Positions 1 through 64,000 of a stretch of DNA of 64,000 nucleotides are shown in pieces. Position numbers and translations under genes: made by a program. Numbering within the stretch: position 1 is the first letter of the stretch; each line of letters opens with the position of its first letter. The stretch spans positions 124,001 to 188,000 of the forward strand of contig CAMLFH010000007.1 of the NCBI GenBank assembly GCA_946479285.1, given 5' to 3'. Origin of the DNA: an uncultured Flavobacteriales bacterium (GTDB taxonomy: Bacteria > Bacteroidota > Bacteroidia > Flavobacteriales > Crocinitomicaceae). The notes beneath the pieces were generated by a model. That model did not search any database and was not told the DNA's origin. It saw only the letters and a list, made by a program, of their open reading frames with translations.

Positions 1-635
1 ACGGATAAAACTCCGTCAACTATTCCTTTGATGAAGCCAATGACTTTCTGCCGGATTTTTTTGATTAGAACCACCACACCAAAAGCAGCGATAAAAACTC
101 CAATCACAATCCATTTGATTAGCCGGACTTTGGTTGCCGATTCGGGATCATTTCCAATTTCCTGGATCAATTCCTTGATTTTCCAAAAATCACCGGCTCC
201 GACAAATAAAGCCAAAAGCATTACCAACAAAAGCATGATGAGGTCGAAAACGCGTTCTGCCAAAATAGTTCCGAAAGATTTGGCAAAGGGAACTCCGTCT
301 GAGCGATAAAGCATTGCAGCCCTGGAAGCTTCTCCGGCTCTTGGAATCGTCAGATTCACAATATAACCGATCATGATTGCATGATACCGATTCCAAAAAG
401 ATGTTTTATAGCCCATTGGTTCCAATAGGTACTTCCAGCGATAGGCTCTTGAAAGCAAAGCCAGGAAGCTTAATAATAAAGACAGGAAAATCCAGAAATA
501 ATTAGCTTCGCGAAGTGCTTTATAAAAAACAGTCTTCGCCTCCAGTTCCATGGAGTCGAAAAAATACCAGATCAGATAAACGCCTAAGGCCAGTGGAAGA
601 ACTGTTTTTAGAAGAATACCTGCTATTTTTTTCAT
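1..635 (-). CDS. Lysylphosphatidylglycerol synthase TM-region family protein (3' end cut by window)
   Basis: Only about 211 N-terminal codons are inside the window; the gene continues past base 1. The ATG at 633-635 overlaps the panD stop by one base (TAATG), which fixes the start. The translation begins [12 protein letters not shown] and has hydrophobic segments near residues 5-25, 40-60 and 85-100. It includes a motif like GYIVNLTIPRAGEASRA, typical of the UPF0104/LPG_synthase_TM family of flippase-like integral membrane proteins. The substrate cannot be told from sequence; in Bacteroidota these stand-alone proteins lack the aminoacyl-transfer domain of MprF. The position behind panC-panD is a common Bacteroidota arrangement, so translational coupling to panD is likely. 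The family is fairly sure, the function unknown. Confidence 0.8.
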   Translation of the reverse strand, partial: MKKIAGILLKTVLPLALGVYLIWYFFDSMELEAKTVFYKALREANYFWIFLSLLLSFLALLSRAYRWKYLLEPMGYKTSFWNRYHAIMIGYIVNLTIPRAGEASRAAMLYRSDGVPFAKSFGTILAERVFDLIMLLLVMLLALFVGAGDFWKIKELIQEIGNDPESATKVRLIKWIVIGVFIAAFGVVVLIKKIRQKVIGFIKGIVDGVLS

Positions 636-985
636 TAGACTATCAAATTAGTCAATTCATTTGGAAATACCAAAGATGGTTTGAATGATCGGGCTTCTTC
701 AGGTGTCATGTATCCATAACCGATTACGATAATCATATCACCCACAGCCACTTTTCTGGCGGCAGGTCCATTCAGACAAATCGTTCCGGTTCCACGATCA
801 CCTTTTATAACATACGTTTCAAGGCGTTCACCATTGTTAATATTGACAACCTGAACACGTTCTCCTTCAACCAGGTTAGAGGCATCCATTAATGCTTCAT
901 CAATGGTAATACTTCCAACATAATTTAATTCAGCTTGGGTAACGCGTACACGGTGAATTTTTGATTTGACTACTTGTATCAACAT
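635..985 (-). CDS. panD: Aspartate 1-decarboxylase (pyruvoyl enzyme)
   Basis: This 116-residue protein makes beta-alanine from L-aspartate for pantothenate synthesis in the cytoplasm. It is made as a proenzyme that self-cleaves between Gly24 and Ser25, and the sequence has exactly Y22-V-G24-S25-I-T at that place. Lys9 and Tyr58 (in ETYVIKG) match known active-site positions, and the conserved NGPAAR segment is present. The length is normal for the family. It lies 119 bp downstream of panC on the same strand and overlaps the next gene by one base, so the three probably form one transcript. PanC joins the beta-alanine made here to pantoate. Confidence 0.96.
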
Positions 986-1104
986 GCTTGTAAAAAATCG
1001 AGGTGCAAAGATAGTACTATAATTACTAATTATGAATGCCTAATTACGAATTATAAATAATTGGCAGAGGGGTTAATTCGGCCTCGATAACTTGGAATTC
1101 GTAA

Positions 1105-1944
1105 TTAAACAAGCGTCATATTATCAATCAATCTCACTTCTCCGCAGAAACACGCAATGCACATGGTTGCTCCCGGTACCCATTGATCAGTCAATTCTTT
1201 CAAAGAATTCGGATCAACAATACTTAAATACTCCAAATCAAGTGTTCCCTGGTCAAAATAAGCGATTGCTTTTGCTTTCGTTTTTTGGGGTGAAAAAGTG
1301 GTAGCATCTATTTTGGCTTGCGCTAAAGTTTGGTATATGATCAGCGCTTCTTCTTTTTGATTATCCGATAACCGGGCATTCCTGCTGCTCATGGCAAGTC
1401 CTTTTTCAGTCCTGGAAGTTTCGCAGGGAATAATTTGAATCGGAAGATTTAGTTGAGTCACCATCTTTTTGATCACGGCTACCTGCTGAAAATCTTTCAA
1501 CCCGAAAAATGCTTTTTGCGGTTCAACCAACTGAAACAGGCGGGAAACGACCTGAACGACTCCTTTAAAATGTCCCGGACGAAACTTTCCTTCCATTACC
1601 TCGTCCAAACCTTCTAAATCTACCCGGGAAGATACCAGGTTTTCAGGATAAATTTCTCGTTCTGAAGGAAAAAAAGCCACATCACATCCAAATTTTTTCA
1701 ACAATTCAGAATCGGCTTCCGGAGTTCGGGGATACTTTTCAAGATCGGATGGATTATTGAACTGTGTGGGGTTTACAAAAACACTCACAACAACCACGTC
1801 ACACGCAGCACTGGCGCGACTTACCAAGTCCATATGTCCTTGATGCAGGGCTCCCATAGTTGGCACAAAACCAATACTTTTACCTTCTTTGCGAGCTGCG
1901 TTCAGAGCCTGATTTAGCCCTGCAACCGTGTTAATTATTTTCAC
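1105..1944 (-). CDS. panC: Pantothenate synthetase
   Basis: This 279-residue ATP-dependent ligase condenses pantoate with beta-alanine. The nucleotide-binding HxGH is seen as H34-Q-G-H37 within FVPTMGALHQGH, and the second motif appears as LAMSSRNARL, the family form of KMSKS. The length and the C-terminal part (roughly residues 180-279) are normal. It starts with ATG at 1942-1944 and is divergent from the glycogen-synthase-like gene at 2059, a pairing seen in other Bacteroidota. The 114-bp space between them must hold both promoters. panD follows on the same strand. Confidence 0.96.
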   Translation of the reverse strand: MKIINTVAGLNQALNAARKEGKSIGFVPTMGALHQGHMDLVSRASAACDVVVVSVFVNPTQFNNPSDLEKYPRTPEADSELLKKFGCDVAFFPSEREIYPENLVSSRVDLEGLDEVMEGKFRPGHFKGVVQVVSRLFQLVEPQKAFFGLKDFQQVAVIKKMVTQLNLPIQIIPCETSRTEKGLAMSSRNARLSDNQKEEALIIYQTLAQAKIDATTFSPQKTKAKAIAYFDQGTLDLEYLSIVDPNSLKELTDQWVPGATMCIACFCGEVRLIDNMTLV

Positions 1945-2058
1945 TTTTTACCCTTTCGTTCAAAACAAGCTGGCAAAACTATACTAATATCTTGAAGATT
2001 CCGTCTTTTTTTCTTAATTTTGCACTTATAATATTCAAAAATTCCCCTATCGAATTCT

Positions 2059-2889
2059 ATGGAAAAGAAAAGAATTCTCTTTGTTTCTCAGGAAATATAT
2101 CCATTTCTTGCAAAAACAGAAATTTCTCACAATGCTCGTAAGCTTCCGCAAGGAACACAGGAGAATGGTAAAGAAATCCGCGTTTTCACGCCTCGCTTCG
2201 GCAGTATTAATGAAAGAAGACATCAACTTCATGAAGTAATACGCCTTTCGGGAATGAATATCATTATCGATGACAATGATCATCCGTTGATCATTAAAGT
2301 TGCATCCATTCCGGCTGCACGTTTACAGGTTTATTTCATCGATAACGATGAATTCTTTAAACGTAAAACCAATGTAACTGATGATAAAGGAGCTGATTTC
2401 TCCGACAATGACGAAAGAAGCATGTTCTTCTGTCGCGGTGTTTTGGAAACAGTGAAGAAATTAGGATGGAAACCCGACGTGATTCACTGTCACGGCTGGA
2501 TGACTTCATTGATGTCTTTATACATTAAGAAAATCTACAACAAAGATCCGCATTTCGCTGATACGAAAGTAGTTTACAGTATTTACGACGATAAAGAAGG
2601 ATTCGAATCTCCCTGGGATGAGCGCTTCCACGAGAAGTTGAAATTCGACGGATTTGATGATGAAGTCACAAATTTAGTTAAAACGCCTACTTTGGACGCA
2701 ATAACCAAAGCGGCAGTTACGTTCTCTGACGGAGTTGTTCAAGGAAGTGAAGTAATTCAACCCGAATTACAGAAAGTTTACGATGAAGCAACGTGTTTGA
2801 AACTAAATTATTTACCGGAAGAACACTTAACCAAAGGATTATCAGAGTTCTTTGATAAAGTAATAGAAGAAGGCATTTTGATACAATGA
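2059..2889 (+). CDS. Glycogen/starch-synthase-like protein, N-terminal (GT5) domain only
   Basis: The 276-residue protein resembles the N-terminal Rossmann domain of glycogen synthase GlgA. It begins with the strand RILFVSQEIYPF and has DVIHCHGWMTSL near residue 140, the segment that in GlgA binds the acceptor. The usual KTGGLADV loop is changed to KTEISHNARK, removing the glycine pair that contacts ADP-glucose, and the C-terminal Rossmann half (about 200 residues) is absent. An intact frame and a normal Bacteroidota context opposite panC argue for a retained, repurposed protein rather than decay. Its stop overlaps the next start by four bases (ATGA). Catalytic glycogen synthesis by this protein alone seems unlikely. 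Confidence 0.8.
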   Translation: MEKKRILFVSQEIYPFLAKTEISHNARKLPQGTQENGKEIRVFTPRFGSINERRHQLHEVIRLSGMNIIIDDNDHPLIIKVASIPAARLQVYFIDNDEFFKRKTNVTDDKGADFSDNDERSMFFCRGVLETVKKLGWKPDVIHCHGWMTSLMSLYIKKIYNKDPHFADTKVVYSIYDDKEGFESPWDERFHEKLKFDGFDDEVTNLVKTPTLDAITKAAVTFSDGVVQGSEVIQPELQKVYDEATCLKLNYLPEEHLTKGLSEFFDKVIEEGILIQ

Positions 2890-4265
2890 TGAATCTAAAA
2901 AAACTACATAATAACTGGCGGAAAGGTATTTTACTTTCCGCTTGTTTTGTCTTAACACTTTCCATTTTACCAGGTTGCAAGAAAACATCCTCCAAATTTG
3001 GTACAGAAGCATTAAGCGTTGACGACTTATTGGCTGCAGGAGGAAAGGATACATTTCAACTGAACACGTCATCGGTTCTTTTTGATACTCTGGATACTGA
3101 CAATCAGATTTTTGCAACTTTAGGCGCTTATCACGATCCCAAGTTTGGAATTGTAAACACTTCTATTTATACCCAGTTTTCAATCATTGGAGCAGCAACG
3201 ATGGGAGCAAATCCTACAGTTGACTCTGTGGTTCTAAGCCTGAATTACGGTGGCTTTTATGGCAAAGAAGAAAAACCACTCGGTAAATTAGATCCGCAAA
3301 CTTTTGAAGTTTATGAACTTGCAGATGCCTTAGACAAGGATACTGATTATAAAAGAAACACAATAAAAGCAACAACGGGTCCCAATTTAGTTGAGCCGGG
3401 ATCTGCTACACAAAGGCCAAACATTAAAGATGAGGTGTTTGTTGGAACCGGAGCTGATACTTTAAGGTTACGTCCACAACTTCGATTAAGGCTGAATAAC
3501 ACATTCGGTCAACAATTCCTGAATGACATGTCTGCTTCAAGCGGAACCGGAAACTTTGCAAGCAGCGAGGCTTTCCTTAGCTCCGGTTACTTTAAAGGTC
3601 TGAAAATAAATGTTGCTGACGGATCGCCTTCAGCTGGTCAGGGAGCTATTCTATATTGCAGATTGGAAAATGCACAAACCAAAATAACCATTTATTACAA
3701 AGTTGGAGCTGAATCTCTTCCGCGCAATGTTGCCTTAGTAGTGAATAGTTCCTGTGCTGATTTTAACCATGTTGACATCAACAATTCAGGGTATCACATC
3801 GGTGACGTTCTTGCAAATCCTTTAAACGGACAAACCCAATTTTACAGCCAGGCAAACAATGCCATTCCTTGCATTAAACTTCCTTCAGTCAATGATCTTT
3901 CAAGCAAATCAGTGATCAACAATGCATTGCTTTATTTGCCAATCGCGTATCAAACCGGAAACTTTTATTACCCTACACAAACATTTTATGTAGCATACCG
4001 TGATGAAGACGGAGACTTTGTTCTTATCGGATATAATAATGCTATTCTAACGGGTACCTATGATAACAATCAAAAAGGATATGTCATTGATTTAAGGCAT
4101 TATATTCAGGATTTGGTAAGTGGAAAAAAACCAAACACGGGAATTTATTTACTCCCGCAATTGAACTATTTTAACTGTACTGCAGACCGTGTTGTTTTCA
4201 ATGGCCCGGCATCTTCTTACAAATCAAAACCTAAATTGGTAATTAAATACACTGAATTCAAATAG
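2886..4265 (+). CDS. DUF4270 family lipoprotein
   Basis: The 459-residue protein has a long N-terminal signal with lipobox ILPGC, giving lipidated Cys31, so it is probably an envelope lipoprotein. The body is beta-rich with phrases such as VDSVVLSLNYGG near the start and PKLVIKYT at the extreme C-terminus, which fit the DUF4270 family of Bacteroidota. The function of that family is not established. It overlaps the upstream gene by four bases (ATGA) and lies two bases before glmS, so the three genes are very likely co-transcribed. Linkage with glmS is frequent in Bacteroidota and may point to an envelope-related role (inference). Confidence 0.82.
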   Translation: MMNLKKLHNNWRKGILLSACFVLTLSILPGCKKTSSKFGTEALSVDDLLAAGGKDTFQLNTSSVLFDTLDTDNQIFATLGAYHDPKFGIVNTSIYTQFSIIGAATMGANPTVDSVVLSLNYGGFYGKEEKPLGKLDPQTFEVYELADALDKDTDYKRNTIKATTGPNLVEPGSATQRPNIKDEVFVGTGADTLRLRPQLRLRLNNTFGQQFLNDMSASSGTGNFASSEAFLSSGYFKGLKINVADGSPSAGQGAILYCRLENAQTKITIYYKVGAESLPRNVALVVNSSCADFNHVDINNSGYHIGDVLANPLNGQTQFYSQANNAIPCIKLPSVNDLSSKSVINNALLYLPIAYQTGNFYYPTQTFYVAYRDEDGDFVLIGYNNAILTGTYDNNQKGYVIDLRHYIQDLVSGKKPNTGIYLLPQLNYFNCTADRVVFNGPASSYKSKPKLVIKYTEFK

Positions 4266-4267
4266 GC

Positions 4268-6112
4268 ATGTGTGGAATTGTAGCATATATCGGGAAGAAA
4301 GAAGCTTATCCGATTCTTATTAAAGGATTAAAACGTTTAGAATACCGTGGATATGATAGTGCAGGAATTGCATTATTGGATTCAGGAAAAGTGAATTTGT
4401 ACAAACGCCAGGGAAAAGTATCTAACCTGGAAGAGTTTGCAGCCGGAAAAAACCTGGCAGGTCATGCCGGAATTGGTCATACACGCTGGGCTACTCACGG
4501 TCCACCAAATGACATCAACGCTCACCCGCACTTTTCAAACAACGAAAAAATCGCTTTGATCCATAACGGGATCATTGAAAACTATAATAGCCTAAAGGAA
4601 GAATTAATCGTTCGCGGATATCATTTTAAAAGTCAAACCGACACAGAAGTTTTGGTGCATTTGATTGATGATATCCAAAAGAAAGAAAAAGTAGACTTAG
4701 CTGAAGCAGTTCGTATGGCATTGCAAAATGTTATCGGAGCATATGCTATTGTTGTGATTTCTTCCGACAATCCGAACCAGTTAATTGCAGCTCGTAAAAG
4801 CTCTCCGTTAGTGGTCGGAATCGGGAAAGAAAATGATTTCTACCTGGCTTCTGATGCAACGCCAATTATCGAATATACCAATCAGGTTGTTTACCTGGAA
4901 GATGAAGAAATTGCAGTAGTTGACCTTGTAACAGGATTAAACATTACGAATCTTCGCAACCAGCCAAAAACACCTTACGTTCAGGAACTTGAAATGCAAT
5001 TGGAAACCCTGGAAAAAGGTGGTTACGAACATTTCATGCTGAAAGAAATTCACGAACAACCCCGTTCAATCAAAGATTGTTTCCGTGGACGCCTGAATGC
5101 GTCTGAAGGATGGGTTTCTTTGGGTGGAATAAAAGATTACGAGCAAAAAATGATCAATGCTCAACGTATCGTGATGGTTGCCTGCGGAACATCCTGGCAT
5201 GCTTGTTTGGTTGGAGAATACTTATTTGAAGACCTGGCAAGAATCAATGTAGAAGTTGAATACGCATCTGAATTCAGATACCGAAATCCAATCATCAACG
5301 AAAATGATATTGTGATCGCTGTGTCTCAATCCGGAGAAACCGCTGATACACTTGCAGCATTGGAGCTGGCAAAATCAAAAGGAGCAACAATCCTTGGAAT
5401 TTGCAACGTGGTGGGATCTTCTATCTCACGGGTCACGGATGCCGGTTCATATACACACGCCGGACCGGAAATCGGAGTAGCTTCTACCAAAGCATTTACC
5501 GCACAGGTAACTGTTCTGACATTGATGGCACTTTCTTTAGCTCACAAAAAAGGAACAATCAGCGAATCAAAATTCCGCACCATGCTTTCCGAATTGGAAA
5601 TCATTCCGGACAAAGTAAAACGCGTATTAGAACGTAATTCAGAGATTGAAGAAATTGCTAAGATTTACAAAGATGCAAACAATGCACTTTACTTAGGAAG
5701 AGGAAGTTCTTTCCCGGTGGCATTGGAAGGTGCTTTGAAACTGAAAGAGATCTCCTATATCCACGCAGAAGGATATCCTGCCGCGGAAATGAAACACGGC
5801 CCAATCGCTTTGATCGATGAAGAAATGCCGGTTTTCGTTATTGCAACCAAAGGAACTTCTTACGAAAAAGTAGTCAGTAATATCCAGGAAGTAAAAGCCC
5901 GTAAAGGAAAGATCATCGCAATTGTTACGGAAGGCGATACGGACGTAAAAGCAATGGCGGACCATGTGATCGAAATTCCGGAAACGGACGAGCATTTGGT
6001 TCCGATCCTGGCAACTATTCCGTTCCAGTTATTGAGTTACCACATTGCGGTAATGAGAGATTGTAATGTGGATCAGCCAAGAAATTTGGCGAAGTCGGTG
6101 ACGGTAGAATAA
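4268..6112 (+). CDS. glmS: Glutamine-fructose-6-phosphate aminotransferase (isomerizing)
   Basis: This 614-residue enzyme makes glucosamine-6-phosphate from fructose-6-phosphate and glutamine, the first step towards peptidoglycan and LPS amino sugars. The N-terminal glutaminase domain (about 1-225) starts MCGIVAYIG with nucleophile Cys2 and has the GHTRWATHG loop. Two SIS domains follow (about 290-420 and 460-600), with VACGTSWHA and SQSGETADT in the first. The C-terminus LAKSVTVE is the usual family end. The start lies two bases after the DUF4270 stop. No glmS ribozyme is seen upstream, as expected given that position. A strong palindrome follows 18 bases after the stop. Confidence 0.97.
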   Translation: MCGIVAYIGKKEAYPILIKGLKRLEYRGYDSAGIALLDSGKVNLYKRQGKVSNLEEFAAGKNLAGHAGIGHTRWATHGPPNDINAHPHFSNNEKIALIHNGIIENYNSLKEELIVRGYHFKSQTDTEVLVHLIDDIQKKEKVDLAEAVRMALQNVIGAYAIVVISSDNPNQLIAARKSSPLVVGIGKENDFYLASDATPIIEYTNQVVYLEDEEIAVVDLVTGLNITNLRNQPKTPYVQELEMQLETLEKGGYEHFMLKEIHEQPRSIKDCFRGRLNASEGWVSLGGIKDYEQKMINAQRIVMVACGTSWHACLVGEYLFEDLARINVEVEYASEFRYRNPIINENDIVIAVSQSGETADTLAALELAKSKGATILGICNVVGSSISRVTDAGSYTHAGPEIGVASTKAFTAQVTVLTLMALSLAHKKGTISESKFRTMLSELEIIPDKVKRVLERNSEIEEIAKIYKDANNALYLGRGSSFPVALEGALKLKEISYIHAEGYPAAEMKHGPIALIDEEMPVFVIATKGTSYEKVVSNIQEVKARKGKIIAIVTEGDTDVKAMADHVIEIPETDEHLVPILATIPFQLLSYHIAVMRDCNVDQPRNLAKSVTVE

Positions 6113-6130
6113 ATGATATCGAATTGAACT

Positions 6131-6170
6131 AAAACACGAAGGGCGCGATTAATCGCGCCCTTCGTGTTTT
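6131..6170. terminator. Perfect 40-bp palindrome between glmS and the four-paralogue array
   Basis: The two 20-base arms meet without a spacer at 6150/6151 and pair at all 20 positions; the left arm reads AAAACACGAAGGGCGCGATT. Flanking A and T runs give a T-tract on either strand, so it could end transcription of glmS (plus) and of the array (minus). The core GCGATTAATCGC recurs at 28560, 57820 and, in variant form, 62447 and 48735, so this is a member of a dispersed palindrome family. Confidence 0.85.
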
Positions 6171-6197
6171 TTATATTTAGGGTTTGGTAGAACTTAT

Positions 6198-6896
6198 TTA
6201 CCGGGAAATCACATTCCCTTTCAACATGATTTCCTCCTTATAAAGCGTGATTTTCATATTTTTTATTGATTCTTGCTCATTGAAATAGACGGTATGAGAA
6301 ATCAAACCCGGACCACTGATCATCAATGAAACAGGTTCCTTACTTTTACTCCAATCCAACGGAATTTTGAATTTTCCATCTTTGTCAGGACTCGCTGTAG
6401 CGATCACATTTCCCGAAACATTCATCAATTGAATAGTTACAAGGTCGTATGCCTTTCCATCTATCAGGATAGTCCCGCTTGTAAATTTTTCATCCGTATG
6501 GTCGTAAAACTCAATCACACTTACCATTCCGTCCAAAGGTTCCTGGTAAATTATCTGAGCCGTATCAATCGGCGCGACCTGGGCATTCAGGTGAACAGCG
6601 GAAAAAGTGGTCAAAGCCAAACCCAATGCAACGGCTTTCAGATCAAAAGAAAACGACCGATGAGGTATCGAAAGGGAATAATTCTTCTCCATCTGCTCCG
6701 GCCGGAATCTTCCACAAACAGATTCCTCCTTCTTTCCGCTCATGTAGTCTACAATAGAGAAATCCGACATGGAACTAAAATCCACCACCGTTTTGCTGCA
6801 CGCTTCACAAAAGCGGCCTTTTGCTTCCGGTTTCATCTTCGCCCAATCTTCGTGACAAGGATCATCAATGCTATATTTAACTGTTTTTGCTTTCAT
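6198..6896 (-). CDS. Four-cysteine N-terminal module / one-TM / beta-domain protein, array copy 4
   Basis: A 232-residue protein of a family I recognise only as a Bacteroidota N-terminal motif. C14, C30, C33 and C61 lie in PCHEDW, GRFCEACSK and VCGRF and look like a metal-binding knuckle. The stretch VVDFSSMSDFSIVDY lies between the third and fourth cysteine. A single hydrophobic segment at about 83-104 ends in NAQ. After it comes an extracytoplasmic beta-rich region (about 130-232) with SGTILIDGK and DKDGKFKIPLDW, like carboxypeptidase-regulatory domains. It is last of four tandem paralogues and starts 11 bases after the preceding gene. The function is unknown; the layout (cytosolic Cys module, membrane segment, outside domain) recalls transmembrane signalling proteins, which is inference. 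Confidence 0.78.
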   Translation of the reverse strand: MKAKTVKYSIDDPCHEDWAKMKPEAKGRFCEACSKTVVDFSSMSDFSIVDYMSGKKEESVCGRFRPEQMEKNYSLSIPHRSFSFDLKAVALGLALTTFSAVHLNAQVAPIDTAQIIYQEPLDGMVSVIEFYDHTDEKFTSGTILIDGKAYDLVTIQLMNVSGNVIATASPDKDGKFKIPLDWSKSKEPVSLMISGPGLISHTVYFNEQESIKNMKITLYKEEIMLKGNVISR

Positions 6897-6907
6897 GACT
6901 GCAGCTA

Positions 6908-7609
6908 TTAATTATCAACCAGCTTTACTTTCCCCATTTTCATCGGGCGCTCGTGTAAAGTAACTTTCAGGTTTCCCAAAGACTGGTGATTCTCGAAATA
7001 GATGATTTGAGAGGAATATCCGGATGCACTAACCCGGATAGAAGCCGGACTGTTCGTCCAATCCAAAGGAATCTTAAACGTTCCATCCTTAGAAACTTCG
7101 ATCGCAGATAATTCAACGGAACTTCCATCCACCAAAGCAACTTTGATTTCACTGACTCTTTTCCCGTTCAACTTCACTTTTCCGCTTACAAATTTTTCAT
7201 TGCTGTGATCGTAAGACATCGCAACCTCGCCCTGGACCATCACTTTCGGTTCATTGATCGAATCATGCTGTTCAATTTGTACTGAATTTTGTGCTAGAGA
7301 AGGTAACGCAGAAAATGTACTCAATGCAAGCCCCAAAGCAACTGCTCTCAAATCGAATTGAAAAGAAGACGGATTTGATTTTGGTAAAAAATAGGTTTTT
7401 GCCAATTGATCTTCTCCAAAGCGGCCACAAACCGATTGGTGCTTGTTATTTTCCAAATAATTCACAATGGAGAAATCAGACATCGCGCTGAAATCCACAA
7501 CCGTTTTACTACATGAACTGCAGAAACGGCCCTGTGCTTCCGGATTCATCCGGTCCCAGTCTGCATGACAAGGATCTTCGATTTTATAGTTTATTTTCTT
7601 CGGTTTCAT
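6908..7609 (-). CDS. Four-cysteine N-terminal module / one-TM / beta-domain protein, array copy 3
   Basis: This 233-residue paralogue of the 6198 gene keeps every landmark: PCHADW, GRFCSSCSK, VVDFSAMSDFSIVNYL and VCGRF, then a hydrophobic segment at about residues 85-106 ending in LAQ. The outer part repeats the pattern SGKVKLNGK, DGTFKIPLDW and a tail with MKMGKVKL. The middle region just after the membrane segment is the least conserved part. It starts 54 bases after the stop of copy 2 and is probably in the same transcript. Conserved cysteines and a variable outside region suggest a shared inner partner and different outside ligands, but this is inference. Confidence 0.78.
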   Translation of the reverse strand: MKPKKINYKIEDPCHADWDRMNPEAQGRFCSSCSKTVVDFSAMSDFSIVNYLENNKHQSVCGRFGEDQLAKTYFLPKSNPSSFQFDLRAVALGLALSTFSALPSLAQNSVQIEQHDSINEPKVMVQGEVAMSYDHSNEKFVSGKVKLNGKRVSEIKVALVDGSSVELSAIEVSKDGTFKIPLDWTNSPASIRVSASGYSSQIIYFENHQSLGNLKVTLHERPMKMGKVKLVDN

Positions 7610-7663
7610 GGCTGCGTTTTTTTAGATTACATTCAGTTCGGGAATTGGTTCAATGGCTAGATG

Positions 7664-8449
7664 TTATTCTTCCGTTTTTTTGATGCTGACATTTCCAATC
7701 TCGATCTTTTGAAGGATCTGGTCCTCTTCAACCTTCACATCTCCCTGGATAACCTCTATTTGCCCACGGATCATGATCTCCTCTTCGAGCAATTCAATTT
7801 TTAAACCGGAAAGAGAAGCCTGGTATGGAAAATAAATTCCTTTCGTTTGATAACCTTCTCCTGAAACTTCAATAGATTCAGGATGCAGATCCCAATTCAG
7901 GTCAAATACAAAATTCCCTTCTGAATCAGGATGAATCCTCTTCAGTTCTCCGCCATCAGCATCCATCAATAAAACAGTTATCTGTTCAAAATTATCCCCC
8001 GAAATGAGGATCTTACCACTTGCCTTTTTCTCCTTTTCGTGATTGGAATTCACATGAGCAACCGTTCCAACGACCATTGGATTAACTCTAATCAAGGTGT
8101 CAATTTTCGCCGGATCTCGTGACTCGGTTTGCGAAAAACTATGAACAGCGCAAAAGGTAGTCAAAGCCAAACCGAGAACAACCGCACGTAAATCAAACGT
8201 TGGTGCAAAAACCGGTTGATTTAAGTTGTAAACACGATCCAGCTGCGGCTTTGTAAATCGTCCGCAAACTTTTTCCTGTTTGTGATTTTCCAGGTAAGAA
8301 ACTATTGAGAAATCCGACATGACAGTAAAATCTACCACTGATTTCTCACACGATCCGCAGAAACGGCCGTTCGTTTCAGGCGTCATATCGTTCCAACTCT
8401 TATCACACGGATTTTGGATCGAATATTGAATTTTTTTTGCTTTCATCAC
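7664..8449 (-). CDS. Four-cysteine N-terminal module / one-TM / beta-domain protein, array copy 2
   Basis: At 261 residues this is the longest paralogue of the array. The N-terminus carries PCDKSW, GRFCGSCEKSVVDF, MSDFSIVSYLENH and VCGRF, followed by FDLRAVVLGLALTTF as membrane segment ending in SFSQ. The outer beta region has SGKILISGD and EGNFVFDLNW. An extra tail of about 25 residues with repeated short acidic and hydrophobic blocks follows the EEIMIRGQIEV segment that ends the other copies. It is closest to copy 1 by eye, sharing PCDKSWNDM and the hydrophobic core almost exactly, so those two probably arose by the latest duplication. Two start codons (MM) are adjacent; I used the first. 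Confidence 0.78.
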   Translation of the reverse strand: MMKAKKIQYSIQNPCDKSWNDMTPETNGRFCGSCEKSVVDFTVMSDFSIVSYLENHKQEKVCGRFTKPQLDRVYNLNQPVFAPTFDLRAVVLGLALTTFCAVHSFSQTESRDPAKIDTLIRVNPMVVGTVAHVNSNHEKEKKASGKILISGDNFEQITVLLMDADGGELKRIHPDSEGNFVFDLNWDLHPESIEVSGEGYQTKGIYFPYQASLSGLKIELLEEEIMIRGQIEVIQGDVKVEEDQILQKIEIGNVSIKKTEE

Positions 8450-8471
8450 TTCCAGTTTAATTCAGTTGTCC

Positions 8472-9194
8472 TTATAATCTATCCGGATTCGGAGTCAGCC
8501 GAATTACTCGTCCGATCATCATTCCTGCTTCTTCCATTTCAATCTGAATATCAGAAAGAGTATTCATAGATTCAAAGTAACGTGTCTCCGTATTGTATTC
8601 AGAACCCGAAACCTCAATTGAAGCAGGATTCTTTTTCCAATCCAGGACAAATTCAAAATTACCGTTCGAATCTGGCTTAACCGTCTGTAAGACTCTGCCT
8701 TTTGTATTTTTCAGCTGAATTGAGATCCCTTCAAATGAATCGGACTGAATCCGGATCTTTCCTTTGGCAACTTTTTCTTTAGAATGATCGATTGGCCTGT
8801 AAGCAATTGTCCCGACAATAACCGGATGGATCAGAACAGTGGTATCAACAGCCTCAGGATTTTTAGGTATTTCCGTTTGAGAAAAACTATGAACCGCCGA
8901 AAAAGTAGTCAACGCCAATCCCAAAACAACTGCTCTCAAATCAAATACAGGAGCAAAAACCGGTTGATTCAATTTGTAAACATGATCCAACTGGGGTTTG
9001 GAGAATCTTCCACACACTTTTTCGTTTTTATGGTTTTCCAGGTAATTCACAATGGTAAAATCCGGCATCCCGGTAAAATCAATGACCGAATGGTCACAAG
9101 ACCCGCAGAAACGGCCATTTGTCTCCGGCTGCATGTCATTCCAGCTCTTATCACAAGGATTTGGAATGGAATATTGGATGGATTTCGACTTCAT
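8472..9194 (-). CDS. Four-cysteine N-terminal module / one-TM / beta-domain protein, array copy 1 (promoter-proximal)
   Basis: This is the first gene of the minus-strand array (240 residues). It has PCDKSWNDM, GRFCGSCDHSVIDF, MPDFTIVNYLENH and VCGRF, so the four cysteines are kept although MSD has become MPD. The membrane segment is RAVVLGLALTTFSAVHSFSQ. The outside part contains KGKIRIQSD, NGNFEFVLDW and the tail MMIGRVIRL. It starts with ATG at 9192-9194; the promoter of the four-gene unit should lie in 9195-9320, but I find no clear box there. As for the other copies, the family is recognisable but no function can be given. Confidence 0.78.
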   Translation of the reverse strand: MKSKSIQYSIPNPCDKSWNDMQPETNGRFCGSCDHSVIDFTGMPDFTIVNYLENHKNEKVCGRFSKPQLDHVYKLNQPVFAPVFDLRAVVLGLALTTFSAVHSFSQTEIPKNPEAVDTTVLIHPVIVGTIAYRPIDHSKEKVAKGKIRIQSDSFEGISIQLKNTKGRVLQTVKPDSNGNFEFVLDWKKNPASIEVSGSEYNTETRYFESMNTLSDIQIEMEEAGMMIGRVIRLTPNPDRL

Positions 9195-9316
9195 AGTATG
9201 ATTTTTTTGACAGTACAGTGTATAACTCCAAAAGTTCAGAACTATTTTGTGGATTTATTAACTTCCCGTTTGATCGATTCGTTTTTTTATTAAATTTATT
9301 CAAAACCAGTTTGTTA

Positions 9317-9523
9317 ATGATCCGAATAAAACGATTTCAGAGAACACTAATCATACTGTTAGCCGCCATTAATTCGCTTTTCTATTCCAGTTCGCGTTAC
9401 CACTCGCTGCCTGAGATTCTTTCCACCACAGTTCTCTTTACCGGAACAGTTACGCTATTCGTATTTAGCTATGTATACATACAAAACAGTTCGCGCAGAA
9501 AGAAAGCAAAGGTTAAATCCTAG
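9317..9523 (+). CDS. Small hypothetical membrane protein
   Basis: A possible 68-residue protein beginning MIRIKRFQRTL with two hydrophobic segments (about 10-22 and 34-52) and a basic tail RRKKAKVKS. The frame is open further upstream to 9218, but the upstream part looks like intergenic sequence, so I prefer the internal ATG at 9317. The basic ends with hydrophobic middle fit a small inner-membrane protein, but there is no family match I recognise and no operon support. It lies in the 409-bp gap between the paralogue array and the S9 peptidase. Apart from this frame I see nothing else in that gap. Low confidence. Confidence 0.35.
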   Translation: MIRIKRFQRTLIILLAAINSLFYSSSRYHSLPEILSTTVLFTGTVTLFVFSYVYIQNSSRRKKAKVKS

Positions 9524-9603
9524 TTAATCCCGCATTTCCTGCTTTTTTATAGTCCTCAAATTGACTTTTTTAGGTATTTTTGAGCAACTTCGAAAAAAAG
9601 CTA

Positions 9604-11634
9604 ATGGGTAAAAGTTCTATTTTCCTGGCACTGATTGCTGGCGCACTTGTACAATTTCAGGCAAAAGCGCAAGAATTTACTCCTGAAAAAATGTGGTCTC
9701 TCAATCGAATTTCAGGAACGATGGGTTCATCCAATGAAGAATGGATGATCTATCAGAGCACCAAAACCGATTACACGGTTAACAAAAGCAAAACGAGCAC
9801 TTTTTTGGTCGAATTGAAAACCGGGAAAACAAGTACCCTGGACCTTGACGGAGCCTGGAACTTCATCTGGAATTCAGAAAACCAATTGGTTTTCCTGCAA
9901 TCAGCAGGCTCGGAAATCGAATTAAAAAGCTTAAATCCTTCTACGAAATCAATCAAAGTAGTGCACAATTTTGGAGCAACAGCAGTTGAAGGTATTGCTC
10001 TGAGTCCGGATGGAAAACGATTTGCAACGCTGGAGCCCTTAAAAATCAAACAAACGGTCAAAGATAAATACCCGGATCTTCCACAAACTTCTGGCAGAGT
10101 GGAAACCGATTTGATGTATCGCCACTGGAACCAATGGTCATCTGCCGAAGCGCCCCATTTATATTGGTATGAATCATCTGCAGAAGGTAAATTCACCAGG
10201 AAAGCGGATGTGATGCAAAGTGAAAACTTTCCTTCCATTACCGGACCATTCGGTGGAATAGAAAGCGTTTGTTTCAGCAAAGACGGACAAACCATTTTTT
10301 ACTCAACAAAAAAGTTGAGTGGAAAAAACTTTGCTCAATCCACCAATTCAGAGATTTACGCTTACAAAACTTCGGATAAATTCACCACCATTCTTTCTTC
10401 TGCTCACAAAGGTTATGACACGAACCCGGCTATCAATTTCACCGGGAAAACGCTTGCATGGCTGAGCATGGAAAAAGACGGTTTTGAGGCTGACAAGAAC
10501 CGAATCCGGATCATGGATCTGGAAAGCAGACAGGAAAAAGACCTGACTGCGGGAATGGATGTCAGCGTGAATGATTTTGCCTGGCACCCTTCCAAAGAAA
10601 TTATTTATTTCACAGCTACTATCAAAGCTACCAAGCAATTGTATTCTCTAGATGTGAAGACAGGGAAAATTCAGCAATTGACTTCAGATCGTTGTGACTA
10701 CGTAAGTTTCAGCGTTATGAAAGACCGCATTTTGCTGGAAAGACAAGACATGATCCATCCAACAGATATTTGGATATTCACACCGAAAACAAGCTTCAAT
10801 GAGCAGTTGACCAATTCCAATAAAGAAGAACTAACTGGAATTGCTGAGCCAACTGTGCAAGAAAAATGGATCACCACAACGGATGGAAAAAAGATGCTCA
10901 CCTGGGTGATTTATCCGCCGAATTATGATCCTGCGAAGAAATATCCGGCTTTACTTTATTGCCAGGGAGGCCCTCAAAGTCCTGTTTCACAATACTTCTC
11001 TTACCGTTGGAATTTCCGTTTGATGGCTTCACAGGGATACATTGTCATTGCTCCAAACAGAAGAGGACTTCCCGGATTCGGGCAGGAATGGAACGATGCC
11101 ATTTCGAAAGATTGGGGCGGGCAGGCAATGCGTGATTATTTAACGGCTACAGACAGCTGTGTGGCTCAAATTCCGTCCATCAACAAGGACAAACTTGGAG
11201 CAGTTGGAGCCAGTTACGGTGGATATTCTGTTTATTATTTAGCAGGAATTCATGAAAACCGTTTCAAAGCTTTCATTTCGCACTGCGGTTTATTCAACCT
11301 GGAAAGCTGGTATGGTACAACGGAAGAATTATTCTTCGCGAATTGGGATATCGGCGGACCTTATTGGCTTCCGGAGAACAAAGAGTTGTATGCGAAGAAC
11401 AGTCCACATAAGCTGGTCGACAAATGGAATACTCCGATGCTTGTAATTCACGGAGGAAAAGATTTCCGCGTTCCCGAATCAGAAGGAATGCAGGCATTCC
11501 AGGTTCTTCAACTAAAAGGAATTCCAAGTAAATTCCTGTATTTCCCGGATGAAGGACACTGGGTTACAAAGCCACAAAACAGCATGCTGTGGAACAGGGA
11601 GTTTTTCGATTGGTTAAATACCTATTTGAAATAA
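9604..11634 (+). CDS. S9 family serine peptidase (prolyl oligopeptidase type), secreted
   Basis: A 676-residue peptidase of the prolyl oligopeptidase/DPP IV superfamily. I chose the ATG at 9604 because it gives a clean signal peptide (KSSIFLALIAGALVQ, ending AKAQ); an upstream TTG would add eight charged residues. Residues about 40-400 show short repeated beta segments as in the gating propeller. The C-terminal alpha/beta hydrolase (about 415-676) has nucleophile Ser537 in GASYGG, Asp620 in HGGKDFRVP and His652 in DEGHW, a complete catalytic triad. It likely trims short peptides in the periplasm or at the cell surface. It stands alone, with the RND-type exporter 185 bp downstream. Confidence 0.92.
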   Translation: MGKSSIFLALIAGALVQFQAKAQEFTPEKMWSLNRISGTMGSSNEEWMIYQSTKTDYTVNKSKTSTFLVELKTGKTSTLDLDGAWNFIWNSENQLVFLQSAGSEIELKSLNPSTKSIKVVHNFGATAVEGIALSPDGKRFATLEPLKIKQTVKDKYPDLPQTSGRVETDLMYRHWNQWSSAEAPHLYWYESSAEGKFTRKADVMQSENFPSITGPFGGIESVCFSKDGQTIFYSTKKLSGKNFAQSTNSEIYAYKTSDKFTTILSSAHKGYDTNPAINFTGKTLAWLSMEKDGFEADKNRIRIMDLESRQEKDLTAGMDVSVNDFAWHPSKEIIYFTATIKATKQLYSLDVKTGKIQQLTSDRCDYVSFSVMKDRILLERQDMIHPTDIWIFTPKTSFNEQLTNSNKEELTGIAEPTVQEKWITTTDGKKMLTWVIYPPNYDPAKKYPALLYCQGGPQSPVSQYFSYRWNFRLMASQGYIVIAPNRRGLPGFGQEWNDAISKDWGGQAMRDYLTATDSCVAQIPSINKDKLGAVGASYGGYSVYYLAGIHENRFKAFISHCGLFNLESWYGTTEELFFANWDIGGPYWLPENKELYAKNSPHKLVDKWNTPMLVIHGGKDFRVPESEGMQAFQVLQLKGIPSKFLYFPDEGHWVTKPQNSMLWNREFFDWLNTYLK

Positions 11635-11637
11635 GAG

Positions 11638-11710
11638 CCAGCCTCGGCTGGTGAAGATTGAGCAAAGCAATGACAAATTGCTTTAGGTGAAAGACAACAA
11701 GCGTTAACGC
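11638..11710. other. Cluster of three small inverted repeats between the S9 peptidase and the RND gene
   Basis: In the 185-bp gap I see CCAGCC-TC-GGCTGG at 11638-11651, an 8-bp stem AAAGCAAT/ATTGCTTT with a 5-base loop at 11664-11684, and the palindrome GCGTTAACGC at 11701-11710. None is followed by a T-run, so a classical terminator is not indicated. They may shape the 3' end of the peptidase mRNA. The remaining 109 bases are AT-rich and featureless. Confidence 0.4.
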
Positions 11711-11819
11711 AGCTATTAGGAAGTAACAAAAAATAAAGCCGATCAACACAACCACCCAAAAGCAATTATAAAATAGACTCTTCAAACAGTCTGATAAAAA
11801 ATAAAAAAAATAAAGAGAT

Positions 11820-14510
11820 ATGTGGAATAGAATAGCCAATATCATTCTGAGAAATCGTTTTATCATCCTTGCCATCATGGCATTGCTGACCGTTTTATTC
11901 GGTTATTATGCACTGACCGGTTTAAGGATCGACAATAAGTATGGAAACATGCTTCCGAAAGAAAGTCCTACACAGGTTACTTACCTGAATTTCAAGAAAA
12001 TGTTTGGCGAAGACGGATCTGCGTTAGTGATTGCTATCCAGGACAAAGATTTGTACACCAAGGAGAAATTCCTTCTGTGGAAGAACCTGGGAGATTCCAT
12101 TCTGCAAATCGACGGGGTAATTTCCGTCATCTCAGAAGCGAAACTATTCAACCTGATTAACGATACGGCAAACAGTCAGTTCACAATTAAACCGATCTTC
12201 TCGGATGTTTCTTTTAAAGAAAAATCCATTGATCAGATCAAGAGTGAAATTCGCAGAAATCCGCTTTATAGCGGCATCATGTACAATGACTCCGCCCACG
12301 TTAGTTTGATGATGGTTACCCTGGATGAAAACTTTTTGGTCGATAAAGAGAAACAGAAAGTAGTTATTGAAATCGAAGAACTGGCAAAATCCTACGAGAA
12401 ACAATTCAATCAAATGCATTTCGCCGGTTTGCCGCACATGCGTGTATTAATCGGGAAACGGGTGATGAAGGAAATGTACGTTTTCGTGATCCTTTCTATG
12501 CTGATCTCCTTCGGAATCATGTATTTCTTCTTCCGCTCAGTTCGTGTAACACTCATCAGTATCATCGTTGTTGCGATTACCGTAATCTGGGCCATGGGAA
12601 CTATCGGATTGTTCAATTACAACATTTCCATCATGATGGCGCTTATTCCACCACTCATGATCGTTATCGGGATTCCGAATTGTATTTACCTCTTCAATAA
12701 ATACCATTACGAGTTCAAACAGCACGGCAATAAGATCAAAGCACTGACGCAGGTAATCCGTAAAACAGGAACGGCTATGTGGTTAACAAACGTAACCACG
12801 GCAATCGGTTTCATGACATTCCTCTTTACAAGTTCTACCAAGTTCTTTGAATTCGGAGTTATCTCATCCGTAAACATCATGCTCTGTTATGTTGTTTCCT
12901 TGTGCCTCATCCCGATTTTCGCCTCTTTCTCCAAACAACCGAAGACAAGACATTTAAAGCACCTTGACCGTAAAGCGGCTGTGAAGTTCCTGGAAAAACT
13001 GGTGAAAATAACATCCAATAATCGTCGTGCTGTTTACATCATTACTATTCTATTGACTATTGGTACGGGTATTGGTATTTTCTTCATGAAAGTTACCGGG
13101 AATATTACGGGTGATCTACCTGCAAAAGATCCGATCCTGGTAGACATCCAGTTTATGGAAGCCAATTTTGGCGGAGCAGTTCCGTTTGAAGTATTGATCG
13201 ATTACAAGGAAAAGGGACGTTTGTTTGGTAAAAACACCATGCAAAGCGTAGAAGAAGTTCAGGATATGCTTGCCAAAGATACTTTATTCGCAAAAAGCTT
13301 GTCTATTGTAGATTTCGTGAAAGTTGTGAATATGGCTTATTACAACAACAATCCCGAGCAATACAAGATCTTTGCTACCAAAGACAAACTGCGGTTGAAC
13401 TCCTACTTAAAGAATTTATCTACAACTACCAATAATTCGACCTTATCGATCAAAGAATTAGTGGATACAACAAATCACATTCTTCGAATCCGTACTTCTA
13501 TGAAGGATTTGGGGTCGTATGAAGTTGAAGACGAGGTGCATCTGATCGAACACCGCATTGACAGCATTATGAATCCCGATAAACCGGCCTTAGAGAAATA
13601 CTATGCCAAGGTTGCAAAAGGGAAAAATCAATACATTGATTCTATCTTCGATTTATCAAGCGGAGTTTACAACAATCTAACGTCTATCTTTTCCAACGGA
13701 GACGACAAAAAACAGTATGCTTTTGATTCCGATCCGGCATTGATAAGAAACTACTTCGGAAAACCAACGTTTAAGAAAAAGCTGCGTGAAGCAATAGATA
13801 AGGAATATTACGATGTTACGCTAACAGGAACTTCCGTGGTAGCTTCCGAAGGAACAAAATACCTGGTAAGTAACTTAACTTCCAGTATTGTTTTTGCAGT
13901 TATTTCAATTGCGGCTTTGATGTGTCTATTGTTTTATTCGTTCCGAATGGTGGTCGTGTCTATGATCCCTAACTTAATTCCAATGGCAGTCACAGCCGGA
14001 ATTATGGGAATCTTCGGAATTCCATTGAAGCCTTCTACCCTATTGATTTTCTCGATTGCATTGGGTATTACGGTCGACAATACGATCCACTTCCTGGCAC
14101 ATTACCGCCATGAGTTGAAAACTAAAAAGTGGGATCTCAAAGAATGTATAGCAATCTCGATTCGTGAAACCGGTTTGAGTATTATTTATACTTCCGTGAT
14201 CTTATTCTTCGGATTCATCGTGTTCGTATTCTCTGATTTCGGGGGAACTCAGGCCTTAGGATATTTGTCTGCCATCACCTATTTTGTGGCACTTTTCACA
14301 AACCTGATCTTATTGCCGTGTTTGCTTTTAAGCTACGAACGCAGATTAACTACCAAATCATTTGAAGAACCATTGTTTGAAATCTACGATGAAGATTCGG
14401 ATGTAAGCTGGGATTTATTGACGATCGAAGGATCCGAAGATACAAATACCGAGAAACCGACTTCACCAAAAGAAGATGAAGAGCCCTCAAACGAAACAAA
14501 AGAAGACTAA
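11820..14510 (+). CDS. RND-superfamily (MMPL-type) membrane exporter
   Basis: This 896-residue integral membrane protein has the two-fold RND architecture. There is one membrane helix near 14-33, a large outside loop (about 35-215), a cluster of five helices (about 218-380), then a repeat: helix near 410-430, outside loop (about 432-675) and five helices (about 680-850). The motif GITVDNTIHFLAHYRHE in the second half is typical of MMPL/sterol-sensing exporters of Bacteroidota. The C-terminal about 50 residues are acidic and probably cytosolic. The substrate is unknown; lipids or hydrophobic molecules are usual for the group. It lies 3 bp before rfbA and probably shares its transcript. Confidence 0.88.
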   Translation: MWNRIANIILRNRFIILAIMALLTVLFGYYALTGLRIDNKYGNMLPKESPTQVTYLNFKKMFGEDGSALVIAIQDKDLYTKEKFLLWKNLGDSILQIDGVISVISEAKLFNLINDTANSQFTIKPIFSDVSFKEKSIDQIKSEIRRNPLYSGIMYNDSAHVSLMMVTLDENFLVDKEKQKVVIEIEELAKSYEKQFNQMHFAGLPHMRVLIGKRVMKEMYVFVILSMLISFGIMYFFFRSVRVTLISIIVVAITVIWAMGTIGLFNYNISIMMALIPPLMIVIGIPNCIYLFNKYHYEFKQHGNKIKALTQVIRKTGTAMWLTNVTTAIGFMTFLFTSSTKFFEFGVISSVNIMLCYVVSLCLIPIFASFSKQPKTRHLKHLDRKAAVKFLEKLVKITSNNRRAVYIITILLTIGTGIGIFFMKVTGNITGDLPAKDPILVDIQFMEANFGGAVPFEVLIDYKEKGRLFGKNTMQSVEEVQDMLAKDTLFAKSLSIVDFVKVVNMAYYNNNPEQYKIFATKDKLRLNSYLKNLSTTTNNSTLSIKELVDTTNHILRIRTSMKDLGSYEVEDEVHLIEHRIDSIMNPDKPALEKYYAKVAKGKNQYIDSIFDLSSGVYNNLTSIFSNGDDKKQYAFDSDPALIRNYFGKPTFKKKLREAIDKEYYDVTLTGTSVVASEGTKYLVSNLTSSIVFAVISIAALMCLLFYSFRMVVVSMIPNLIPMAVTAGIMGIFGIPLKPSTLLIFSIALGITVDNTIHFLAHYRHELKTKKWDLKECIAISIRETGLSIIYTSVILFFGFIVFVFSDFGGTQALGYLSAITYFVALFTNLILLPCLLLSYERRLTTKSFEEPLFEIYDEDSDVSWDLLTIEGSEDTNTEKPTSPKEDEEPSNETKED

Positions 14511-14513
14511 GTA

Positions 14514-15377
14514 ATGAAAGGAATCATTCTTGCCGGAGGTTCCGGTACACGGCTCCACCCGCTAACATTGGCCATTAGTAAACAGCTAATGCCAATTTAT
14601 GACAAACCGATGATTTACTATCCTTTGTCTATTTTGATGACTGCCGGAATTCGTGAGATCCTGATCATTTCAACTCCTCATGATCTTCCTCAGTTTAAAA
14701 AATTACTGGGCGATGGCAGCAAACTGGGCTGTACTTTTTCTTACGCTGAACAGGCAGAACCAAACGGACTTGCACAGGCATTCGTTATCGGTGAATCATT
14801 TATCGGGAACGACTCTGTTGCACTTATTTTAGGAGACAATATTTTCTACGGCGTTGGAATGGATGAATTGCTGAAAGAAAATGCAAATCCGGAAGGAGGC
14901 GTTGTTTATGCTTATCATGTAAGTGATCCGGAACGTTACGGAGTAGTTGAATTCGATGAGGTGATGAATGTGCTTTCTATTGAAGAAAAGCCCGCAAAAC
15001 CAAAATCAAACTACGCGGTTCCGGGATTATATTTCTATGACAACAACGTGATTGAGATCGCAAAGAACTTAAAACCTTCTGCACGCGGCGAATACGAAAT
15101 TACGGACGTAAATGCAGAATATCTGAAACGCGGTAATTTGAAAGTGGCCATTTTAAGCAGAGGAACTGCCTGGCTGGATACGGGCACTTTCCCTTCCCTG
15201 ATGCAAGCCGGACAATTTGTTCAGGTTATCGAAGAAAGACAAGGTCTGAAAGTGGGTTGTATCGAAGAGATCGCTTACCGAAACGGATTTATTTCTGCCA
15301 ATCAACTAAAAGAAATTGCTGAACCTCTTGTGAAAAGTGGTTATGGCACCTATTTGCTGCAACTACTGAAAAAATAA
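14514..15377 (+). CDS. rfbA: Glucose-1-phosphate thymidylyltransferase
   Basis: This 287-residue nucleotidyltransferase forms dTDP-glucose from dTTP and glucose-1-phosphate, the first step to dTDP-L-rhamnose and other deoxysugars of surface polysaccharides. The signature [11 protein letters not shown] at residues 8-18, the conserved [16 protein letters not shown] and the metal-site region [10 protein letters not shown] are all present, and the length matches RmlA. It starts three bases after the exporter stop and its own stop overlaps the polyprenyl synthase start by one base. The partner genes rfbB, rfbC and rfbD are not in this window, so the end product cannot be told. Confidence 0.95.
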
Positions 15378-16345
15378 TGACTGGTCTTCATCAATATACT
15401 ACTTATCTTGAAAGTCAAATTTCGGGACTGAAGCTGGCTGATGAGCCGCGTAATTTGTTTGTTCCTTTAGACTATTTCCTTTCTCTTGGTGGAAAACGCC
15501 TGCGCCCGATCCTCACAGTAATCAGCGGTGAGATTTTCAATATTCCGAAAGAAGAAAGCATTCATGCCGCTTTGTGTATCGAACTCTTCCATAACTTTTC
15601 CCTGATCCATGATGATATTATGGATGAAGCTCCTGTTCGCAGAGGAAAACCTACTGTGCACACCAAATGGAATTCGAATGTTGCCTTACTTTCCGGAGAC
15701 GCCATGTTCATTGAAGGATATAAGCAATTGGCAAACTATTCAGATCATAGGCTTGCCCTCTTATTGAGACGCTTCAATGAAACAACCATTGAAGTATGTC
15801 AGGGACAACAATTGGATATGGATTTCGAAAAACTGGAAACCGTTTCTGAACCGGAATACATTGAGATGATCCGCTTAAAAACTTCCGTTTTATTAGGATG
15901 CGCTTTGGAATTCGGGGCAATTCTTGGAAACCGGGACGAAGAGATTCGACGAAACATCTACGAATTCGGTGTTTCATTGGGAATTGCTTTTCAAATCCAG
16001 GACGATATCCTGGACCTGTACGGTAATCCGGAAGTCTTCGGGAAACAGGTTGGCGGAGATGTTCTTTCCAATAAAAAAACGCTGCTTTTCTTAAAAGCCA
16101 AAGAACTGGCAAAGACCAATTCGGATAATCGTTTTACCCGGTTAGTACAAATGCTTCCGGATGCTGAAAAGGTAGAATATGCAAAAAGGTTATTCGACGA
16201 ACTTGGGGCTAAATCAGCTGCTTTTGATGCAGTGAACGGGTATTACGACCAGGCAATGAACAATTTGAAACAACTGGAGTCAAACGGCTTTAAAACGGAA
16301 GCACTTCATGCATTGGCACAATTCCTGATCACACGGGAACTTTGA
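15377..16345 (+). CDS. Polyprenyl diphosphate synthase (possible GGPP synthase)
   Basis: A 322-residue trans-isoprenyl synthase that joins IPP units to an allylic diphosphate. The first aspartate-rich motif is LIHDDIMDEAPVRRGKPT and the second is FQIQDDILDLYG, and GGKRLRP near residue 37 binds IPP. There is no two-residue insertion in the first motif and Phe is five residues before it, a pattern compatible with C15-C20 products, but chain length cannot be settled by eye. It overlaps rfbA by one base. The carotenoid cyclase/hydroxylase operon lies just downstream on the other strand, so it could supply GGPP (CrtE role); a housekeeping role in quinone or undecaprenyl synthesis is the alternative. 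Confidence 0.88.
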   Translation: MTGLHQYTTYLESQISGLKLADEPRNLFVPLDYFLSLGGKRLRPILTVISGEIFNIPKEESIHAALCIELFHNFSLIHDDIMDEAPVRRGKPTVHTKWNSNVALLSGDAMFIEGYKQLANYSDHRLALLLRRFNETTIEVCQGQQLDMDFEKLETVSEPEYIEMIRLKTSVLLGCALEFGAILGNRDEEIRRNIYEFGVSLGIAFQIQDDILDLYGNPEVFGKQVGGDVLSNKKTLLFLKAKELAKTNSDNRFTRLVQMLPDAEKVEYAKRLFDELGAKSAAFDAVNGYYDQAMNNLKQLESNGFKTEALHALAQFLITREL

Positions 16346-16390
16346 TTTTCCATTTGGCAAAAATCCCCTATCTTAGAGGAAAATCAAACG

Positions 16391-16792
16391 ATGAGAACAC
16401 TTAGACTTCCCCTTTTCACATGCATTGCGGTACTTGTTCTTCTACTCGATTCTTGCGGCAAATATCCGGATGGCCCTAATTTTTCAATCCTGTCACGCAA
16501 AACCCGCATTGAAAATGTATGGGTATTGAAAGAAGTCATACACGTAAACGGTTCTGTAGAACAAAACCCTACTCCCGGATACACCACTGAATACACCAGC
16601 GATGATAAAGTCATTCATACCAATGGCGAAGTTACTTTAAACGGCGAATGGGATCTGGTAAATGACAAGAAAGATCTTTTTGTCTCCTATGAGGGAATAG
16701 GAAGTACCACTTATGAAATAAGAAAGCTGAAATCGAATGAACTTTGGTTGAAAACCCATTCGGGTGAAGTTCTCAAATACGAACCGGATTAA
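16391..16792 (+). CDS. Small lipocalin-like lipoprotein (hypothetical)
   Basis: A 133-residue protein with a signal peptide and lipobox LLDSC, giving lipidated Cys22. The rest consists of alternating short strands (NVWVLKEVIHVNG, GEWDLVNDK, LWLKTHSGEVLKY), which resemble the small lipocalin-like beta-barrel lipoproteins common in Bacteroidota. It starts 45 bases after the polyprenyl synthase and its end overlaps the convergent cyclase gene by four bases. The function is unknown. The lipoprotein call is firm, the fold call weak. Confidence 0.7.
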   Translation: MRTLRLPLFTCIAVLVLLLDSCGKYPDGPNFSILSRKTRIENVWVLKEVIHVNGSVEQNPTPGYTTEYTSDDKVIHTNGEVTLNGEWDLVNDKKDLFVSYEGIGSTTYEIRKLKSNELWLKTHSGEVLKYEPD

Positions 16793-17484
16793 TCGACCTT
16801 CTTTTTCTTATGCTGCTTCAACACTTCGTGGATAAACACAATTGGAAGTAACATACTCAAATTGTAGTAAAGATCTTCCAAAGGAATGGTCCCGATCCGG
16901 ATTCCCATGATGTGATTCTCAGAATACCAAACCACAGGTTCATCTGTAAAGAAACCCGTCAATGCTCCATTCACAATCAAAAACGGAACCAGGCAAACCA
17001 GGAATGCCAATGCAAAATAGTTGAACCACTTTGCTTTCAATCGAAAGTGGATCCCGATGATCAGTAAGCTGGAAAGGGAACAAGCAGTTAAAGTGTACCA
17101 ATTCCGAAGGTAAAAGATCGTAAGCAGCAATCCTGAAAGAACCATCGCAAAGGCAAAAGCACGACCTAAGAGATCCAATTTCAAATTTGGGAAATAGCCT
17201 CTGATCACTTCATAAACAAAAACGCAGGCATAAGGAACAACCAGGAAGAATAAGACTTCTTCCAATGGTAAACGAAACAAATAGATTCCCCGGACATATT
17301 TCGGGTTGAAGCCCCAAACTTCGTGAACGGTAAAATAATTATCCCACAATAAAAAGAACAAACCAACGAGAAGTATTGCGGGAAAAACGGTTCTCCAGTG
17401 TTTATAGAAATGAATCTTCTTATCGAAACTCAATAGAAATGGGAAAACGATTGTTCCGAAGATGATCCACAAATACAAACTCAT
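16789..17484 (-). CDS. crtY: Lycopene cyclase (fused CrtYc-CrtYd type)
   Basis: The 231-residue membrane protein has two related halves, each with the cyclase signature: PLEE at 73-76 and PLED at 201-204, both in hydrophobic helices. This is the small-subunit lycopene cyclase type (CrtYc/CrtYd fused), which forms beta-ionone rings on lycopene without the flavin domain of classic CrtY. About six to seven membrane helices can be counted. The start overlaps the crtZ stop by four bases (ATGA), so it is translated with crtZ and the CruF-like gene. Whether it makes one ring or two cannot be read from sequence; the CruF partner suggests monocyclic products (inference). Confidence 0.88.
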   Translation of the reverse strand: MSLYLWIIFGTIVFPFLLSFDKKIHFYKHWRTVFPAILLVGLFFLLWDNYFTVHEVWGFNPKYVRGIYLFRLPLEEVLFFLVVPYACVFVYEVIRGYFPNLKLDLLGRAFAFAMVLSGLLLTIFYLRNWYTLTACSLSSLLIIGIHFRLKAKWFNYFALAFLVCLVPFLIVNGALTGFFTDEPVVWYSENHIMGIRIGTIPLEDLYYNLSMLLPIVFIHEVLKQHKKKKVD

Positions 17485-17966
17485 TTAGCAGCTTTCTTTT
17501 GTTTGAAGATTTTTTTCGCCTCGCTGTAATACTTCATCGGCACAATCAGCAAGCCGAAACATTCTCCGTCTTCCTTATTCAAATGTTTGTGATGCATTTT
17601 ATGTGCACGCCTGATCGCTAAGAAATAAGGTGTATCGATCTCACGGATCCATTTAAACCGGCGGTGAATAAATACATCATGAATGAGAAAATAAGTAAAT
17701 CCGTAAGCCATGATGCCAAATCCCATCCACACAAATCCATACTGCTTGTACATTAAACCCAGCATGATCCCTAACCAGCTTGGAACTGCAAAAATGAGAA
17801 AGAATACATCGTTGCGTTCAAAGAAACCAGGTTCTCCCTGGTGATGGTCCCTGTGGAAATACCACATAAAACCATGCATGGCAAACTTGTGTGCAGACCA
17901 TGCCGCGAACTCTGTAACGAAGAAAGTTGCTATTAAGATCAATATGCCTGCCCAGGTTGGAATCAT
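17481..17966 (-). CDS. crtZ: Beta-carotene hydroxylase
   Basis: A 161-residue di-iron membrane hydroxylase of the fatty-acid hydroxylase superfamily that adds 3-hydroxyl groups to beta-rings, giving zeaxanthin-like carotenoids. The histidine clusters are HKFAMH (26-31), HRDHH (38-42), HDVFIH (96-101) and HKMHH (122-126), as expected for the di-iron centre. The length fits CrtZ. It overlaps both neighbours by four bases (ATGA at each side), which makes one operon with the cyclase and the CruF-like gene certain in practice. Confidence 0.93.
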   Translation of the reverse strand: MIPTWAGILILIATFFVTEFAAWSAHKFAMHGFMWYFHRDHHQGEPGFFERNDVFFLIFAVPSWLGIMLGLMYKQYGFVWMGFGIMAYGFTYFLIHDVFIHRRFKWIREIDTPYFLAIRRAHKMHHKHLNKEDGECFGLLIVPMKYYSEAKKIFKQKKAAK

Positions 17967-18589
17967 CTGTTTAAAATTGCAAAAAATATCACTAAAATTA
18001 CGAATAATCCGACACTAACTTTATTCGTTTCCATCGTTTTCCGTTTCAAAACCCAATAAGAGAAGATCGTAGCGAAAACCATCCAGCAAATATAATTGTA
18101 CATGGGAATGGAATTGTTCTCCCAGTACCAAAATCCGGAACGAATAGCAACCGGTTCAATGATCCAGTCTAACCCCGTCATCAATGCTCCGGAAATAATT
18201 GCTTTTAATACTAATGGAATTTGCCATTTATGAACAATTGCTGTTGCAGTAAATGTGAGTAAGACCCAGTTCAAGCCGATTATTAAAGGAATATCATCCA
18301 ATTTATATCCCAAAACGCTGCCATAACGATAATGCCCGAAAAGTATGGATGTATGAACACCGATCCATTCAATGGTGAAACCTAACGCGGCTATTAAAAC
18401 CAGGTCGATGTGCTTTTTAAGGGAATAATCTTTGAACGACAAATACAAACAGCCAAATGACAATAAGAGATTGTAAGGCGTTAAAGCCAAAAAATAATTC
18501 CGGGAACTGGTGTGCAGACCAATTAATCCGACGGTGTAAAAGATTATTAAGACTACTAAGAGTAAGTTTTGCTTTTTTACAGGACTCAT
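17963..18589 (-). CDS. CruF-like carotenoid biosynthesis membrane protein
   Basis: The 208-residue protein has about six membrane helices and matches the PF04240 'carotenoid biosynthesis protein' family, whose known member CruF adds water to the 1',2' end of linear or monocyclic carotenoids. Recognisable segments are GFTIEWIGVHTSILFGHYRYG and DWIIEPVAIRSGFWYWEN, with the family Glu, His, Asp and Glu in membrane positions. It overlaps crtZ by four bases and starts three bases after the phosphatase stop. A hydratase next to cyclase and CrtZ suggests myxol- or saproxanthin-type pigments, which is inference; the gene name is therefore left open. Confidence 0.82.
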   Translation of the reverse strand: MSPVKKQNLLLVVLIIFYTVGLIGLHTSSRNYFLALTPYNLLLSFGCLYLSFKDYSLKKHIDLVLIAALGFTIEWIGVHTSILFGHYRYGSVLGYKLDDIPLIIGLNWVLLTFTATAIVHKWQIPLVLKAIISGALMTGLDWIIEPVAIRSGFWYWENNSIPMYNYICWMVFATIFSYWVLKRKTMETNKVSVGLFVILVIFFAILNR

Positions 18590-18592
18590 TTG

Positions 18593-20794
18593 CTAGGTTA
18601 ATTTAACTCCAAATAAACAGACATCATCTACCTGACTAAGCGGTCCTTTCCAGGACTGGAAATGTTCTTTCAGTAAATCATGCTGTACAGTTACTTTCTC
18701 GGTTGAAATACTCAATAAGTAATCATGCAGGTTTGCCAGTTTTAGTTTTTTTCCTTTTTCTCCGCCAAACTGATCGGCATAACCATCCGTATAAGCGAAG
18801 AGTTCATCACCAGGTTCGAGTTGAATGGTATAAGTTTGGAAACCGGTCATAACATCACTTTTCCCAACCGGCATTTTATCGGCTGGAAATTTAATAAGTT
18901 CGCCGCCACGCACCACGATTGGATTGTTGTAAGCTGCTGTGTACGAGAGGTTTCTTCCCGTTTCATCAAAACAAAACAAAACTCCGTCCATTCCGTCCCT
19001 GGCACCATCATGAGAAATTGATTCTACCAGGCGTTTTCTGACATGATCAAAGATCTTCCCGGGTTCTTCAATTCCCAATTGATTGATGGCCTCACTTAAA
19101 AAAGTAATGTTCAAAGCACTCATAAACGCTCCCGGAACTCCGTGTCCGGTACTGTCGCAAATGGCCAGGTAAAACTTGCCGTTTCGTTTGGTTGCCCAAT
19201 AAAAATCACCGGAAACAATGTCTTTGGGTTGAAAGAAAATGAAGGATTCCGGAAGTGCTTCTTTTAATAAAGTGTCCTGAACCAACAAGGATTCCTGGAT
19301 GCGTTTCGCGTAGTGGATTGAATCCAGGATTTCGGTTTGCTTTTCTTCGATCAGTGTTTTCTGATCTTCAATTTCTTCGTTCTGCCTGTTCAGCAAAGCA
19401 TTCGCTTTCTTCTTAGCCTGGTTCGATTTAAAGCTGATTCCCAATGAGATCACAATCAAACCCCCGATCAGGAACAAACCAAGGATGAGGTTGCTCTTTC
19501 GCCCATTTTCAGCAGTAATCAATTGATTCGTCTGTTTCGAAAGTGCTAAATCCTGTTCTTTTCTTTCTAATTCATTCAGGGAATTCAAGGTTGCAATCTG
19601 GTTGGTAACGGCCTCCAGGTCTGTTTTTTCCTCCAAAGCATTTGCCTTTTCAAAATATTCAAGCGATTTCTTATAATCCCCGGATTTTTTTAAGATCTCT
19701 GCCAGGGTATTGTAAGTTCGAACCAATGCGTTGGCATCTTCCGAATCCTTAAATGCTTCCATAGCATTCTCCGCATGTTGAATGGCTTCTTTGGTTTTTC
19801 CCATTCCATCATAAATCGTAGCTTTCGTCAATTGTATTTCTGCATAACTCAGCAGATCTGCATCTTTGTCTGACAATTTCTCAGCCATTTCAGCCGATTT
19901 CAATGCTTCCGGGTATTTCTTTACATCTGACAGGTAATTCGATTCTGCTCGGTAATAAGTAAACCAAACTCCGTCTTCATTTAAGCGCCGGGCAACTTTT
20001 CTCAATTCTGCAAGCGTTTCTTTTGCTTTCGAAAATTGCTTCGTCTGACGATAATCCAAACTCAAATTATACAGGATCGTTTCAAGCAAGCGGTAATTCC
20101 CGGACTTTTCAACTTCTTTCTTCGCTATTAACCCGTATTTGATGGACTGCGTCACCATGTTTCGCTCGTGGTAAACGGTTCCCAGATTCAGGTAAACAGA
20201 ACCCAGATCCCCGTTTATTTTTTTACTCAATTTCAATGCCTCCTCGAACTCTTCAATAGCCTGATCGTAAAGTCCAACAGCTTTGTAAGTAACTCCCAGG
20301 TTGGTGCACAACACGGATGTGCGTTCGTAATCCTTTAATTGAAGCGCCAGTTCTTTGGATCTTTTGTAATTCTTTAAAGCAAGTGTAAAGTTTCCTTTCT
20401 CGTAGTAAACTGACCCCAAATTGGAATAAACGCTCACCAACTTATATTCCTGGTGGTATTTCTTTCGCATGGGGATTAACTCCTCGTAAACCTGAATGGC
20501 TTCTGCGTACCTGGAATTCAGGCGGTAATAAACTCCCAAAGTATTCTTGGCGTCCATCACTCCATTCGGATAACTTTTCTTTCGCGCCAAATCCATTCCT
20601 TTTTGAAGGTACAAATAAGTCGAATCCAGCGAAAAATCCAGGTAAGCCCACGAAATCTCATTGTATTGATAGACACGCATGGTATCTGAAGAAACAGGTT
20701 TCCGGAGCGCCATTTTCATACTGTCCAGGTATTCGGTTTGACCGAAAGACCAAGAACATGTAAATAGCACTATCCCTAAAATCCAGCTTCGCAT
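18593..20794 (-). CDS. TPR-domain membrane protein with C-terminal SpoIIE-type phosphatase
   Basis: I chose the ATG at 20792-20794 because MRSWILGIVLFTCSWSFGQ is a good signal peptide; the longer frame adds 15 non-coding-looking residues. The 733-residue product has about nine TPR repeats outside the inner membrane (about 25-430), a membrane helix near 440-462, a coiled coil (about 465-500, ending DSIHYAKRIQESLL) and a PP2C/SpoIIE-like serine phosphatase domain (about 505-733) with DIVSGDFYW and CDSTGHGVPGAF, including metal-binding Asp residues. Such proteins usually act on anti-anti-sigma-type partners in response to envelope signals. It is the first gene of the carotenoid operon, with a three-base gap to the CruF-like gene. 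Confidence 0.88.
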   Translation of the reverse strand: MRSWILGIVLFTCSWSFGQTEYLDSMKMALRKPVSSDTMRVYQYNEISWAYLDFSLDSTYLYLQKGMDLARKKSYPNGVMDAKNTLGVYYRLNSRYAEAIQVYEELIPMRKKYHQEYKLVSVYSNLGSVYYEKGNFTLALKNYKRSKELALQLKDYERTSVLCTNLGVTYKAVGLYDQAIEEFEEALKLSKKINGDLGSVYLNLGTVYHERNMVTQSIKYGLIAKKEVEKSGNYRLLETILYNLSLDYRQTKQFSKAKETLAELRKVARRLNEDGVWFTYYRAESNYLSDVKKYPEALKSAEMAEKLSDKDADLLSYAEIQLTKATIYDGMGKTKEAIQHAENAMEAFKDSEDANALVRTYNTLAEILKKSGDYKKSLEYFEKANALEEKTDLEAVTNQIATLNSLNELERKEQDLALSKQTNQLITAENGRKSNLILGLFLIGGLIVISLGISFKSNQAKKKANALLNRQNEEIEDQKTLIEEKQTEILDSIHYAKRIQESLLVQDTLLKEALPESFIFFQPKDIVSGDFYWATKRNGKFYLAICDSTGHGVPGAFMSALNITFLSEAINQLGIEEPGKIFDHVRKRLVESISHDGARDGMDGVLFCFDETGRNLSYTAAYNNPIVVRGGELIKFPADKMPVGKSDVMTGFQTYTIQLEPGDELFAYTDGYADQFGGEKGKKLKLANLHDYLLSISTEKVTVQHDLLKEHFQSWKGPLSQVDDVCLFGVKLT

Positions 20795-20880
20795 GATTCG
20801 AAGATACTTAAAATTCAAAATGATGAATGCAAAATTCAAAAATGATCACCGAAAGGTTCATAATTCCGGATTCAGAAGCA

Positions 20881-21024
20881 CTCTCTCTTTCCCACTGATG
20901 CGCAGATGAAGGAAGTCGCCTACCGGTCGACTTTATATCCACAACTCCAATTCATATAGTGGAAAATCAGAGGCGTCTGGTAAGCGCCCATTAAAATCAG
21001 TGCATCTGTGGTAAAACAAAAATA
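20881..21024. repeat. Structured intergenic element with inverted ends
   Basis: The 241-bp gap between the phosphatase and hflX genes carries an imperfect inverted pair: CCACTGATGCGCAGATG near its left side and CAGTGCATCTGTGG near its right side. Between them lie smaller stems (GTCG...CGAC near 20910-20930, TCCAC...GTGGA near 20940-20965, GGCG...CGCC near 20970-20988). The outer words resemble 'ccacagatgcac' sequences that I recall as scattered repeats in Bacteroidota genomes. No open frame or transposase is present. It may be a degenerate dispersed repeat. Confidence 0.35.
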
Positions 21025-21035
21025 ATGGGAGCTAA

Positions 21036-22217
21036 CTAGTACAAAAAGTTATTGAACGGATAGCGAATAGCGAAGATGCGCTTGATCTCGGAATACATGG
21101 TTTCTTTCAGCTCTTCCACATTTTCTTTGTCTGTTGCAGAAATGAAAACACATTTGGTAGCCGGCAAACGATTCATCCAGGTCTTTTTCAATTCTTCCAG
21201 GGTCATGTTCGCTCCGTCCTCATTATCCGGATTATATTGGTAAGCATCTATCTTATTAAAAACAAGGATCATCGGTTTGTCCTTATTGTCCAATTCCGCC
21301 AATGTTTCATTCACAATATTTAGCTGATCTTCGAATGTAGGATGCGAAATATCTACCACATGGATCAACAAATCGGCTTCGCGCACTTCATCCAGGGTAG
21401 ATTTGAACGATTCCACCAATTGATGAGGTAGTTTTCGGATAAATCCAACCGTATCTGTCAGCAGGAAAGGCAGGTTTTCGATCACCACTTTGCGGACGGT
21501 CGTATCAAGTGTTGCGAATAATTTATTCTCTGCAAACACGTCTGATTTACTCAACAAGTTCATCAGCGTACTCTTTCCAACATTGGTATAACCAACCAGG
21601 GCCACACGCACCAGTTGTCCGCGATTACCTCGCTGAACCGACATCTGCTTATCGATCTCCTTCAATTTTTCTTTCAGGAGCGCAATACGCGTTTGAATGA
21701 TCCGTCTGTCGGATTCAATCTGGGATTCTCCCGGACCACGCAAACCAATTCCTCCTTTCTGACGCTCCAGGTGAGTCCACAAGCGTTTCAATCGCGGAAG
21801 CATGTATTGCATTTGAGCTAGTTCCACCTGTGTTTTCGCATGCGAAGTTCTTGCACGGGAAGCAAAAATGTCCAGGATCAGGATGTTTCGATCAAGGATC
21901 TTACATTCCAGTTCTTTTTCAATATTCCGAAGCTGTGAAGGCGAAAGTTCATCGTCAAAAATGACCAGTTCAATCCCGTGTTCTTTGATATATTCTCTGA
22001 TTTCTTCCAATTTACCCGTTCCAACAAAGGTGCGCGGGTTTGCCATCGGAAGTTTTTGTGTAAATCGTTTGACAGCTGTTGCACCTGCAGTTTCTGCCAA
22101 AAATTCCAATTCATCCAGGTATTCGTGAGCCTGTTCGTCAGTCACTGGAGATACTGTAATTCCAACAAGTACGCAGGTTTCTTCAACCGCATCGACTAAA
22201 ACGTGACCTTCACTCAT
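21036..22217 (-). CDS. hflX: Ribosome-associated GTPase HflX
   Basis: This 393-residue GTPase splits or rescues stalled ribosomes under stress. The N-terminal HflX domain (about 1-190) has the family word QKGGIGLRGPGESQIESDRR at 153-172. The G domain follows with G1 GYTNVGKST (209-217), G3 DTVGF (255-259) and G4 NKID (321-324). The C-terminal end (FAIRYPFNNFLY) is short, as in Bacteroidota members. It lies four bases downstream of nothing in particular on its start side (the small cytochrome gene ends at 22222, five bases before it), so it is probably the third gene of that minus-strand unit. Confidence 0.95.
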   Translation of the reverse strand: MSEGHVLVDAVEETCVLVGITVSPVTDEQAHEYLDELEFLAETAGATAVKRFTQKLPMANPRTFVGTGKLEEIREYIKEHGIELVIFDDELSPSQLRNIEKELECKILDRNILILDIFASRARTSHAKTQVELAQMQYMLPRLKRLWTHLERQKGGIGLRGPGESQIESDRRIIQTRIALLKEKLKEIDKQMSVQRGNRGQLVRVALVGYTNVGKSTLMNLLSKSDVFAENKLFATLDTTVRKVVIENLPFLLTDTVGFIRKLPHQLVESFKSTLDEVREADLLIHVVDISHPTFEDQLNIVNETLAELDNKDKPMILVFNKIDAYQYNPDNEDGANMTLEELKKTWMNRLPATKCVFISATDKENVEELKETMYSEIKRIFAIRYPFNNFLY

Positions 22218-22221
22218 TTTT

Positions 22222-22569
22222 TTATTTTCGTAAGTTTTGAACGAATCTGACTACTCCTTTAATTTCTGCTGTACTCAGCATATCTTCATAGGGCATCATT
22301 CCTTTATCATTTCCTTTTCGGATCATTTTCTCAATCGCTTTTTCATCCAGTGTACTGATCGACAAATCCTTTGCATTGGATGCTTTCAATGTTCCATCCG
22401 GTCCGTGGCAGGAAGCACAGTTCAATGTATAAACAGCTCTTGCATCTTCCAAAGAGATCGGTTCATTTGAAATGGACTCTTTTTCCACTTTCGGTGTTTC
22501 CGTTTCGCCGCAACCGGCACTCAGCAAACAAAGCGCAGAAAAAACGAGGATACTGTTTTTTAGAACCAT
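22222..22569 (-). CDS. Small c-type cytochrome lipoprotein
   Basis: Starting at the ATG at 22567-22569 gives a 115-residue protein with a signal peptide and lipobox LSAGC. The heme-binding CASCH follows (NCASCHGPDGTL), and Met in GMMPYEDMLS is a likely sixth ligand, so it is a single-heme class I cytochrome c on the outer face of the membrane. The longer frame (to 22641) lies wholly inside the preceding gene and was rejected. The start overlaps the upstream four-helix gene by ten bases, which suggests translational coupling and a joint redox role. Confidence 0.88.
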   Translation of the reverse strand: MVLKNSILVFSALCLLSAGCGETETPKVEKESISNEPISLEDARAVYTLNCASCHGPDGTLKASNAKDLSISTLDEKAIEKMIRKGNDKGMMPYEDMLSTAEIKGVVRFVQNLRK

Positions 22570-22997
22570 GATCCTCCTAATGCTGTTCTGAACGGCCATG
22601 GAATTGCAGCAAAAATGATAATCAAAACGATGGTATACCAAAGAAGGATTGTCTTATGCTTTTTAGCAGGTTCCAATGCCTTTTCTGCTTTCTTTCTACC
22701 TATTGTAATCAATGTTACGGCAATCACCATCAACAAAATATGTTCTAAACCGAAGAAACGGTATTGCGGATTTTTCATCCAGCCTTCTGCATAAGAGATT
22801 TTACCCGTCCCGAACGACACAATTGTTCCTACCAAAATCTGGATGTGCAGCATCACCATCGCGAACAAATTCAGCATTTTATCGCCTTTTTCGTATTTCC
22901 CGCTTTTCAATTTTAAAATTGCATTCACAATTGCGAAAACCAATAATGCCAATGCCAACCAGCGTAATCCCGAATGTACATGTATCAATGCGCCCAT
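22560..22997 (-). CDS. Four-helix membrane protein, possible cytochrome b-like partner
   Basis: The 145-residue protein has four hydrophobic helices (about 5-28, 40-62, 83-100, 116-135). Histidines H6, H8, H51, H86 and H114 are placed at or near helix ends or inside helices, so heme b binding is possible. Similar Bacteroidota proteins are named 'cytochrome B' without proof that I know of. Its end overlaps the start of the cytochrome c lipoprotein by ten bases. Together they could pass electrons from the membrane to a periplasmic acceptor; this is inference. Confidence 0.65.
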   Translation of the reverse strand: MGALIHVHSGLRWLALALLVFAIVNAILKLKSGKYEKGDKMLNLFAMVMLHIQILVGTIVSFGTGKISYAEGWMKNPQYRFFGLEHILLMVIAVTLITIGRKKAEKALEPAKKHKTILLWYTIVLIIIFAAIPWPFRTALGGSWF

Positions 22998-23112
22998 AAT
23001 AAGTCAGTTTTTGACAAAATTACCGAAAAAAAGACCTCATTGGTCGAACTGAATCACTTATTTCCGCATAGAATCACTATTTTTCAGCCCTTAAAACCAG
23101 AAGTTTCCCAAA

Positions 23113-26100
23113 ATGATTCGTTATATTTTTGCTCTCTTATTTCCACTGAGCGTTTTTTCACAAGCTGAAAGGCCTCAGAATGGAGTTAAAGCCCCATCTG
23201 CAAACTCATTTGTACTTACGAATGTCAACATCCTCATCTCTCCGGATAAAACCATTGAAAATGGTGCCATCACTGTAAGAGACGGGAAAATCACAGCAGT
23301 TGACAAAATCTTGCTCACTGCTCCAAAAGATCTGGTAGTCATTGACGGACACAACGCAGTAGTTGTTCCTTCTTTCATTGAAGTGAATTCCAGCATGGGA
23401 ATTCCTGTCGACCAAAAACCAGAGCATAAAAGCGGCCCTTACTATTGGAATCCGTCTATTCGTGCGGAATTCGATGCAATAGACTGGTACAAAACTGATG
23501 AAAAGCTGAGTGCCGAATACCAGAAAATGGGTTTCGGTTCGGTATTGGTCCACCGCAACGACGGTTTGGCCCAGGGATATGGTTCTTTGATGCAGTTGGG
23601 AACATCAAATACTGATAACCTTCCGTTTTTAAGCAAAGCAGCTTCTTTCTATTCTTTCAGAAAAGGAACTTCACACCTGGAATATCCTAGTTCTTTGGTT
23701 GGTTCCATTGCCCTGCTTCGACAATCTTTTTACGATGCACAATGGCATTCGGAATATGGAAAAGATGCCAATTATACGCTGGATGCTTTAACGCTGCAAT
23801 TGAAAAAACCGGCATTCTTTCTATTGGATGATAAAGCAGATGTGTTTCGTGTAAAGTCTTTCATGCGCGAATTTAAACGCGATTTTACGGTAATCGGAAC
23901 CGGACAGGAGCAATTCCTGGGAGCTGCCTGGGATACATTGAAAGTTCAGCTGGTTATTCCAATTAATTTTCCGGAGGCTTTTGATTTGAAAGATCCGTAC
24001 TTAGCTCATGAAATTCCTTACAGCGAATTGAAAATTTGGGAAATGGCTTCCCGCAATCCCGGATTCTTATTCAAACACAAAGTTCCCTTCATTACTTCGG
24101 CTTCAGGTCATACATCGGCGGCAGATTTCTGGAAACACATTCACCAGGCTTTGGCAGCAGGTTGGTCCGTCAATGATGTATTGCGTTCGCTAACCGTTGC
24201 ACCGGCAACTTTATTAGGTGTTCAAAAAGAATTGGGGACCATTGAAGTGGATAAATGGGCAAACTTTACGGTTTACGATCAAAATCCTTTCCTTTTCCAG
24301 GCAAAAGTGCTGGAAATCGTTTCAAAAGGAGAGCGAAAAGTAATCCAAAATGTCCCAATCGCAGATATTCGCGGAACTTACAGTTTAAATATAGACGGTT
24401 CAAAATACTGGCTGGAAATTGCCGGGACACCCAATCAGCCGGAAGGTAAAGTGAAATTGGTTCGTACGATCCAGGATTCACTGACACTTGCCAATAAATC
24501 AGATACATTGACTAACACTGCGAAACTTTCATTGGTAAACAACGATATTGCCATTCATTTTACACAGCTGGTTGACGGTGAAAAACAATCTTTTAGTTTA
24601 AAGGGTGATGTAAACCCACGGGTGCTAATCTTTGAAGGCGAAGGAACGAACAACAAAGGAAAATGGATTAAGTGGAGCGCACTTCGCAATAAGAAATACG
24701 AAGCAAAGGATGAAAACAAGCAAGCCTGGACAGCGGATACGCTAAGCATTCCTGCCGCTCGTTTCCCGAATAGTGCTTTTGGTTTTACTACTCCGCCGAA
24801 ACAATCGGTGATCATTTTCGAACAGGCTACCATCTGGACCAATACCGATGAAGGAATTATCCAGGAAGGAACGGTTATTGTTGAAAACGGCAAGATCAAA
24901 GCCATTTACAAAGGATCTTCCACGTATATGAAACCGAATGATGCGATTGTGATCAATGCACGCGGAAAAATCCTTACAACCGGAATTATTGATGAACATT
25001 CACACATTGCTTTAACGCGTGGCGTTAACGAAGGCGGGCAGGCTGTAGCTTGTGAAGTTCGTATGGAAGACGCTATCAACGCGGAAGATATTGATGTTTA
25101 CCGCCAGCTGGCTGGTGGAGTAACAGCTGCTCAATTATTGCACGGATCTGCTAACCCGATTGGAGGTCAGTCTGCTTTGATCAAACTGAAATGGGGACAT
25201 TATCCGCATGAATATGCAATCAGGAACGCTCCGAAGTTTGTGAAATTCGCTTTGGGAGAAAATGTGAAACAATCGAATTGGGGAGTAAGCAACCGATTCC
25301 CGCAAACACGTATGGGTGTGGAACAGGTTTATATTGACGCTTTTGCACGTGCTTTGGCTTATCACCAGGCACAAACTCCTCAAACAGGTAAACACAAAGA
25401 TAAAAATGCTGTTCCGCCGGCAGTTGACCTGGAACTGGAAGCTTTGTATGAAATTGTTTCGGGCGAACGCCGAATTACCTGTCACAGTTATGTACAGTCT
25501 GAGATCAATATGCTGATGCACGTGGCCGATTCATTCGGATTTAAAGTGAATACGTTCACCCACATCCTGGAAGGATACAAACTCGCGGACAAAATGAAAG
25601 AACACGGAGTTGGGGCTTCTACTTTTTCCGACTGGTGGGCTTACAAGTTCGAAGTCATGGATGCCATTCCTCAGAATGCAGCTTTGATGACGAATATGGG
25701 CTTGACTGTTGCAATCAATTCAGACGATGCTGAAATGGGAAGACGTTTGAACCAGGAAGCCGCAAAAACGATCAAATACGGCGGAATGACCGAAGATCAA
25801 GCCTGGAAAATGGTGACATTGAATCCGGCAAAACTGCTTCATTTGGACGACCGCATGGGAACTGTACAGGTTGGAAAAGACGCCGATTTGGTTTTGTGGA
25901 CAAACAATCCGTTAAGCGTTACTGCAAAACCTATTTACACGGTGGTCGACGGAGAAATCTTATTCGATGCACAAAAGGATTTTGCCTTGCAGCAGGAAAT
26001 TGCAGCGGAAAAAGCCCGCATCATTGCTAAAATGTCGGAAGAAAGCAAAAAGGGCGAACCAACGAAGCCATTTGCCCGCAAACGCAGAGGTCATTTCCAT

Positions 26101-26148
26101 TGCAACACGTTGGGTGAAGAAGAATCATTCGAAGCAAACGAACATTAA
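23113..26148 (+). CDS. Secreted double amidohydrolase-family protein (first module degenerate)
   Basis: A 1011-residue protein with a signal peptide (MIRYIFALLFPLSVFSQ) and two amidohydrolase modules. The N-terminal module (about 30-430) has PSFIEVNSSMG where active enzymes have PGFIDxHxH, so the HxH is N92-S-S94 and metal binding is lost. The C-terminal module (about 560-970) has TGIIDEHSHIAL with H629 and H631, further histidines in CHSYVQ and NTFTHILEG, and an Asp in INSDDAEM, so it looks catalytically intact. The joining region (about 430-560) is beta-rich. The substrate is unknown; the family includes imidazolonepropionase- and dipeptidase-like enzymes. The next gene is a third, also degenerate, module. 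Confidence 0.88.
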   Translation: MIRYIFALLFPLSVFSQAERPQNGVKAPSANSFVLTNVNILISPDKTIENGAITVRDGKITAVDKILLTAPKDLVVIDGHNAVVVPSFIEVNSSMGIPVDQKPEHKSGPYYWNPSIRAEFDAIDWYKTDEKLSAEYQKMGFGSVLVHRNDGLAQGYGSLMQLGTSNTDNLPFLSKAASFYSFRKGTSHLEYPSSLVGSIALLRQSFYDAQWHSEYGKDANYTLDALTLQLKKPAFFLLDDKADVFRVKSFMREFKRDFTVIGTGQEQFLGAAWDTLKVQLVIPINFPEAFDLKDPYLAHEIPYSELKIWEMASRNPGFLFKHKVPFITSASGHTSAADFWKHIHQALAAGWSVNDVLRSLTVAPATLLGVQKELGTIEVDKWANFTVYDQNPFLFQAKVLEIVSKGERKVIQNVPIADIRGTYSLNIDGSKYWLEIAGTPNQPEGKVKLVRTIQDSLTLANKSDTLTNTAKLSLVNNDIAIHFTQLVDGEKQSFSLKGDVNPRVLIFEGEGTNNKGKWIKWSALRNKKYEAKDENKQAWTADTLSIPAARFPNSAFGFTTPPKQSVIIFEQATIWTNTDEGIIQEGTVIVENGKIKAIYKGSSTYMKPNDAIVINARGKILTTGIIDEHSHIALTRGVNEGGQAVACEVRMEDAINAEDIDVYRQLAGGVTAAQLLHGSANPIGGQSALIKLKWGHYPHEYAIRNAPKFVKFALGENVKQSNWGVSNRFPQTRMGVEQVYIDAFARALAYHQAQTPQTGKHKDKNAVPPAVDLELEALYEIVSGERRITCHSYVQSEINMLMHVADSFGFKVNTFTHILEGYKLADKMKEHGVGASTFSDWWAYKFEVMDAIPQNAALMTNMGLTVAINSDDAEMGRRLNQEAAKTIKYGGMTEDQAWKMVTLNPAKLLHLDDRMGTVQVGKDADLVLWTNNPLSVTAKPIYTVVDGEILFDAQKDFALQQEIAAEKARIIAKMSEESKKGEPTKPFARKRRGHFHCNTLGEEESFEANEH

Positions 26149-26166
26149 TCTTTCCAAACAGAAAAC

Positions 26167-27438
26167 ATGAGAACAATCCTATATACTTTTTTGCTTCTGT
26201 TGGCAGGTGTCAGCTACGGGCAAAAGAAATACAACAAGATCCTGGTCGAGGGTGCAACTTTGCACATCGGGAACGGACAGGTGATCAGTACCGGCTCTGT
26301 TGGAATTGAGAATGGAGTGATCACTTTGGTGAAAAACACGCTTGCTTATACCTATAACAAATCCGACTGGGACACAATCATTAACCTGAGCGGTCATCAT
26401 CTTTACCCGGGATTTGTAGCACCGAATTCCACGCTTGGATTAACAGAAATTGATGCAGTGCGTGCTTCCCGTGATTACCACGAAATCGGGACTTTCAATC
26501 CGCATGTGCGCGCACAAATTGCTTACAACTGTGAATCTTCGGTGATTGAAACAGTTCGTACAAACGGTGTTTTGATCATTCAAACAACCCCACGCGGCGG
26601 AAGAATTTCCGGTCAATCGAGTTTAATGGCGAGTTCCTGCTGGAACTGGGAAGACGGAACATTGAAAGCAGATGACGGAATTCACGTTGAATGGCCTGCA
26701 GCTTACAGCCGCAACTGGGGTGATCCGGTCACAAAAGCCAATGAATCGTATGAAGAACAAAAACGCGAACTGATTGCTTACCTGACGAATGCAAAAGCAC
26801 ACGCCGGCAATAAAAATCCAAATACACCACTTCAATACAGTGCACTTAGCGACTGTTTTACCGGTGAAAAGCGTTTTTACTTTCATGCCAATGAAGCACA
26901 GCAGATCAATGACATCCTGGACCTGATCACGGAACTGGAAATTAAATTCCCGGTAATCGTGGGAGGATCCGAAAGTTATTTGGTGGCTGATCGTTTAAAG
27001 ATCAAAAAAGTTCCGGTGATGATCGGCCGTTTGCATTCCTTGCCGCAGCATGATGATGATCCTTTCGACCTTCCTTACAAACTGCCATTCTTATTACAGC
27101 AATCCGGAGTACAATTCTGTTTGCAGAACGAAGGCGATATGGAAGCTATGAATGCACGCAACCTTCCTTTCCTGGCAGGAACAGCGATGTCTTACGGTTT
27201 AACCGAGGAAGAAGCAATCCGCTCCATTACATTGAGTGCCTGCGAAATCATGGGTATTTCAAAAAACTACGGAAGCATAGAAATCGGTAAGAAAGCCACG
27301 CTATATTGTTCTGTGGGTTCAGCTTTGGAAATGAAAGGCAACCAGGCTTCTCTCCTACTAATCAATGGTGTTTTTGTACCGACCGGGAATTTTCAAACGG
27401 AATTGTATAAAAAGTACCAGAAGAAATATGGGAAGTAA
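26167..27438 (+). CDS. Secreted amidohydrolase-like protein without metal ligands
   Basis: This 423-residue protein has a signal peptide ending GVSYGQ and an amidohydrolase-like body (about 22-423). Where active members have PGFIDxHxH it has PGFVAPNSTLG, replacing the HxH by N87-S-T89, and near the end LQNEGDMEAM stands where the catalytic Asp is usual. It is therefore probably a non-catalytic partner. It follows the double amidohydrolase after 18 bases and closely resembles that protein's degenerate N-terminal half (compare VPSFIEVNSSMGIP and YPGFVAPNSTLGLT). Such a pair is found in other Bacteroidota. A complex of one active and two inactive modules is a reasonable inference. Confidence 0.82.
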   Translation: MRTILYTFLLLLAGVSYGQKKYNKILVEGATLHIGNGQVISTGSVGIENGVITLVKNTLAYTYNKSDWDTIINLSGHHLYPGFVAPNSTLGLTEIDAVRASRDYHEIGTFNPHVRAQIAYNCESSVIETVRTNGVLIIQTTPRGGRISGQSSLMASSCWNWEDGTLKADDGIHVEWPAAYSRNWGDPVTKANESYEEQKRELIAYLTNAKAHAGNKNPNTPLQYSALSDCFTGEKRFYFHANEAQQINDILDLITELEIKFPVIVGGSESYLVADRLKIKKVPVMIGRLHSLPQHDDDPFDLPYKLPFLLQQSGVQFCLQNEGDMEAMNARNLPFLAGTAMSYGLTEEEAIRSITLSACEIMGISKNYGSIEIGKKATLYCSVGSALEMKGNQASLLLINGVFVPTGNFQTELYKKYQKKYGK

Positions 27439-27490
27439 AGAGAAAATGAGTATTCCATCTTCATTTGAAAGGGATCTTTCTTTACTTGCC

Positions 27491-27802
27491 GGTTAACTCA
27501 TTCTTAGTTGTTGGGTAATCGACGTGCACTTTTGGGTACGTATACAAATACTTGTGGGGTAACCTTCTTTTACTTCTAACTCATCACTCTTCACTTGCAT
27601 GGTCACTTATTCTTCGTTGTCGGGTGATCGATATGTACTTGTGGGTTCGTATATGAATACTTGTGAGGTAAACTTCTTTTACTTGTACCTCATCTCCCTT
27701 CACTTGCAGGGTCACTTATTCTTAGTTGTCGGGTAATCGATGTGCACTTGTGGGTTAGTATACGAATACTTGTGGGGTAATCTTCTTTTACTTGTGCCTG
27801 TC
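27491..27802. repeat. Three tandem copies of a ~110-bp non-coding repeat
   Basis: Copies begin at about 27491, 27601 and 27710, so the period is 109-110 bp, and each contains the words TCTTAGTTGTCGGGTAATCG (or near), ACTTGTGGGTT, GTATACGAATACTTG and TCTTCTTTTACTTG. The third copy is incomplete at its end, and bases 27465-27490 look like the tail of a fourth. No frame stays open through the copies. Inside each unit the word ACTTGTGGGG/ACTTGTGGGT occurs twice. This is most of the 503-bp gap between the amidohydrolase and sod genes; the rest (27803-27941) is AT-rich promoter region. Confidence 0.85.
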
Positions 27803-27908
27803 TACTTTAATGTCTTATGACAAATCCTCTTTTGACTTTTGAATTCCCTTTAACCTTTCCTAACAAAAGCTTTATTCCATCCGAACGGGCTTTTTCGATT
27901 TTGTTTCC

Positions 27909-27916
27909 TATTTTTG
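27909..27916 (+). promoter_or_regulatory. Candidate -7 box of the sod promoter
   Basis: TATTTTTG fits the Bacteroidota -7 consensus TAnnTTTG and lies 25 bases before the sod ATG. I do not find a convincing TTTG -33 box at the usual spacing, so the call rests on one element. Confidence 0.4.
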
Positions 27917-27941
27917 TTAGACAACATAAAAAACAAATATC

Positions 27942-28544
27942 ATGGCATTTGAATTACCAAAATTAGCATACGCATACGATGCATTAGAGCCGCATATTGA
28001 CGCTCGTACCATGGAGATCCACTACAGCAAACACCATCAGGCATACGCAACGAATTTAAACAATGCGATTGCAGGAACGGATTTAGAAGGAAAATCTATT
28101 GAGCATATTTTACAAAATTGTAAGGACAAACCGGCAGTTCGCAACAATGGTGGCGGTTACTGGAACCACAACTTGTTCTGGGAGATCATGGCACCAAATG
28201 CAGGAGGAACTCCAACAGGTGAATTGGCACAGGCTATCAACGATGCATTCGGAACATTTGAGCATTTCAAAGAAGAGTTTGCAAAAGCAGGAACAACTCG
28301 CTTCGGTTCAGGTTGGGCCTGGTTGTGTGTGGAAGGCGGAAAATTGGTTGTTTGTTCCACAGCAAACCAGGACAATCCATTGATGGGGGAAGGTTGTAAA
28401 GGAACACCGATCCTTGCAATGGACGTTTGGGAGCATGCTTACTATTTGAACTACCAAAACCGTCGTCCGGATTACATCAACGCATTTTTTAATGTTGTGA
28501 ACTGGGATGCGGTTGCAAAGAAATATGCTGCAGCGAAGAAGTAA
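27942..28544 (+). CDS. sodA: Superoxide dismutase (Mn or cambialistic type)
   Basis: The 200-residue cytosolic enzyme converts superoxide to oxygen and peroxide. Metal ligands are H27, H76 (in [11 protein letters not shown]), D161 and H165 (in DVWEHAYY). Gln143 in ANQDNPLM stands where Mn-type enzymes put the second-shell glutamine, while Fe types carry it near residue 70, so Mn or dual metal use is favoured. There is no signal peptide. The gene is monocistronic, ended by a 36-bp palindrome 15 bases after the stop and a second hairpin shared with the convergent gene. Confidence 0.94.
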
Positions 28545-28559
28545 TTTCGTATAAAACAT

Positions 28560-28595
28560 AAAAGTAGGGGCGCGATTAATCGCGCCCCTACTTTT
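28560..28595 (+). terminator. 36-bp palindrome after sod (GCGATTAATCGC family)
   Basis: Eighteen-base arms (left half AAAAGTAGGGGCGCGATT) pair perfectly without loop and are followed by nine more T bases, as in an intrinsic terminator. It shares the inner core with the glmS palindrome, but the outer arm is GTAGGGG rather than CGAAGGG. Confidence 0.85.
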
Positions 28596-28628
28596 TTTTT
28601 TACCATTACCCGCACTGTTTGACAAAAA

Positions 28629-28667
28629 AATAAAAAGCCCCGACGATAAATGTCGGGGCTTTTTATT
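28629..28667. terminator. Bidirectional terminator between sod and the anchor-L gene
   Basis: A 16-bp stem with A-run on the left and T-run on the right (AAAAAGCCCCGAC / GTCGGGGCTTTTT) and a 7-base loop lies 17 bases from the end of the minus-strand gene. It can end both convergent transcripts. Confidence 0.85.
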
Positions 28668-28684
28668 GAACGTAAATAAACTAA

Positions 28685-30325
28685 CTATTGCTTCGTCACA
28701 ACCAATCTTTTTGGTGCCGACTGATCCATGCGGACCAGGTAGACTCCTTGTTTCAAATTGCTGATATCGAAGCTTGTTTTTATACCGTCATTCGACGGAT
28801 AAATTTCTGATACTAATGCCCCGTCGATCGCAATGATCTGAATTACTTTCACCACTCGGTCTGAAGTAATTTCAACAATCTTATTTGCCGGGTTTGGAGC
28901 CATGCTCCATTCAATTTCTTTGTATTCTTCTATTCCTAAATAAGGAGTTCCGTTTGTTTCAATTCCATTTGGAAGAATTGCATAATCTGCATCCATCAAG
29001 ATTCCTCCTGTCGGTACATCAAAGAACAAAGTATCTGTATGCGGAATGTATGGAACGTCTACCAATAAATAGTAAGATCCTGCTTCCACCTGATTGATCG
29101 TATAAGTTCCGTTTGATGCCGTGTAAGCAAAACCTTTGGTTTCATGCGTCTGCGCATTCTTCAAAAGCATCAAAGCTCCTTCAAATGGCACATTCAACGA
29201 TTTCAAATACGAAGTATCTACTACAATTGTTCCTGAAACACTTCCTGTTCCACTCAATACATCTAAAGTATCCGCATTGATGTTTGCATTACTAAGGAAA
29301 CAAGGTAATCCGATTGCATCTGCTCCTGTCCAGGTAGAGCTCGTAGCGAAATAAAGCGGAACTGCTCCCGGGAATAAAACCGGATCAGGCGTAAAGCGCA
29401 CATGATACAATCCTGTCGGTAAGCTGTCTGCACTATACGTTCCGTTCGTTACGTTTACCGTTTCTACCGGAATTGCAACAATGGTATCCTGAACAAAGTT
29501 GAATACTTCTAAAGTTCCTTCAGCCGGCTGACCGTTTACTGTCAAACTTCCTGAAATATCGTTGTTTGCTTCCTGCTCATCCAAAAAGATTGCAGAATCA
29601 TACACTCCGTCGGAAACATCTGAGATCACTAATTTGATGTGATACGTACTTCCTACCTGCGCAAAGAACTTTGCCTGCAATGGAACGGTATATGCGTCGA
29701 ATACAAAGTTCGTTGAATTTGGTCCGGCCGCATTATCCACGTAAAACTGCGAATTGAAGTACTGATTGATTGAATTGATCTCTACCGGAACTGTTGTTCC
29801 CGGAACATTTGCAATATTCACAGGGCCGCCACCATTCTCTGAAACCAGGAATAGAAAACGATCTGTGTATTGCGTGTTCGAGTATTCCGGGTATTCTTCC
29901 GAAGCGAAGATGTAATTGAAACGAATAGTATCCGTAACGATCGGAGTGAAATCAAACTGAACAGAGACTGCATCGAAACTGCCATATCCGGTTGCAACAT
30001 TTCCGTATTGGATAATGTCATTATCTCCGGGCATAGTCATATTCACACTGGCAAAAGCGTTGGAAGGTGCAGTAGACATATTCGGTACACCTGTTGAAAG
30101 TACCAGCCCGCTGTTTATCCCTAAGGAAGAACCATTCTCAAAACGAGCAATTTGATTTTGTGTTCCCTGAAGAGTTACATTCGTTACTCCCTGACATTGA
30201 ACGCCAAAAATATTTGTGATCAATACTTCCAGGTTGGAAACCCCGGAATAAATCAATTGGGAATTGGAAAAATTGGAATAAGTAAGAAGGAGAGAAAGTA
30301 CTAGTAATGTTTTCAAGTGTTTCAT
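28685..30325 (-). CDS. Choice-of-anchor L domain protein with T9SS sorting signal
   Basis: The 546-residue secreted protein starts with a signal peptide (ending NFSNS). An N-terminal region (about 25-255) has VTNVTLQGTQNQIARFENG and IFASEEYPEYSN, typical of the choice-of-anchor L domain. Two beta domains like carboxypeptidase-regulatory repeats follow (about 257-350 and 355-445; GSLTVNGQPAEGTLEVF, GTGSVSGTIVVD). The last about 75 residues (WSMAPNPANKIVEITSD ... GVYLVRMD ... RLVVTKQ) are a type A T9SS sorting domain, which targets the protein through the outer membrane to the cell surface. It is monocistronic and probably an adhesin or matrix protein; the partner is unknown. Confidence 0.9.
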   Translation of the reverse strand: MKHLKTLLVLSLLLTYSNFSNSQLIYSGVSNLEVLITNIFGVQCQGVTNVTLQGTQNQIARFENGSSLGINSGLVLSTGVPNMSTAPSNAFASVNMTMPGDNDIIQYGNVATGYGSFDAVSVQFDFTPIVTDTIRFNYIFASEEYPEYSNTQYTDRFLFLVSENGGGPVNIANVPGTTVPVEINSINQYFNSQFYVDNAAGPNSTNFVFDAYTVPLQAKFFAQVGSTYHIKLVISDVSDGVYDSAIFLDEQEANNDISGSLTVNGQPAEGTLEVFNFVQDTIVAIPVETVNVTNGTYSADSLPTGLYHVRFTPDPVLFPGAVPLYFATSSTWTGADAIGLPCFLSNANINADTLDVLSGTGSVSGTIVVDTSYLKSLNVPFEGALMLLKNAQTHETKGFAYTASNGTYTINQVEAGSYYLLVDVPYIPHTDTLFFDVPTGGILMDADYAILPNGIETNGTPYLGIEEYKEIEWSMAPNPANKIVEITSDRVVKVIQIIAIDGALVSEIYPSNDGIKTSFDISNLKQGVYLVRMDQSAPKRLVVTKQ

Positions 30326-30407
30326 AGTATGGGTTTTCTTTCGACATGACTTAGACGCCCTGCTTCGAAAGAAGGTTGCACACTATTTTTTCAATTGACT
30401 CAAAAAA

Positions 30408-30653
30408 CTAGTTCACCGCTTCTACAGCAACGATTTCAGGAGCAACTTTTTTTACTGCTTCCTCCAATCCTGCTTTAATTGTCATCATGCTCATGGAACA
30501 ATCGCTGCAGGCTCCAAGTAATCTTACCTGAACTATTCCACCATCAGTGATATCAACTAATTCCATATCACCTCCGTCTGCAATCAGATGAGGTCTTAAC
30601 TCATCCAGCGAAAGGTTGATCTTATCAGCTAATTCGGATTTATTTAACACCAT
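30408..30653 (-). CDS. NifU C-terminal-domain Fe-S scaffold protein
   Basis: An 81-residue protein equal to the NifU C-terminal (Nfu) domain alone. The cluster-binding motif C49-S-D-C52 lies in LLGACSDCSMS, after the family word HLIADGGDMELV. It builds or carries [4Fe-4S] clusters in the cytosol, probably as a dimer. Its start overlaps the end of the Mrp gene by 14 bases, so the two are co-translated and may act together in cluster delivery. Confidence 0.93.
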   Translation of the reverse strand: MVLNKSELADKINLSLDELRPHLIADGGDMELVDITDGGIVQVRLLGACSDCSMSMMTIKAGLEEAVKKVAPEIVAVEAVN

Positions 30654-31734
30654 CTTTTTGTGTTTTTATTGCTTTACGCGCTTTGAGGATGTTTACCTCG
30701 TCTACAAAGATACGCACTAATTCTTCAAATGCCAGTGCAGTCGGCGTATTTTCCTGAAATACAGCCGGTCGGCCGGCATCACCGGATTCACGCACCCCCT
30801 GAACCAATGGAATGTGTCCTAAAAAGGTTTCATTCATTCCTGCAGCCAGGTTCTTCACTCCGTCCCTTCCGAAAATGTAGTATTTATTCTCAGGTAATTC
30901 AGCCGGTGTGAACCAGGACATGTTCTCTACCAAACCAACAATCGGAACATTGATCGTATCCAGTTTAAACATGTTTACGCCTTTACGGGCATCCGCTAAA
31001 GCAACTTCCTGTGGTGTACTCACAATCACGACTCCATCCAACGGAACAGTCTGCACCAGTGAAAGGTGAATATCTCCTGTTCCCGGGGGAAGATCAATCA
31101 ATAAATAATCCAATTCGCCCCAATAAGCATCTGTAAACAATTGTGTCATTGCTTTTGCAGCCATTGGTCCTCTCCAGACAATCGCTTCGTCATTTTGAGA
31201 AAAGAATCCCATTGACAGGATCTTGATCCCGTAACTCATTACCGGATTGATCATCGGTTTTCCTTCCACATCCAGCATCGTAGGTCTCTCTCCTACCACA
31301 TCGAACATGGTTGGGATACTTGGTCCGTAAATATCTGCGTCTACAATCCCCACTCGGAATCCAGCTTTTGCCAATCCTCCTGCCAGGTTTGCAGTAACGG
31401 TAGATTTACCAACTCCACCTTTCCCGGAAGCAATTGCAATAATGTTTTTCACTTCAGGAAGGATCTTGCGGTGGGTTTCACGCGCTTCGGAAGGCAGGCC
31501 TTTTACCATGCAGGTAATTTCGGTATCTTCTCCAAAAACACGTTTTAAGTTGAACTCCACAGCTTCCTGCATGCGTTTTCTTGCATGCAATGCCGGATTA
31601 GAAACAAAGATTGTCAGTGTAATTTTTGAACCTTCAATTTGTAAGTCTTCTACAAAATTGAGTGTTACGATATCTTTTTTAAGATCGGGCTCTAAAATAG
31701 TCCCCAATACTTCCAAAATTGCTTCCCTGGTCAT
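30640..31734 (-). CDS. Mrp/NBP35-family P-loop ATPase (Fe-S cluster carrier)
   Basis: The 364-residue protein has an N-terminal DUF59/MIP18-like domain (about 1-80) and a ParA-like ATPase (about 95-350) with deviant Walker A GKGGVGKST at 104-112 and switch segments DADIYGPS and DLPPGTGD. Known Mrp proteins carry [4Fe-4S] clusters to target enzymes. The CxxC that bridges the cluster in E. coli ApbC is not seen; at that place is MSWFTPAELPENKYYIFG. The NifU-like gene overlaps its end, so cluster binding may rely on that partner (inference). The terminator of the giant gene lies just upstream at 31797. Confidence 0.92.
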   Translation of the reverse strand: MTREAILEVLGTILEPDLKKDIVTLNFVEDLQIEGSKITLTIFVSNPALHARKRMQEAVEFNLKRVFGEDTEITCMVKGLPSEARETHRKILPEVKNIIAIASGKGGVGKSTVTANLAGGLAKAGFRVGIVDADIYGPSIPTMFDVVGERPTMLDVEGKPMINPVMSYGIKILSMGFFSQNDEAIVWRGPMAAKAMTQLFTDAYWGELDYLLIDLPPGTGDIHLSLVQTVPLDGVVIVSTPQEVALADARKGVNMFKLDTINVPIVGLVENMSWFTPAELPENKYYIFGRDGVKNLAAGMNETFLGHIPLVQGVRESGDAGRPAVFQENTPTALAFEELVRIFVDEVNILKARKAIKTQKDGVK

Positions 31735-31796
31735 GGTAATTTATTTACACTGCAAAAATAGCTATTCGTTTGCGGAACTTCTCTTAAAAGCATAAA

Positions 31797-31830
31797 AAAA
31801 GTCCCCTGAAGAATTTATCAGAGGACTTTT
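31797..31830 (-). terminator. Terminator of the 1615-residue repeat-protein gene
   Basis: The stem AAAAGTCCCCTGA / TCAGAGGACTTTT (one mismatch, 8-base loop) is followed on the minus strand by a run of T (A-run on the plus strand at 31794-31800). It lies 19 bases past the stop of the giant gene. Confidence 0.8.
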
Positions 31831-31848
31831 AATTTTATGATGCAAACC

Positions 31849-34800
31849 TTACGGCCTTCCTGTTGGTCTGGTAGGGGTTGTTGTTGGAGTTGTTGCAGGG
31901 CGGGTAGCTGGAGTTCCTGTTGTACCTCTTACAGGCGTTCCGGCCTTTCCACCGTTCCCATTGCCAGTATTTCCTTTCCCGTTTTCATCATCTACTGTTC
32001 CGTTTGTTCCGCCATTGGGGCCTCCGGACCCATTTCCGGGATTGGATTCATCCGTGCCATCTGTATTGTTTCCATGTCCGTTATTTCCATTTCCGTTCCC
32101 ACTTGGGAGTGCTGCATTGATAACACATGATTTTGTGTCCGATCCGCTAGCGTTTGTTGCTGTTATGACTAATGGAATTGAAACCGTGGACAAGGTGATG
32201 TTTACCTGGAAAGAGAAGGTCAATACATTACTTTCAATACTGGAAGTAAATGCTACATTCTCCCCGTTGTACAAAATACTTACCTGGCTTGCACTGGATA
32301 CATGCTGAACCGTTCCTGTAATTGTAACCGTTCCAACCTGGAATGTTGCCGGGCATCGGCTTGGGTTTGTTAACGTGATTACCGGTGCAGGAATTACCTC
32401 CGGAGCATTGTAAATAACGGTTTTTGTATCGCTTGCTGTTCCTCCCGGAGTAACTGCAGTTGCAACAATGATGTTGGCTCCAAGTGCATAAGCAGCATTG
32501 AATTGAATGGCGCCGGCGTTATATGCAAAGTTCGTCGCAACTCCGTTCACAGTAATTGAAACCTGTGATGCAGAAGTAACACCGGTAGTCGCTATCAAAA
32601 CTGTTTGTGCGGATTGATCTGTTTCCAAAGGCGACATGAACGGACTTGTAATCTGGATAGTCGGTGCAGGAATTTTAACGACCTCATTTCTCGTAACTGT
32701 AATTCTTTTGCTGTTCTCCCCGCATTTGTTGTTGGCAAGAATTACAAAACCATTCGCTCCGAGTACCAGGTTTCTATCAAAAGTGAGTACTCCCGTTTGC
32801 TGATTGTAAACAAAACCGATTGCTTGTCCGTTTTGTGAAACGGTAATCTGTCCTTGATTTTCTACGTTTGAAACTGTCGCGGATAAATTAAATCCATCTG
32901 AAGTAACAACCGAACCATTTGGAGTGGAACTACTTGTAATAGTCACTACCGGAGGTCTGCAAACTGTTCGGGTAACTTTCCAGGTTAATTGTTTTGAACC
33001 GCATTGGTTTCTTACAAACGCCACAATGGTATGAACTCCTTCCGATAATGGAACAGTAGCAGTAATGGTCTGCGAACCTTCGTCATAATTAAATGGAACA
33101 GCATTTCCGTCAATTTTCACCTGGATTTGAACCGCCTGGGAAATATTCGTAGTAGTTGCCGCAATGGAAACCGATTCACTTTCTGTGATCATTTCTTCCT
33201 GTGCAGGTTTCAAACGGTTAATTTCCGGAGCAACACAAGGAATCTCTTTCGTTTTCATAATAACAACTGTTGTACTAGCTGCTACACCACATGTATTGCT
33301 TGATTTAATCTCAATAGAGTTAGCCCCCTCGATCAATGTCAGGGTCTTTTCAAACATCAAAGTATTGGTGTTAAATGTTCCCACAGACTGGAGGTTTCCA
33401 TTCAGATAAACTTCTACCTGGTTTACAGAAGTAATGTTTGATACTGTTGCTTTCACTACAAATTGCGCATTTTCCACAGTAGCATTCTGCGTTGTAGGAT
33501 TATTGAAAGTAATTGCCGGTCTGTTACAAGGAACTTCTACTTTTTTGTAGATGATTGAAGTAGAAGCAGTGTGACTTCCGCCTGCATTTGTTCCTGTAAT
33601 CTCAAAAATATTGTTTCCTGCGTTCAACGTATGATTGAATGTTACTTCTAAAGTCGCCGGATTAAATGTCCAGAAGCCCGGATTCACAATCACACCATCT
33701 TCCTTAACCACAATCTGAGATTGATTGGCCACATTCGCTACATGAGCTTTTACAACGAAGGGTGCAGCAGCAACTGTTTGACCTGGCATTACAGGATTGA
33801 TGAAGCTTACAAACGGCGGTTGAATGATCTCTTCGCGTTTGAAGATAATCTGAGTTGCGTCTGATGCCGTTCCTGCAGTATTTGTTGCAGTGATAGTTAT
33901 ATTGTTAGAACCGGCAATCAGAGCAAGATTCATCGTCAACACTTTTGTAGAAGTTGAATAGATAAATCCGGAATAAGGAGCTCCGTTTACAGAAACCTGG
34001 ATCTGTTGCTGATTATCAACATTCAGAACTGTTGCCGCCACATTGCTGTTTGGAACATTTACCGTGTGCGGATTTGCAGCCGGGAAAGTAATTGTTACAA
34101 CCGGAGGCAATGTAGGATTTGGAGCTCTATAATTGATTATCGTCGTTTCTACATCTGATCCTGCAGCGTTTGTTGCAGTAATCTCGATCACGTTTGCTCC
34201 ATTCACCAAACCTGTTGTGAATTCCATCAATTCGCTGGATGCAACATAAGTAAAGTTTGTTGTAAGCTGGCCGTTAATTTTTAAAACGATCTGATTAGCA
34301 GCAGTCACAAAACGAACACGTGCTTTCACCAGGTATGCAGGGTTCAATGAAGCAGCCGGATTGTAACTCGGATCAATGTATGAAACAATCGGAGGCTGAA
34401 CCGCAACCGGTTTTCTGTAAATGATTGTTTGTGTTTCACTTGCAGTTCCAGCAGTGTTTGTTCCGGTTACTGTAATAATGTTCGCACCTTCTATCAAAGT
34501 CACAGTAAAGGCTGCATTACTATTCGTAAACGTAAAGTTTGTAACATTTGTTCCGTTCACATTCACGTTCACACCACTTTGATTTGTAACATGAAGTACA
34601 GACGCTGCTACATTATGCGTTCCTGAAGATGTTGTATAAGGATCTACGTTTGGATTTGTAAACTGAACAACTGGCGGCTGAATTGTTTCAACTCGCTTAT
34701 AAATGATCGTTGTTTGTTTGGAGTCCGTTCCATCTGCATTCGTACCTGTAACAGTCACCACGTTTGCTCCGGGAACCAGGTTCAATGTTTCTGTCACTCC

Positions 34801-36696
34801 ATTTGAAGCTGCATTGTAAACAAAGTTCGGAAGATTTGTACCATTCAAAGTTACTTTCACTTGGGTTTTCTGTGTAACGTTCAATACCGTTGCATTCAGG
34901 TTGAATGCAGCACTTGAAGTCTCGTAAGGATTCGTTCCTGGGTTTGTAATCGTAACGATCGGCGGTTTCGGAGCAATACGGTTGTAAATGATAATCGTTG
35001 TTGCAGAAGCAGAACCTGCCGCATTTGTTCCGATTACTTCAAATACGTTTTGTCCCGGATTCAAAATCACATTACTTGTGAATTTGTCCGTTTGCGCATT
35101 GTAAGCGAAGTTATTGTTGATCGTTCCGTTTTGCTTAAAGCTTACATGTTGTGCATCCGGCACATTCAATACATCAGCAGTCAAAGCAAAAGTGTTTTGA
35201 TTCACTTCGTACGGATTGATGTTCGGATTTACAAAGTAAACAACCGGTGGTTGAATAGTTTGTTGCGGCTGATAGATAATTGTAGCCGTTTCCGTATCTG
35301 ATCCGTACTGATTTGTTCCGGTTGTTGTAACCACATTTGAACCGGTAACCAAATTCAATGTTGCGGCAATTCCTCTGGTAGAAGTATTGTAAGTGAATAC
35401 CACGGAAATTCCGTTCAGAGTCATCGTAATCTTCTCTTTCCCGGTAACATTAAGTACTGTTCCTGTTAAATTGAAAACCGGATTTTGAACCGTTGTTGGG
35501 TTCGAAGCCGGATTCGAATAAGTTACAACCGGCGGAGTTGGTGTTTCTCTTATGTAGTTAATAACCGTCTGGTCCATATCCGAACCGAAATCATTCGTTC
35601 CTGTCAGTTCAAAGGTGTTTTGTCCCGGAACCAATGTTACGATACTCTGGAATTCCAAAGTAGAAGGATTAAATGTGAAGTTGGTAATGTAATTCCCATT
35701 TTGTCTGAAGACTACATTCGAACTGGAAGATACATGCTGAATTCTTCCTTTAATAACGTAATTGCTGGAGTTAACTGTTGTTCCGCTCACAGATGGATTA
35801 GTGAAGTCAACAACCGGAGGAGTCTTTTCCGCCTGAGTCCAGGCAGGATTTGTAACAACCGGCTGACGAACAGTATCCATCGGATACTCGTGCACGTAAT
35901 GATTTCTGATATGGAATTTCAGGTAGAAACTGGTATAGTGGTACCAATCGTTTGCATACTTTCCTTTTGCCTGGATATGACCATCAAAATTGTCTGCCAT
36001 TGTGAAAGTTGTCTTATGCTCAATTCCTATTGAAACACCTTTTGCAACCTGGTAACCGATTCCAATACCAACACTTGGCATAAATCGGCCCATACTTGCA
36101 GGTGAATTCAGATCTGTATCAAATTTCTTATTTGTCAGTGCCTGAATTTCGCTTTGAGTATAAGAACCGGCTGCCAATTTTGTAGAATCGTACAGGTAAG
36201 TAAATCCGTCAGATCCGTAGAGATCTCCTTTTGTTCTGTACCAGGTATAGCCGATTCCCCCAAAAATATAAGGATCCCATCCTGTGCGCTCTCTCAATCT
36301 ATTGAGGTGGATAGCCAATTCCAGGCTCAACTCATGCAATCTTGTTCCGAAGTTCAAAACTACCGGTTGTCCGGCAGCGTTGTAATCGTTGTAAACCGGA
36401 TTAGAAGCGACGCCTGTAGAATCGAAGCCTTTGTTGTAACCTTTCCAAAGTCCGGTCAAATAGCGTAAGCGTAAATCAAAGCTGATTGGTTTTCCGTAGT
36501 TGTAATTGAACTGGTGGCCCAACATCAAACCGTATCCCAGATCCAATTTATGAGGCACATCTGTTTTCGTCCAGGCAGCACCGATATTCAACCCCCAGAA
36601 CCAACGACTGTCATTGTCGTAATTCACTTTTTCATTCTGGGAAAATAAGGTGGTTGTTAATAGCAGACTTACAATTAGCGTGTAAAAATTTTTCAT
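31849..36696 (-). CDS. Giant surface protein: outer-membrane barrel plus 13 Ig-like repeats
   Basis: The 1615-residue protein has a signal peptide (1-20), then about 270 residues of barrel-like strands (LNIGAAWTK, PYIFGGIGYTWY, PSVGIGIGYQVAKG). Thirteen repeats of 92-98 residues follow from 293 to 1532; most open with PPxVxxxNP and hold NGxxxxNFxY, LxxGANxxxxTGTNxxG and xxIIYxR. The last 83 residues are Gly/Asn-rich, then Thr/Pro-rich, with no T9SS sorting domain. It probably sits in the outer membrane with a long stalk outside or in the periplasm. Repeats 9-11 and 13 contain paired cysteines. It is monocistronic and divergent from the gliding-type gene. No function can be assigned. Confidence 0.85.
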   Translation of the reverse strand: MKNFYTLIVSLLLTTTLFSQNEKVNYDNDSRWFWGLNIGAAWTKTDVPHKLDLGYGLMLGHQFNYNYGKPISFDLRLRYLTGLWKGYNKGFDSTGVASNPVYNDYNAAGQPVVLNFGTRLHELSLELAIHLNRLRERTGWDPYIFGGIGYTWYRTKGDLYGSDGFTYLYDSTKLAAGSYTQSEIQALTNKKFDTDLNSPASMGRFMPSVGIGIGYQVAKGVSIGIEHKTTFTMADNFDGHIQAKGKYANDWYHYTSFYLKFHIRNHYVHEYPMDTVRQPVVTNPAWTQAEKTPPVVDFTNPSVSGTTVNSSNYVIKGRIQHVSSSSNVVFRQNGNYITNFTFNPSTLEFQSIVTLVPGQNTFELTGTNDFGSDMDQTVINYIRETPTPPVVTYSNPASNPTTVQNPVFNLTGTVLNVTGKEKITMTLNGISVVFTYNTSTRGIAATLNLVTGSNVVTTTGTNQYGSDTETATIIYQPQQTIQPPVVYFVNPNINPYEVNQNTFALTADVLNVPDAQHVSFKQNGTINNNFAYNAQTDKFTSNVILNPGQNVFEVIGTNAAGSASATTIIIYNRIAPKPPIVTITNPGTNPYETSSAAFNLNATVLNVTQKTQVKVTLNGTNLPNFVYNAASNGVTETLNLVPGANVVTVTGTNADGTDSKQTTIIYKRVETIQPPVVQFTNPNVDPYTTSSGTHNVAASVLHVTNQSGVNVNVNGTNVTNFTFTNSNAAFTVTLIEGANIITVTGTNTAGTASETQTIIYRKPVAVQPPIVSYIDPSYNPAASLNPAYLVKARVRFVTAANQIVLKINGQLTTNFTYVASSELMEFTTGLVNGANVIEITATNAAGSDVETTIINYRAPNPTLPPVVTITFPAANPHTVNVPNSNVAATVLNVDNQQQIQVSVNGAPYSGFIYSTSTKVLTMNLALIAGSNNITITATNTAGTASDATQIIFKREEIIQPPFVSFINPVMPGQTVAAAPFVVKAHVANVANQSQIVVKEDGVIVNPGFWTFNPATLEVTFNHTLNAGNNIFEITGTNAGGSHTASTSIIYKKVEVPCNRPAITFNNPTTQNATVENAQFVVKATVSNITSVNQVEVYLNGNLQSVGTFNTNTLMFEKTLTLIEGANSIEIKSSNTCGVAASTTVVIMKTKEIPCVAPEINRLKPAQEEMITESESVSIAATTTNISQAVQIQVKIDGNAVPFNYDEGSQTITATVPLSEGVHTIVAFVRNQCGSKQLTWKVTRTVCRPPVVTITSSSTPNGSVVTSDGFNLSATVSNVENQGQITVSQNGQAIGFVYNQQTGVLTFDRNLVLGANGFVILANNKCGENSKRITVTRNEVVKIPAPTIQITSPFMSPLETDQSAQTVLIATTGVTSASQVSITVNGVATNFAYNAGAIQFNAAYALGANIIVATAVTPGGTASDTKTVIYNAPEVIPAPVITLTNPSRCPATFQVGTVTITGTVQHVSSASQVSILYNGENVAFTSSIESNVLTFSFQVNITLSTVSIPLVITATNASGSDTKSCVINAALPSGNGNGNNGHGNNTDGTDESNPGNGSGGPNGGTNGTVDDENGKGNTGNGNGGKAGTPVRGTTGTPATRPATTPTTTPTRPTGRP

Positions 36697-36853
36697 AGTC
36701 TCAAGTTTAATCTATTTCGTCGCTAACCATTCCTGTGCCAAAAAAGCACAAAATGACTTTCATTTAACAAAATTGACGGCGCGAAACTACGAAAAATCGA
36801 TCAATGTATCTCTGAATGTATTAGTTTTACAATCATATACGCATCTTTCGCAC

Positions 36854-38143
36854 ATGAATCTCAGCGCTGTTAAAGTATTGTTAATCTCGTTTTTAAGTGC
36901 CACTTCAGGGTTCGCTCAGTTGACAAATGATGCGTGTCCGAGTGCAACTCCTTTGTGTCCGAGTGTTTCCGTTTCAGGTTCCAATGTCAGTGCAACTGCA
37001 ACCGTGTGTCCCGGCTGTGAAGACGACTTTACTTTTTGCTTTTCAGGAACGAATAGCGTTTGGTACCAATTCAACACCAATGTAACTGGCGGAGATGTTG
37101 CTTTTAACTTCAGCAATATCCTATTCAATCTGCAGGCAACACGTGGAACTGAATTACAGGCAGCAATCGTTCAGGCTGTTGTTCCCTGTGATGCCGCAAC
37201 TTATACACTGATCAGTAATTGCGAAGCTGGATCTGCAGGTAATTTCTCTCTGACAGCAATAGGACTTCCTGCAAACACAACTTATTACCTGGTTGTTAAT
37301 GGCGCGAAAAATGGTGGTGCTCTTTTACCCGCTGAAGCTTCTTTTGATCTGATCGGATCAGGAACCGGTTTTGACAGACCAGCCCCGGGGCTTTCAATCG
37401 GCGGACCAACTATTACCCTTTGTCCACAAACTCCCACTCCATTTACGGCTTATTTAGTCAATTGCACAGACACCAGTGATTTCAGCTGGTATGTGAATGG
37501 CGTTTTGACCGCAGTAACACAAAGTTCATTGTGGCTTACGAGCAATTTACAGGACGGCGATGTTGTTTCCGTTGACTGTAGTTGTTTTTCTGTCTGTCCG
37601 CAGATCTTGACATTCGCTTATCCGGCAGTTACAGTTGATCCTTTAACAGTAGATGCCGGACCAGATTATACCATTCAGGCAGGAACCAGTATCCAGATAT
37701 CAGGATCTTCAAACGGAACTGATTTTATGTGGAGTCCTACTCAAACACTGAACACGCCGTATTCAATTACAACTTACGCAACACCTGAAGAAACAACCGT
37801 TTATACTTTAACCGTTTTGAATGCCAACTGCTCTCTTTCGGATGAAATGACGGTTTTCGTTTCAAACAATTTAGATATTCCGGGAAGCTTTTCACCAAAC
37901 GGCGACGGACACAACGATAAATGGATCATCGACGGAATTGGTTTTTACCCGGATGCACAAGTGGTTATTTACGATCGCTGGGGACAAAAAATTGCTGAGA
38001 TTGCAGGTTACAGTTTAACCAAAGCGTGGGACGGGACAAATAAAGGAAAACCCGTTTCAGACGGAGTCTATTTTTATTCACTGGATTTGCGTCAGAATAA
38101 CGACACCAAACCTCTTAAAGGAAGTATTACTGTAATCCGCTGA
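36854..38143 (+). CDS. Secreted protein with gliding-motility-associated (type B) C-terminal domain
   Basis: I start at the ATG at 36854, which gives a signal peptide ending SGFAQ; a longer TTG frame adds 27 unlikely residues. The 429-residue product has an N-terminal cysteine-rich beta domain (about 20-180; NDACPSATPLCPS), an Ig-like part (about 190-335) and the C-terminal SFSPNGDGHNDKWIIDGIG ... YDRWGQKI ... AWDGTNKGKPVSDGVYFY domain, the type B sorting signal used by SprB-like adhesins for T9SS export. The next gene, a PorP/SprF protein overlapping by one base, is the usual partner for such cargo. It is likely a surface adhesin. Confidence 0.9.
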   Translation: MNLSAVKVLLISFLSATSGFAQLTNDACPSATPLCPSVSVSGSNVSATATVCPGCEDDFTFCFSGTNSVWYQFNTNVTGGDVAFNFSNILFNLQATRGTELQAAIVQAVVPCDAATYTLISNCEAGSAGNFSLTAIGLPANTTYYLVVNGAKNGGALLPAEASFDLIGSGTGFDRPAPGLSIGGPTITLCPQTPTPFTAYLVNCTDTSDFSWYVNGVLTAVTQSSLWLTSNLQDGDVVSVDCSCFSVCPQILTFAYPAVTVDPLTVDAGPDYTIQAGTSIQISGSSNGTDFMWSPTQTLNTPYSITTYATPEETTVYTLTVLNANCSLSDEMTVFVSNNLDIPGSFSPNGDGHNDKWIIDGIGFYPDAQVVIYDRWGQKIAEIAGYSLTKAWDGTNKGKPVSDGVYFYSLDLRQNNDTKPLKGSITVIR

Positions 38144-39072
38144 TGAAAAAGACTTTATTTTGCATACTCATTTTGATGTCTGCCTGTATTTCTTACGGAC
38201 AGCAGGTAAGTCACATGTCACAATGGATGCATCATCAATATGCTCTCAATCCCGCATACACCGGAATCAAAACCTGCCTGGAAGCACAATCCACATTCAG
38301 AGGACAATGGATAAAAGTAGATGGAGCTCCTTACACCGGATGGGTAAGTGTTCATGCACCTTTACAGGCAAAGCGCCGCAAATTCTTAAGTGCACGACAT
38401 GGTTTAGGCGGAATGGTTTACCTGGACAAAATCGGGCCGTTCCAGGATGTACGAGTGCAGTTATCTTACGCCGGACATTTTAATTTTTCACTAACCAACC
38501 GCTTATCATTAGGGCTGGCAGTTGGTGCGCGACAACTTTCTTTCGACATGAATGAAGCAAAACCTTTAACTCCCGATCCAACGATTAACGGAAGCGCTTC
38601 TCAAATTCTTCCTACAGCTACTTTCGGAGCATGGTGGAACGGGAAAAACTATTTTGCAGGGTTTACTTTATATGAATTGATTCCTCAAAAGTGGAATGTT
38701 ATTGGAACCGATGCAGGTTCACAGATGCACGCAATGGTTACGGGTGGTTATAAATTCTACATCAACCCAAAAATCGATGTATATCCCGGAATCTATGTGG
38801 CCTACACTAAAAACACGCCCATTGAATTACAATTCCATGCCATCGTAGAATTTCAAAAGAAGTTTAACCTCGGTTTAGGATTGAGAAATACAGATGCTTT
38901 GATCGCAATGGTTGGTTTCCGTTTCAAGGAAAAATGGAAACTGGGTTATTCCTATGATTTCGTTCTTTCTAAAATGCGTCCAAACACCTTTCATTCTCAC
39001 GAAATAACCCTTTCTTTTTCTCCTTGTAAACAGCGTAATGAAAGCACTTCGGGCTGTGCAGATTTTGATTAA
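38143..39072 (+). CDS. PorP/SprF family type IX secretion outer-membrane protein
   Basis: The 309-residue protein has a signal peptide (ending SYGQQ) and the PorP/SprF start SQWMHHQYALNPAYTG, followed by a beta-barrel pattern to the C-terminus. SprF-type proteins help to export or anchor the adhesin encoded beside them. Its ATG overlaps the stop of the cargo gene by one base (TGATG), which fits a dedicated cargo/anchor pair. The last about 15 residues are Cys- and Ser-rich, and I cannot explain them. Confidence 0.93.
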   Translation: MKKTLFCILILMSACISYGQQVSHMSQWMHHQYALNPAYTGIKTCLEAQSTFRGQWIKVDGAPYTGWVSVHAPLQAKRRKFLSARHGLGGMVYLDKIGPFQDVRVQLSYAGHFNFSLTNRLSLGLAVGARQLSFDMNEAKPLTPDPTINGSASQILPTATFGAWWNGKNYFAGFTLYELIPQKWNVIGTDAGSQMHAMVTGGYKFYINPKIDVYPGIYVAYTKNTPIELQFHAIVEFQKKFNLGLGLRNTDALIAMVGFRFKEKWKLGYSYDFVLSKMRPNTFHSHEITLSFSPCKQRNESTSGCADFD

Positions 39073-39170
39073 TTCGCCCGGCTATTCCCATTTCACTGTT
39101 TATAAGTATCTCTTTCGCCCCTCTTTACCGGCCGTTTTCTTTCGAAATTTGAACATAAAGCATTTTTTGA

Positions 39171-40136
39171 ATGAAAACACAACTTTCTATACTCGCACTT
39201 ATTTGCATATTAACCGCATGTGTGCCCGCAAAAAAATACAATGAACTTCTTGAAAGAGAAAAAGTTTGCAGTGAAGAACTGAATAAATATAAAGCCTCCA
39301 GCATTGAAAATGAAGGAAAGGCGAAGGATTTGCAGGTTATGGTGGACCAATTTCGCAAAGACATTATTTCATTGAAAAAAGATACACTTGAATTGGGATC
39401 GAACCTGCGCTTTTTACAGGCACAATACGATTTGCAGGTTGCACAAAATGAGGCCTATGAACAAAAGCTGGATCAAATGCGCATGAAAGGGCAAAAAGAA
39501 TCAGCAAATTACCAGGCAGATATTGAATCGAAAAACCAAGAGCTTCAGCGCAAAGAGGATGCGTTGAAAGCGTTGGAAAGTGAATTGGTTGCCAAAGAGA
39601 AACTATTGATCGAACGCGAAGAGCGCGTAACCGAACTGGAAGAAATGATCAAGCGTAAGGACGACGCTATGAAACAACTGAAAACACGTGTTTCGGCTGC
39701 TTTGAAAGGATTTGAGAACAAAGGACTAACAATCATTGAGAAAAACGGAAAGATCTATGTTTCATTGGAAGCTAAATTGCTTTTCGCATCCGGAAGTACA
39801 ACTGTAGAAATCGAAGGAAAGAAAGCTTTGGTGGATTTGGCAAAAGTATTGGAAAATGAAAAAGACCTGGAAATCATTGTTGAAGGACATACCGATACGG
39901 ATAAATTAGCAACTACTGCCCATCCGAAAAATAACTGGGAATTAAGTGTTCTTCGCTCAACCGCGGTAGTTGAAATTATGATCGCAAATAGCAAAATGAA
40001 CCCGATGCAGCTAATGGCTGCCGGAAGAGGAGAATATCATCCTGTTGATCCCAAAGACAAAGCAAAGAACAGACGCATTGAAGTGATTATTTCTCCAAAT
40101 CTAAATGAATTGTACCAAATTCTGGAGGGGAAATAA
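39171..40136 (+). CDS. OmpA-family lipoprotein with long coiled coil
   Basis: The 321-residue protein has a lipobox ILTAC (lipidated Cys17), then about 160 residues (25-185) of charged heptad sequence predicted as coiled coil, and a C-terminal OmpA domain (about 200-315) with EGHTDTDK and NRRIEVIISP that binds peptidoglycan. It likely spans from the outer membrane to the cell wall. It lies 98 bases after the PorP/SprF gene and is ended by its own hairpin. OmpA lipoproteins are often found near T9SS loci, but no direct link is shown here. Confidence 0.9.
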   Translation: MKTQLSILALICILTACVPAKKYNELLEREKVCSEELNKYKASSIENEGKAKDLQVMVDQFRKDIISLKKDTLELGSNLRFLQAQYDLQVAQNEAYEQKLDQMRMKGQKESANYQADIESKNQELQRKEDALKALESELVAKEKLLIEREERVTELEEMIKRKDDAMKQLKTRVSAALKGFENKGLTIIEKNGKIYVSLEAKLLFASGSTTVEIEGKKALVDLAKVLENEKDLEIIVEGHTDTDKLATTAHPKNNWELSVLRSTAVVEIMIANSKMNPMQLMAAGRGEYHPVDPKDKAKNRRIEVIISPNLNELYQILEGK

Positions 40137-40156
40137 TCCATCTGTTAACAATCAAT

Positions 40157-40187
40157 AAAGGTGTTCCAAACGGACACCTTTTTTTAT
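40157..40187 (+). terminator. Terminator after the OmpA lipoprotein gene
   Basis: The stem AAAGGTGT(T)CC / GGACACCTTT has one bulged base and a short loop and is followed by a run of T to 40186. It ends the OmpA gene 20 bases after its stop. Confidence 0.85.
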
Positions 40188-40230
40188 AGATATTTTGTAA
40201 CTTCAATTTATCAAACGAAAGGTCATTTTC

Positions 40231-40590
40231 ATGGAACAAACATTAGTCATAGGAGCAACAACAAAGGAAGATCGTTACGCAAACAGAGCAATACGCGCAT
40301 TGAGAAGTCACAAATATCCGGTAGTAGCTTTCGGACAAAAAGCCGGAACAGTACTGGATGTAGAAATCGAAACGGAATGGAATCCGAATTGGGATATTGA
40401 AACAGTAACTCTATATCTCGGTCCGCAGAATCAGGAAGGATATATCGACAAGATAATCGCTTTGAAACCAAACAGGGTGATTTTTAACCCGGGAACTGAA
40501 AATCGGGAATTCATTGAAAAGTTGAGAACTGCTAAAATCCACCCTGAAATCGGATGTACATTGGTGATGTTATCGGTTGGAACTTATTAG
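40231..40590 (+). CDS. CoA-binding domain protein
   Basis: A 119-residue single-domain Rossmann protein of the YccU-like CoA_binding family. It shows the nucleotide-binding start TLVIGATTKEDRYANRAIRALR and GQKAG, with GTENREFIEKLR in the last helix. The biochemical role of these stand-alone proteins is not known. The gene is convergent with the Fic gene and the two stop codons overlap (40587-40590), so no separate terminator fits between them. Confidence 0.88.
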   Translation: MEQTLVIGATTKEDRYANRAIRALRSHKYPVVAFGQKAGTVLDVEIETEWNPNWDIETVTLYLGPQNQEGYIDKIIALKPNRVIFNPGTENREFIEKLRTAKIHPEIGCTLVMLSVGTY

Positions 40591-41657
40591 CCGCAAAGTG
40601 CTATATGCTCATTTAAAGCCTGGATGACAGTTTCTGCTATTAAGGTATAAAATGCATCCTTTTTATCTTCCTGCGCAGTTTCCAAAGCATTGTAATAACG
40701 CAATCGATTCTCCAACTCGCCTTTGATATTCGCAATAGGATATCCGTTTTGCAGTAGAATTAAATTCATGATCAAACGACAGGTTCTTCCATTGCCATCA
40801 ATAAAAGGATGAATGCGCACAATTTGCTCGTGCATTTCAGCGGCAAGAATTACCGGATGGAGCAAGGCCTTATTTTCCCTGTAATAAACAAAAACGGCTT
40901 CCATAAGCGGGAGAAGCAAATATGGCTCGGGAGGAAGATGAGAGCTCCCGGAAATACGCACTCCGATTGAACGGTAAACACCCGCATTCTCACGGTCAAT
41001 TCCTTTTAAAATCAGGTAGTGAATCTCTTTAAGAATCCGTTCAGAGAATTCTGTTCTTTTTTGAATGATTTCTCCTAAATAACCAATAGCTTCCGTATGG
41101 TTAATCACTTCAAGATGCTCTCTTACTGATTTACCACCAACGGTTATACCGTCCTTAACAACTAAAAGAGTTTCCTGGAGTGTTAATGTATTTCCTTCAA
41201 TCCGATTGCTTTCATAGGTGTAATTCAAATTGAAATAGTCATCCATTTTCCGCAATTGCAATTGGTTCAAAGGTTTATTAGAAGCCCAGATTTCTTGTAA
41301 ACGAGCACACTCTTTCAATAAATCTGTCAACTTAGAACTAATTAAACCCTCTTGCTTTTTCCTGTTGAGCGTGGTGTATTTAATCTTATCCTCAGCAACA
41401 TTCATCGCCCGATTAAATAAATGATCATTTCCTTCAAATAGCGAATAAATACGTTCACCTAACCAAATGGAAAGAACTGTATCTTCATTTAATTCCAGGT
41501 GTTTAATTAAAAGATTCAAATGTTTTTCTGAAGGCTGTCTATCGCCTTTTTCATATTTATTCAATAGGGCAACATCTATACTCGAAAGAGCAGACAACTC
41601 TTTCAAAGTATACTTGAACTTAGAACGTGCTTCCTTGATTAAATCACTCAGCTTCAT
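40587..41657 (-). CDS. HTH-Fic protein (AMPylase-type, class II self-inhibited)
   Basis: Starting at ATG 41655-41657, the 356-residue protein has an XRE-type helix-turn-helix (about 4-60; KYTLKELSALSSIDVALLNKYEKG), then a Fic domain. The Fic motif is H283-PFIDGNGRTC-R294, complete for nucleotide transfer. The inhibitory motif S150-NRI-E154-G155 lies on the N-terminal side, as in class II Fic enzymes which block their own active site. A longer TTG frame to 41669 was rejected. Targets are unknown; Fic proteins usually attach AMP to hydroxyl side chains. No antitoxin-like gene is adjacent. The HTH suggests it also regulates its own gene (inference). Confidence 0.9.
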   Translation of the reverse strand: MKLSDLIKEARSKFKYTLKELSALSSIDVALLNKYEKGDRQPSEKHLNLLIKHLELNEDTVLSIWLGERIYSLFEGNDHLFNRAMNVAEDKIKYTTLNRKKQEGLISSKLTDLLKECARLQEIWASNKPLNQLQLRKMDDYFNLNYTYESNRIEGNTLTLQETLLVVKDGITVGGKSVREHLEVINHTEAIGYLGEIIQKRTEFSERILKEIHYLILKGIDRENAGVYRSIGVRISGSSHLPPEPYLLLPLMEAVFVYYRENKALLHPVILAAEMHEQIVRIHPFIDGNGRTCRLIMNLILLQNGYPIANIKGELENRLRYYNALETAQEDKKDAFYTLIAETVIQALNEHIALCG

Positions 41658-41703
41658 TTGACAAAACAATTTTAGACTAATTTAGTCAATTTTTTGGGTT
41701 AAA

Positions 41704-41735
41704 AAAAATCCCCGAACAATTTTCCGGGGATTTTT
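41704..41735 (-). terminator. Terminator of the ftsX-queA operon
   Basis: An 11-bp stem AAAAATCCCCG / CGGGGATTTTT with A and T runs on both sides lies directly after the queA stop (41737-41739 on the minus strand). It also sits just upstream of the Fic gene and may insulate it. Confidence 0.85.
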
Positions 41736-41736
41736 A

Positions 41737-42795
41737 TCACAATATTAACATCGCATCTCCATAGGAGTAGAATTTATACTTTTCTTTTATTGCTTCATTG
41801 TAAGCTTCCATCATTAGATCATGACCACAAAATGCAGAAATCATCATTAATAATGTAGAAAGCGGCGTATGGAAATTTGTCACCAAACTATCAGCAATAC
41901 TGAAATCATATGGAGGGAAAATAAATTTATTGGTCCAGCCATCGAATGCTTTCAACATATTGTCTGTAGAAACAGAAGTTTCTACAGCACGCATGGAAGT
42001 TGTTCCAATTGCACAAACACGTTTTTTATTCTTCTTCGCTGCATTTACGATATTAGCGGCTTTTTCTGTGATGATCACCTGCTCCGAATCCATTTTATGC
42101 TTTGTCAAATCTTCCACTTCCACTGAACGGAAAGTACCCAATCCAACATGTAAAGTTACCTCCGCAAAGTTCACACCTTTCAATTCCAAACGCTTCAACA
42201 ATTCACGGGAGAAGTGCAATCCTGCAGTTGGTGCAGCAACAGCTCCTTCTTCTTTTGCATAAATGGTTTGGTATCTTTCTTCATCCGTTGCTTCAACATC
42301 GCGTTTGATGTATTTCGGAAGCGGAGTTTCGCCAAGTTCGGTAATTTTCGCTTTAAACTCTTCATAAGGTCCGTCGAATAAAAAACGCAATGTTCTTCCT
42401 CGGGAAGTAGTATTGTCAATTACCTCAGCCACCAATGAATCATCATCTCCGAAGTACAATTTATTTCCAATTCTGATCTTACGGGCAGGATCAACCAATA
42501 CATCCCACAAAAGGCTTTCACGGTTTAATTCTCTCAACAAAAACACCTCAATCTTAGCACCTGTTTTTTCTTTGTTACCATACATACGGGCAGGAAATAC
42601 ACGTGTGTTGTTCATGATCATCACATCACCTTCTCCAAAGTAATTGATAATATCCTTAAACAAACGGTGCTCAATTTTTCCGGTCTCACGGTGGATGACC
42701 ATCAATCGTGCTTCGTCACGGTTTTCACTAGGGTATTCAGCAATCAGTTCGTCCGGAAGGTCAAAACTGAATTCAGAAAGCTTCATTTTATTCAT
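41737..42795 (-). CDS. queA: S-adenosylmethionine:tRNA ribosyltransferase-isomerase
   Basis: The 352-residue enzyme moves the ribosyl part of S-adenosylmethionine to preQ1 in tRNA, giving epoxyqueuosine at position 34. Recognised segments are [13 protein letters not shown] at the start, [28 protein letters not shown], THLxxGLGTF-like VGLGTFRSV and [15 protein letters not shown]. The length is usual. It is the last gene of a minus-strand set with truB, uppP, DUF3098 and ftsX, 60 bp after truB. Two in-frame ATGs are close (42795 and 42786); either is possible. Confidence 0.96.
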
Positions 42796-42855
42796 ACAAG
42801 ATGTATTTTTATCGCTTTAAATCAAAGAGCGCAAAAGTATAAAAAATCAGGGGAT

Positions 42856-43551
42856 TTACAAAGGTTGTTCTTCAATGAATGATATCCATTCTTCCACACT
42901 CTTGGAATCCTCGATATCATAGATTCCGGATTTAGTCCTGCGCAATGCGATTAACGTAGCTCCGCAGCCTAGTTTTTGTCCAAAATCATGTGCAATTGAA
43001 CGAATATATGTTCCTTTTGAGCAAGAAATCTCAAAATCAACTTCCGGAAAACGAGAAGTATCAATCCTGAAATCCATGATCTCTACCGTATTCGCTTTCA
43101 ATTCTTTTTCAATACCAGCCCGAGCATAATCATAAGCACGCTTTCCATCAATTTGCTTGGCTGAAAACAGCGGCGGAACCTGTTGTTGAACTCCTATGAA
43201 ACTCAAACGCACTTCTTCCAATTGTTCCGGAGTAATTCCCGCAGTTTCTTTGTCGGAGTTGTAGGCCGTTTCCAGATCATAGGAAGGAGTTGTTTTCCCC
43301 AATAGGAAAGTTCCCGTATAGGTTTTAGAGTCAGAAGTCAATCCTTCTATGAGCTTAGTATGCTTACCAATACATATCACCAGCAAACCGGTTGCTAAAG
43401 GATCTAAAGTTCCGGCATGACCTACTTTGAGTTTTTTCACACCCAATTTCTGTCGTAAATGCCAACGCAGTTTATTTACAGCATCAAAAGAAGTCCATTT
43501 GAAAGGTTTATCCACCAAAATGGTACTTCCCTGTGCAAATTCGCTAATCAT
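42856..43551 (-). CDS. truB: tRNA pseudouridine-55 synthase
   Basis: The 231-residue enzyme makes pseudouridine 55 in the T-loop of tRNA. Motif II is GHAGTLDPLATGLL with catalytic Asp50, preceded by the N-terminal DKPFKWTSFDAVN. KGTYIRSIAHDFG near the C-terminus is also typical. It is slightly short because the extra C-terminal domain of longer bacterial members is missing, as usual in Bacteroidota. It starts three bases after uppP ends. Confidence 0.96.
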   Translation of the reverse strand: MISEFAQGSTILVDKPFKWTSFDAVNKLRWHLRQKLGVKKLKVGHAGTLDPLATGLLVICIGKHTKLIEGLTSDSKTYTGTFLLGKTTPSYDLETAYNSDKETAGITPEQLEEVRLSFIGVQQQVPPLFSAKQIDGKRAYDYARAGIEKELKANTVEIMDFRIDTSRFPEVDFEISCSKGTYIRSIAHDFGQKLGCGATLIALRRTKSGIYDIEDSKSVEEWISFIEEQPL

Positions 43552-43554
43552 AAA

Positions 43555-44349
43555 TTACAGGATCGTTAATTCGTAACCACTGAGTAATAAGATCAGGATA
43601 ATCCCACCGACTATAATCCGGTACCAACCGAACAACCTGAAGCCGTGCTTATTCAGGAAACCGATAAATCCTTTGATAGCAATAATTGCAACCAGGAAAG
43701 CAACTACATTTCCAACGATCAGTAAATTGACCTGTTCGCCGGTTAAAGCATCGTGTTTATCGAAATAATCCAGCGTTTTTTTAGCTGTAGCTCCCAACAT
43801 CGTTGGTAAAGCCAGAAAGAATGAAAATTCTGCTGCCAGTTTACGGCTCATTTTTTGGCTCATCCCCCCAACTATTGATGCTCCTGAACGGGAAACGCCC
43901 GGAATCATCGCAATACACTGGAACATACCAACTTTCAAAGCATCCCAGTAGGTCATTTCCTCCATGGTATGAATGCGCGGCTTATTGAACCAGTTATCCA
44001 CAAACAACAAAATTATTCCCCCGACCAGCAAGGAAATTGCCACTGCCAAAGGGCTCTCCAACAACTGATCTATGTAATCTGAAAGCAGCACTCCCAAAAT
44101 GGCCGCCGGAATAAATGCAACAATCAATTTGAGATAAAACTGAACACTTTGAAAAAAACGTTTGAAATAAAGGGCAAATACTGCAAGAATGGCTCCCAAC
44201 TGGATCACGATCATAAACAACTTTACAAAATCGTCGTTATCAATACCCATTGCAGCAGAACCTAAAATCATGTGCCCAGTAGACGAAACAGGCAAAAACT
44301 CGGTTAGGCCCTCTATAAGGGCCAATATTATTGCTTCAAACCAATTCAT
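43555..44349 (-). CDS. uppP: Undecaprenyl-diphosphatase
   Basis: The 264-residue membrane phosphatase regenerates the lipid carrier used in cell wall synthesis. The first active-site region is EGLTEFLPVSSTGH (13-26) and the second is PGVSRSGAS (about 163-171), both complete. About eight membrane helices can be counted. It is three bases downstream of the DUF3098 gene and three bases upstream of truB, inside the ftsX-queA operon. Confidence 0.96.
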   Translation of the reverse strand: MNWFEAIILALIEGLTEFLPVSSTGHMILGSAAMGIDNDDFVKLFMIVIQLGAILAVFALYFKRFFQSVQFYLKLIVAFIPAAILGVLLSDYIDQLLESPLAVAISLLVGGIILLFVDNWFNKPRIHTMEEMTYWDALKVGMFQCIAMIPGVSRSGASIVGGMSQKMSRKLAAEFSFFLALPTMLGATAKKTLDYFDKHDALTGEQVNLLIVGNVVAFLVAIIAIKGFIGFLNKHGFRLFGWYRIIVGGIILILLLSGYELTIL

Positions 44350-44352
44350 GGA

Positions 44353-44601
44353 TTATTCTGGGGAATTAGAATTTTTCGATTTCTTCATGATGCCGTAAAT
44401 CATTACGACAAAACCTGTTACAATAAGGATTGGTGCAACAGTAATTCGAACGGTAGAGAACAATTCTTTTTCGTGAAACTCTGCCGGAGTATCAGAACCA
44501 CCGCCAATCATTAGTAAATAGCCAATAATATTAATTGCCAACCCAATGAAAATGATTCGCAGGTTTTCTTTTTTTATCGGAAAATCGAATTTATTGTTCA
44601 T
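44353..44601 (-). CDS. DUF3098 small membrane protein
   Basis: An 82-residue protein with two membrane helices (about 13-33 and 50-70) and a Lys-rich tail. The segment NIIGYLLMIGGGSDTPAEF matches DUF3098, a Bacteroidota family of unknown function that regularly sits between ftsX and uppP. It may assist FtsX or the cell wall enzymes (inference from position only). Confidence 0.85.
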   Translation of the reverse strand: MNNKFDFPIKKENLRIIFIGLAINIIGYLLMIGGGSDTPAEFHEKELFSTVRITVAPILIVTGFVVMIYGIMKKSKNSNSPE

Positions 44602-44625
44602 GATATAAATGAATGTGTGGCTAAA

Positions 44626-45516
44626 TTAATATAAATCATCCAATTTCGCACGTAAATATTTGTTTAGCGCAAACCAGGTAGAGACAATTGTTAAAAGACA
44701 GCCGATTATCAATAATGATGCAAAAAGCAGAATTACATCCAATAACTTCATATCAATTTCAATCACATCCAACACATTATTCAAGGCAAAAAACAAGGTC
44801 ATTAACATCGCCATTCCAAGAATTCCGGAAACCATTCCCTGGTACATTGCCTGTTTCAGGAAAGGTTTTCTGATAAATCCGCTGGTAGCACCAACCAATT
44901 GCATGGTTTTAATCGTAAAGCGTTTCGAATAAAGTGCCAAACGAATCGTATTGTTAATCATGGCTACAGCAATAACAATCAATAAAGTGGCAACAACCAA
45001 AATCAGGAAAGCAAATTGCTTAAATCCAAGATTCACTTCTTCCAACGCCACTTTGTCATAATTAACCTCAGCAAGCATATCTCCATACTTGGTATTCAAG
45101 CGGGACTCGATTTCTTTCATTCCTTTTTTGGTCACATAAGAACTTACCGGCCTGAAGTTGATTGTTGGAGGCAGCGGATTTTCTCCTTCAAAAATGGCAA
45201 GAATCTCACTCGAACTTTGGTCTGAACCTTTAAATTCATCAATAGCACGTTCAGGCGAGACAAAAACCACTTCTTTGAAACAATCCCATGATTTCAATTC
45301 CTGGGCAACTTGTTTAATATCTTCGGGATTGTACTGGGATTGAAAGAATAAGTCGCCGTGCAGGTTCTCGCGTGCTTGTTTTTGCAATGAATCCAAACCG
45401 ATCACTCCGGCTAAAACCATCCCTATCATAAATAAAACCAGCGAAATTCCAATTACGGTTGAAATGTAACTGGTTCGCAACCCTTTCTTCCCTGCTTTTT
45501 CGATTCCTTTACTCAT
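44626..45516 (-). CDS. ftsX: Cell division protein FtsX
   Basis: The 296-residue ABC-type permease works with FtsE to activate cell wall hydrolases at the division site. It has a helix near 18-40, an outside domain (about 45-160), and three helices in the last 130 residues, as usual for FtsX. I use the ATG at 45514-45516 (MSKGIEKAGKKGLRTSY); the longer frame begins with GTG and adds nine residues. It heads the operon with DUF3098, uppP, truB and queA. ftsE is not adjacent, which is common in Bacteroidota. Confidence 0.92.
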   Translation of the reverse strand: MSKGIEKAGKKGLRTSYISTVIGISLVLFMIGMVLAGVIGLDSLQKQARENLHGDLFFQSQYNPEDIKQVAQELKSWDCFKEVVFVSPERAIDEFKGSDQSSSEILAIFEGENPLPPTINFRPVSSYVTKKGMKEIESRLNTKYGDMLAEVNYDKVALEEVNLGFKQFAFLILVVATLLIVIAVAMINNTIRLALYSKRFTIKTMQLVGATSGFIRKPFLKQAMYQGMVSGILGMAMLMTLFFALNNVLDVIEIDMKLLDVILLFASLLIIGCLLTIVSTWFALNKYLRAKLDDLY

Positions 45517-45668
45517 CCAGACGAAATTACACTTTTTCACCACATACTTTTAAACCGAATGTGAGAAGCTATTAACGAAGAAATGAACAAATTTTCAGCT
45601 TTACAAAATTTTACTATTCCGGTAAGCAAAAAACGCCTATTTTGTAACAACTTTAATACAAAAACCCT

Positions 45669-46280
45669 ATGAAGAGAACATTTTTTTACGCTGCATCTCT
45701 TGCTTTTATTGCATTCGGAATGACAGCTTGTGGAGCTTCCACAGAAGAAACGACAGATGCAGAAGCAACAACAACTTATGAATTGGATGATGCAACATCT
45801 TTGAAATGGAAAGGTACGTATGCCGGTGACGGACACACACACAACGGGACAGTGAAAGTCTCGGCCGGATCCATCACTTACAAAGGCGAAACATTCGAAG
45901 CCGGAAGTTTTACGGTTGACATGAAAACAATCGAAAATGAATTGACTCCGGAAACCGGTGCAAGTGACCTGAACAGCTCTATCATGGGTGAAGGCTTGTT
46001 CAATACTTCGCAATTCCCGAATGTGGAAGTTGTTATAAACAGTATCTCTGAAACAGAAATTGACGCTACTTTAAAAGTTGCAGGAAAAGAAGTCCCTGCA
46101 AAAATGCCTGTGAAAGTGAAGAAGACGGATAAGAAACTGACTGCAAAAGGTAAATTCACGGTAGATTTCTCGCCCATGGATGCAGAAGGCTTCAAACCGG
46201 GAACTGAGGCAGGAAAAGAAACTCAATACATCAAACCGGGAGTTGAGTTTGACTTGAACCTGGTTATGAAGGCAAAATAA
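45669..46280 (+). CDS. YceI-family lipoprotein
   Basis: A 203-residue protein with signal and lipobox GMTAC (Cys21), a short Thr/Glu-rich linker, then a YceI lipocalin-like barrel (about 40-203). Recognised phrases are SLKWKGTYAGDGHTHNGTVKV, SFTVDMKTIENE and FNTSQFPNVEVVINS. YceI proteins bind isoprenoids or similar lipids. It is monocistronic with a hairpin after it. A link with the polyprenyl genes is possible but not shown. Confidence 0.9.
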   Translation: MKRTFFYAASLAFIAFGMTACGASTEETTDAEATTTYELDDATSLKWKGTYAGDGHTHNGTVKVSAGSITYKGETFEAGSFTVDMKTIENELTPETGASDLNSSIMGEGLFNTSQFPNVEVVINSISETEIDATLKVAGKEVPAKMPVKVKKTDKKLTAKGKFTVDFSPMDAEGFKPGTEAGKETQYIKPGVEFDLNLVMKAK

Positions 46281-46306
46281 GATTCAAAACAAAATTACAG
46301 TTTAGT

Positions 46307-46341
46307 AAAATCCCCGGTACCAATGAGGTTTTGGGGATTTT
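46307..46341 (+). terminator. Terminator after the YceI gene
   Basis: AAAATCCCC and GGGGATTTT form a 9-bp stem around a 17-base loop, followed by a T-run to 46346. It lies 26 bases after the stop. Confidence 0.75.
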
Positions 46342-46367
46342 TTTTTGGTATTGAGTTCGTTAAAACT

Positions 46368-46391
46368 AGAATTCTGGAATTCCGGAATTCT
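46368..46391. repeat. Palindrome with three evenly spaced GAATTC words
   Basis: GAATTC occurs at 46369, 46377 and 46385, exactly 8 bp apart, and the 24-bp block is a palindrome with a single T-G mismatch pair. It lies about 230 bp before lysC, inside a 342-bp gap (46281-46622). The rest of that gap holds the YceI terminator, a non-coding stretch and an AT-rich region from 46520 on. A repeated protein-binding site is possible. Confidence 0.55.
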
Positions 46392-46598
46392 GACCACTCA
46401 TTAGAAAATGCCTGAGCCGGAACATAATGATCGTTTCATCCGGAGCAGCAAATTTCCGGAAAGCGAACACTCTTAAAAATTGATTGTTCCGTATTTTCAC
46501 ATTCGATAGTAAAAACACCGCTATTTAACACATTATGTTTTATTTATAAAATAATGTTATTATTTATTCTAACACAGCTATTGGATTCGTTTTTGGAT

Positions 46599-46606
46599 TA
46601 TTTTTG
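46599..46606 (+). promoter_or_regulatory. Candidate -7 box of the lysC promoter
   Basis: TATTTTTG matches TAnnTTTG and lies 16 bases before the ATG of lysC. A TTGG at 46581 is a possible but closely spaced -33 element (15 bases). Confidence 0.4.
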
Positions 46607-46622
46607 CCGAAATTAATTTCAG

Positions 46623-47894
46623 ATGAACGTTTTCAAATTTGGTGGAGCTTCCGTGAAAGACGCCAATGCCGTAAGGAATGTATCGCACATTCTTTCCCTT
46701 TTCCCTAAAGACCAGTTGATTGTTGTTGTTTCCGCCATGGGTAAGACTACCAATGCAATGGAAGAGCTGGTTGATTCTTTGTGGAACAAGAATGAAAAAC
46801 GCTACATGGAATTAATTGAAGACCGCTACCAATTCCATCAATTGATTGTGGCGGAATTATTCCCGGAGAAGCATTATTTCATTCATCAGCAGATGGAGGA
46901 ATTATTTGAATCCCTGAAAAAGCGCTATTCCCTTCCCCTTTCGGATAATTACAACTTTGAGTACGACCAGATCGTTTCACTGGGAGAAGTATTATCGACC
47001 ATGATTGTGGAAGCTTTCATGAAAGAAGAAGGTCACCTGACTGCTTGGGTGGATTGCCGAAAAATCATCCGCACAAACCACGAATACCGGGAAGGTGAAG
47101 TAGACTGGGCAAAAACCGAAGCTTTGGTAAACGAGCGTTTATTGCCTTTGTTCAAAGAAAAACGCATTGCAATAACACAAGGATTCATCGGGCACACTTC
47201 CGAAGGATTCACAACAACTCTTGGAAGAGAAGGTTCTGATTTCACTGCCGGAATTTTAGCTTACTGCACGAATGCCTTAGGTGTAACGATCTGGAAAGAT
47301 GTTCCCGGAATGCTGAACGCAGATCCAAAATGGTTCGACGATACCATCAAACTTCAGAAGATCTCATTCAAAGAAGCAATCGAACTTTCCTATTATGGAG
47401 CAAGTGTCATTCACCCGAAAACAATCAAACCGCTTCAGAATAAAGGAATTCCATTGTATGTAAAATCATTCATCGAGCCAAATGCGGAAGGAACCATCAT
47501 CCAGGAATCCACAGATTTTGATCATTTGGTACCTTCGTTCATTTTCAAGATGGACCAGGTGTTAATGGATTTCACCCCGAAAGATTTCTCATTCATCGTA
47601 GAAGAAAACCTGGGAGACATTTTTCAGCAGCTGGCATTTTACGGAGCAAAAATTAATTTAATGCAGAATTCCGCATTGAGCTTTTCCATTCTTTTCGATC
47701 GATCAAAAACAGATCCAATCAAATTGGTGGAGAAATTCAAGGACCAATATTCAGTGCGCTACAACGAAGGCCTGGAACTGGTAACAATTCGTCATTACGA
47801 CCAGGCAACGATTGACCGTGTAACTGTTGATAAACACATTTTATTGGAGCAGCGAACACGACAAACGATTCGCATGGTTATGAAAAATGTGTAG
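46623..47894 (+). CDS. lysC: Aspartate kinase (monofunctional)
   Basis: The 423-residue enzyme phosphorylates aspartate, the first step to lysine, threonine and methionine. KFGGAS at 5-10 and GREGSDFTAG near residue 205 are the kinase motifs. The last about 120 residues form the regulatory ACT part (DFSFIVEENLGDIFQQL and SFSILFDRSKTD). No homoserine dehydrogenase is fused. It is transcribed alone, with a candidate promoter box directly upstream and no strong terminator after it; a degenerate palindrome-like word (GTAGGGATGCATCGCG) follows the stop at 47891. Confidence 0.93.
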   Translation: MNVFKFGGASVKDANAVRNVSHILSLFPKDQLIVVVSAMGKTTNAMEELVDSLWNKNEKRYMELIEDRYQFHQLIVAELFPEKHYFIHQQMEELFESLKKRYSLPLSDNYNFEYDQIVSLGEVLSTMIVEAFMKEEGHLTAWVDCRKIIRTNHEYREGEVDWAKTEALVNERLLPLFKEKRIAITQGFIGHTSEGFTTTLGREGSDFTAGILAYCTNALGVTIWKDVPGMLNADPKWFDDTIKLQKISFKEAIELSYYGASVIHPKTIKPLQNKGIPLYVKSFIEPNAEGTIIQESTDFDHLVPSFIFKMDQVLMDFTPKDFSFIVEENLGDIFQQLAFYGAKINLMQNSALSFSILFDRSKTDPIKLVEKFKDQYSVRYNEGLELVTIRHYDQATIDRVTVDKHILLEQRTRQTIRMVMKNV

Positions 47895-47966
47895 GGATGC
47901 ATCGCGGCCGTACCGTTTTTATTTTTGTAACGAATCGGGTTAGTTTGCATTATCAACTTTGAAACT

Positions 47967-48740
47967 ATGAAAGGACTCTTACATTCACTTTTCATCCTGT
48001 TGCCTATTTTGTCTTTCGCACAGTCGAAAACATCGGTTGATTCTGCATCTTTCTATTTTGAGTTCAACAGTCACGAGATCTTTTTTCAAAACAAACACAA
48101 TTCGGAAACCCGGACGAAACTTTCTAAGTTGAAAAATCAGTCTTTAATTCTTCGGGCTTATACGGACTCTCTGGGCTCTAAGGAATACAATATAAAATTG
48201 GCAGAAGCACGCCTGGAAGCAACCAAAAAATTCCTGGACAAATCTTACCCGAATCAATTTTCAATCAAAACAGAAGTTGCAGTTGGCGAAGATCTTTCTC
48301 AGAAATCAGACGCAGATAAACGACGGGTTGATATTCTGGTTTCACATGCTTCCAAAACAAATCCGGGAGAAACTATTTCTAAGAATAAGCGGACATTTGA
48401 GCTCAATGTTCCCATCCAATTGGAAATCCAGTTTGTATACGGGAAGGATGAGGTATTAAAAAATTCTTATGAAGACATTCAATTCCTGATTGAAACGCTT
48501 AAAGCTGATCCAACGCTTTATGTAGTTCTTGCCGGGCATGTTTGCTGTGGTACGGATGGGAAAAATCTTTCCGGAATTCGCGCAGACCGCATCAAACAGA
48601 TTCTTGTGATGGAGGGAAATATTTCAGGAAGCAGGATTAATGCTGTTGGCTTTGGAAACAAGAAACCTTTGTTTGTAGAAGATACGGAAGAACACCGGCA
48701 GGCAAACAGGCGGGTAGAAGCAACGTTTTATAAGAAATAA
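47967..48740 (+). CDS. Secreted protein with two tandem OmpA-like domains
   Basis: The 257-residue protein has a signal peptide ending SFAQ and no lipobox. A first OmpA-like domain (about 29-126; LRAYTDSLGSKEYNIKLAEAR ... DKRRVDILVS) is followed by a linker and a second (about 147-255; LAGHVCCGTDGKNLSGIRADR ... ANRRVEATFY). Each has the Asp/Arg pattern that binds meso-diaminopimelate in peptidoglycan. A barrel is absent, so it is probably a periplasmic cell-wall-binding protein. Its stop codon lies inside the stem of a palindrome. Confidence 0.85.
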   Translation: MKGLLHSLFILLPILSFAQSKTSVDSASFYFEFNSHEIFFQNKHNSETRTKLSKLKNQSLILRAYTDSLGSKEYNIKLAEARLEATKKFLDKSYPNQFSIKTEVAVGEDLSQKSDADKRRVDILVSHASKTNPGETISKNKRTFELNVPIQLEIQFVYGKDEVLKNSYEDIQFLIETLKADPTLYVVLAGHVCCGTDGKNLSGIRADRIKQILVMEGNISGSRINAVGFGNKKPLFVEDTEEHRQANRRVEATFYKK

Positions 48741-48774
48741 ATAGGCACGCGACACATCGCGTTCCTACTTATTT
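48735..48774. repeat. Imperfect palindrome overlapping the double-OmpA stop codon
   Basis: Eighteen-base arms pair at 16 positions around a CACA loop (AATAGGCACGCGA / TCGCGTTCCTACTT). It resembles the GCGATTAATCGC family with a changed centre (GCGACACATCGC). The stop TAA at 48738-48740 is part of the left arm. Confidence 0.6.
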
Positions 48775-48799
48775 CTTATTTCCGTATCTGGGAATAATA

Positions 48800-48836
48800 A
48801 AATAAAAAAGCCTCAAAAATCGAGGCTTTTTTATTT
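48800..48836. terminator. Bidirectional terminator between the double-OmpA gene and the 48835 gene
   Basis: The stem AAATAAAAAAGCCTC / GAGGCTTTTTTATTT pairs at 15 positions with a 7-base loop. It overlaps the stop codon of the minus-strand gene and serves both convergent genes. Confidence 0.88.
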
Positions 48837-49416
48837 ATGAATTTCCTTTCAATGGTTTCACCGATTTGATCGATTTGGCCATTAAATCAATAATTATTTT
48901 TTCGAATCCATCATCCCGACTTCTGAAAACGTATGTAATCCCATCGATTACTTTCTGTCCGTAAACATGATAAGTCTTATGTTCTACTCCTACTGATTTG
49001 GAAGCACCTTTCTTCCCGTCTACTTTCAGCTCGCGTTCGTACAAGATGAAATCCGGTTCATCTAACAGGTATTTGATTTTGTAAAAATTCAAACCTGCCA
49101 AACGTTTTTTCTCTGAAGAAACCATTTCACGATCAGAACCCCAATCATCAATAATCATGTGAAAGTTTGGTCCAACCATTAATTCCCATTTGAAGTCGTC
49201 TTCCACGTGAATAATTTCCGGTTGTGTCGATGCACCGATATTTGCTGTTTCATCCGGAAGCATGATCATGATAGGAATGTCGTATGGTTTCATGGAAAAA
49301 CCCTGAAATTCATACAATTCCTCATCCGTCAATTCTTTGCCTGACTCTGAGCCACCGCAGCGAGCTACGGCAAAAGAAACCGTCAAAAGCAATAAGAAGA
49401 TTGAGATTTTTTTCAT
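48835..49416 (-). CDS. Hypothetical lipoprotein
   Basis: A 193-residue protein with signal peptide and lipobox VARC (Cys20). The mature part is mixed alpha/beta with phrases WELMVGPNFHMIIDDWG and DGITYVFRSRDDGFEKIIIDLMAKSIK; I do not recognise a family. It stands alone between a shared terminator and the regulator gene at 49562, which is divergent. An envelope location is likely, the function unknown. Confidence 0.75.
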   Translation of the reverse strand: MKKISIFLLLLTVSFAVARCGGSESGKELTDEELYEFQGFSMKPYDIPIMIMLPDETANIGASTQPEIIHVEDDFKWELMVGPNFHMIIDDWGSDREMVSSEKKRLAGLNFYKIKYLLDEPDFILYERELKVDGKKGASKSVGVEHKTYHVYGQKVIDGITYVFRSRDDGFEKIIIDLMAKSIKSVKPLKGNS

Positions 49417-49507
49417 ACCTTTTTTTTAAAATCAATGCATGGTAGACTTCCAAATAAAAGAAGTAATTAGGACAAATATAGTTTTTTTATCAATTTTGAC
49501 CCAAAAT

Positions 49508-49532
49508 GGGTTTTTGATTTAAGGGAAAACCC
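49508..49532. promoter_or_regulatory. Inverted repeat upstream of the MerR/CarH-like gene
   Basis: GGGTTTT at 49508-49514 and AAAACCC at 49526-49532 form 7-bp arms 11 bp apart, 30-54 bases before the regulator start. TTTTTGATTTAAG (49511-49523) resembles TTTTTGTTTAAG before crtI. It could be an autoregulatory site. Confidence 0.35.
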
Positions 49533-49561
49533 TTCATTCTTTTGATTATATTAGCAATACG

Positions 49562-50428
49562 ATGGCAGGATACAAGATACGGGATTTGGAAATCCTTTCC
49601 GGAATCAAAGCGCACACCATTCGTATGTGGGAAAAAAGGTATGGGCTGCTTAACCCGAAACGAACCGATACGCAGATCAGGACTTATTCCGATGAAGAAT
49701 TGCTCTTGCTGCTGAACGTTTCATTACTTTATAAGAACGGGCACAAAATTTCGCACATCGCTCAAATGAATCAGGAGGAATTAATTGAAATCTCCAAATC
49801 GATTCAGGAAAGTGGATTTGAAAATTCCGCTGCTGAACAATTGATTGTTTCTGTTTTGCAGTTGGATGAGCGTTTGTTTCAACAGATCTTCAAAGAACTT
49901 ATTGAAAAAAACAGCTTGTCAGTGCTTTTCACAGATCTGATCATTCCTTTTCTACAACGAATCGGAATTATGTGGGTGGTTGGAACAATTACTCCGGCGC
50001 AGGAACATTTTATTTCTAACCTGATCCGTCAGAAAATCATTGCTGCAATTGATGCCTTGCCCATTCCTGATTCTTCTCAAAAAAAGATCATTCTTTACCT
50101 TCCGGAACACGAATGGCACGAAATCAGTTTGTTAGTCTATCAGTATCATTTAAGATATAAAGGCTTCAACAGCATTTACCTCGGACAAGCTCTTCCTTTC
50201 GATTCATTGCTAAAAACAATTCGCCTGCTAAAACCGCATGCAATTGTTTCATCCTGGCTTACCGCTGTTGATCAGCAGCAGATCCTGTCGCATTTCCTTG
50301 AATTGCAAAACGAAACAAATCAAATCAAAATTGCTGCAGGCGGCTATCAAATCGATCAGTTAAAGAACCAATTGCCAGAACAGATAAAACGCATTCAATC
50401 GCTTCAAGAATTAGAAAAATTAATATGA
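49562..50428 (+). CDS. MerR-family regulator with B12-binding domain (CarH-like photoreceptor)
   Basis: The 288-residue protein has an N-terminal MerR helix-turn-helix (about 3-70; KIRDLEILSGIKAHTIRMWEKRYGLL), a helical middle and a Rossmann B12 domain. The CarH light-sensing motif Wx9EH is present as W138 to E148-H149. The cobalamin motif ExHxx(G)-41-SxL-26-GG fits: E184-W-H186-E-I-S189, S231-W-L233, G260-G261, with the last Gly of ExHxxG changed to Ser. CarH proteins repress crt genes in the dark with adenosylcobalamin and release DNA in light. crtI and crtB follow 150 bp downstream, so control of them is very likely. Confidence 0.9.
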   Translation: MAGYKIRDLEILSGIKAHTIRMWEKRYGLLNPKRTDTQIRTYSDEELLLLLNVSLLYKNGHKISHIAQMNQEELIEISKSIQESGFENSAAEQLIVSVLQLDERLFQQIFKELIEKNSLSVLFTDLIIPFLQRIGIMWVVGTITPAQEHFISNLIRQKIIAAIDALPIPDSSQKKIILYLPEHEWHEISLLVYQYHLRYKGFNSIYLGQALPFDSLLKTIRLLKPHAIVSSWLTAVDQQQILSHFLELQNETNQIKIAAGGYQIDQLKNQLPEQIKRIQSLQELEKLI

Positions 50429-50457
50429 CCTGGCTAAAATTGGTTGGTCCTAATCAT

Positions 50458-50493
50458 TTTTGTTTAAGCTTTTCTTATATTTGTTAAACAATA
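50458..50493. promoter_or_regulatory. Candidate operator and promoter of crtI-crtB
   Basis: Arms TTTTGTTTAA (50458-50467) and TTAAACAATA (50484-50493) pair at 9 of 10 positions and flank TATATTTG (50476-50483), which fits the -7 box TAnnTTTG. A dimeric MerR-type repressor bound here would cover the promoter. It lies between the CarH-like gene and crtI, 85 bases before the crtI ATG. Confidence 0.5.
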
Positions 50494-50577
50494 GTTTCAA
50501 TGTTCAGATGAAATAAAATTGTACTTTCAGCAACGTAAGTGTTTAAGTTGCTGTTTATGAATTGCTAAAAGAAGTCC

Positions 50578-52059
50578 ATGCCCGGAAAGAAAATTGTCAT
50601 TATTGGTTCAGGTATTTCAAGTTTGTCCTGCGCGTCTTTTCTTGCAAAGGAAGGACATGAAGTAATTATTCTGGAACAAAACGACAGCATTGGCGGAAGA
50701 GCACGGCAATTTAAAACAGGCAATGGATTCACTTTCGACATGGGACCAAGTTGGTATTGGATGCCGGACATTTTTGAGAATTTCTACCAGCAGTTTGGCC
50801 ACACAACTTCTGATTTTTACGAATTAGTCAGGCTAGATCCGTCTTACCAGGTTATCTGGGATAAAAATGATGTAGATCTGATTCCTGCATCACTTCCCGA
50901 ACTGGAAGCTTATTTTGAACGTCTGGAACCGGGAAGCAGTATCAAACTCAACCAATTTTTGGCTGATGCTGAGAAGAAGTACGAAATCGGCATGAAAGAC
51001 CTGGTTTACAAACCCAGTTTGAAATTTACCGAATTTGCAGACACAAGAATCCTGGGTGGATTATTCAAAATGCATCTATTTACGTCGTTTGCATCCTTTA
51101 TCCGGAAATATTTCAGGCATCCAAAGATCATTTCGCTGCTGGAATTTCCAATTCTATTTCTTGGGGCAACTCCGAAAGATACACCGGCGCTTTATTCCCT
51201 GATGAATTATGCAGATATTCAATTGGGAACCTGGTATCCGATGGGTGGAATGTTTGAATTTGTAAAAGCTTTTGAACAAATTGCATTGGAACAAGGAGTT
51301 TTATTCTCCTTAAACAACAAAGTTCTCAGCTTCAATACTTCTGACGGAAAAGTAACTTCAGTTAGCACTTCCGAAGGAGAGATTACGTGTGATTATGTCA
51401 TTTCAGGAGCAGATTACCACCACACAGAAAAATTACTGAAAGACAAAGCCAACTACAGTTCATCTTATTGGGAAAAGAGAACCATGGCTCCCTCCTGTTT
51501 GTTGTTTTATGTTGGCCTCGACTGCAAAGTACCGAACCTGGAACATCACAATTTGTTCTTTGATGAAGATTTTAATACACATGCGGCTGAAATTTACAAG
51601 AACCCGGAATGGCCGAGCAAACCACTTTTTTATGCCAGCTGTCCTTCAAAAACAGATCCTTCCGTTGCCCCTGAAAACGGTGAAAACCTATTTCTCCTGA
51701 TTCCGATTGCACCCAACCTGGAAGATTCCGACCAAAAAAGAGAAAAATACTTCGAGATACTCAAAAACAGGCTGATTGAAAAAATCGGCTTCGACATCAA
51801 TCCGCATATTATTTTCAAGCGTAGTTACTGCATCACTGATTTTCAGAAAGATTACAATGCATTCAAAGGAAATGCCTACGGATTGGCAAATACACTCAGG
51901 CAAACTGCTTTATTGAAGCCCCGCATTAAGAACAAACATTTATCAAATTTGTTCTACACCGGACAATTGACGGTTCCGGGACCTGGCGTTCCACCCTCAA
52001 TAGTTTCCGGAGAAGTGGTCGCGAAACATGTGATCAAACGAATTAAAAAAACGAACTAA
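50578..52059 (+). CDS. crtI: Phytoene desaturase
   Basis: The 493-residue FAD enzyme turns phytoene into lycopene. The N-terminal dinucleotide fold is KKIVIIGSGISSLSCASFLA with GGRARQF near residue 40 and FDMGPSWYWMPDIFE, words typical of the CrtI family. The C-terminal end TGQLTVPGPGVPPSIVSGEVVA is the second FAD contact. It is followed after 10 bases by crtB. Only one desaturase is in the window; CrtD-type paralogues needed for 3',4'-desaturation are not seen. Confidence 0.95.
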   Translation: MPGKKIVIIGSGISSLSCASFLAKEGHEVIILEQNDSIGGRARQFKTGNGFTFDMGPSWYWMPDIFENFYQQFGHTTSDFYELVRLDPSYQVIWDKNDVDLIPASLPELEAYFERLEPGSSIKLNQFLADAEKKYEIGMKDLVYKPSLKFTEFADTRILGGLFKMHLFTSFASFIRKYFRHPKIISLLEFPILFLGATPKDTPALYSLMNYADIQLGTWYPMGGMFEFVKAFEQIALEQGVLFSLNNKVLSFNTSDGKVTSVSTSEGEITCDYVISGADYHHTEKLLKDKANYSSSYWEKRTMAPSCLLFYVGLDCKVPNLEHHNLFFDEDFNTHAAEIYKNPEWPSKPLFYASCPSKTDPSVAPENGENLFLLIPIAPNLEDSDQKREKYFEILKNRLIEKIGFDINPHIIFKRSYCITDFQKDYNAFKGNAYGLANTLRQTALLKPRIKNKHLSNLFYTGQLTVPGPGVPPSIVSGEVVAKHVIKRIKKTN

Positions 52060-52069
52060 GAGCCCTGCT

Positions 52070-52906
52070 ATGAAACAATTATTCGACACAACATGCCTCG
52101 AAATGAGCGCTTTGACAACCAAACGGTACAGCACTTCATTTTCATTAGGAGTTCGTTTTTTAAGTACAGATTTGCAAGCCCCTATTTATGCCATTTATGG
52201 CTTTGTGCGCTTTGCAGATGAAATTGTAGACTCGTTTCACACCTATGAAAAAGAAGAATTGCTTCAGGAATTCAAAGCTGAGACCTACAAGGCGATTGAA
52301 CGTGGAATTTCTCTGAATCCGATCCTGAATAGTTTTCAGTGGGCTGTAAATACCTACAAAATTGACCTGGAACTTATTGAGACTTTCCTGAAATCAATGG
52401 AAATGGACCTCGAGACTACGCAATATGAGCAAACGGTTTACGAGCAATATATTTTAGGATCTGCAGAAGTAGTTGGGCTAATGTGCCTGAAAGTATTTGT
52501 GAGAGGAAACCAGGAAAGCTATTTGAATTTGAAAGATGCTGCCATGAAGCTTGGAGCAGCGTTCCAAAAGATCAACTTTTTGCGCGACCTGAATGCGGAT
52601 TACTATCAATTGGGGCGAACCTATTTCCCTGAAATGAATTTTGATAAGTTCGATCAGCCCATGAAGGCAAAAATTGAACAGGAAATCGAATTGGATTTTA
52701 AAGCCGGATACGAAGGGATCAAAAAACTTCCGAAAGATGCACGTTTCGGAGTTTACATGGCATATCGTTATTATATCAAATTATTCCACAAGATTCGAAA
52801 AACAGACGCACAGATTATTTTGGGGCAGCGCATCCGGATTCCTGACAATAAAAAGTACCGTTTGCTATTTACTTCTTATCTTCGCCATAACTTGAATTTA
52901 TTATAG
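52070..52906 (+). CDS. crtB: Phytoene synthase
   Basis: The 278-residue enzyme joins two GGPP to phytoene. The aspartate-rich motifs are D50-EIV-D54 and D173-LNA-D177, and KLGAAFQKINFLRD is also characteristic. It is encoded 10 bases after crtI and surely co-transcribed. GGPP may come from the polyprenyl synthase at 15377, but that is inference. Confidence 0.95.
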   Translation: MKQLFDTTCLEMSALTTKRYSTSFSLGVRFLSTDLQAPIYAIYGFVRFADEIVDSFHTYEKEELLQEFKAETYKAIERGISLNPILNSFQWAVNTYKIDLELIETFLKSMEMDLETTQYEQTVYEQYILGSAEVVGLMCLKVFVRGNQESYLNLKDAAMKLGAAFQKINFLRDLNADYYQLGRTYFPEMNFDKFDQPMKAKIEQEIELDFKAGYEGIKKLPKDARFGVYMAYRYYIKLFHKIRKTDAQIILGQRIRIPDNKKYRLLFTSYLRHNLNLL

Positions 52907-52947
52907 ATTCCGGTTACAAAAAAACAACTAGAAGAAATCCTTTTCCC

Positions 52948-53352
52948 ATGAAGATCTTTCGTGTAGAACAATTCAACGCAGCACATCGTTTATTCAATCC
53001 AAAATGGGACGATGAAACCAATGACCGCGTTTTCGGAAAATGCAACAATCCAAACTTCCACGGTCACAATTACAAACTGGAAGTGGAACTGGACGGACCA
53101 ATCAATCCGGACACAGGATATGTTTTGGACATGAAAAAGCTCTCCGACATCATGAAACAGGAAATCCTGGAGCGTTTTGATCATCGGAATTTAAACCTGG
53201 ACTGCCCGGAATTCACTGATTTGATTCCTTCAGCAGAAAATATTGCCCTGGTTTGCTGGAATATCTTGCGCGACAAATTACCTGCGGAATTGAAATTAAA
53301 AGTTCGCCTTTGGGAAACTCCAAAAAACGGAGTTGAATACGATGGAAACTAA
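52948..53352 (+). CDS. 6-pyruvoyl-tetrahydropterin synthase / QueD family protein
   Basis: The 134-residue pterin enzyme has zinc ligands H13, H38 and H40 and a catalytic cysteine C32. Its motif C32-NNPNF-H38-G-H40 has five residues between Cys and HGH, as in eukaryotic-type PTPS; QueD of E. coli has three. So tetrahydrobiopterin-type chemistry is favoured over queuosine synthesis. The gene follows crtB by 42 bases and precedes a photolyase. A supply of a pterin cofactor for light-related proteins is possible, but a queuosine role (queA is in the window) cannot be excluded. Confidence 0.85.
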   Translation: MKIFRVEQFNAAHRLFNPKWDDETNDRVFGKCNNPNFHGHNYKLEVELDGPINPDTGYVLDMKKLSDIMKQEILERFDHRNLNLDCPEFTDLIPSAENIALVCWNILRDKLPAELKLKVRLWETPKNGVEYDGN

Positions 53353-53385
53353 AAGTTTAACTATTTTTACTCAAGATAATTAAAC

Positions 53386-53706
53386 ATGAGAGCTCTTTCA
53401 GCAATAGGTTTTGTAATTAGTGTGATTGGCCTGCTTTTGGTTTGCTACAACCAATTTGCGATTATTCCGTTCCTAACAGACTTGAGCAGCAATCCGGATA
53501 TCAAAGATAACGAATACACACAGTTACTCCGATTCAGCTACGAAAATCAATTATTTTCTCTGAGCATGCTCAGCATCATTATTGGTGTTTTCTCCGTGCT
53601 GTTTTGCTCCATCGTTTATCTGAAGAAGCGTACACGAATGACCTTAATCGGGACCGTTATTGGTTTTTTTGTGGCTGTGATGGGAATTATACATTCCTGG
53701 TATTAA
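53386..53706 (+). CDS. Small hypothetical membrane protein
   Basis: A 106-residue protein with three hydrophobic helices (about 3-28, 55-78, 83-104). No family is recognised. It lies 33 bases after the pterin synthase and before the photolyase, on the same strand, and is probably part of the light-response cluster. The long 5' hydrophobic segment without cleavage site suggests inner-membrane insertion. Confidence 0.65.
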   Translation: MRALSAIGFVISVIGLLLVCYNQFAIIPFLTDLSSNPDIKDNEYTQLLRFSYENQLFSLSMLSIIIGVFSVLFCSIVYLKKRTRMTLIGTVIGFFVAVMGIIHSWY

Positions 53707-53769
53707 GCAAGTTCAATCAGTTGAAAAGGTTCAAAAGTTTAAACCTAAAATCAGCTGTTTAAATTCAAA

Positions 53770-53805
53770 TTTGAACTCTTTGAACTCTTTGAACTCTTTG
53801 AACAT
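53770..53805. repeat. Four-unit 9-bp tandem repeat before the photolyase gene
   Basis: The unit TTTGAACTC is present three times, and a fourth copy reads TTTGAACAT. The repeat ends 10 bases before the photolyase ATG, in the region where a leader or promoter would lie. Copy-number changes could alter spacing. Confidence 0.8.
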
Positions 53806-53815
53806 TTAATTATCC

Positions 53816-55120
53816 ATGGAAAATTTGACCTTATTCTGGCACCGAAGAGATTTGAGAATCCATGATAATTCCGGCCTTTTCAAAGCTTTAAAACAAAGCA
53901 AAAACGTTCAGCCGATTTTCATTTTCGACACACAGATATTAAGCCTGCTTCCCGAAAACGATCAACGCGTTCTATTCATTTACCAAACAATAGAAGAACT
54001 AAGGGACGCTTATAAAAAACTGGGAGCTTCTTTGTGGGTTTTCCACGGAAATCCTGCCCAACTGATTCCGGAATTGATTAAAAAGCACCACGTTCGCCAG
54101 GTGTTTTGCAATCGGGATTATGAACCGAATGCTATTCAACGCGATAAATTCATTCACGAAGCACTTCAAAAGCTGGATTGTTCTTTTTCAGGATCGAAAG
54201 ATCAGGTCATTTTTGAAAAAGACGAAGTGGTAAAACCCGATGGGAATCCGTATCATGTTTTCACTCCGTATATGAAACGCTGGAAGGAAACATTGAATGA
54301 ATTTTATCTAAAAGCATATCCGGTAGAAAAATACGCTTCTAACCTGAATCAGGGAACCGAATTTTCAATGCCAGGTCTTTCAGATTTAGGTTTCAGCGAC
54401 AAGCAAATGCAGGATTTTCCTTCTCTTACCATCCCAACAAAGATTATTCAGAACTATCACAACACACGTGATATTCCCTCTGTTGAAGGAACTTCGCGCT
54501 TAAGTCTTCATCTGCGATTTGGAACGATTTCCATTCGGGAATTGGTAAAGAAAGCCATGAAAACCAACGAAAAATATTTCAATGAATTGATTTGGCGGGA
54601 TTTTTACCAAATGATCCTGTATTGGTATCCCAAAAGTGTCAATCACGCATTCAAATCCGAATACGACCGCATAGAATGGGAATTTAATGAAAAGCAGTTC
54701 CAAGCGTGGTGCGAAGGTAAAACCGGTTACCCACTAGTTGATGCAGGAATGCGCGAGTTAAACGAAACAGGTCACATGCACAATCGCGTTCGAATGGTTG
54801 TTGCAAGTTTCTTATGCAAGCACCTGCTCCACGACTGGCGTTTGGGCGAACGTTATTTTGCAGAAAAATTATTGGATTTTGAACTAGCGAGTAATGTGGG
54901 CGGCTGGCAATGGGCAGCAGGTTCAGGTGTCGATGCCGCACCTTACTTCCGTATCTTTAACCCTACAAGTCAGCAGGAAAGATTCGATCCCAAGTTTGAA
55001 TACATCAAAAGATGGGTCCCTGAATTTGGAACAGCTGAATATCCGGAGCCAATTGTGGAACACAAATGGGCGCGTGAACGGATTTTGGAACGATACAAAA
55101 AGGCGTTGAACACCAAGTAA
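53816..55120 (+). CDS. phr: DNA photolyase / cryptochrome family protein
   Basis: The 434-residue flavoprotein has an N-terminal antenna domain (about 3-130; LFWHRRDLRIHDNSGL) and a FAD domain (about 200-430) with EGTSRLSLHLRFGTIS, WRDFYQMILYW, GYPLVDAGMRELNETGHMHNRVRM and SNVGGWQWAAGSGVDAAPYFRIFNP. The Trp residues that pass electrons to FAD are at the expected places, and the class I CPD photolyase features are complete, so DNA repair by light is probable. It is the last gene of the light-response cluster. Confidence 0.93.
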   Translation: MENLTLFWHRRDLRIHDNSGLFKALKQSKNVQPIFIFDTQILSLLPENDQRVLFIYQTIEELRDAYKKLGASLWVFHGNPAQLIPELIKKHHVRQVFCNRDYEPNAIQRDKFIHEALQKLDCSFSGSKDQVIFEKDEVVKPDGNPYHVFTPYMKRWKETLNEFYLKAYPVEKYASNLNQGTEFSMPGLSDLGFSDKQMQDFPSLTIPTKIIQNYHNTRDIPSVEGTSRLSLHLRFGTISIRELVKKAMKTNEKYFNELIWRDFYQMILYWYPKSVNHAFKSEYDRIEWEFNEKQFQAWCEGKTGYPLVDAGMRELNETGHMHNRVRMVVASFLCKHLLHDWRLGERYFAEKLLDFELASNVGGWQWAAGSGVDAAPYFRIFNPTSQQERFDPKFEYIKRWVPEFGTAEYPEPIVEHKWARERILERYKKALNTK

Positions 55121-55122
55121 AT

Positions 55123-55509
55123 TTATGCTTTAAATCTTTCCCGCAAAATCTGCCAATTAAAGACAAGAAATCCACTCGGACCAAAACAAATTAGAAAAAC
55201 CAGGAAGTCTTCTTTTTGAATCGCCAATTTCCAATAGATAAGGCCTAAAACGACCGTAAAAATTACAATCGAAATATTTACCAGCAAAATCTTGCTTATA
55301 CCAACCTGAGAGTCAATTAACCGCAAGAGCAAAAACAACGGCAGAAATGCGATAAAAGCTATTAAAAAAACAATGATTGAAAGTGTAATCGTATCACTGA
55401 CAGTGATTTGTAACCCGGGTATGGAATTTATAACTACAACATTGTACACGGCAAAAAGAACGGAACTTAATACAATAAAAAAAAGATAATGCAGCAAGGT
55501 ACTTTTCAT
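55123..55509 (-). CDS. Hypothetical membrane protein
   Basis: A 128-residue protein with four hydrophobic helices (about 3-25, 35-60, 65-85, 90-115). I start at the ATG at 55507-55509, after which a membrane segment follows directly; a longer frame to 55545 would overlap the next gene by 20 bases. No family is recognised. It follows the 55526 gene on the same strand with a 16-bp gap. Confidence 0.6.
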   Translation of the reverse strand: MKSTLLHYLFFIVLSSVLFAVYNVVVINSIPGLQITVSDTITLSIIVFLIAFIAFLPLFLLLRLIDSQVGISKILLVNISIVIFTVVLGLIYWKLAIQKEDFLVFLICFGPSGFLVFNWQILRERFKA

Positions 55510-55525
55510 CCCTGATTGTCTAATG

Positions 55526-56158
55526 CTACTGGCGTCTGAGTTCACCCGACCTCCATTTCTGCAGGAAGGTTGCCCAGGCGAATGGATTCAGCAAGTTATT
55601 TACAGGGGATTGCCCCATGGTGTACAAACGCGTATTATTCTGGTTCACCACATTCCCGAAAGCAAGGGACGCATCACTTGGAACCAATGAAGCAATTTGC
55701 GCCAAAGACTGACCTGATAATTCTTTCTGAGCTCTCAGCATCGCATCATCATAAGGATTCATTTCTACAAATGCGCGGGCAAATGCTTCTTTGGAAGGCC
55801 ATGGATAGACAACCACTTCCGTCAATTGAAATGTATCAATCGTCATCATATGAATAATGGAATAACGGTTTTCACTCAACGTATCCGGAACGATGTAAGA
55901 AGATGGTTTGTGCCCGTAATAACGGAACATAATTGTATCACCCGGGTGAACTACCAAAGAAAAGAACCCATAAAGATCTGCTATCGTTCCTCTGCGAATC
56001 GTTTTATTATAAACTCCTGCATAAGGCATTTCCTGTAAGCTGTCTGAAGAAACGACAACCCCGGATAATTGAATCAAGCGCCCATCCTTCTGAGAATTTG
56101 CGTTCAGCGAAATGGCACAAACCATTGCTATAAGTCCGTATTTCAACCAATTATTCAT
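55526..56158 (-). CDS. Carboxypeptidase-regulatory-like domain protein, secreted
   Basis: The 210-residue protein has a signal peptide ending NANSQ, then a CarboxypepD_reg-like beta domain (about 25-110; LIQLSGVVVSSDSLQEMPYAGVYN ... DLYGFFSLVVHPGDTI) and a helical C-terminal part (about 120-210) with EMNPYDDAMLRAQKELSG. Related proteins are widespread in Bacteroidota; the function is unknown, perhaps in envelope assembly. The 133-bp space to guaB on the divergent side holds the guaB promoter. Confidence 0.78.
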   Translation of the reverse strand: MNNWLKYGLIAMVCAISLNANSQKDGRLIQLSGVVVSSDSLQEMPYAGVYNKTIRRGTIADLYGFFSLVVHPGDTIMFRYYGHKPSSYIVPDTLSENRYSIIHMMTIDTFQLTEVVVYPWPSKEAFARAFVEMNPYDDAMLRAQKELSGQSLAQIASLVPSDASLAFGNVVNQNNTRLYTMGQSPVNNLLNPFAWATFLQKWRSGELRRQ

Positions 56159-56264
56159 ACTACAAGAATAAGGAATTTTCGATAATGATCGAAGCCTTTC
56201 TGCCCCTTTAACATTAATTATAAGCTGAAAGGCGAAAAGTTAACAGAAACTTTAACTAAACCGA

Positions 56265-56294
56265 TTTGTTTGTGAATGAAAATAATTACTTTTG
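56265..56294 (+). promoter_or_regulatory. Candidate guaB promoter
   Basis: TTTG at 56265-56268 and TACTTTTG at 56287-56294 fit the Bacteroidota -33 (TTTG) and -7 (TAnnTTTG) boxes with an 18-base spacer. Transcription would begin about 25 bases before the guaB ATG. Confidence 0.55.
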
Positions 56295-56324
56295 CGAGAA
56301 TTTATTTCAAAAATAGGTTCACAC

Positions 56325-57797
56325 ATGGCATTGTCCAATCTTAATTCAGTTAGAGAAGGTCTCACATACGACGACGTACTCTTAGTCCCCGCATTTTCAC
56401 AGGTTTTACCACGCGACGTACAATTAAAAAGTAAAATCACCCGCAACATCGAGGTTAACACTCCAATCGTTTCCGCTGCAATGGATACGGTTACGGAAGC
56501 AAGTTTAGCAATTGCTCTTGCTCAGCACGGAGGAATTGGTGTAATTCACAAAAACATGACCATTGCCGATCAGGCATTACAAGTAAGAAAAGTGAAACGT
56601 TCTGAAAGTGGAATGATCCTGGATCCGGTTACTCTTTCCGAACACGCAGTGGTAAGTGATGCATTAAACCTGATGGCAGAATTCAAGATTGGTGGTATTC
56701 CGGTTATTGATGAAAACAGAAAATTAAAAGGAATAATTACCAATCGCGATTTGCGTTTTGAGAAGAACCATGCAAGGCCAGTTCGCGAAATCATGACTAC
56801 AGACAACCTGATCACCACAAAAGATGGGACAAGTCTTTCTGAAGCAGAAGAAATATTACAAGAAAAGAAAATTGAAAAACTACCTGTTGTTGATGCAAAC
56901 AATACTTTAATCGGATTGATCACATACAGGGATATCATTAAAGTAAAAACACATCCGAATTCCTGCAAAGACCAGTACGGAAGATTGCGTGTTGCGGCTG
57001 CGGTCGGTGTTACACAAGATACTATTGAACGCGTTCAGGCATTGGTTGAGGCCGGAGTAGATGCGATCGTTATCGACACTGCACACGGACACACAGAAGG
57101 AGTTGTTATCAAACTAAAAGAAGTAAAAGCGCAATTCCCAAAACTGGATGTCATTGTAGGAAATATTGCTACTGCTGCTGCTGCTAAATATTTGGTAGAG
57201 GCCGGTGCTGATGCCGTAAAAGTAGGAATTGGCCCAGGCTCTATTTGTACAACACGTATCATTGCAGGAGTTGGAGTTCCACAGTTGACAGCAGTTAATG
57301 ATGTTGCTTTGGCACTGGAAGGAACAGGAGTTCCGGTAATTGCTGACGGAGGAATCCGCTACACGGGAGATATTGTAAAAGCAATTGCTGCCGGTGCAGA
57401 CGTTGTGATGATCGGTTCCATGTTTGCAGGAGTTGAAGAATCTCCGGGCGAAACAATCATTTACGAAGGAAGAAAATTCAAATCTTACCGAGGGATGGGA
57501 TCTTTGGAAGCGATGCAAAAAGGGTCAAAAGACCGTTATTTCCAGGATGCAGAAGACGACATTAAAAAACTGGTTCCGGAAGGAATTTCAGGACGAGTTC
57601 CCTACAAAGGAAACTTGTTCGAAGTGGTTTACCAGATCGTTGGTGGTTTGAGAGCCGGAATGGGTTATTGCGGAGCAGGTTCTATCGACAAACTAAAAGG
57701 CGCAGAATTCGTTCGAATTACTTCTGCAGGAATGCGTGAATCGCATCCGCACGATGTAACGATCACACGGGAAGCTCCGAATTACAGTTTAAAATAA
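56325..57797 (+). CDS. guaB: Inosine-5'-monophosphate dehydrogenase
   Basis: The 490-residue enzyme turns IMP to XMP, the committed step of GMP synthesis. The start is the ATG at 56325 ([23 protein letters not shown]); the longer TTG frame is not needed. The barrel has catalytic Cys308 in GPGSICTTR and the flap [17 protein letters not shown]. Two CBS domains (about 92-205; [21 protein letters not shown]) are inserted, which sense adenine nucleotides. It stands alone with its own promoter and a palindrome after it. Confidence 0.97.
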
Positions 57798-57819
57798 TTA
57801 GCCGGAAAATAATTTATTT

Positions 57820-57853
57820 ATAGTAGGGGTGCGATTAATCGCACCCCTACTAT
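57820..57853 (+). terminator. 34-bp palindrome after guaB (GCGATTAATCGC family)
   Basis: Seventeen-base arms (left half ATAGTAGGGGTGCGATT) pair perfectly, without loop. Compared with the sod copy a C-G pair is changed to T-A on both sides, a compensating change. No long T-run follows, so termination is less certain than at the sod site. Confidence 0.7.
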
Positions 57854-57968
57854 GTTTATGACCGTACAATATATTCCTTAATTTTTTCTTAAATCATTCG
57901 ATTTTAGGTTCAAACCCAAAACAATGTGTTATTTTTGGCGTTCTTGGTTTGAATAAAGTAATCTATAC

Positions 57969-59927
57969 ATGAAAAAACGACTAATATTAGCCTTCGGAAT
58001 ACTATTATCCCTAAATTCTACCGCACAGACAGGTGATGCTGTGATGGAAATTGATGGTAAAAAAGTAACCAAATCCGAATTTCTACAGATTTATTTAAAG
58101 AACAATCCTACTCCAAAATACGACAAGCAGGCGTTGGACGAGTATATGGAACTGTTCAAAAAATTCAAGTTGAAAGTTGCAGAAGCAGAAGCCCTTGGAT
58201 ACGATACCATTCCTAAATTAAAGAAGGAACTTGCAGGTTACAGAAAGCAATTGTCTCAACCTTATTTAATTGATTCTACAAAAAACAGCGCTTTGGTTAA
58301 ACAAGCGTATGAGCGCATGAAAAATGAAGTTCATGCTTCGCATATTTTGGTAAAAGTGGCTGAAAATGCTTCCCCGGAAGATACTCTTGCGGCATACAAC
58401 AAAATCCTTGCAATTAAAAAACGAATAGAAAACGGGGAAGATTTCACAACTGTTGCGAAAGGTAAAAATGGTTCTGAGGATCCTTCTGCAGTTCGAAATG
58501 GTGGAGATTTGGGTTATTTCACTGCTTTCCAAATGGTTTACCAATTTGAAGAAGCTGCATTCAACACTCCAATCGGGAAAATATCCGATCCGGTTCGCAC
58601 AAAATTTGGCTACCATATTTTGAAAGTATTTGATACTCGTCCGGCAAGAGGCACGATGAAAGCTGCTCATATCATGGTTGCAACCGGAAAAGAAGCAACG
58701 CCCGAAGAAATCGAAACTGCTCACAAAAAAGTAGACGAGATTTACGCCAAACTGAAAGCAGGAGAATCCTTCGAAAAATTGGCAAGTGAATTTTCTGATG
58801 ATGCTCAAACAGCAGAAAAAGGAGGCGAATTACCCTTGTTCGGAACAGGAACAACTACACGTATGGTTCCTGAATTTGAAGAAGCAGCATTTTTGTTACA
58901 GGCAAACGGTGACGTTTCACAGCCTGTGCAAACTGCTTTCGGTTACCACATTATCAAACGTTTGGAATTGACTCCGTTGCGTTCTTTTGACGAATTGAAA
59001 AAAGAAATCCAGGGGAAAGTAAATAAAGACGAGCGTGCAATTGTTACTCAGCAGTCTTTCATTGAGAAATTGAAGAAAACATATGCTTTCAAAGACAGCT
59101 ACAGCAAAACAAGTAAATGGTTTGTGTCCAACATCGATACAAACTACTTCAAAGGAACATGGACAGCTGATACCAAATTGAAATCAAACTCAACCATGTT
59201 TACGCTTGATAAAAAAGCATTTACACAACAGGAGTTCGCAGCATACCTGAAAAAGAATTACAGAACGTACAAAAGCATGGATGCTAAGACATTGATTCAA
59301 AAACAATATACTACTTGGCAAAACAGCGAAATCCTTGCATACGAAGAAAGCAAATTAGACAGCAAATATCCTGATTTCAAAGCTTTGATGCAGGAATACC
59401 ACGACGGTATTTTGTTGTACGAGATCATGTCTGATAAAGTGTGGAACAAAGCGATCAAAGATACTTCCGGCCTGAAAACATTCTTCCAGGGAAATAATGC
59501 AAATTATGCATGGAAGAAAAGATACAATGCATACATCTACGAATGTTTGAACCAGGATGTGGCAAAACAAGTTGCTGCCATGCTAAAAAGCGATACGATC
59601 TCTTCACGCACTGTGATCAATGCTGTCAATAAGAATTCTGAATTGAATTTACGTGTTAGAACAGGAAAATTCGAAGAAGAGTCTACTCCTTACCTGAAAG
59701 GGCATGAGTTGAAAAAAGGAGTGAATGCAGCTTATGAATTTGAAGGCAAATATTACATTGTAAAAGTAGATGAGATCCTTGCACCAACTCAGAAAACAAT
59801 GACTGAGGCAAAAGGAGCAGCAACGTCCGATTACCAAACTTATCTTGAAAAAGAATGGTTAGCAGAAATTGCCAAAAAACATCCGATTGTCATACACGAA
59901 CAAGTCCTTTACAGTTTAGGAAAATAA
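57969..59927 (+). CDS. Periplasmic peptidyl-prolyl isomerase with two parvulin domains
   Basis: A 652-residue protein with signal peptide (ending NSTAQ) and a PpiD/SurA-like helical part around two parvulin domains (about 121-225, with ASHILVKV and GGDLGYFTA; and 230-330, with AAHIMVAT and KGGELPLFG). The remaining C-terminal part is helical. It helps outer-membrane and secreted proteins to fold. It is followed by a second isomerase gene and a MoxR ATPase, a set often kept together in Bacteroidota. Confidence 0.93.
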   Translation: MKKRLILAFGILLSLNSTAQTGDAVMEIDGKKVTKSEFLQIYLKNNPTPKYDKQALDEYMELFKKFKLKVAEAEALGYDTIPKLKKELAGYRKQLSQPYLIDSTKNSALVKQAYERMKNEVHASHILVKVAENASPEDTLAAYNKILAIKKRIENGEDFTTVAKGKNGSEDPSAVRNGGDLGYFTAFQMVYQFEEAAFNTPIGKISDPVRTKFGYHILKVFDTRPARGTMKAAHIMVATGKEATPEEIETAHKKVDEIYAKLKAGESFEKLASEFSDDAQTAEKGGELPLFGTGTTTRMVPEFEEAAFLLQANGDVSQPVQTAFGYHIIKRLELTPLRSFDELKKEIQGKVNKDERAIVTQQSFIEKLKKTYAFKDSYSKTSKWFVSNIDTNYFKGTWTADTKLKSNSTMFTLDKKAFTQQEFAAYLKKNYRTYKSMDAKTLIQKQYTTWQNSEILAYEESKLDSKYPDFKALMQEYHDGILLYEIMSDKVWNKAIKDTSGLKTFFQGNNANYAWKKRYNAYIYECLNQDVAKQVAAMLKSDTISSRTVINAVNKNSELNLRVRTGKFEEESTPYLKGHELKKGVNAAYEFEGKYYIVKVDEILAPTQKTMTEAKGAATSDYQTYLEKEWLAEIAKKHPIVIHEQVLYSLGK

Positions 59928-59961
59928 AAATAGAAAGCCGGCGATGCCGGTTTTTCTATTT
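59928..59961 (+). terminator. Hairpin after the first isomerase gene
   Basis: AAATAGAAAGCCGGC and GCCGGTTTTTCTATTT form a stem with wobble or bulge near the middle and loop GAT, with a U-run in the descending arm. It lies inside the putative isomerase operon and may act as an attenuator. Confidence 0.65.
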
Positions 59962-60067
59962 AGAAAAAATGGCAATCTCTTAAAATAATGTAATTTGATC
60001 TGCGTTATTGATTGAATCTCAAAAAAGAACACGAAATTAGCATCCTTATTTGCTTGATAAAACGAAC

Positions 60068-61447
60068 ATGAAATACAGCATATTCCTAAGTTTATTCTTC
60101 ACATTGGCATTCACCATGTCATTTGCCCAACCTAAACCAATCGATAAAGTCGTTGCTCAGGTAGGTGATAACATCGTGCTTTTCTCTGAAATTGAAGGTC
60201 AGATCCAATCCATGAAACAAAATGGAGTTCCGGAAGCAGACATCAACAAATGTCAGATCCTGGAGCAAATGCTTTACAACTTCCTATTGGTAAATCAGGC
60301 CGAATTGGATTCCATTCAGATCAGCGACGAACAGGTGGATGCAGAAATGGAAAACCGGCTTCGTATGATTGAAAGTCAAATGAAGAATGTAAAAGATGAG
60401 AAAGGAAACCCAATTACCATCGAATCATTTTATGGAAAGACCAAGTTGCAGATCAAAGAAGAATTCAGATCAACAATTAAGAAAAGACTGCAAGGCCAGG
60501 AAGTTGAAAGAGGTATTACATCAGCAATAGACGTTTCACCGCTTGACGTGGAGAAATTCTACAATTCGATTCCAAAAGATAGTTTGCCCTACATCAACTC
60601 CCAGCTTTCCTTTCAGCAGATTGCCGTTTTTCCAATTATCACTAAAAATGATAAAGAACTTGCCTTCAAGCAAATTTCAGACTTGAGAAAACAGATTGTT
60701 GCGGGTAAAGCTACCTTTTGTTCTGTGGCATCATTCTATTCTGAAGATCCCGGAAGCGCCAAATTGTGTGGTAGAATTGAAGGTACCCGCGGAGCAATGG
60801 TCCGTCCGTTTGAAGCAACAGCTTACAGCCTGAAAGTTGGGGAAATCAGTGAAGTTTTTGAAACCGAATTCGGATACCACTTCATGCAGCTGATTGAAAG
60901 AAAAGGAGACGATTACATTGTAAATCACATCCTGATCGCACCAAAATTCAGTTTGGATAACCTGGATGCTGCAAGCAAGCGCATGGAACAATGCCATACC
61001 GAATTAAAAGAAAGTAAAATTACCTGGGAAGAAGCAGTGAAGATTTACTCCAACGATGCAAACACCAAAGAAAACAAAGGATACATTACCAACCCGATCA
61101 CCGGAGAGATTAAATGGAGCGTGGAACAGGTAAACCAGGTTGACCCGATGATGTTCCAGTTAACAGACGGATTGGAATTGAACCAAATCACTGCGCCGCT
61201 TTTGTATTACGATTTTAACGAACGTAAAGAAGCAATCCGCATTGTGCGAGTAGCGGAAAGAACAAAACCGCATGTTGGAAACCTGACAGATGATTACAAT
61301 TTATTCCGCATGATGGCTTTGGAACAAAAAAGACAACAGGCCATTGCTAACTGGACAAAATCCAAAATTTCTACTGCATACATCCGCATTGATGATTCTT
61401 TCAAGGAATGTGTATTCGAGAATCAGTGGGTAGCTAAAGCACCTTAA
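60068..61447 (+). CDS. SurA-like periplasmic chaperone/isomerase
   Basis: Starting at the ATG at 60068 gives a 459-residue protein with signal peptide (ending MSFAQ) and a SurA-type N-terminal region (about 25-165; DKVVAQVGDNIVLFSEIEGQIQ). Two parvulin-like domains follow (about 170-275, LSFQQIAVFPI and DPGSAKLCGRIEG; about 280-390, VNHILIAPKFS and NKGYIT). It likely guides outer-membrane proteins. It follows the first isomerase by 140 bases and precedes moxR by 18. Confidence 0.92.
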   Translation: MKYSIFLSLFFTLAFTMSFAQPKPIDKVVAQVGDNIVLFSEIEGQIQSMKQNGVPEADINKCQILEQMLYNFLLVNQAELDSIQISDEQVDAEMENRLRMIESQMKNVKDEKGNPITIESFYGKTKLQIKEEFRSTIKKRLQGQEVERGITSAIDVSPLDVEKFYNSIPKDSLPYINSQLSFQQIAVFPIITKNDKELAFKQISDLRKQIVAGKATFCSVASFYSEDPGSAKLCGRIEGTRGAMVRPFEATAYSLKVGEISEVFETEFGYHFMQLIERKGDDYIVNHILIAPKFSLDNLDAASKRMEQCHTELKESKITWEEAVKIYSNDANTKENKGYITNPITGEIKWSVEQVNQVDPMMFQLTDGLELNQITAPLLYYDFNERKEAIRIVRVAERTKPHVGNLTDDYNLFRMMALEQKRQQAIANWTKSKISTAYIRIDDSFKECVFENQWVAKAP

Positions 61448-61465
61448 AGAAAAAACTATAAAACT

Positions 61466-62422
61466 ATGTCAGACGTTGCTGCTATTGAACAACTGGTAAA
61501 AGACTATAAAGCACTTAAAAACGAAATTCACCAGGTAATTGTTGGCCAGGAAGAAGTAGTTGATCAGGTATTGATTTCTATCTTCTCCCGCGGACACTGT
61601 TTGCTTGTAGGGGTTCCCGGATTAGCGAAAACCCTTTTGGTGAACACCATTGCAGACACATTGGGTCTTTCCTTCAACCGGGTACAGTTTACTCCCGATC
61701 TAATGCCTTCAGACATTGTGGGTTCTGAGATCCTGGACGAAAGCCGTCAGTTTAAATTCATCAAAGGCCCTTTGTTCAGCAATATCATTTTGGCCGATGA
61801 GATTAACCGTACGCCTCCAAAAACGCAATCAGCCCTGTTGGAAGCCATGCAGGAAAGAAGAGTAACTGCTGCAGGAACAACTTATACACTTCCTCACCCA
61901 TTCTTCGTTTTGGCAACTCAAAACCCGATTGAACAAGAGGGAACTTATCCGCTTCCTGAAGCACAATTGGACCGTTTCATGTTCAATATCTGGGTAGATT
62001 ACCCATCATTCGTGGAAGAACTGGCAATTGTGAAAAGCACTACTTCAGATACAAAGATCCAGTTAAAGCAAGTTGTTTCAGGAGAAAAGATCGCTGAATA
62101 CCAGGAATTGATCCGCCGTATTCCGGTTGCTGACAACGTATTGGAATATGCTGTGAAACTGGTTGCAAAAACACGTAAGGATAATCCAATGGCCCCACAG
62201 TTAACGAAAGACTTTATTTCATGGGGAGCCGGACCAAGAGCATCTCAATACTTAATTGTAGGAGCGAAATGCCACGCAGCATTACACGGTCGTTTTTCCC
62301 CGGATATTGATGACGTGAAAGCTGTGGCTCTGCCGATCTTAAGACACCGAATCGTTCGAAATTACCGTGCCGAGGCAGAAGGTTTCTCGAATGACCGCAT
62401 TATAAGCGAACTAATGAAGTGA
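61466..62422 (+). CDS. MoxR-family AAA ATPase
   Basis: The 318-residue AAA+ ATPase has Walker A GVPGLAKT (about 49-56), Walker B ILADEINRT, and the sensor segment ATQNPIEQEGTYPLPEAQLDRF. MoxR proteins act as chaperones for cofactor or complex assembly, usually with DUF58 and von Willebrand-type partners. Here the next gene is a convergent lipoprotein, so no such partner lies in the same transcript in this window. It follows the SurA-like gene after 18 bases. Confidence 0.94.
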   Translation: MSDVAAIEQLVKDYKALKNEIHQVIVGQEEVVDQVLISIFSRGHCLLVGVPGLAKTLLVNTIADTLGLSFNRVQFTPDLMPSDIVGSEILDESRQFKFIKGPLFSNIILADEINRTPPKTQSALLEAMQERRVTAAGTTYTLPHPFFVLATQNPIEQEGTYPLPEAQLDRFMFNIWVDYPSFVEELAIVKSTTSDTKIQLKQVVSGEKIAEYQELIRRIPVADNVLEYAVKLVAKTRKDNPMAPQLTKDFISWGAGPRASQYLIVGAKCHAALHGRFSPDIDDVKAVALPILRHRIVRNYRAEAEGFSNDRIISELMK

Positions 62423-62446
62423 TTCGATCGAATTATATTAAAAACG

Positions 62447-62472
62447 TAGGGCTGCGATTGATCGCAGCCCTA
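62447..62472. terminator. 26-bp palindrome after moxR (GCGATTGATCGC variant)
   Basis: TAGGGCTGCGAT and ATCGCAGCCCTA pair perfectly around TG. It is the family core with one base changed and lies between convergent genes. A T-rich tail (TTTGTTTTT) follows on the plus strand. Confidence 0.75.
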
Positions 62473-62493
62473 TTTGTTTTTATGATGTATCGT

Positions 62494-63342
62494 TTAATAG
62501 TTAATCGTATACGTATGTCCGTTGATCTCAATGGTTAAAGTTCCGTCACAAGTACCCTGACCGTAATCAATTGTACGTGTAGATTTTCCGGTCGGCGTAA
62601 TTTCCAAAACTCCTTTCGTGATGTATGGACATCCTACTTTCACGTGCAGCGGACTGGTAATGTTTGCTGTGTAACCATCGCCATTCACTACCTGTGCATT
62701 TGCAGTTCCTGTTACATCCCATTCATCGTCGTAAATATTGAGAACTGTATTGTAACCTGTTGTAAATGTCCGGACCTGTGCTGAAGTATACGTTGCAATT
62801 TCACCGGTTGTCAATGTAACAACTCCGTTTATATTCACGTTGTAATATGGCTGCTGTGATCCGTTCAATCCCATGTTTTCAACCGTCATCAATCCTTCGA
62901 CCTTGATGTCGTTTACATAGTAATTTACCGGAGTATAGCGAATAATTGTTCCCTGCTGGTAATATGGCCCGTTGTAGGAAATGATCAACTTACCGCGGCG
63001 TTGTTTGTAATCCTGACATGTACAGTTATTATTTCCCCAATCAATCGTAATCGTATCCTGGGAACCAACCGTATCTATTGTAATGATTACGTTACAATCT
63101 GCTTTTTCAGCTTCAGTAACTTCGTGGCTGTCCTGGTAGCGGTAAATAGGTTTTCCAATTCCGTAAACAAATACGCCTCCTTTGTATGCCTGATCCGACA
63201 TATTTGCCATTTCAGCGAATGTGTTTTCTACAATAGCGTTAGTTTTCGGAGCAGAACTTTCGTCGTACTGCCATTTCTTTTTACAAGATGTAACTTGAGC
63301 CAGAGCGGCCAAAGAAAGACTTAAAATCAATAATTTTTTCAT
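62494..63342 (-). CDS. Hypothetical lipoprotein
   Basis: The 282-residue protein has signal peptide and lipobox QVTSC (Cys20). The mature part is almost wholly beta with repeated strand pairs (VIITIDTVGSQDTITIDWGN, GKLIISYNG, GVLEITPTG, GTLTIEINGHTYTINY). Cysteines in NNCTCQDY, VGCPY and GTCDG may form disulfides. I do not recognise a family, though such lipoproteins recur in Bacteroidota. It is monocistronic and convergent with moxR. Confidence 0.78.
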   Translation of the reverse strand: MKKLLILSLSLAALAQVTSCKKKWQYDESSAPKTNAIVENTFAEMANMSDQAYKGGVFVYGIGKPIYRYQDSHEVTEAEKADCNVIITIDTVGSQDTITIDWGNNNCTCQDYKQRRGKLIISYNGPYYQQGTIIRYTPVNYYVNDIKVEGLMTVENMGLNGSQQPYYNVNINGVVTLTTGEIATYTSAQVRTFTTGYNTVLNIYDDEWDVTGTANAQVVNGDGYTANITSPLHVKVGCPYITKGVLEITPTGKSTRTIDYGQGTCDGTLTIEINGHTYTINY

Positions 63343-63582
63343 GATGTCGTAGTTTTAGTGATGCGAATATCGCTGATAACAAATAACATACCAAACGTTT
63401 TTCTTATAAATGTGTATTTATCACTTTTAATCGATTATTTGGATAAAAGTTACACGATCTGTTAATTTTTCTGAGCAAAAACACGCTGTTTAAATCATTT
63501 TAATTCGTTGTTCACATTTCAGTATTAATAGTTTCGGAGAGCGAATCCAAAATCTCCGTTCAGCTTCCCATATCTTTGTTCC

Positions 63583-64000
63583 ATGCAAGATCTCAAATCT
63601 TTACAGGCCCTAATTGCACTCATGGACGATCCGGATGAGCAGATTTATGCGCATGTAAGAGACCGCTTATTAGAGGTCGGGCCAGATGCCGTTCAATTAT
63701 TGGAATCTTCCTGGGAAGAAAAAGATTATGGTTTATTATTCCAATCACGCATCGAAACGCTGATCCACGAAATTCAATTCGAAGAATGCAAACGCCAATT
63801 GGTTTCCTGGTACAACAGTTCTACCAAAGACTTGCTGAAGGGTGCAATCATCATTGCAAAGCACCAATATCCGGGATTAGATGAGAAGCACATCTACAAT
63901 TTTATAGAACGTGTTCGCAGAGATTGCTGGCTGGAGTTAAATCCGAATATGACCGCTTTTGAATCGATCCGAATCATCAATAAAGTACTTTTCGGACAAT
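63583..64000 (+). CDS. SirB1/transglutaminase-like family protein (5' part, cut by window)
   Basis: An open frame of 139 codons starting MQDLKSLQALIALMDDPDE runs to the window end without stop. The helical N-terminal part (DPDEQIYAHVRDRLLEVG and SRIETLIHEIQFEECKR) matches the start of SirB1/transglutaminase-like proteins of Bacteroidota. The catalytic part would lie beyond base 64000. The 240-bp gap before it (63343-63582) is AT-rich and holds both divergent promoters; I see no other feature in it. Confidence 0.75.
   Translation, partial: MQDLKSLQALIALMDDPDEQIYAHVRDRLLEVGPDAVQLLESSWEEKDYGLLFQSRIETLIHEIQFEECKRQLVSWYNSSTKDLLKGAIIIAKHQYPGLDEKHIYNFIERVRRDCWLELNPNMTAFESIRIINKVLFGQ

What the first reader, a model, noticed from the sequence alone, without database searches (positions are those of the whole stretch)
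6198..9194. Tandem array of four Cys4-module / one-TM / outside-beta-domain paralogues
Four adjacent minus-strand genes share PCxxxW-MxPExxGRFCxxC, VVDFxxMSDFSIV and VCGRF, then one hydrophobic segment and a variable extracytoplasmic beta domain. The four cysteines are invariant while the outside region diverges most. This looks like a small expanded receptor-like family with one inner readout and several outer specificities, of a type I cannot match to a described system.
Basis: partly seen in the sequence, partly recalled or inferred. Interest (0 to 1): 0.7.

Follow-up and report, generated by a model that had tools for sequence, protein, structure and literature searches.

The report
Cysteine domain ahead of export signals
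Four neighbouring genes in a water bacterium each make an envelope protein that is probably cut off and exported, leaving behind inside the cell a small, unusually conserved four-cysteine domain that we found in no family database, so they are probably not receptors but an unusual way of putting a folded domain in front of an export signal.

Summary
Four tandem minus-strand paralogues (window 6198-9194, Fluviicola-like, Bacteroidota) share a 76-residue Cys4 module, one hydrophobic segment and a diverging outer domain. No Pfam or NCBIfam family matched the module above its cut-off. It occurs in at least 54 of 395 sampled Bacteroidota genomes, and 221 of 223 distinct members keep all four cysteines. 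The receptor reading is doubtful: the hydrophobic segment looks like a cleavable export signal, ending in a Bacteroidetes Q-rule signal-peptidase-I site in all four copies and many relatives, and in a lipoprotein box in others (strict patterns 88 of 146, shuffles about 18; hold-out 51 of 77, shuffles about 10). Some relatives carry a type IX secretion tail, and one array paralogue lacks the module and starts at an ordinary signal peptide. The outer domain is the known carboxypeptidase-regulatory (transthyretin-like) fold, as in SusC N-terminal extensions; other members carry TonB C-terminal or plug domains. Best reading: exported TonB/T9SS-associated envelope proteins with a probably metal-binding cytosolic domain before a cleavable signal, which gates export or stays behind as a separate fragment. 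Cleavage, metal binding and the module's partner are untested, and over a third of members miss the strict cleavage patterns.

The parts
8472..9194 (-). first paralogue in reading order (240 aa)
   Evidence: ORF; module HMM hit
8967..9194 (-). Cys4 module of the first paralogue, residues 1-76 (C14, C30, C33, C61)
   Evidence: AF2 pLDDT 90-94 (10-residue means) over residues 1-70 in the full model
8880..8966 (-). linker + signal-peptide-like segment ending SFS|Q (residues 77-105; Q106 is +1)
8472..8879 (-). predicted exported half: low-confidence linker + transthyretin-like carboxypeptidase-regulatory domain
   Evidence: AF2 pLDDT 90-98 from residue 131 on, last block 85; Foldseek 5aq0 and others; sub-cut-off PF13620
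7664..8449 (-). second paralogue (260 aa from ATG at 8446); module 8219-8446, linker+signal 8132-8218 (SFS|Q106), exported half 7664-8131
6908..7609 (-). third paralogue (233 aa); module 7382-7609, linker+signal 7292-7381 (SLA|Q107), exported half 6908-7291
6198..6896 (-). fourth paralogue (232 aa); module 6669-6896, linker+signal 6582-6668 (LNA|Q106), exported half 6198-6581

Best explanation
Each gene encodes a two-part precursor. The N-terminal ~76 residues fold in the cytosol into a small Cys4 (probably zinc-binding) domain. An internal, cleavable signal peptide (type I with the Bacteroidetes Q-rule here; lipoprotein type II in other members) then sends the C-terminal half across the inner membrane, where signal peptidase cuts it off. 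The exported half is a SusC-NTE-like transthyretin domain (in relatives also a TonB C-terminal domain, a TonB-receptor plug or a T9SS-sorted protein), so the cargo belongs to the TonB/T9SS envelope machinery. Most likely the Cys4 domain is a pre-signal export-control domain: it binds one conserved cytosolic or membrane partner and sets when or how the precursor is handed to Sec, as the much shorter extended signal peptide region does for autotransporters. Seen in sequence: module, internal hydrophobic segment, cleavage-site patterns, cargo families. Inferred: metal, actual cleavage, role and partner of the module.
For: Export signal: permissive patterns classed 146 nonredundant members as 85 Q, 44 lipobox, 11 AxA, 6 none. 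Strict patterns gave 88 of 146 (53 Q, 35 lipobox) against a shuffle mean of 18.1 (max 32), and 51 of 77 against 10.2 (max 21) in a hold-out from later searches. Twelve neighbouring proteins with a predicted single TM gave 1 of 12. The stretch before the hydrophobic core is more positive than the one after in 157 of 223, less in 30. T9SS sorting tails match in 28-30 of 146 (some below Pfam's cut-off), and a T9SS substrate must leave the inner membrane. Natural test: L057:7382-8011 has no module, starts with an ordinary Q-rule signal peptide, and is 76% identical over 206 residues to a partial-module protein in L031. Cargo: CarboxypepD_reg 67, CarbopepD_reg_2 66, TonB_C 19, Plug 2 of 146 at E<=0.01 (both plugs above cut-off); Foldseek hit 5aq0, the structure reported as closest to the SusC NTE (PMC7782687, passages). 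Module: four Cys in 221 of 223, Asp 221, Gln 220; dN 2.6 times lower than cargo.
Against: 58 of 146 in the first set and 26 of 77 in the hold-out miss the strict cleavage patterns; members are related, so the shuffles are not fully independent trials. L067 and L069 look like plain transmembrane anchors. Three members with a sorting-tail match (L034, L049, L050; only L050 above cut-off) have poor or no sites. In Fluviicola the hydrophobic segment is almost as conserved as the module, unusual for a throw-away signal peptide (recalled) and compatible with a retained anchor. No cleavage, pyroglutamate or metal data were found. The L057 paralogue suggests that cargo export does not need the module. 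The export-control role rests on analogy.
Confidence: 0.5

Rival explanations
1. Export-coupled messenger. Signal peptidase cuts off the cargo; the remaining Cys4 domain plus hydrophobic stub is then cut by a site-2 protease (RseP-type), which frees the Cys4 domain into the cytosol in proportion to export flux, where it regulates a target.
For: The remnant (about 105 aa, one hydrophobic helix, tiny outer part) has the shape of an RseP substrate: RseP removes remnant signal peptides and cleaves small membrane proteins of about 50-100 aa (PMC10470546, abstract and passages). The module is the most conserved part. In 12 of 72 sources a sigma-70-type gene lies near the array on the opposite strand, in 11 of them with a membrane protein carrying CarbopepD_reg_2+TonB_C.
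Against: No target known. The sigma-factor neighbourhood was seen only in loci that are by title mostly Chitinophagaceae; Fluviicola and Rufibacter/Hymenobacter loci have other neighbours. Cleavage of the remnant was not tested.
Confidence: 0.2
2. Uncleaved inner-membrane (or dual-membrane) receptor or anti-sigma-like transducer: the Cys4 domain signals to the cytosol while the outer domain senses the periplasm or outer membrane.
For: The hydrophobic segment is well conserved in Fluviicola; a few members lack cleavage sites; Dma anti-sigma factors of Bacteroidota have a comparable layout (PMC13088901, passages); sigma-type genes near 12 arrays.
Against: Q-rule and lipobox enrichment, T9SS tails, and a module-less paralogue with a plain signal peptide. 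Among neighbour clusters shared by three or more loci, the sigma-type genes are all on the opposite strand (rarer neighbours were not annotated).
Confidence: 0.15
3. Two proteins in one gene: the precursor is split on export and the Cys4 fragment persists as a membrane-tethered cytosolic protein with its own structural role (for example on TonB/ExbB or Sec), not as an export controller or messenger.
For: The module is conserved whatever the cargo type and signal type.
Against: No positive evidence for a lasting fragment. Whether stand-alone module genes exist was not settled: short open frames with a module match (for example 77-97 aa) were not examined.
Confidence: 0.12

Closest known systems
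Extended signal peptide region (ESPR) of SPATE autotransporters
   Same: A conserved N-terminal extension precedes a conventional cleavable signal peptide (PMC3153244, passages)
   Different: The ESPR is about 25 residues and belongs to autotransporters of Enterobacteriaceae; here about 76 residues, predicted folded, four near-invariant cysteines, Bacteroidota, Q-rule or lipobox signals
SusC/RagA N-terminal extension (PF13715) + TonB box
   Same: Exported half has the same carboxypeptidase-D-regulatory/transthyretin fold (PMC7782687 passages); a TonB-box-like [ED][VI]x[VI] follows in some members (19 of 108 tails, 5.4 shuffled, max 13)
   Different: No beta-barrel; preceded by Cys4 module and internal signal; box-like motif in a minority
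[quoted passage not shown]
   Same: N-terminal cytosolic domain, one hydrophobic segment, envelope C-terminal part (PMC13088901, passages)
   Different: Dma has a transmembrane helix, a long disordered tether and a C-terminal beta-barrel, and Dma2 is in an operon with its sigma factor; here cleavage patterns, a short linker, no barrel found, and no sigma gene beside the window array
Zinc-binding anti-sigma (ZAS, zf-HC2) domains
   Same: Small cytosolic Cys domain before a single membrane segment (recalled)
   Different: No zf-HC2 match for the four window proteins at E<=1; spacing C-x15-C-x2-C-x27-C; sigma-type genes near only 12 of 72 arrays and on the opposite strand

Membership tests
Bacteroidetes Q-rule signal-peptidase-I substrates | Gln directly after a small-x-small cleavage site at the end of a hydrophobic segment | tested here: met
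   all four window copies (SFS/SFS/SLA/LNA then Q); 53 of 146 strict, 14.4 shuffled, max 25
Bacteroidetes Q-rule signal-peptidase-I substrates | pyroglutamate on the mature N terminus | not testable with these tools
   needs N-terminal proteomics
Carboxypeptidase-regulatory / transthyretin-like domain (PF13620, PF13715) | profile match and fold | tested here: met
   for the family: 66-67 of 146 at E<=0.01, best 4.1e-20, two shown above cut-off. The window copies are below Pfam's cut-off; their model matches TTL structures such as 5aq0, TM 0.67 on the target, E 0.016
T9SS type A cargo | C-terminal sorting domain (TIGR04183/PF18962) | tested here: inconclusive
   30 (TIGR04183) and 28 (PF18962) of 146 relatives; none for the four window proteins at E<=1
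ESPR | short (about 25 aa) conserved extension on autotransporter signal peptides | tested here: not met
   76-residue predicted-folded Cys4 domain; no autotransporter domain among the 25 families found
Dma anti-sigma factors | C-terminal beta-barrel and operon sigma factor | tested here: not met
   window proteins: outer half modelled as one TTL domain, no barrel family; the neighbours scanned are glycosyltransferase 5, DUF4270, SIS/GATase, S9 peptidase and MMPL proteins
ZAS/zf-HC2 anti-sigma | zf-HC2 profile match | tested here: not met
   no zf-HC2 in the complete lists for the four window proteins at E<=1; also not among the 25 of 29 families shown for 56 modules
Zinc-binding domain (any) | bound metal on four cysteines | not testable with these tools
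   221 of 223 keep all four Cys; no coordinates or metal data

The most novel reading that the evidence does not exclude
A Bacteroidota signalling device in which ordinary protein export generates the signal: signal peptidase (I or II) acts as site-1 protease, the Cys4 domain on the remnant signal peptide is then released by an intramembrane protease, and the free metal-binding domain reports the export flux of TonB/T9SS-associated envelope proteins to the cytosol.
Probability: 0.18. Interest if true: 0.85.

Novelty: new variant of a known kind. Interest (0 to 1): 0.6.

Why it matters
The module is a widespread domain family of Bacteroidota (27 of the 54 positive genomes have two or more matches) without a matching Pfam or NCBIfam model here. 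A predicted-folded, four-cysteine cytosolic domain in front of a cleavable signal peptide, of both signal-peptidase I and II types, is an unusual topology and raises a direct question: what does a cell do with a conserved domain that is cut off its cargo at every export event? Its cargo (SusC-NTE-like, TonB C-terminal, plug, T9SS-sorted) also gives a handle on the SusC NTE, reported as of unknown function (PMC7782687, passages).

Tried and rejected
Receptor with variable outer specificities: weakened by cleavage patterns, average purifying selection on the outer part and counterparts of three copies across species.

Anti-sigma factor with cognate sigma: tested by clustering 521 neighbour ORFs from 72 of 73 sources. 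A sigma-70-type gene is near the array in 12, always on the opposite strand (two confirmed with Pfam; ten by BLAST cluster). These loci are by title mostly Chitinophagaceae (partly recalled). Only clusters shared by three or more loci were looked at.

A TonB box on every exported half: only 19 of 108 tails. An hMGxV motif is enriched (23 strict matches in 21 of 146, 1.4 shuffled; 108 loose matches in 76 of 146, 36 shuffled) but its meaning is unknown.

T9SS co-occurrence: SprA_N in 303 of 395 genomes. By my reading of the two lists all 54 module genomes are among them, so 249 of the other 341. Suggestive, but confounded by phylogeny.

My permissive cleavage classifier misassigned some rows (for example window copy 7664-8449 as lipobox, L034 and L042 as Q), hence the strict counts. 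The strict counts used slightly different stretches (24 residues, 26). Dropped before counting: proteins under 110 aa, those whose module match starts past model position 12 (14 in the hold-out), and near-duplicates; 196 hits became 151 unique and 146 nonredundant. The 221 of 223 for cysteines is after these drops. Genome counts are lower bounds: at most 14 candidates per genome were scored. The family counts include the positive centre genome.

Literature for this module: searches (keywords only, an open-licence library) listed no paper that I recognised as describing it.
Full report
OBSERVATION. Four minus-strand ORFs at 8472-9194, 7664-8449, 6908-7609 and 6198-6896 form a tight array. They are homologous along their length (38-48% identity to the copy at 6198) and share the motifs as described, with one copy deviating in the second motif. 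C14, C30, C33 and C61 and W18, M21, G27, D39, G62 and Q68 are identical in the four. Where the hits of the first protein search give an organism, it is Fluviicola (most hits give none). The array and its neighbours (SIS/GATase glmS-like, DUF4270 lipoprotein, S9 peptidase, MMPL transporter: Pfam on the window genes) keep their order in L001-L006, so the window is a Fluviicola-like genome.

INNER VERSUS OUTER. Among 19 Fluviicola-type proteins, mean identity over 171 pairs is 0.67 for the module, 0.67 for linker plus hydrophobic segment and 0.40 for the outer part. Median dN over 39 of the 40 closest pairs is 0.106, 0.129 and 0.28. The outer part diverges 2.6 times faster but is still constrained on average. 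The copies at 6198, 6908 and 7664 are closer to counterparts in L001-L005 (full-length identity up to 0.75, 0.77 and 0.72) than to each other, and L002 and L005 keep the same order, so the array is old. The copy at 8472 is nearest to 7664 within the window (80% in the module, 44% outside) but has closer full-length relatives elsewhere (78%).

DISTRIBUTION. A genome scan with a profile of 18 relatives gave 72 loci. By title all but one are Bacteroidota (taxonomy of the genera partly recalled); the exception, CP034120 (Glaciecola amylolytica), carries the Fluviicola gene order and may be a mislabelled record. With a profile of 56 diverse modules, at least 54 of 395 evenly drawn Bacteroidota genomes have the module, 36 of 60 in the family of F. 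chungangensis, 25 of 41 in the family of Hymenobacter rubripertinctus and 14 of 40 in the family of Niastella vici, with up to 8 matches per genome. All four cysteines are present in 221 of 223 distinct members after truncated ones were dropped; Asp (221) and Gln (220) are as constant. Phyla other than Bacteroidota were covered only by the scan and the protein searches.

THE HYDROPHOBIC SEGMENT IS PROBABLY A CLEAVABLE SIGNAL. In the window copies it ends SFS|Q, SFS|Q, SLA|Q and LNA|Q. In Bacteroidetes, signal peptidase I cleavage exposes a glutamine in most substrates, which is cyclised (the Q-rule; PMC5837995, abstract and passages). Other members end in a lipoprotein box instead. Strict patterns for either type are found in 88 of 146 nonredundant members against a shuffle mean of 18.1 and maximum of 32, and in 51 of 77 hold-out members from later searches against 10.2, maximum 21. 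Twelve neighbouring proteins with a predicted single TM gave 1 of 12. A paralogue inside an array (L057:7382-8011) has no module and begins with the signal peptide; its counterpart in L031 keeps about half a module and is 76% identical over 206 residues. Against this: 58 of 146 and 26 of 77 miss the strict patterns, L067 and L069 look like plain anchors, some members with a T9SS-tail match have poor sites (L034, L049, L050), and the segment is unusually conserved in Fluviicola.

CARGO. Of 146 members at E<=0.01, 67 match CarboxypepD_reg, 66 CarbopepD_reg_2, 28 the T9SS sorting domain, 19 TonB_C and 2 Plug (not all above Pfam's own cut-offs); 56 match the SusC/RagA model and 30 TIGR04183. Individually checked: Plug above cut-off in L118 and L124, TonB_C above cut-off in L105, L109 and L119 but below in L113, T9SS tail above cut-off in L008 and L050, below in L011, L034 and L049, none in L026. 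The AlphaFold model of the 8472 copy has module pLDDT 90-94 over residues 1-70, a poor linker, and 90-98 from residue 131 except the last block. Foldseek gives one hit below E 0.001 (4v4c_B) and many beta-sandwich or transthyretin-like entries at E 0.0025-0.09, among them carboxypeptidase N 2nsm and carboxypeptidase D 5aq0. PMC7782687 (passages) reports 5aq0 as closest to the SusC N-terminal extension, which precedes the TonB box and has no known function. A TonB-box-like motif follows the domain in only 19 of 108 tails (5.4 by shuffling, max 13).

MODULE. No Pfam or NCBIfam family matches above cut-off (weak Maf-like hits), no convincing PDB sequence relative, and no useful fold match for a moderate-quality module-only model. 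Predicted elements are short strands around the CxxC, one helix, then a strand and a short helix after the fourth Cys. Metal binding is inferred from near-absolute conservation of four cysteines.

NEIGHBOURS. No universal partner was seen in 72 sources. Fluviicola loci sit by an S9 peptidase and glmS-like gene; six Rufibacter/Hymenobacter loci sit by a permease-like gene (one checked: AA_permease_2); 12 loci, by title mostly Chitinophagaceae, have a sigma-70-type gene on the opposite strand, in 11 of them with a membrane protein whose representatives carry CarbopepD_reg_2 and TonB_C.

MECHANISM. I commit to exported TonB/T9SS-associated envelope proteins preceded by a cytosol-retained Cys4 domain and separated by signal peptidase, the domain acting in export control. 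The precedent in kind is the autotransporter ESPR, whose removal changed targeting or timing for EspP and Pet, and for EspP outer-membrane transport, but not the outer-membrane transport of Hbp (PMC3153244, passages). The boldest alternative not excluded is an export-coupled messenger released by a site-2 protease, since RseP removes remnant signal peptides and cleaves small membrane proteins of this shape (PMC10470546, abstract and passages).

AFTER CHECKING. Mended against the calls: sigma plus membrane protein in 11 loci, not 12; the module-less ORF starts at 7382; the 8472 copy has closer relatives elsewhere; stand-alone modules were not examined; copy numbers; per-member domain calls.

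Noticed in passing
L006 (CP034120.1): Record titled Glaciecola amylolytica carries the Fluviicola-type array and gene order; the title may be wrong.
   Followed up: partly
L008:4568-6708, L020:5525-7871: Sigma-70-type gene next to a membrane protein with an unannotated N-terminus, predicted TM, CarbopepD_reg_2 and weak TonB_C, on the opposite strand from the arrays; such pairs in 11 loci; a candidate TonB-linked sigma/anti-sigma pair.
   Followed up: partly
exported halves, e.g. L022, L024, L067: Recurrent short motif hMGxV, sometimes repeated, in otherwise low-complexity exported regions, enriched over shuffles.
   Followed up: partly
L118:1507-2211, L124:1507-2094: Cys4 module plus signal followed by a TonB-receptor plug domain (Pfam Plug above cut-off) in proteins too short for a barrel.
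   Followed up: partly
L105, L109, L119: TonB C-terminal domains (above cut-off) behind a lipobox-type signal rather than an ordinary TM anchor.
   Followed up: partly
L031:9849-10295, L057:9718-10161: Small proteins with an ordinary signal peptide and no other anchor at the end of the arrays; the L031 one matches TonB_C strongly, the L057 one clustered with it.
   Followed up: no
window 2886-4265: DUF4270 lipoprotein beside the glmS-like gene, conserved next to the array in L001-L006.
   Followed up: no
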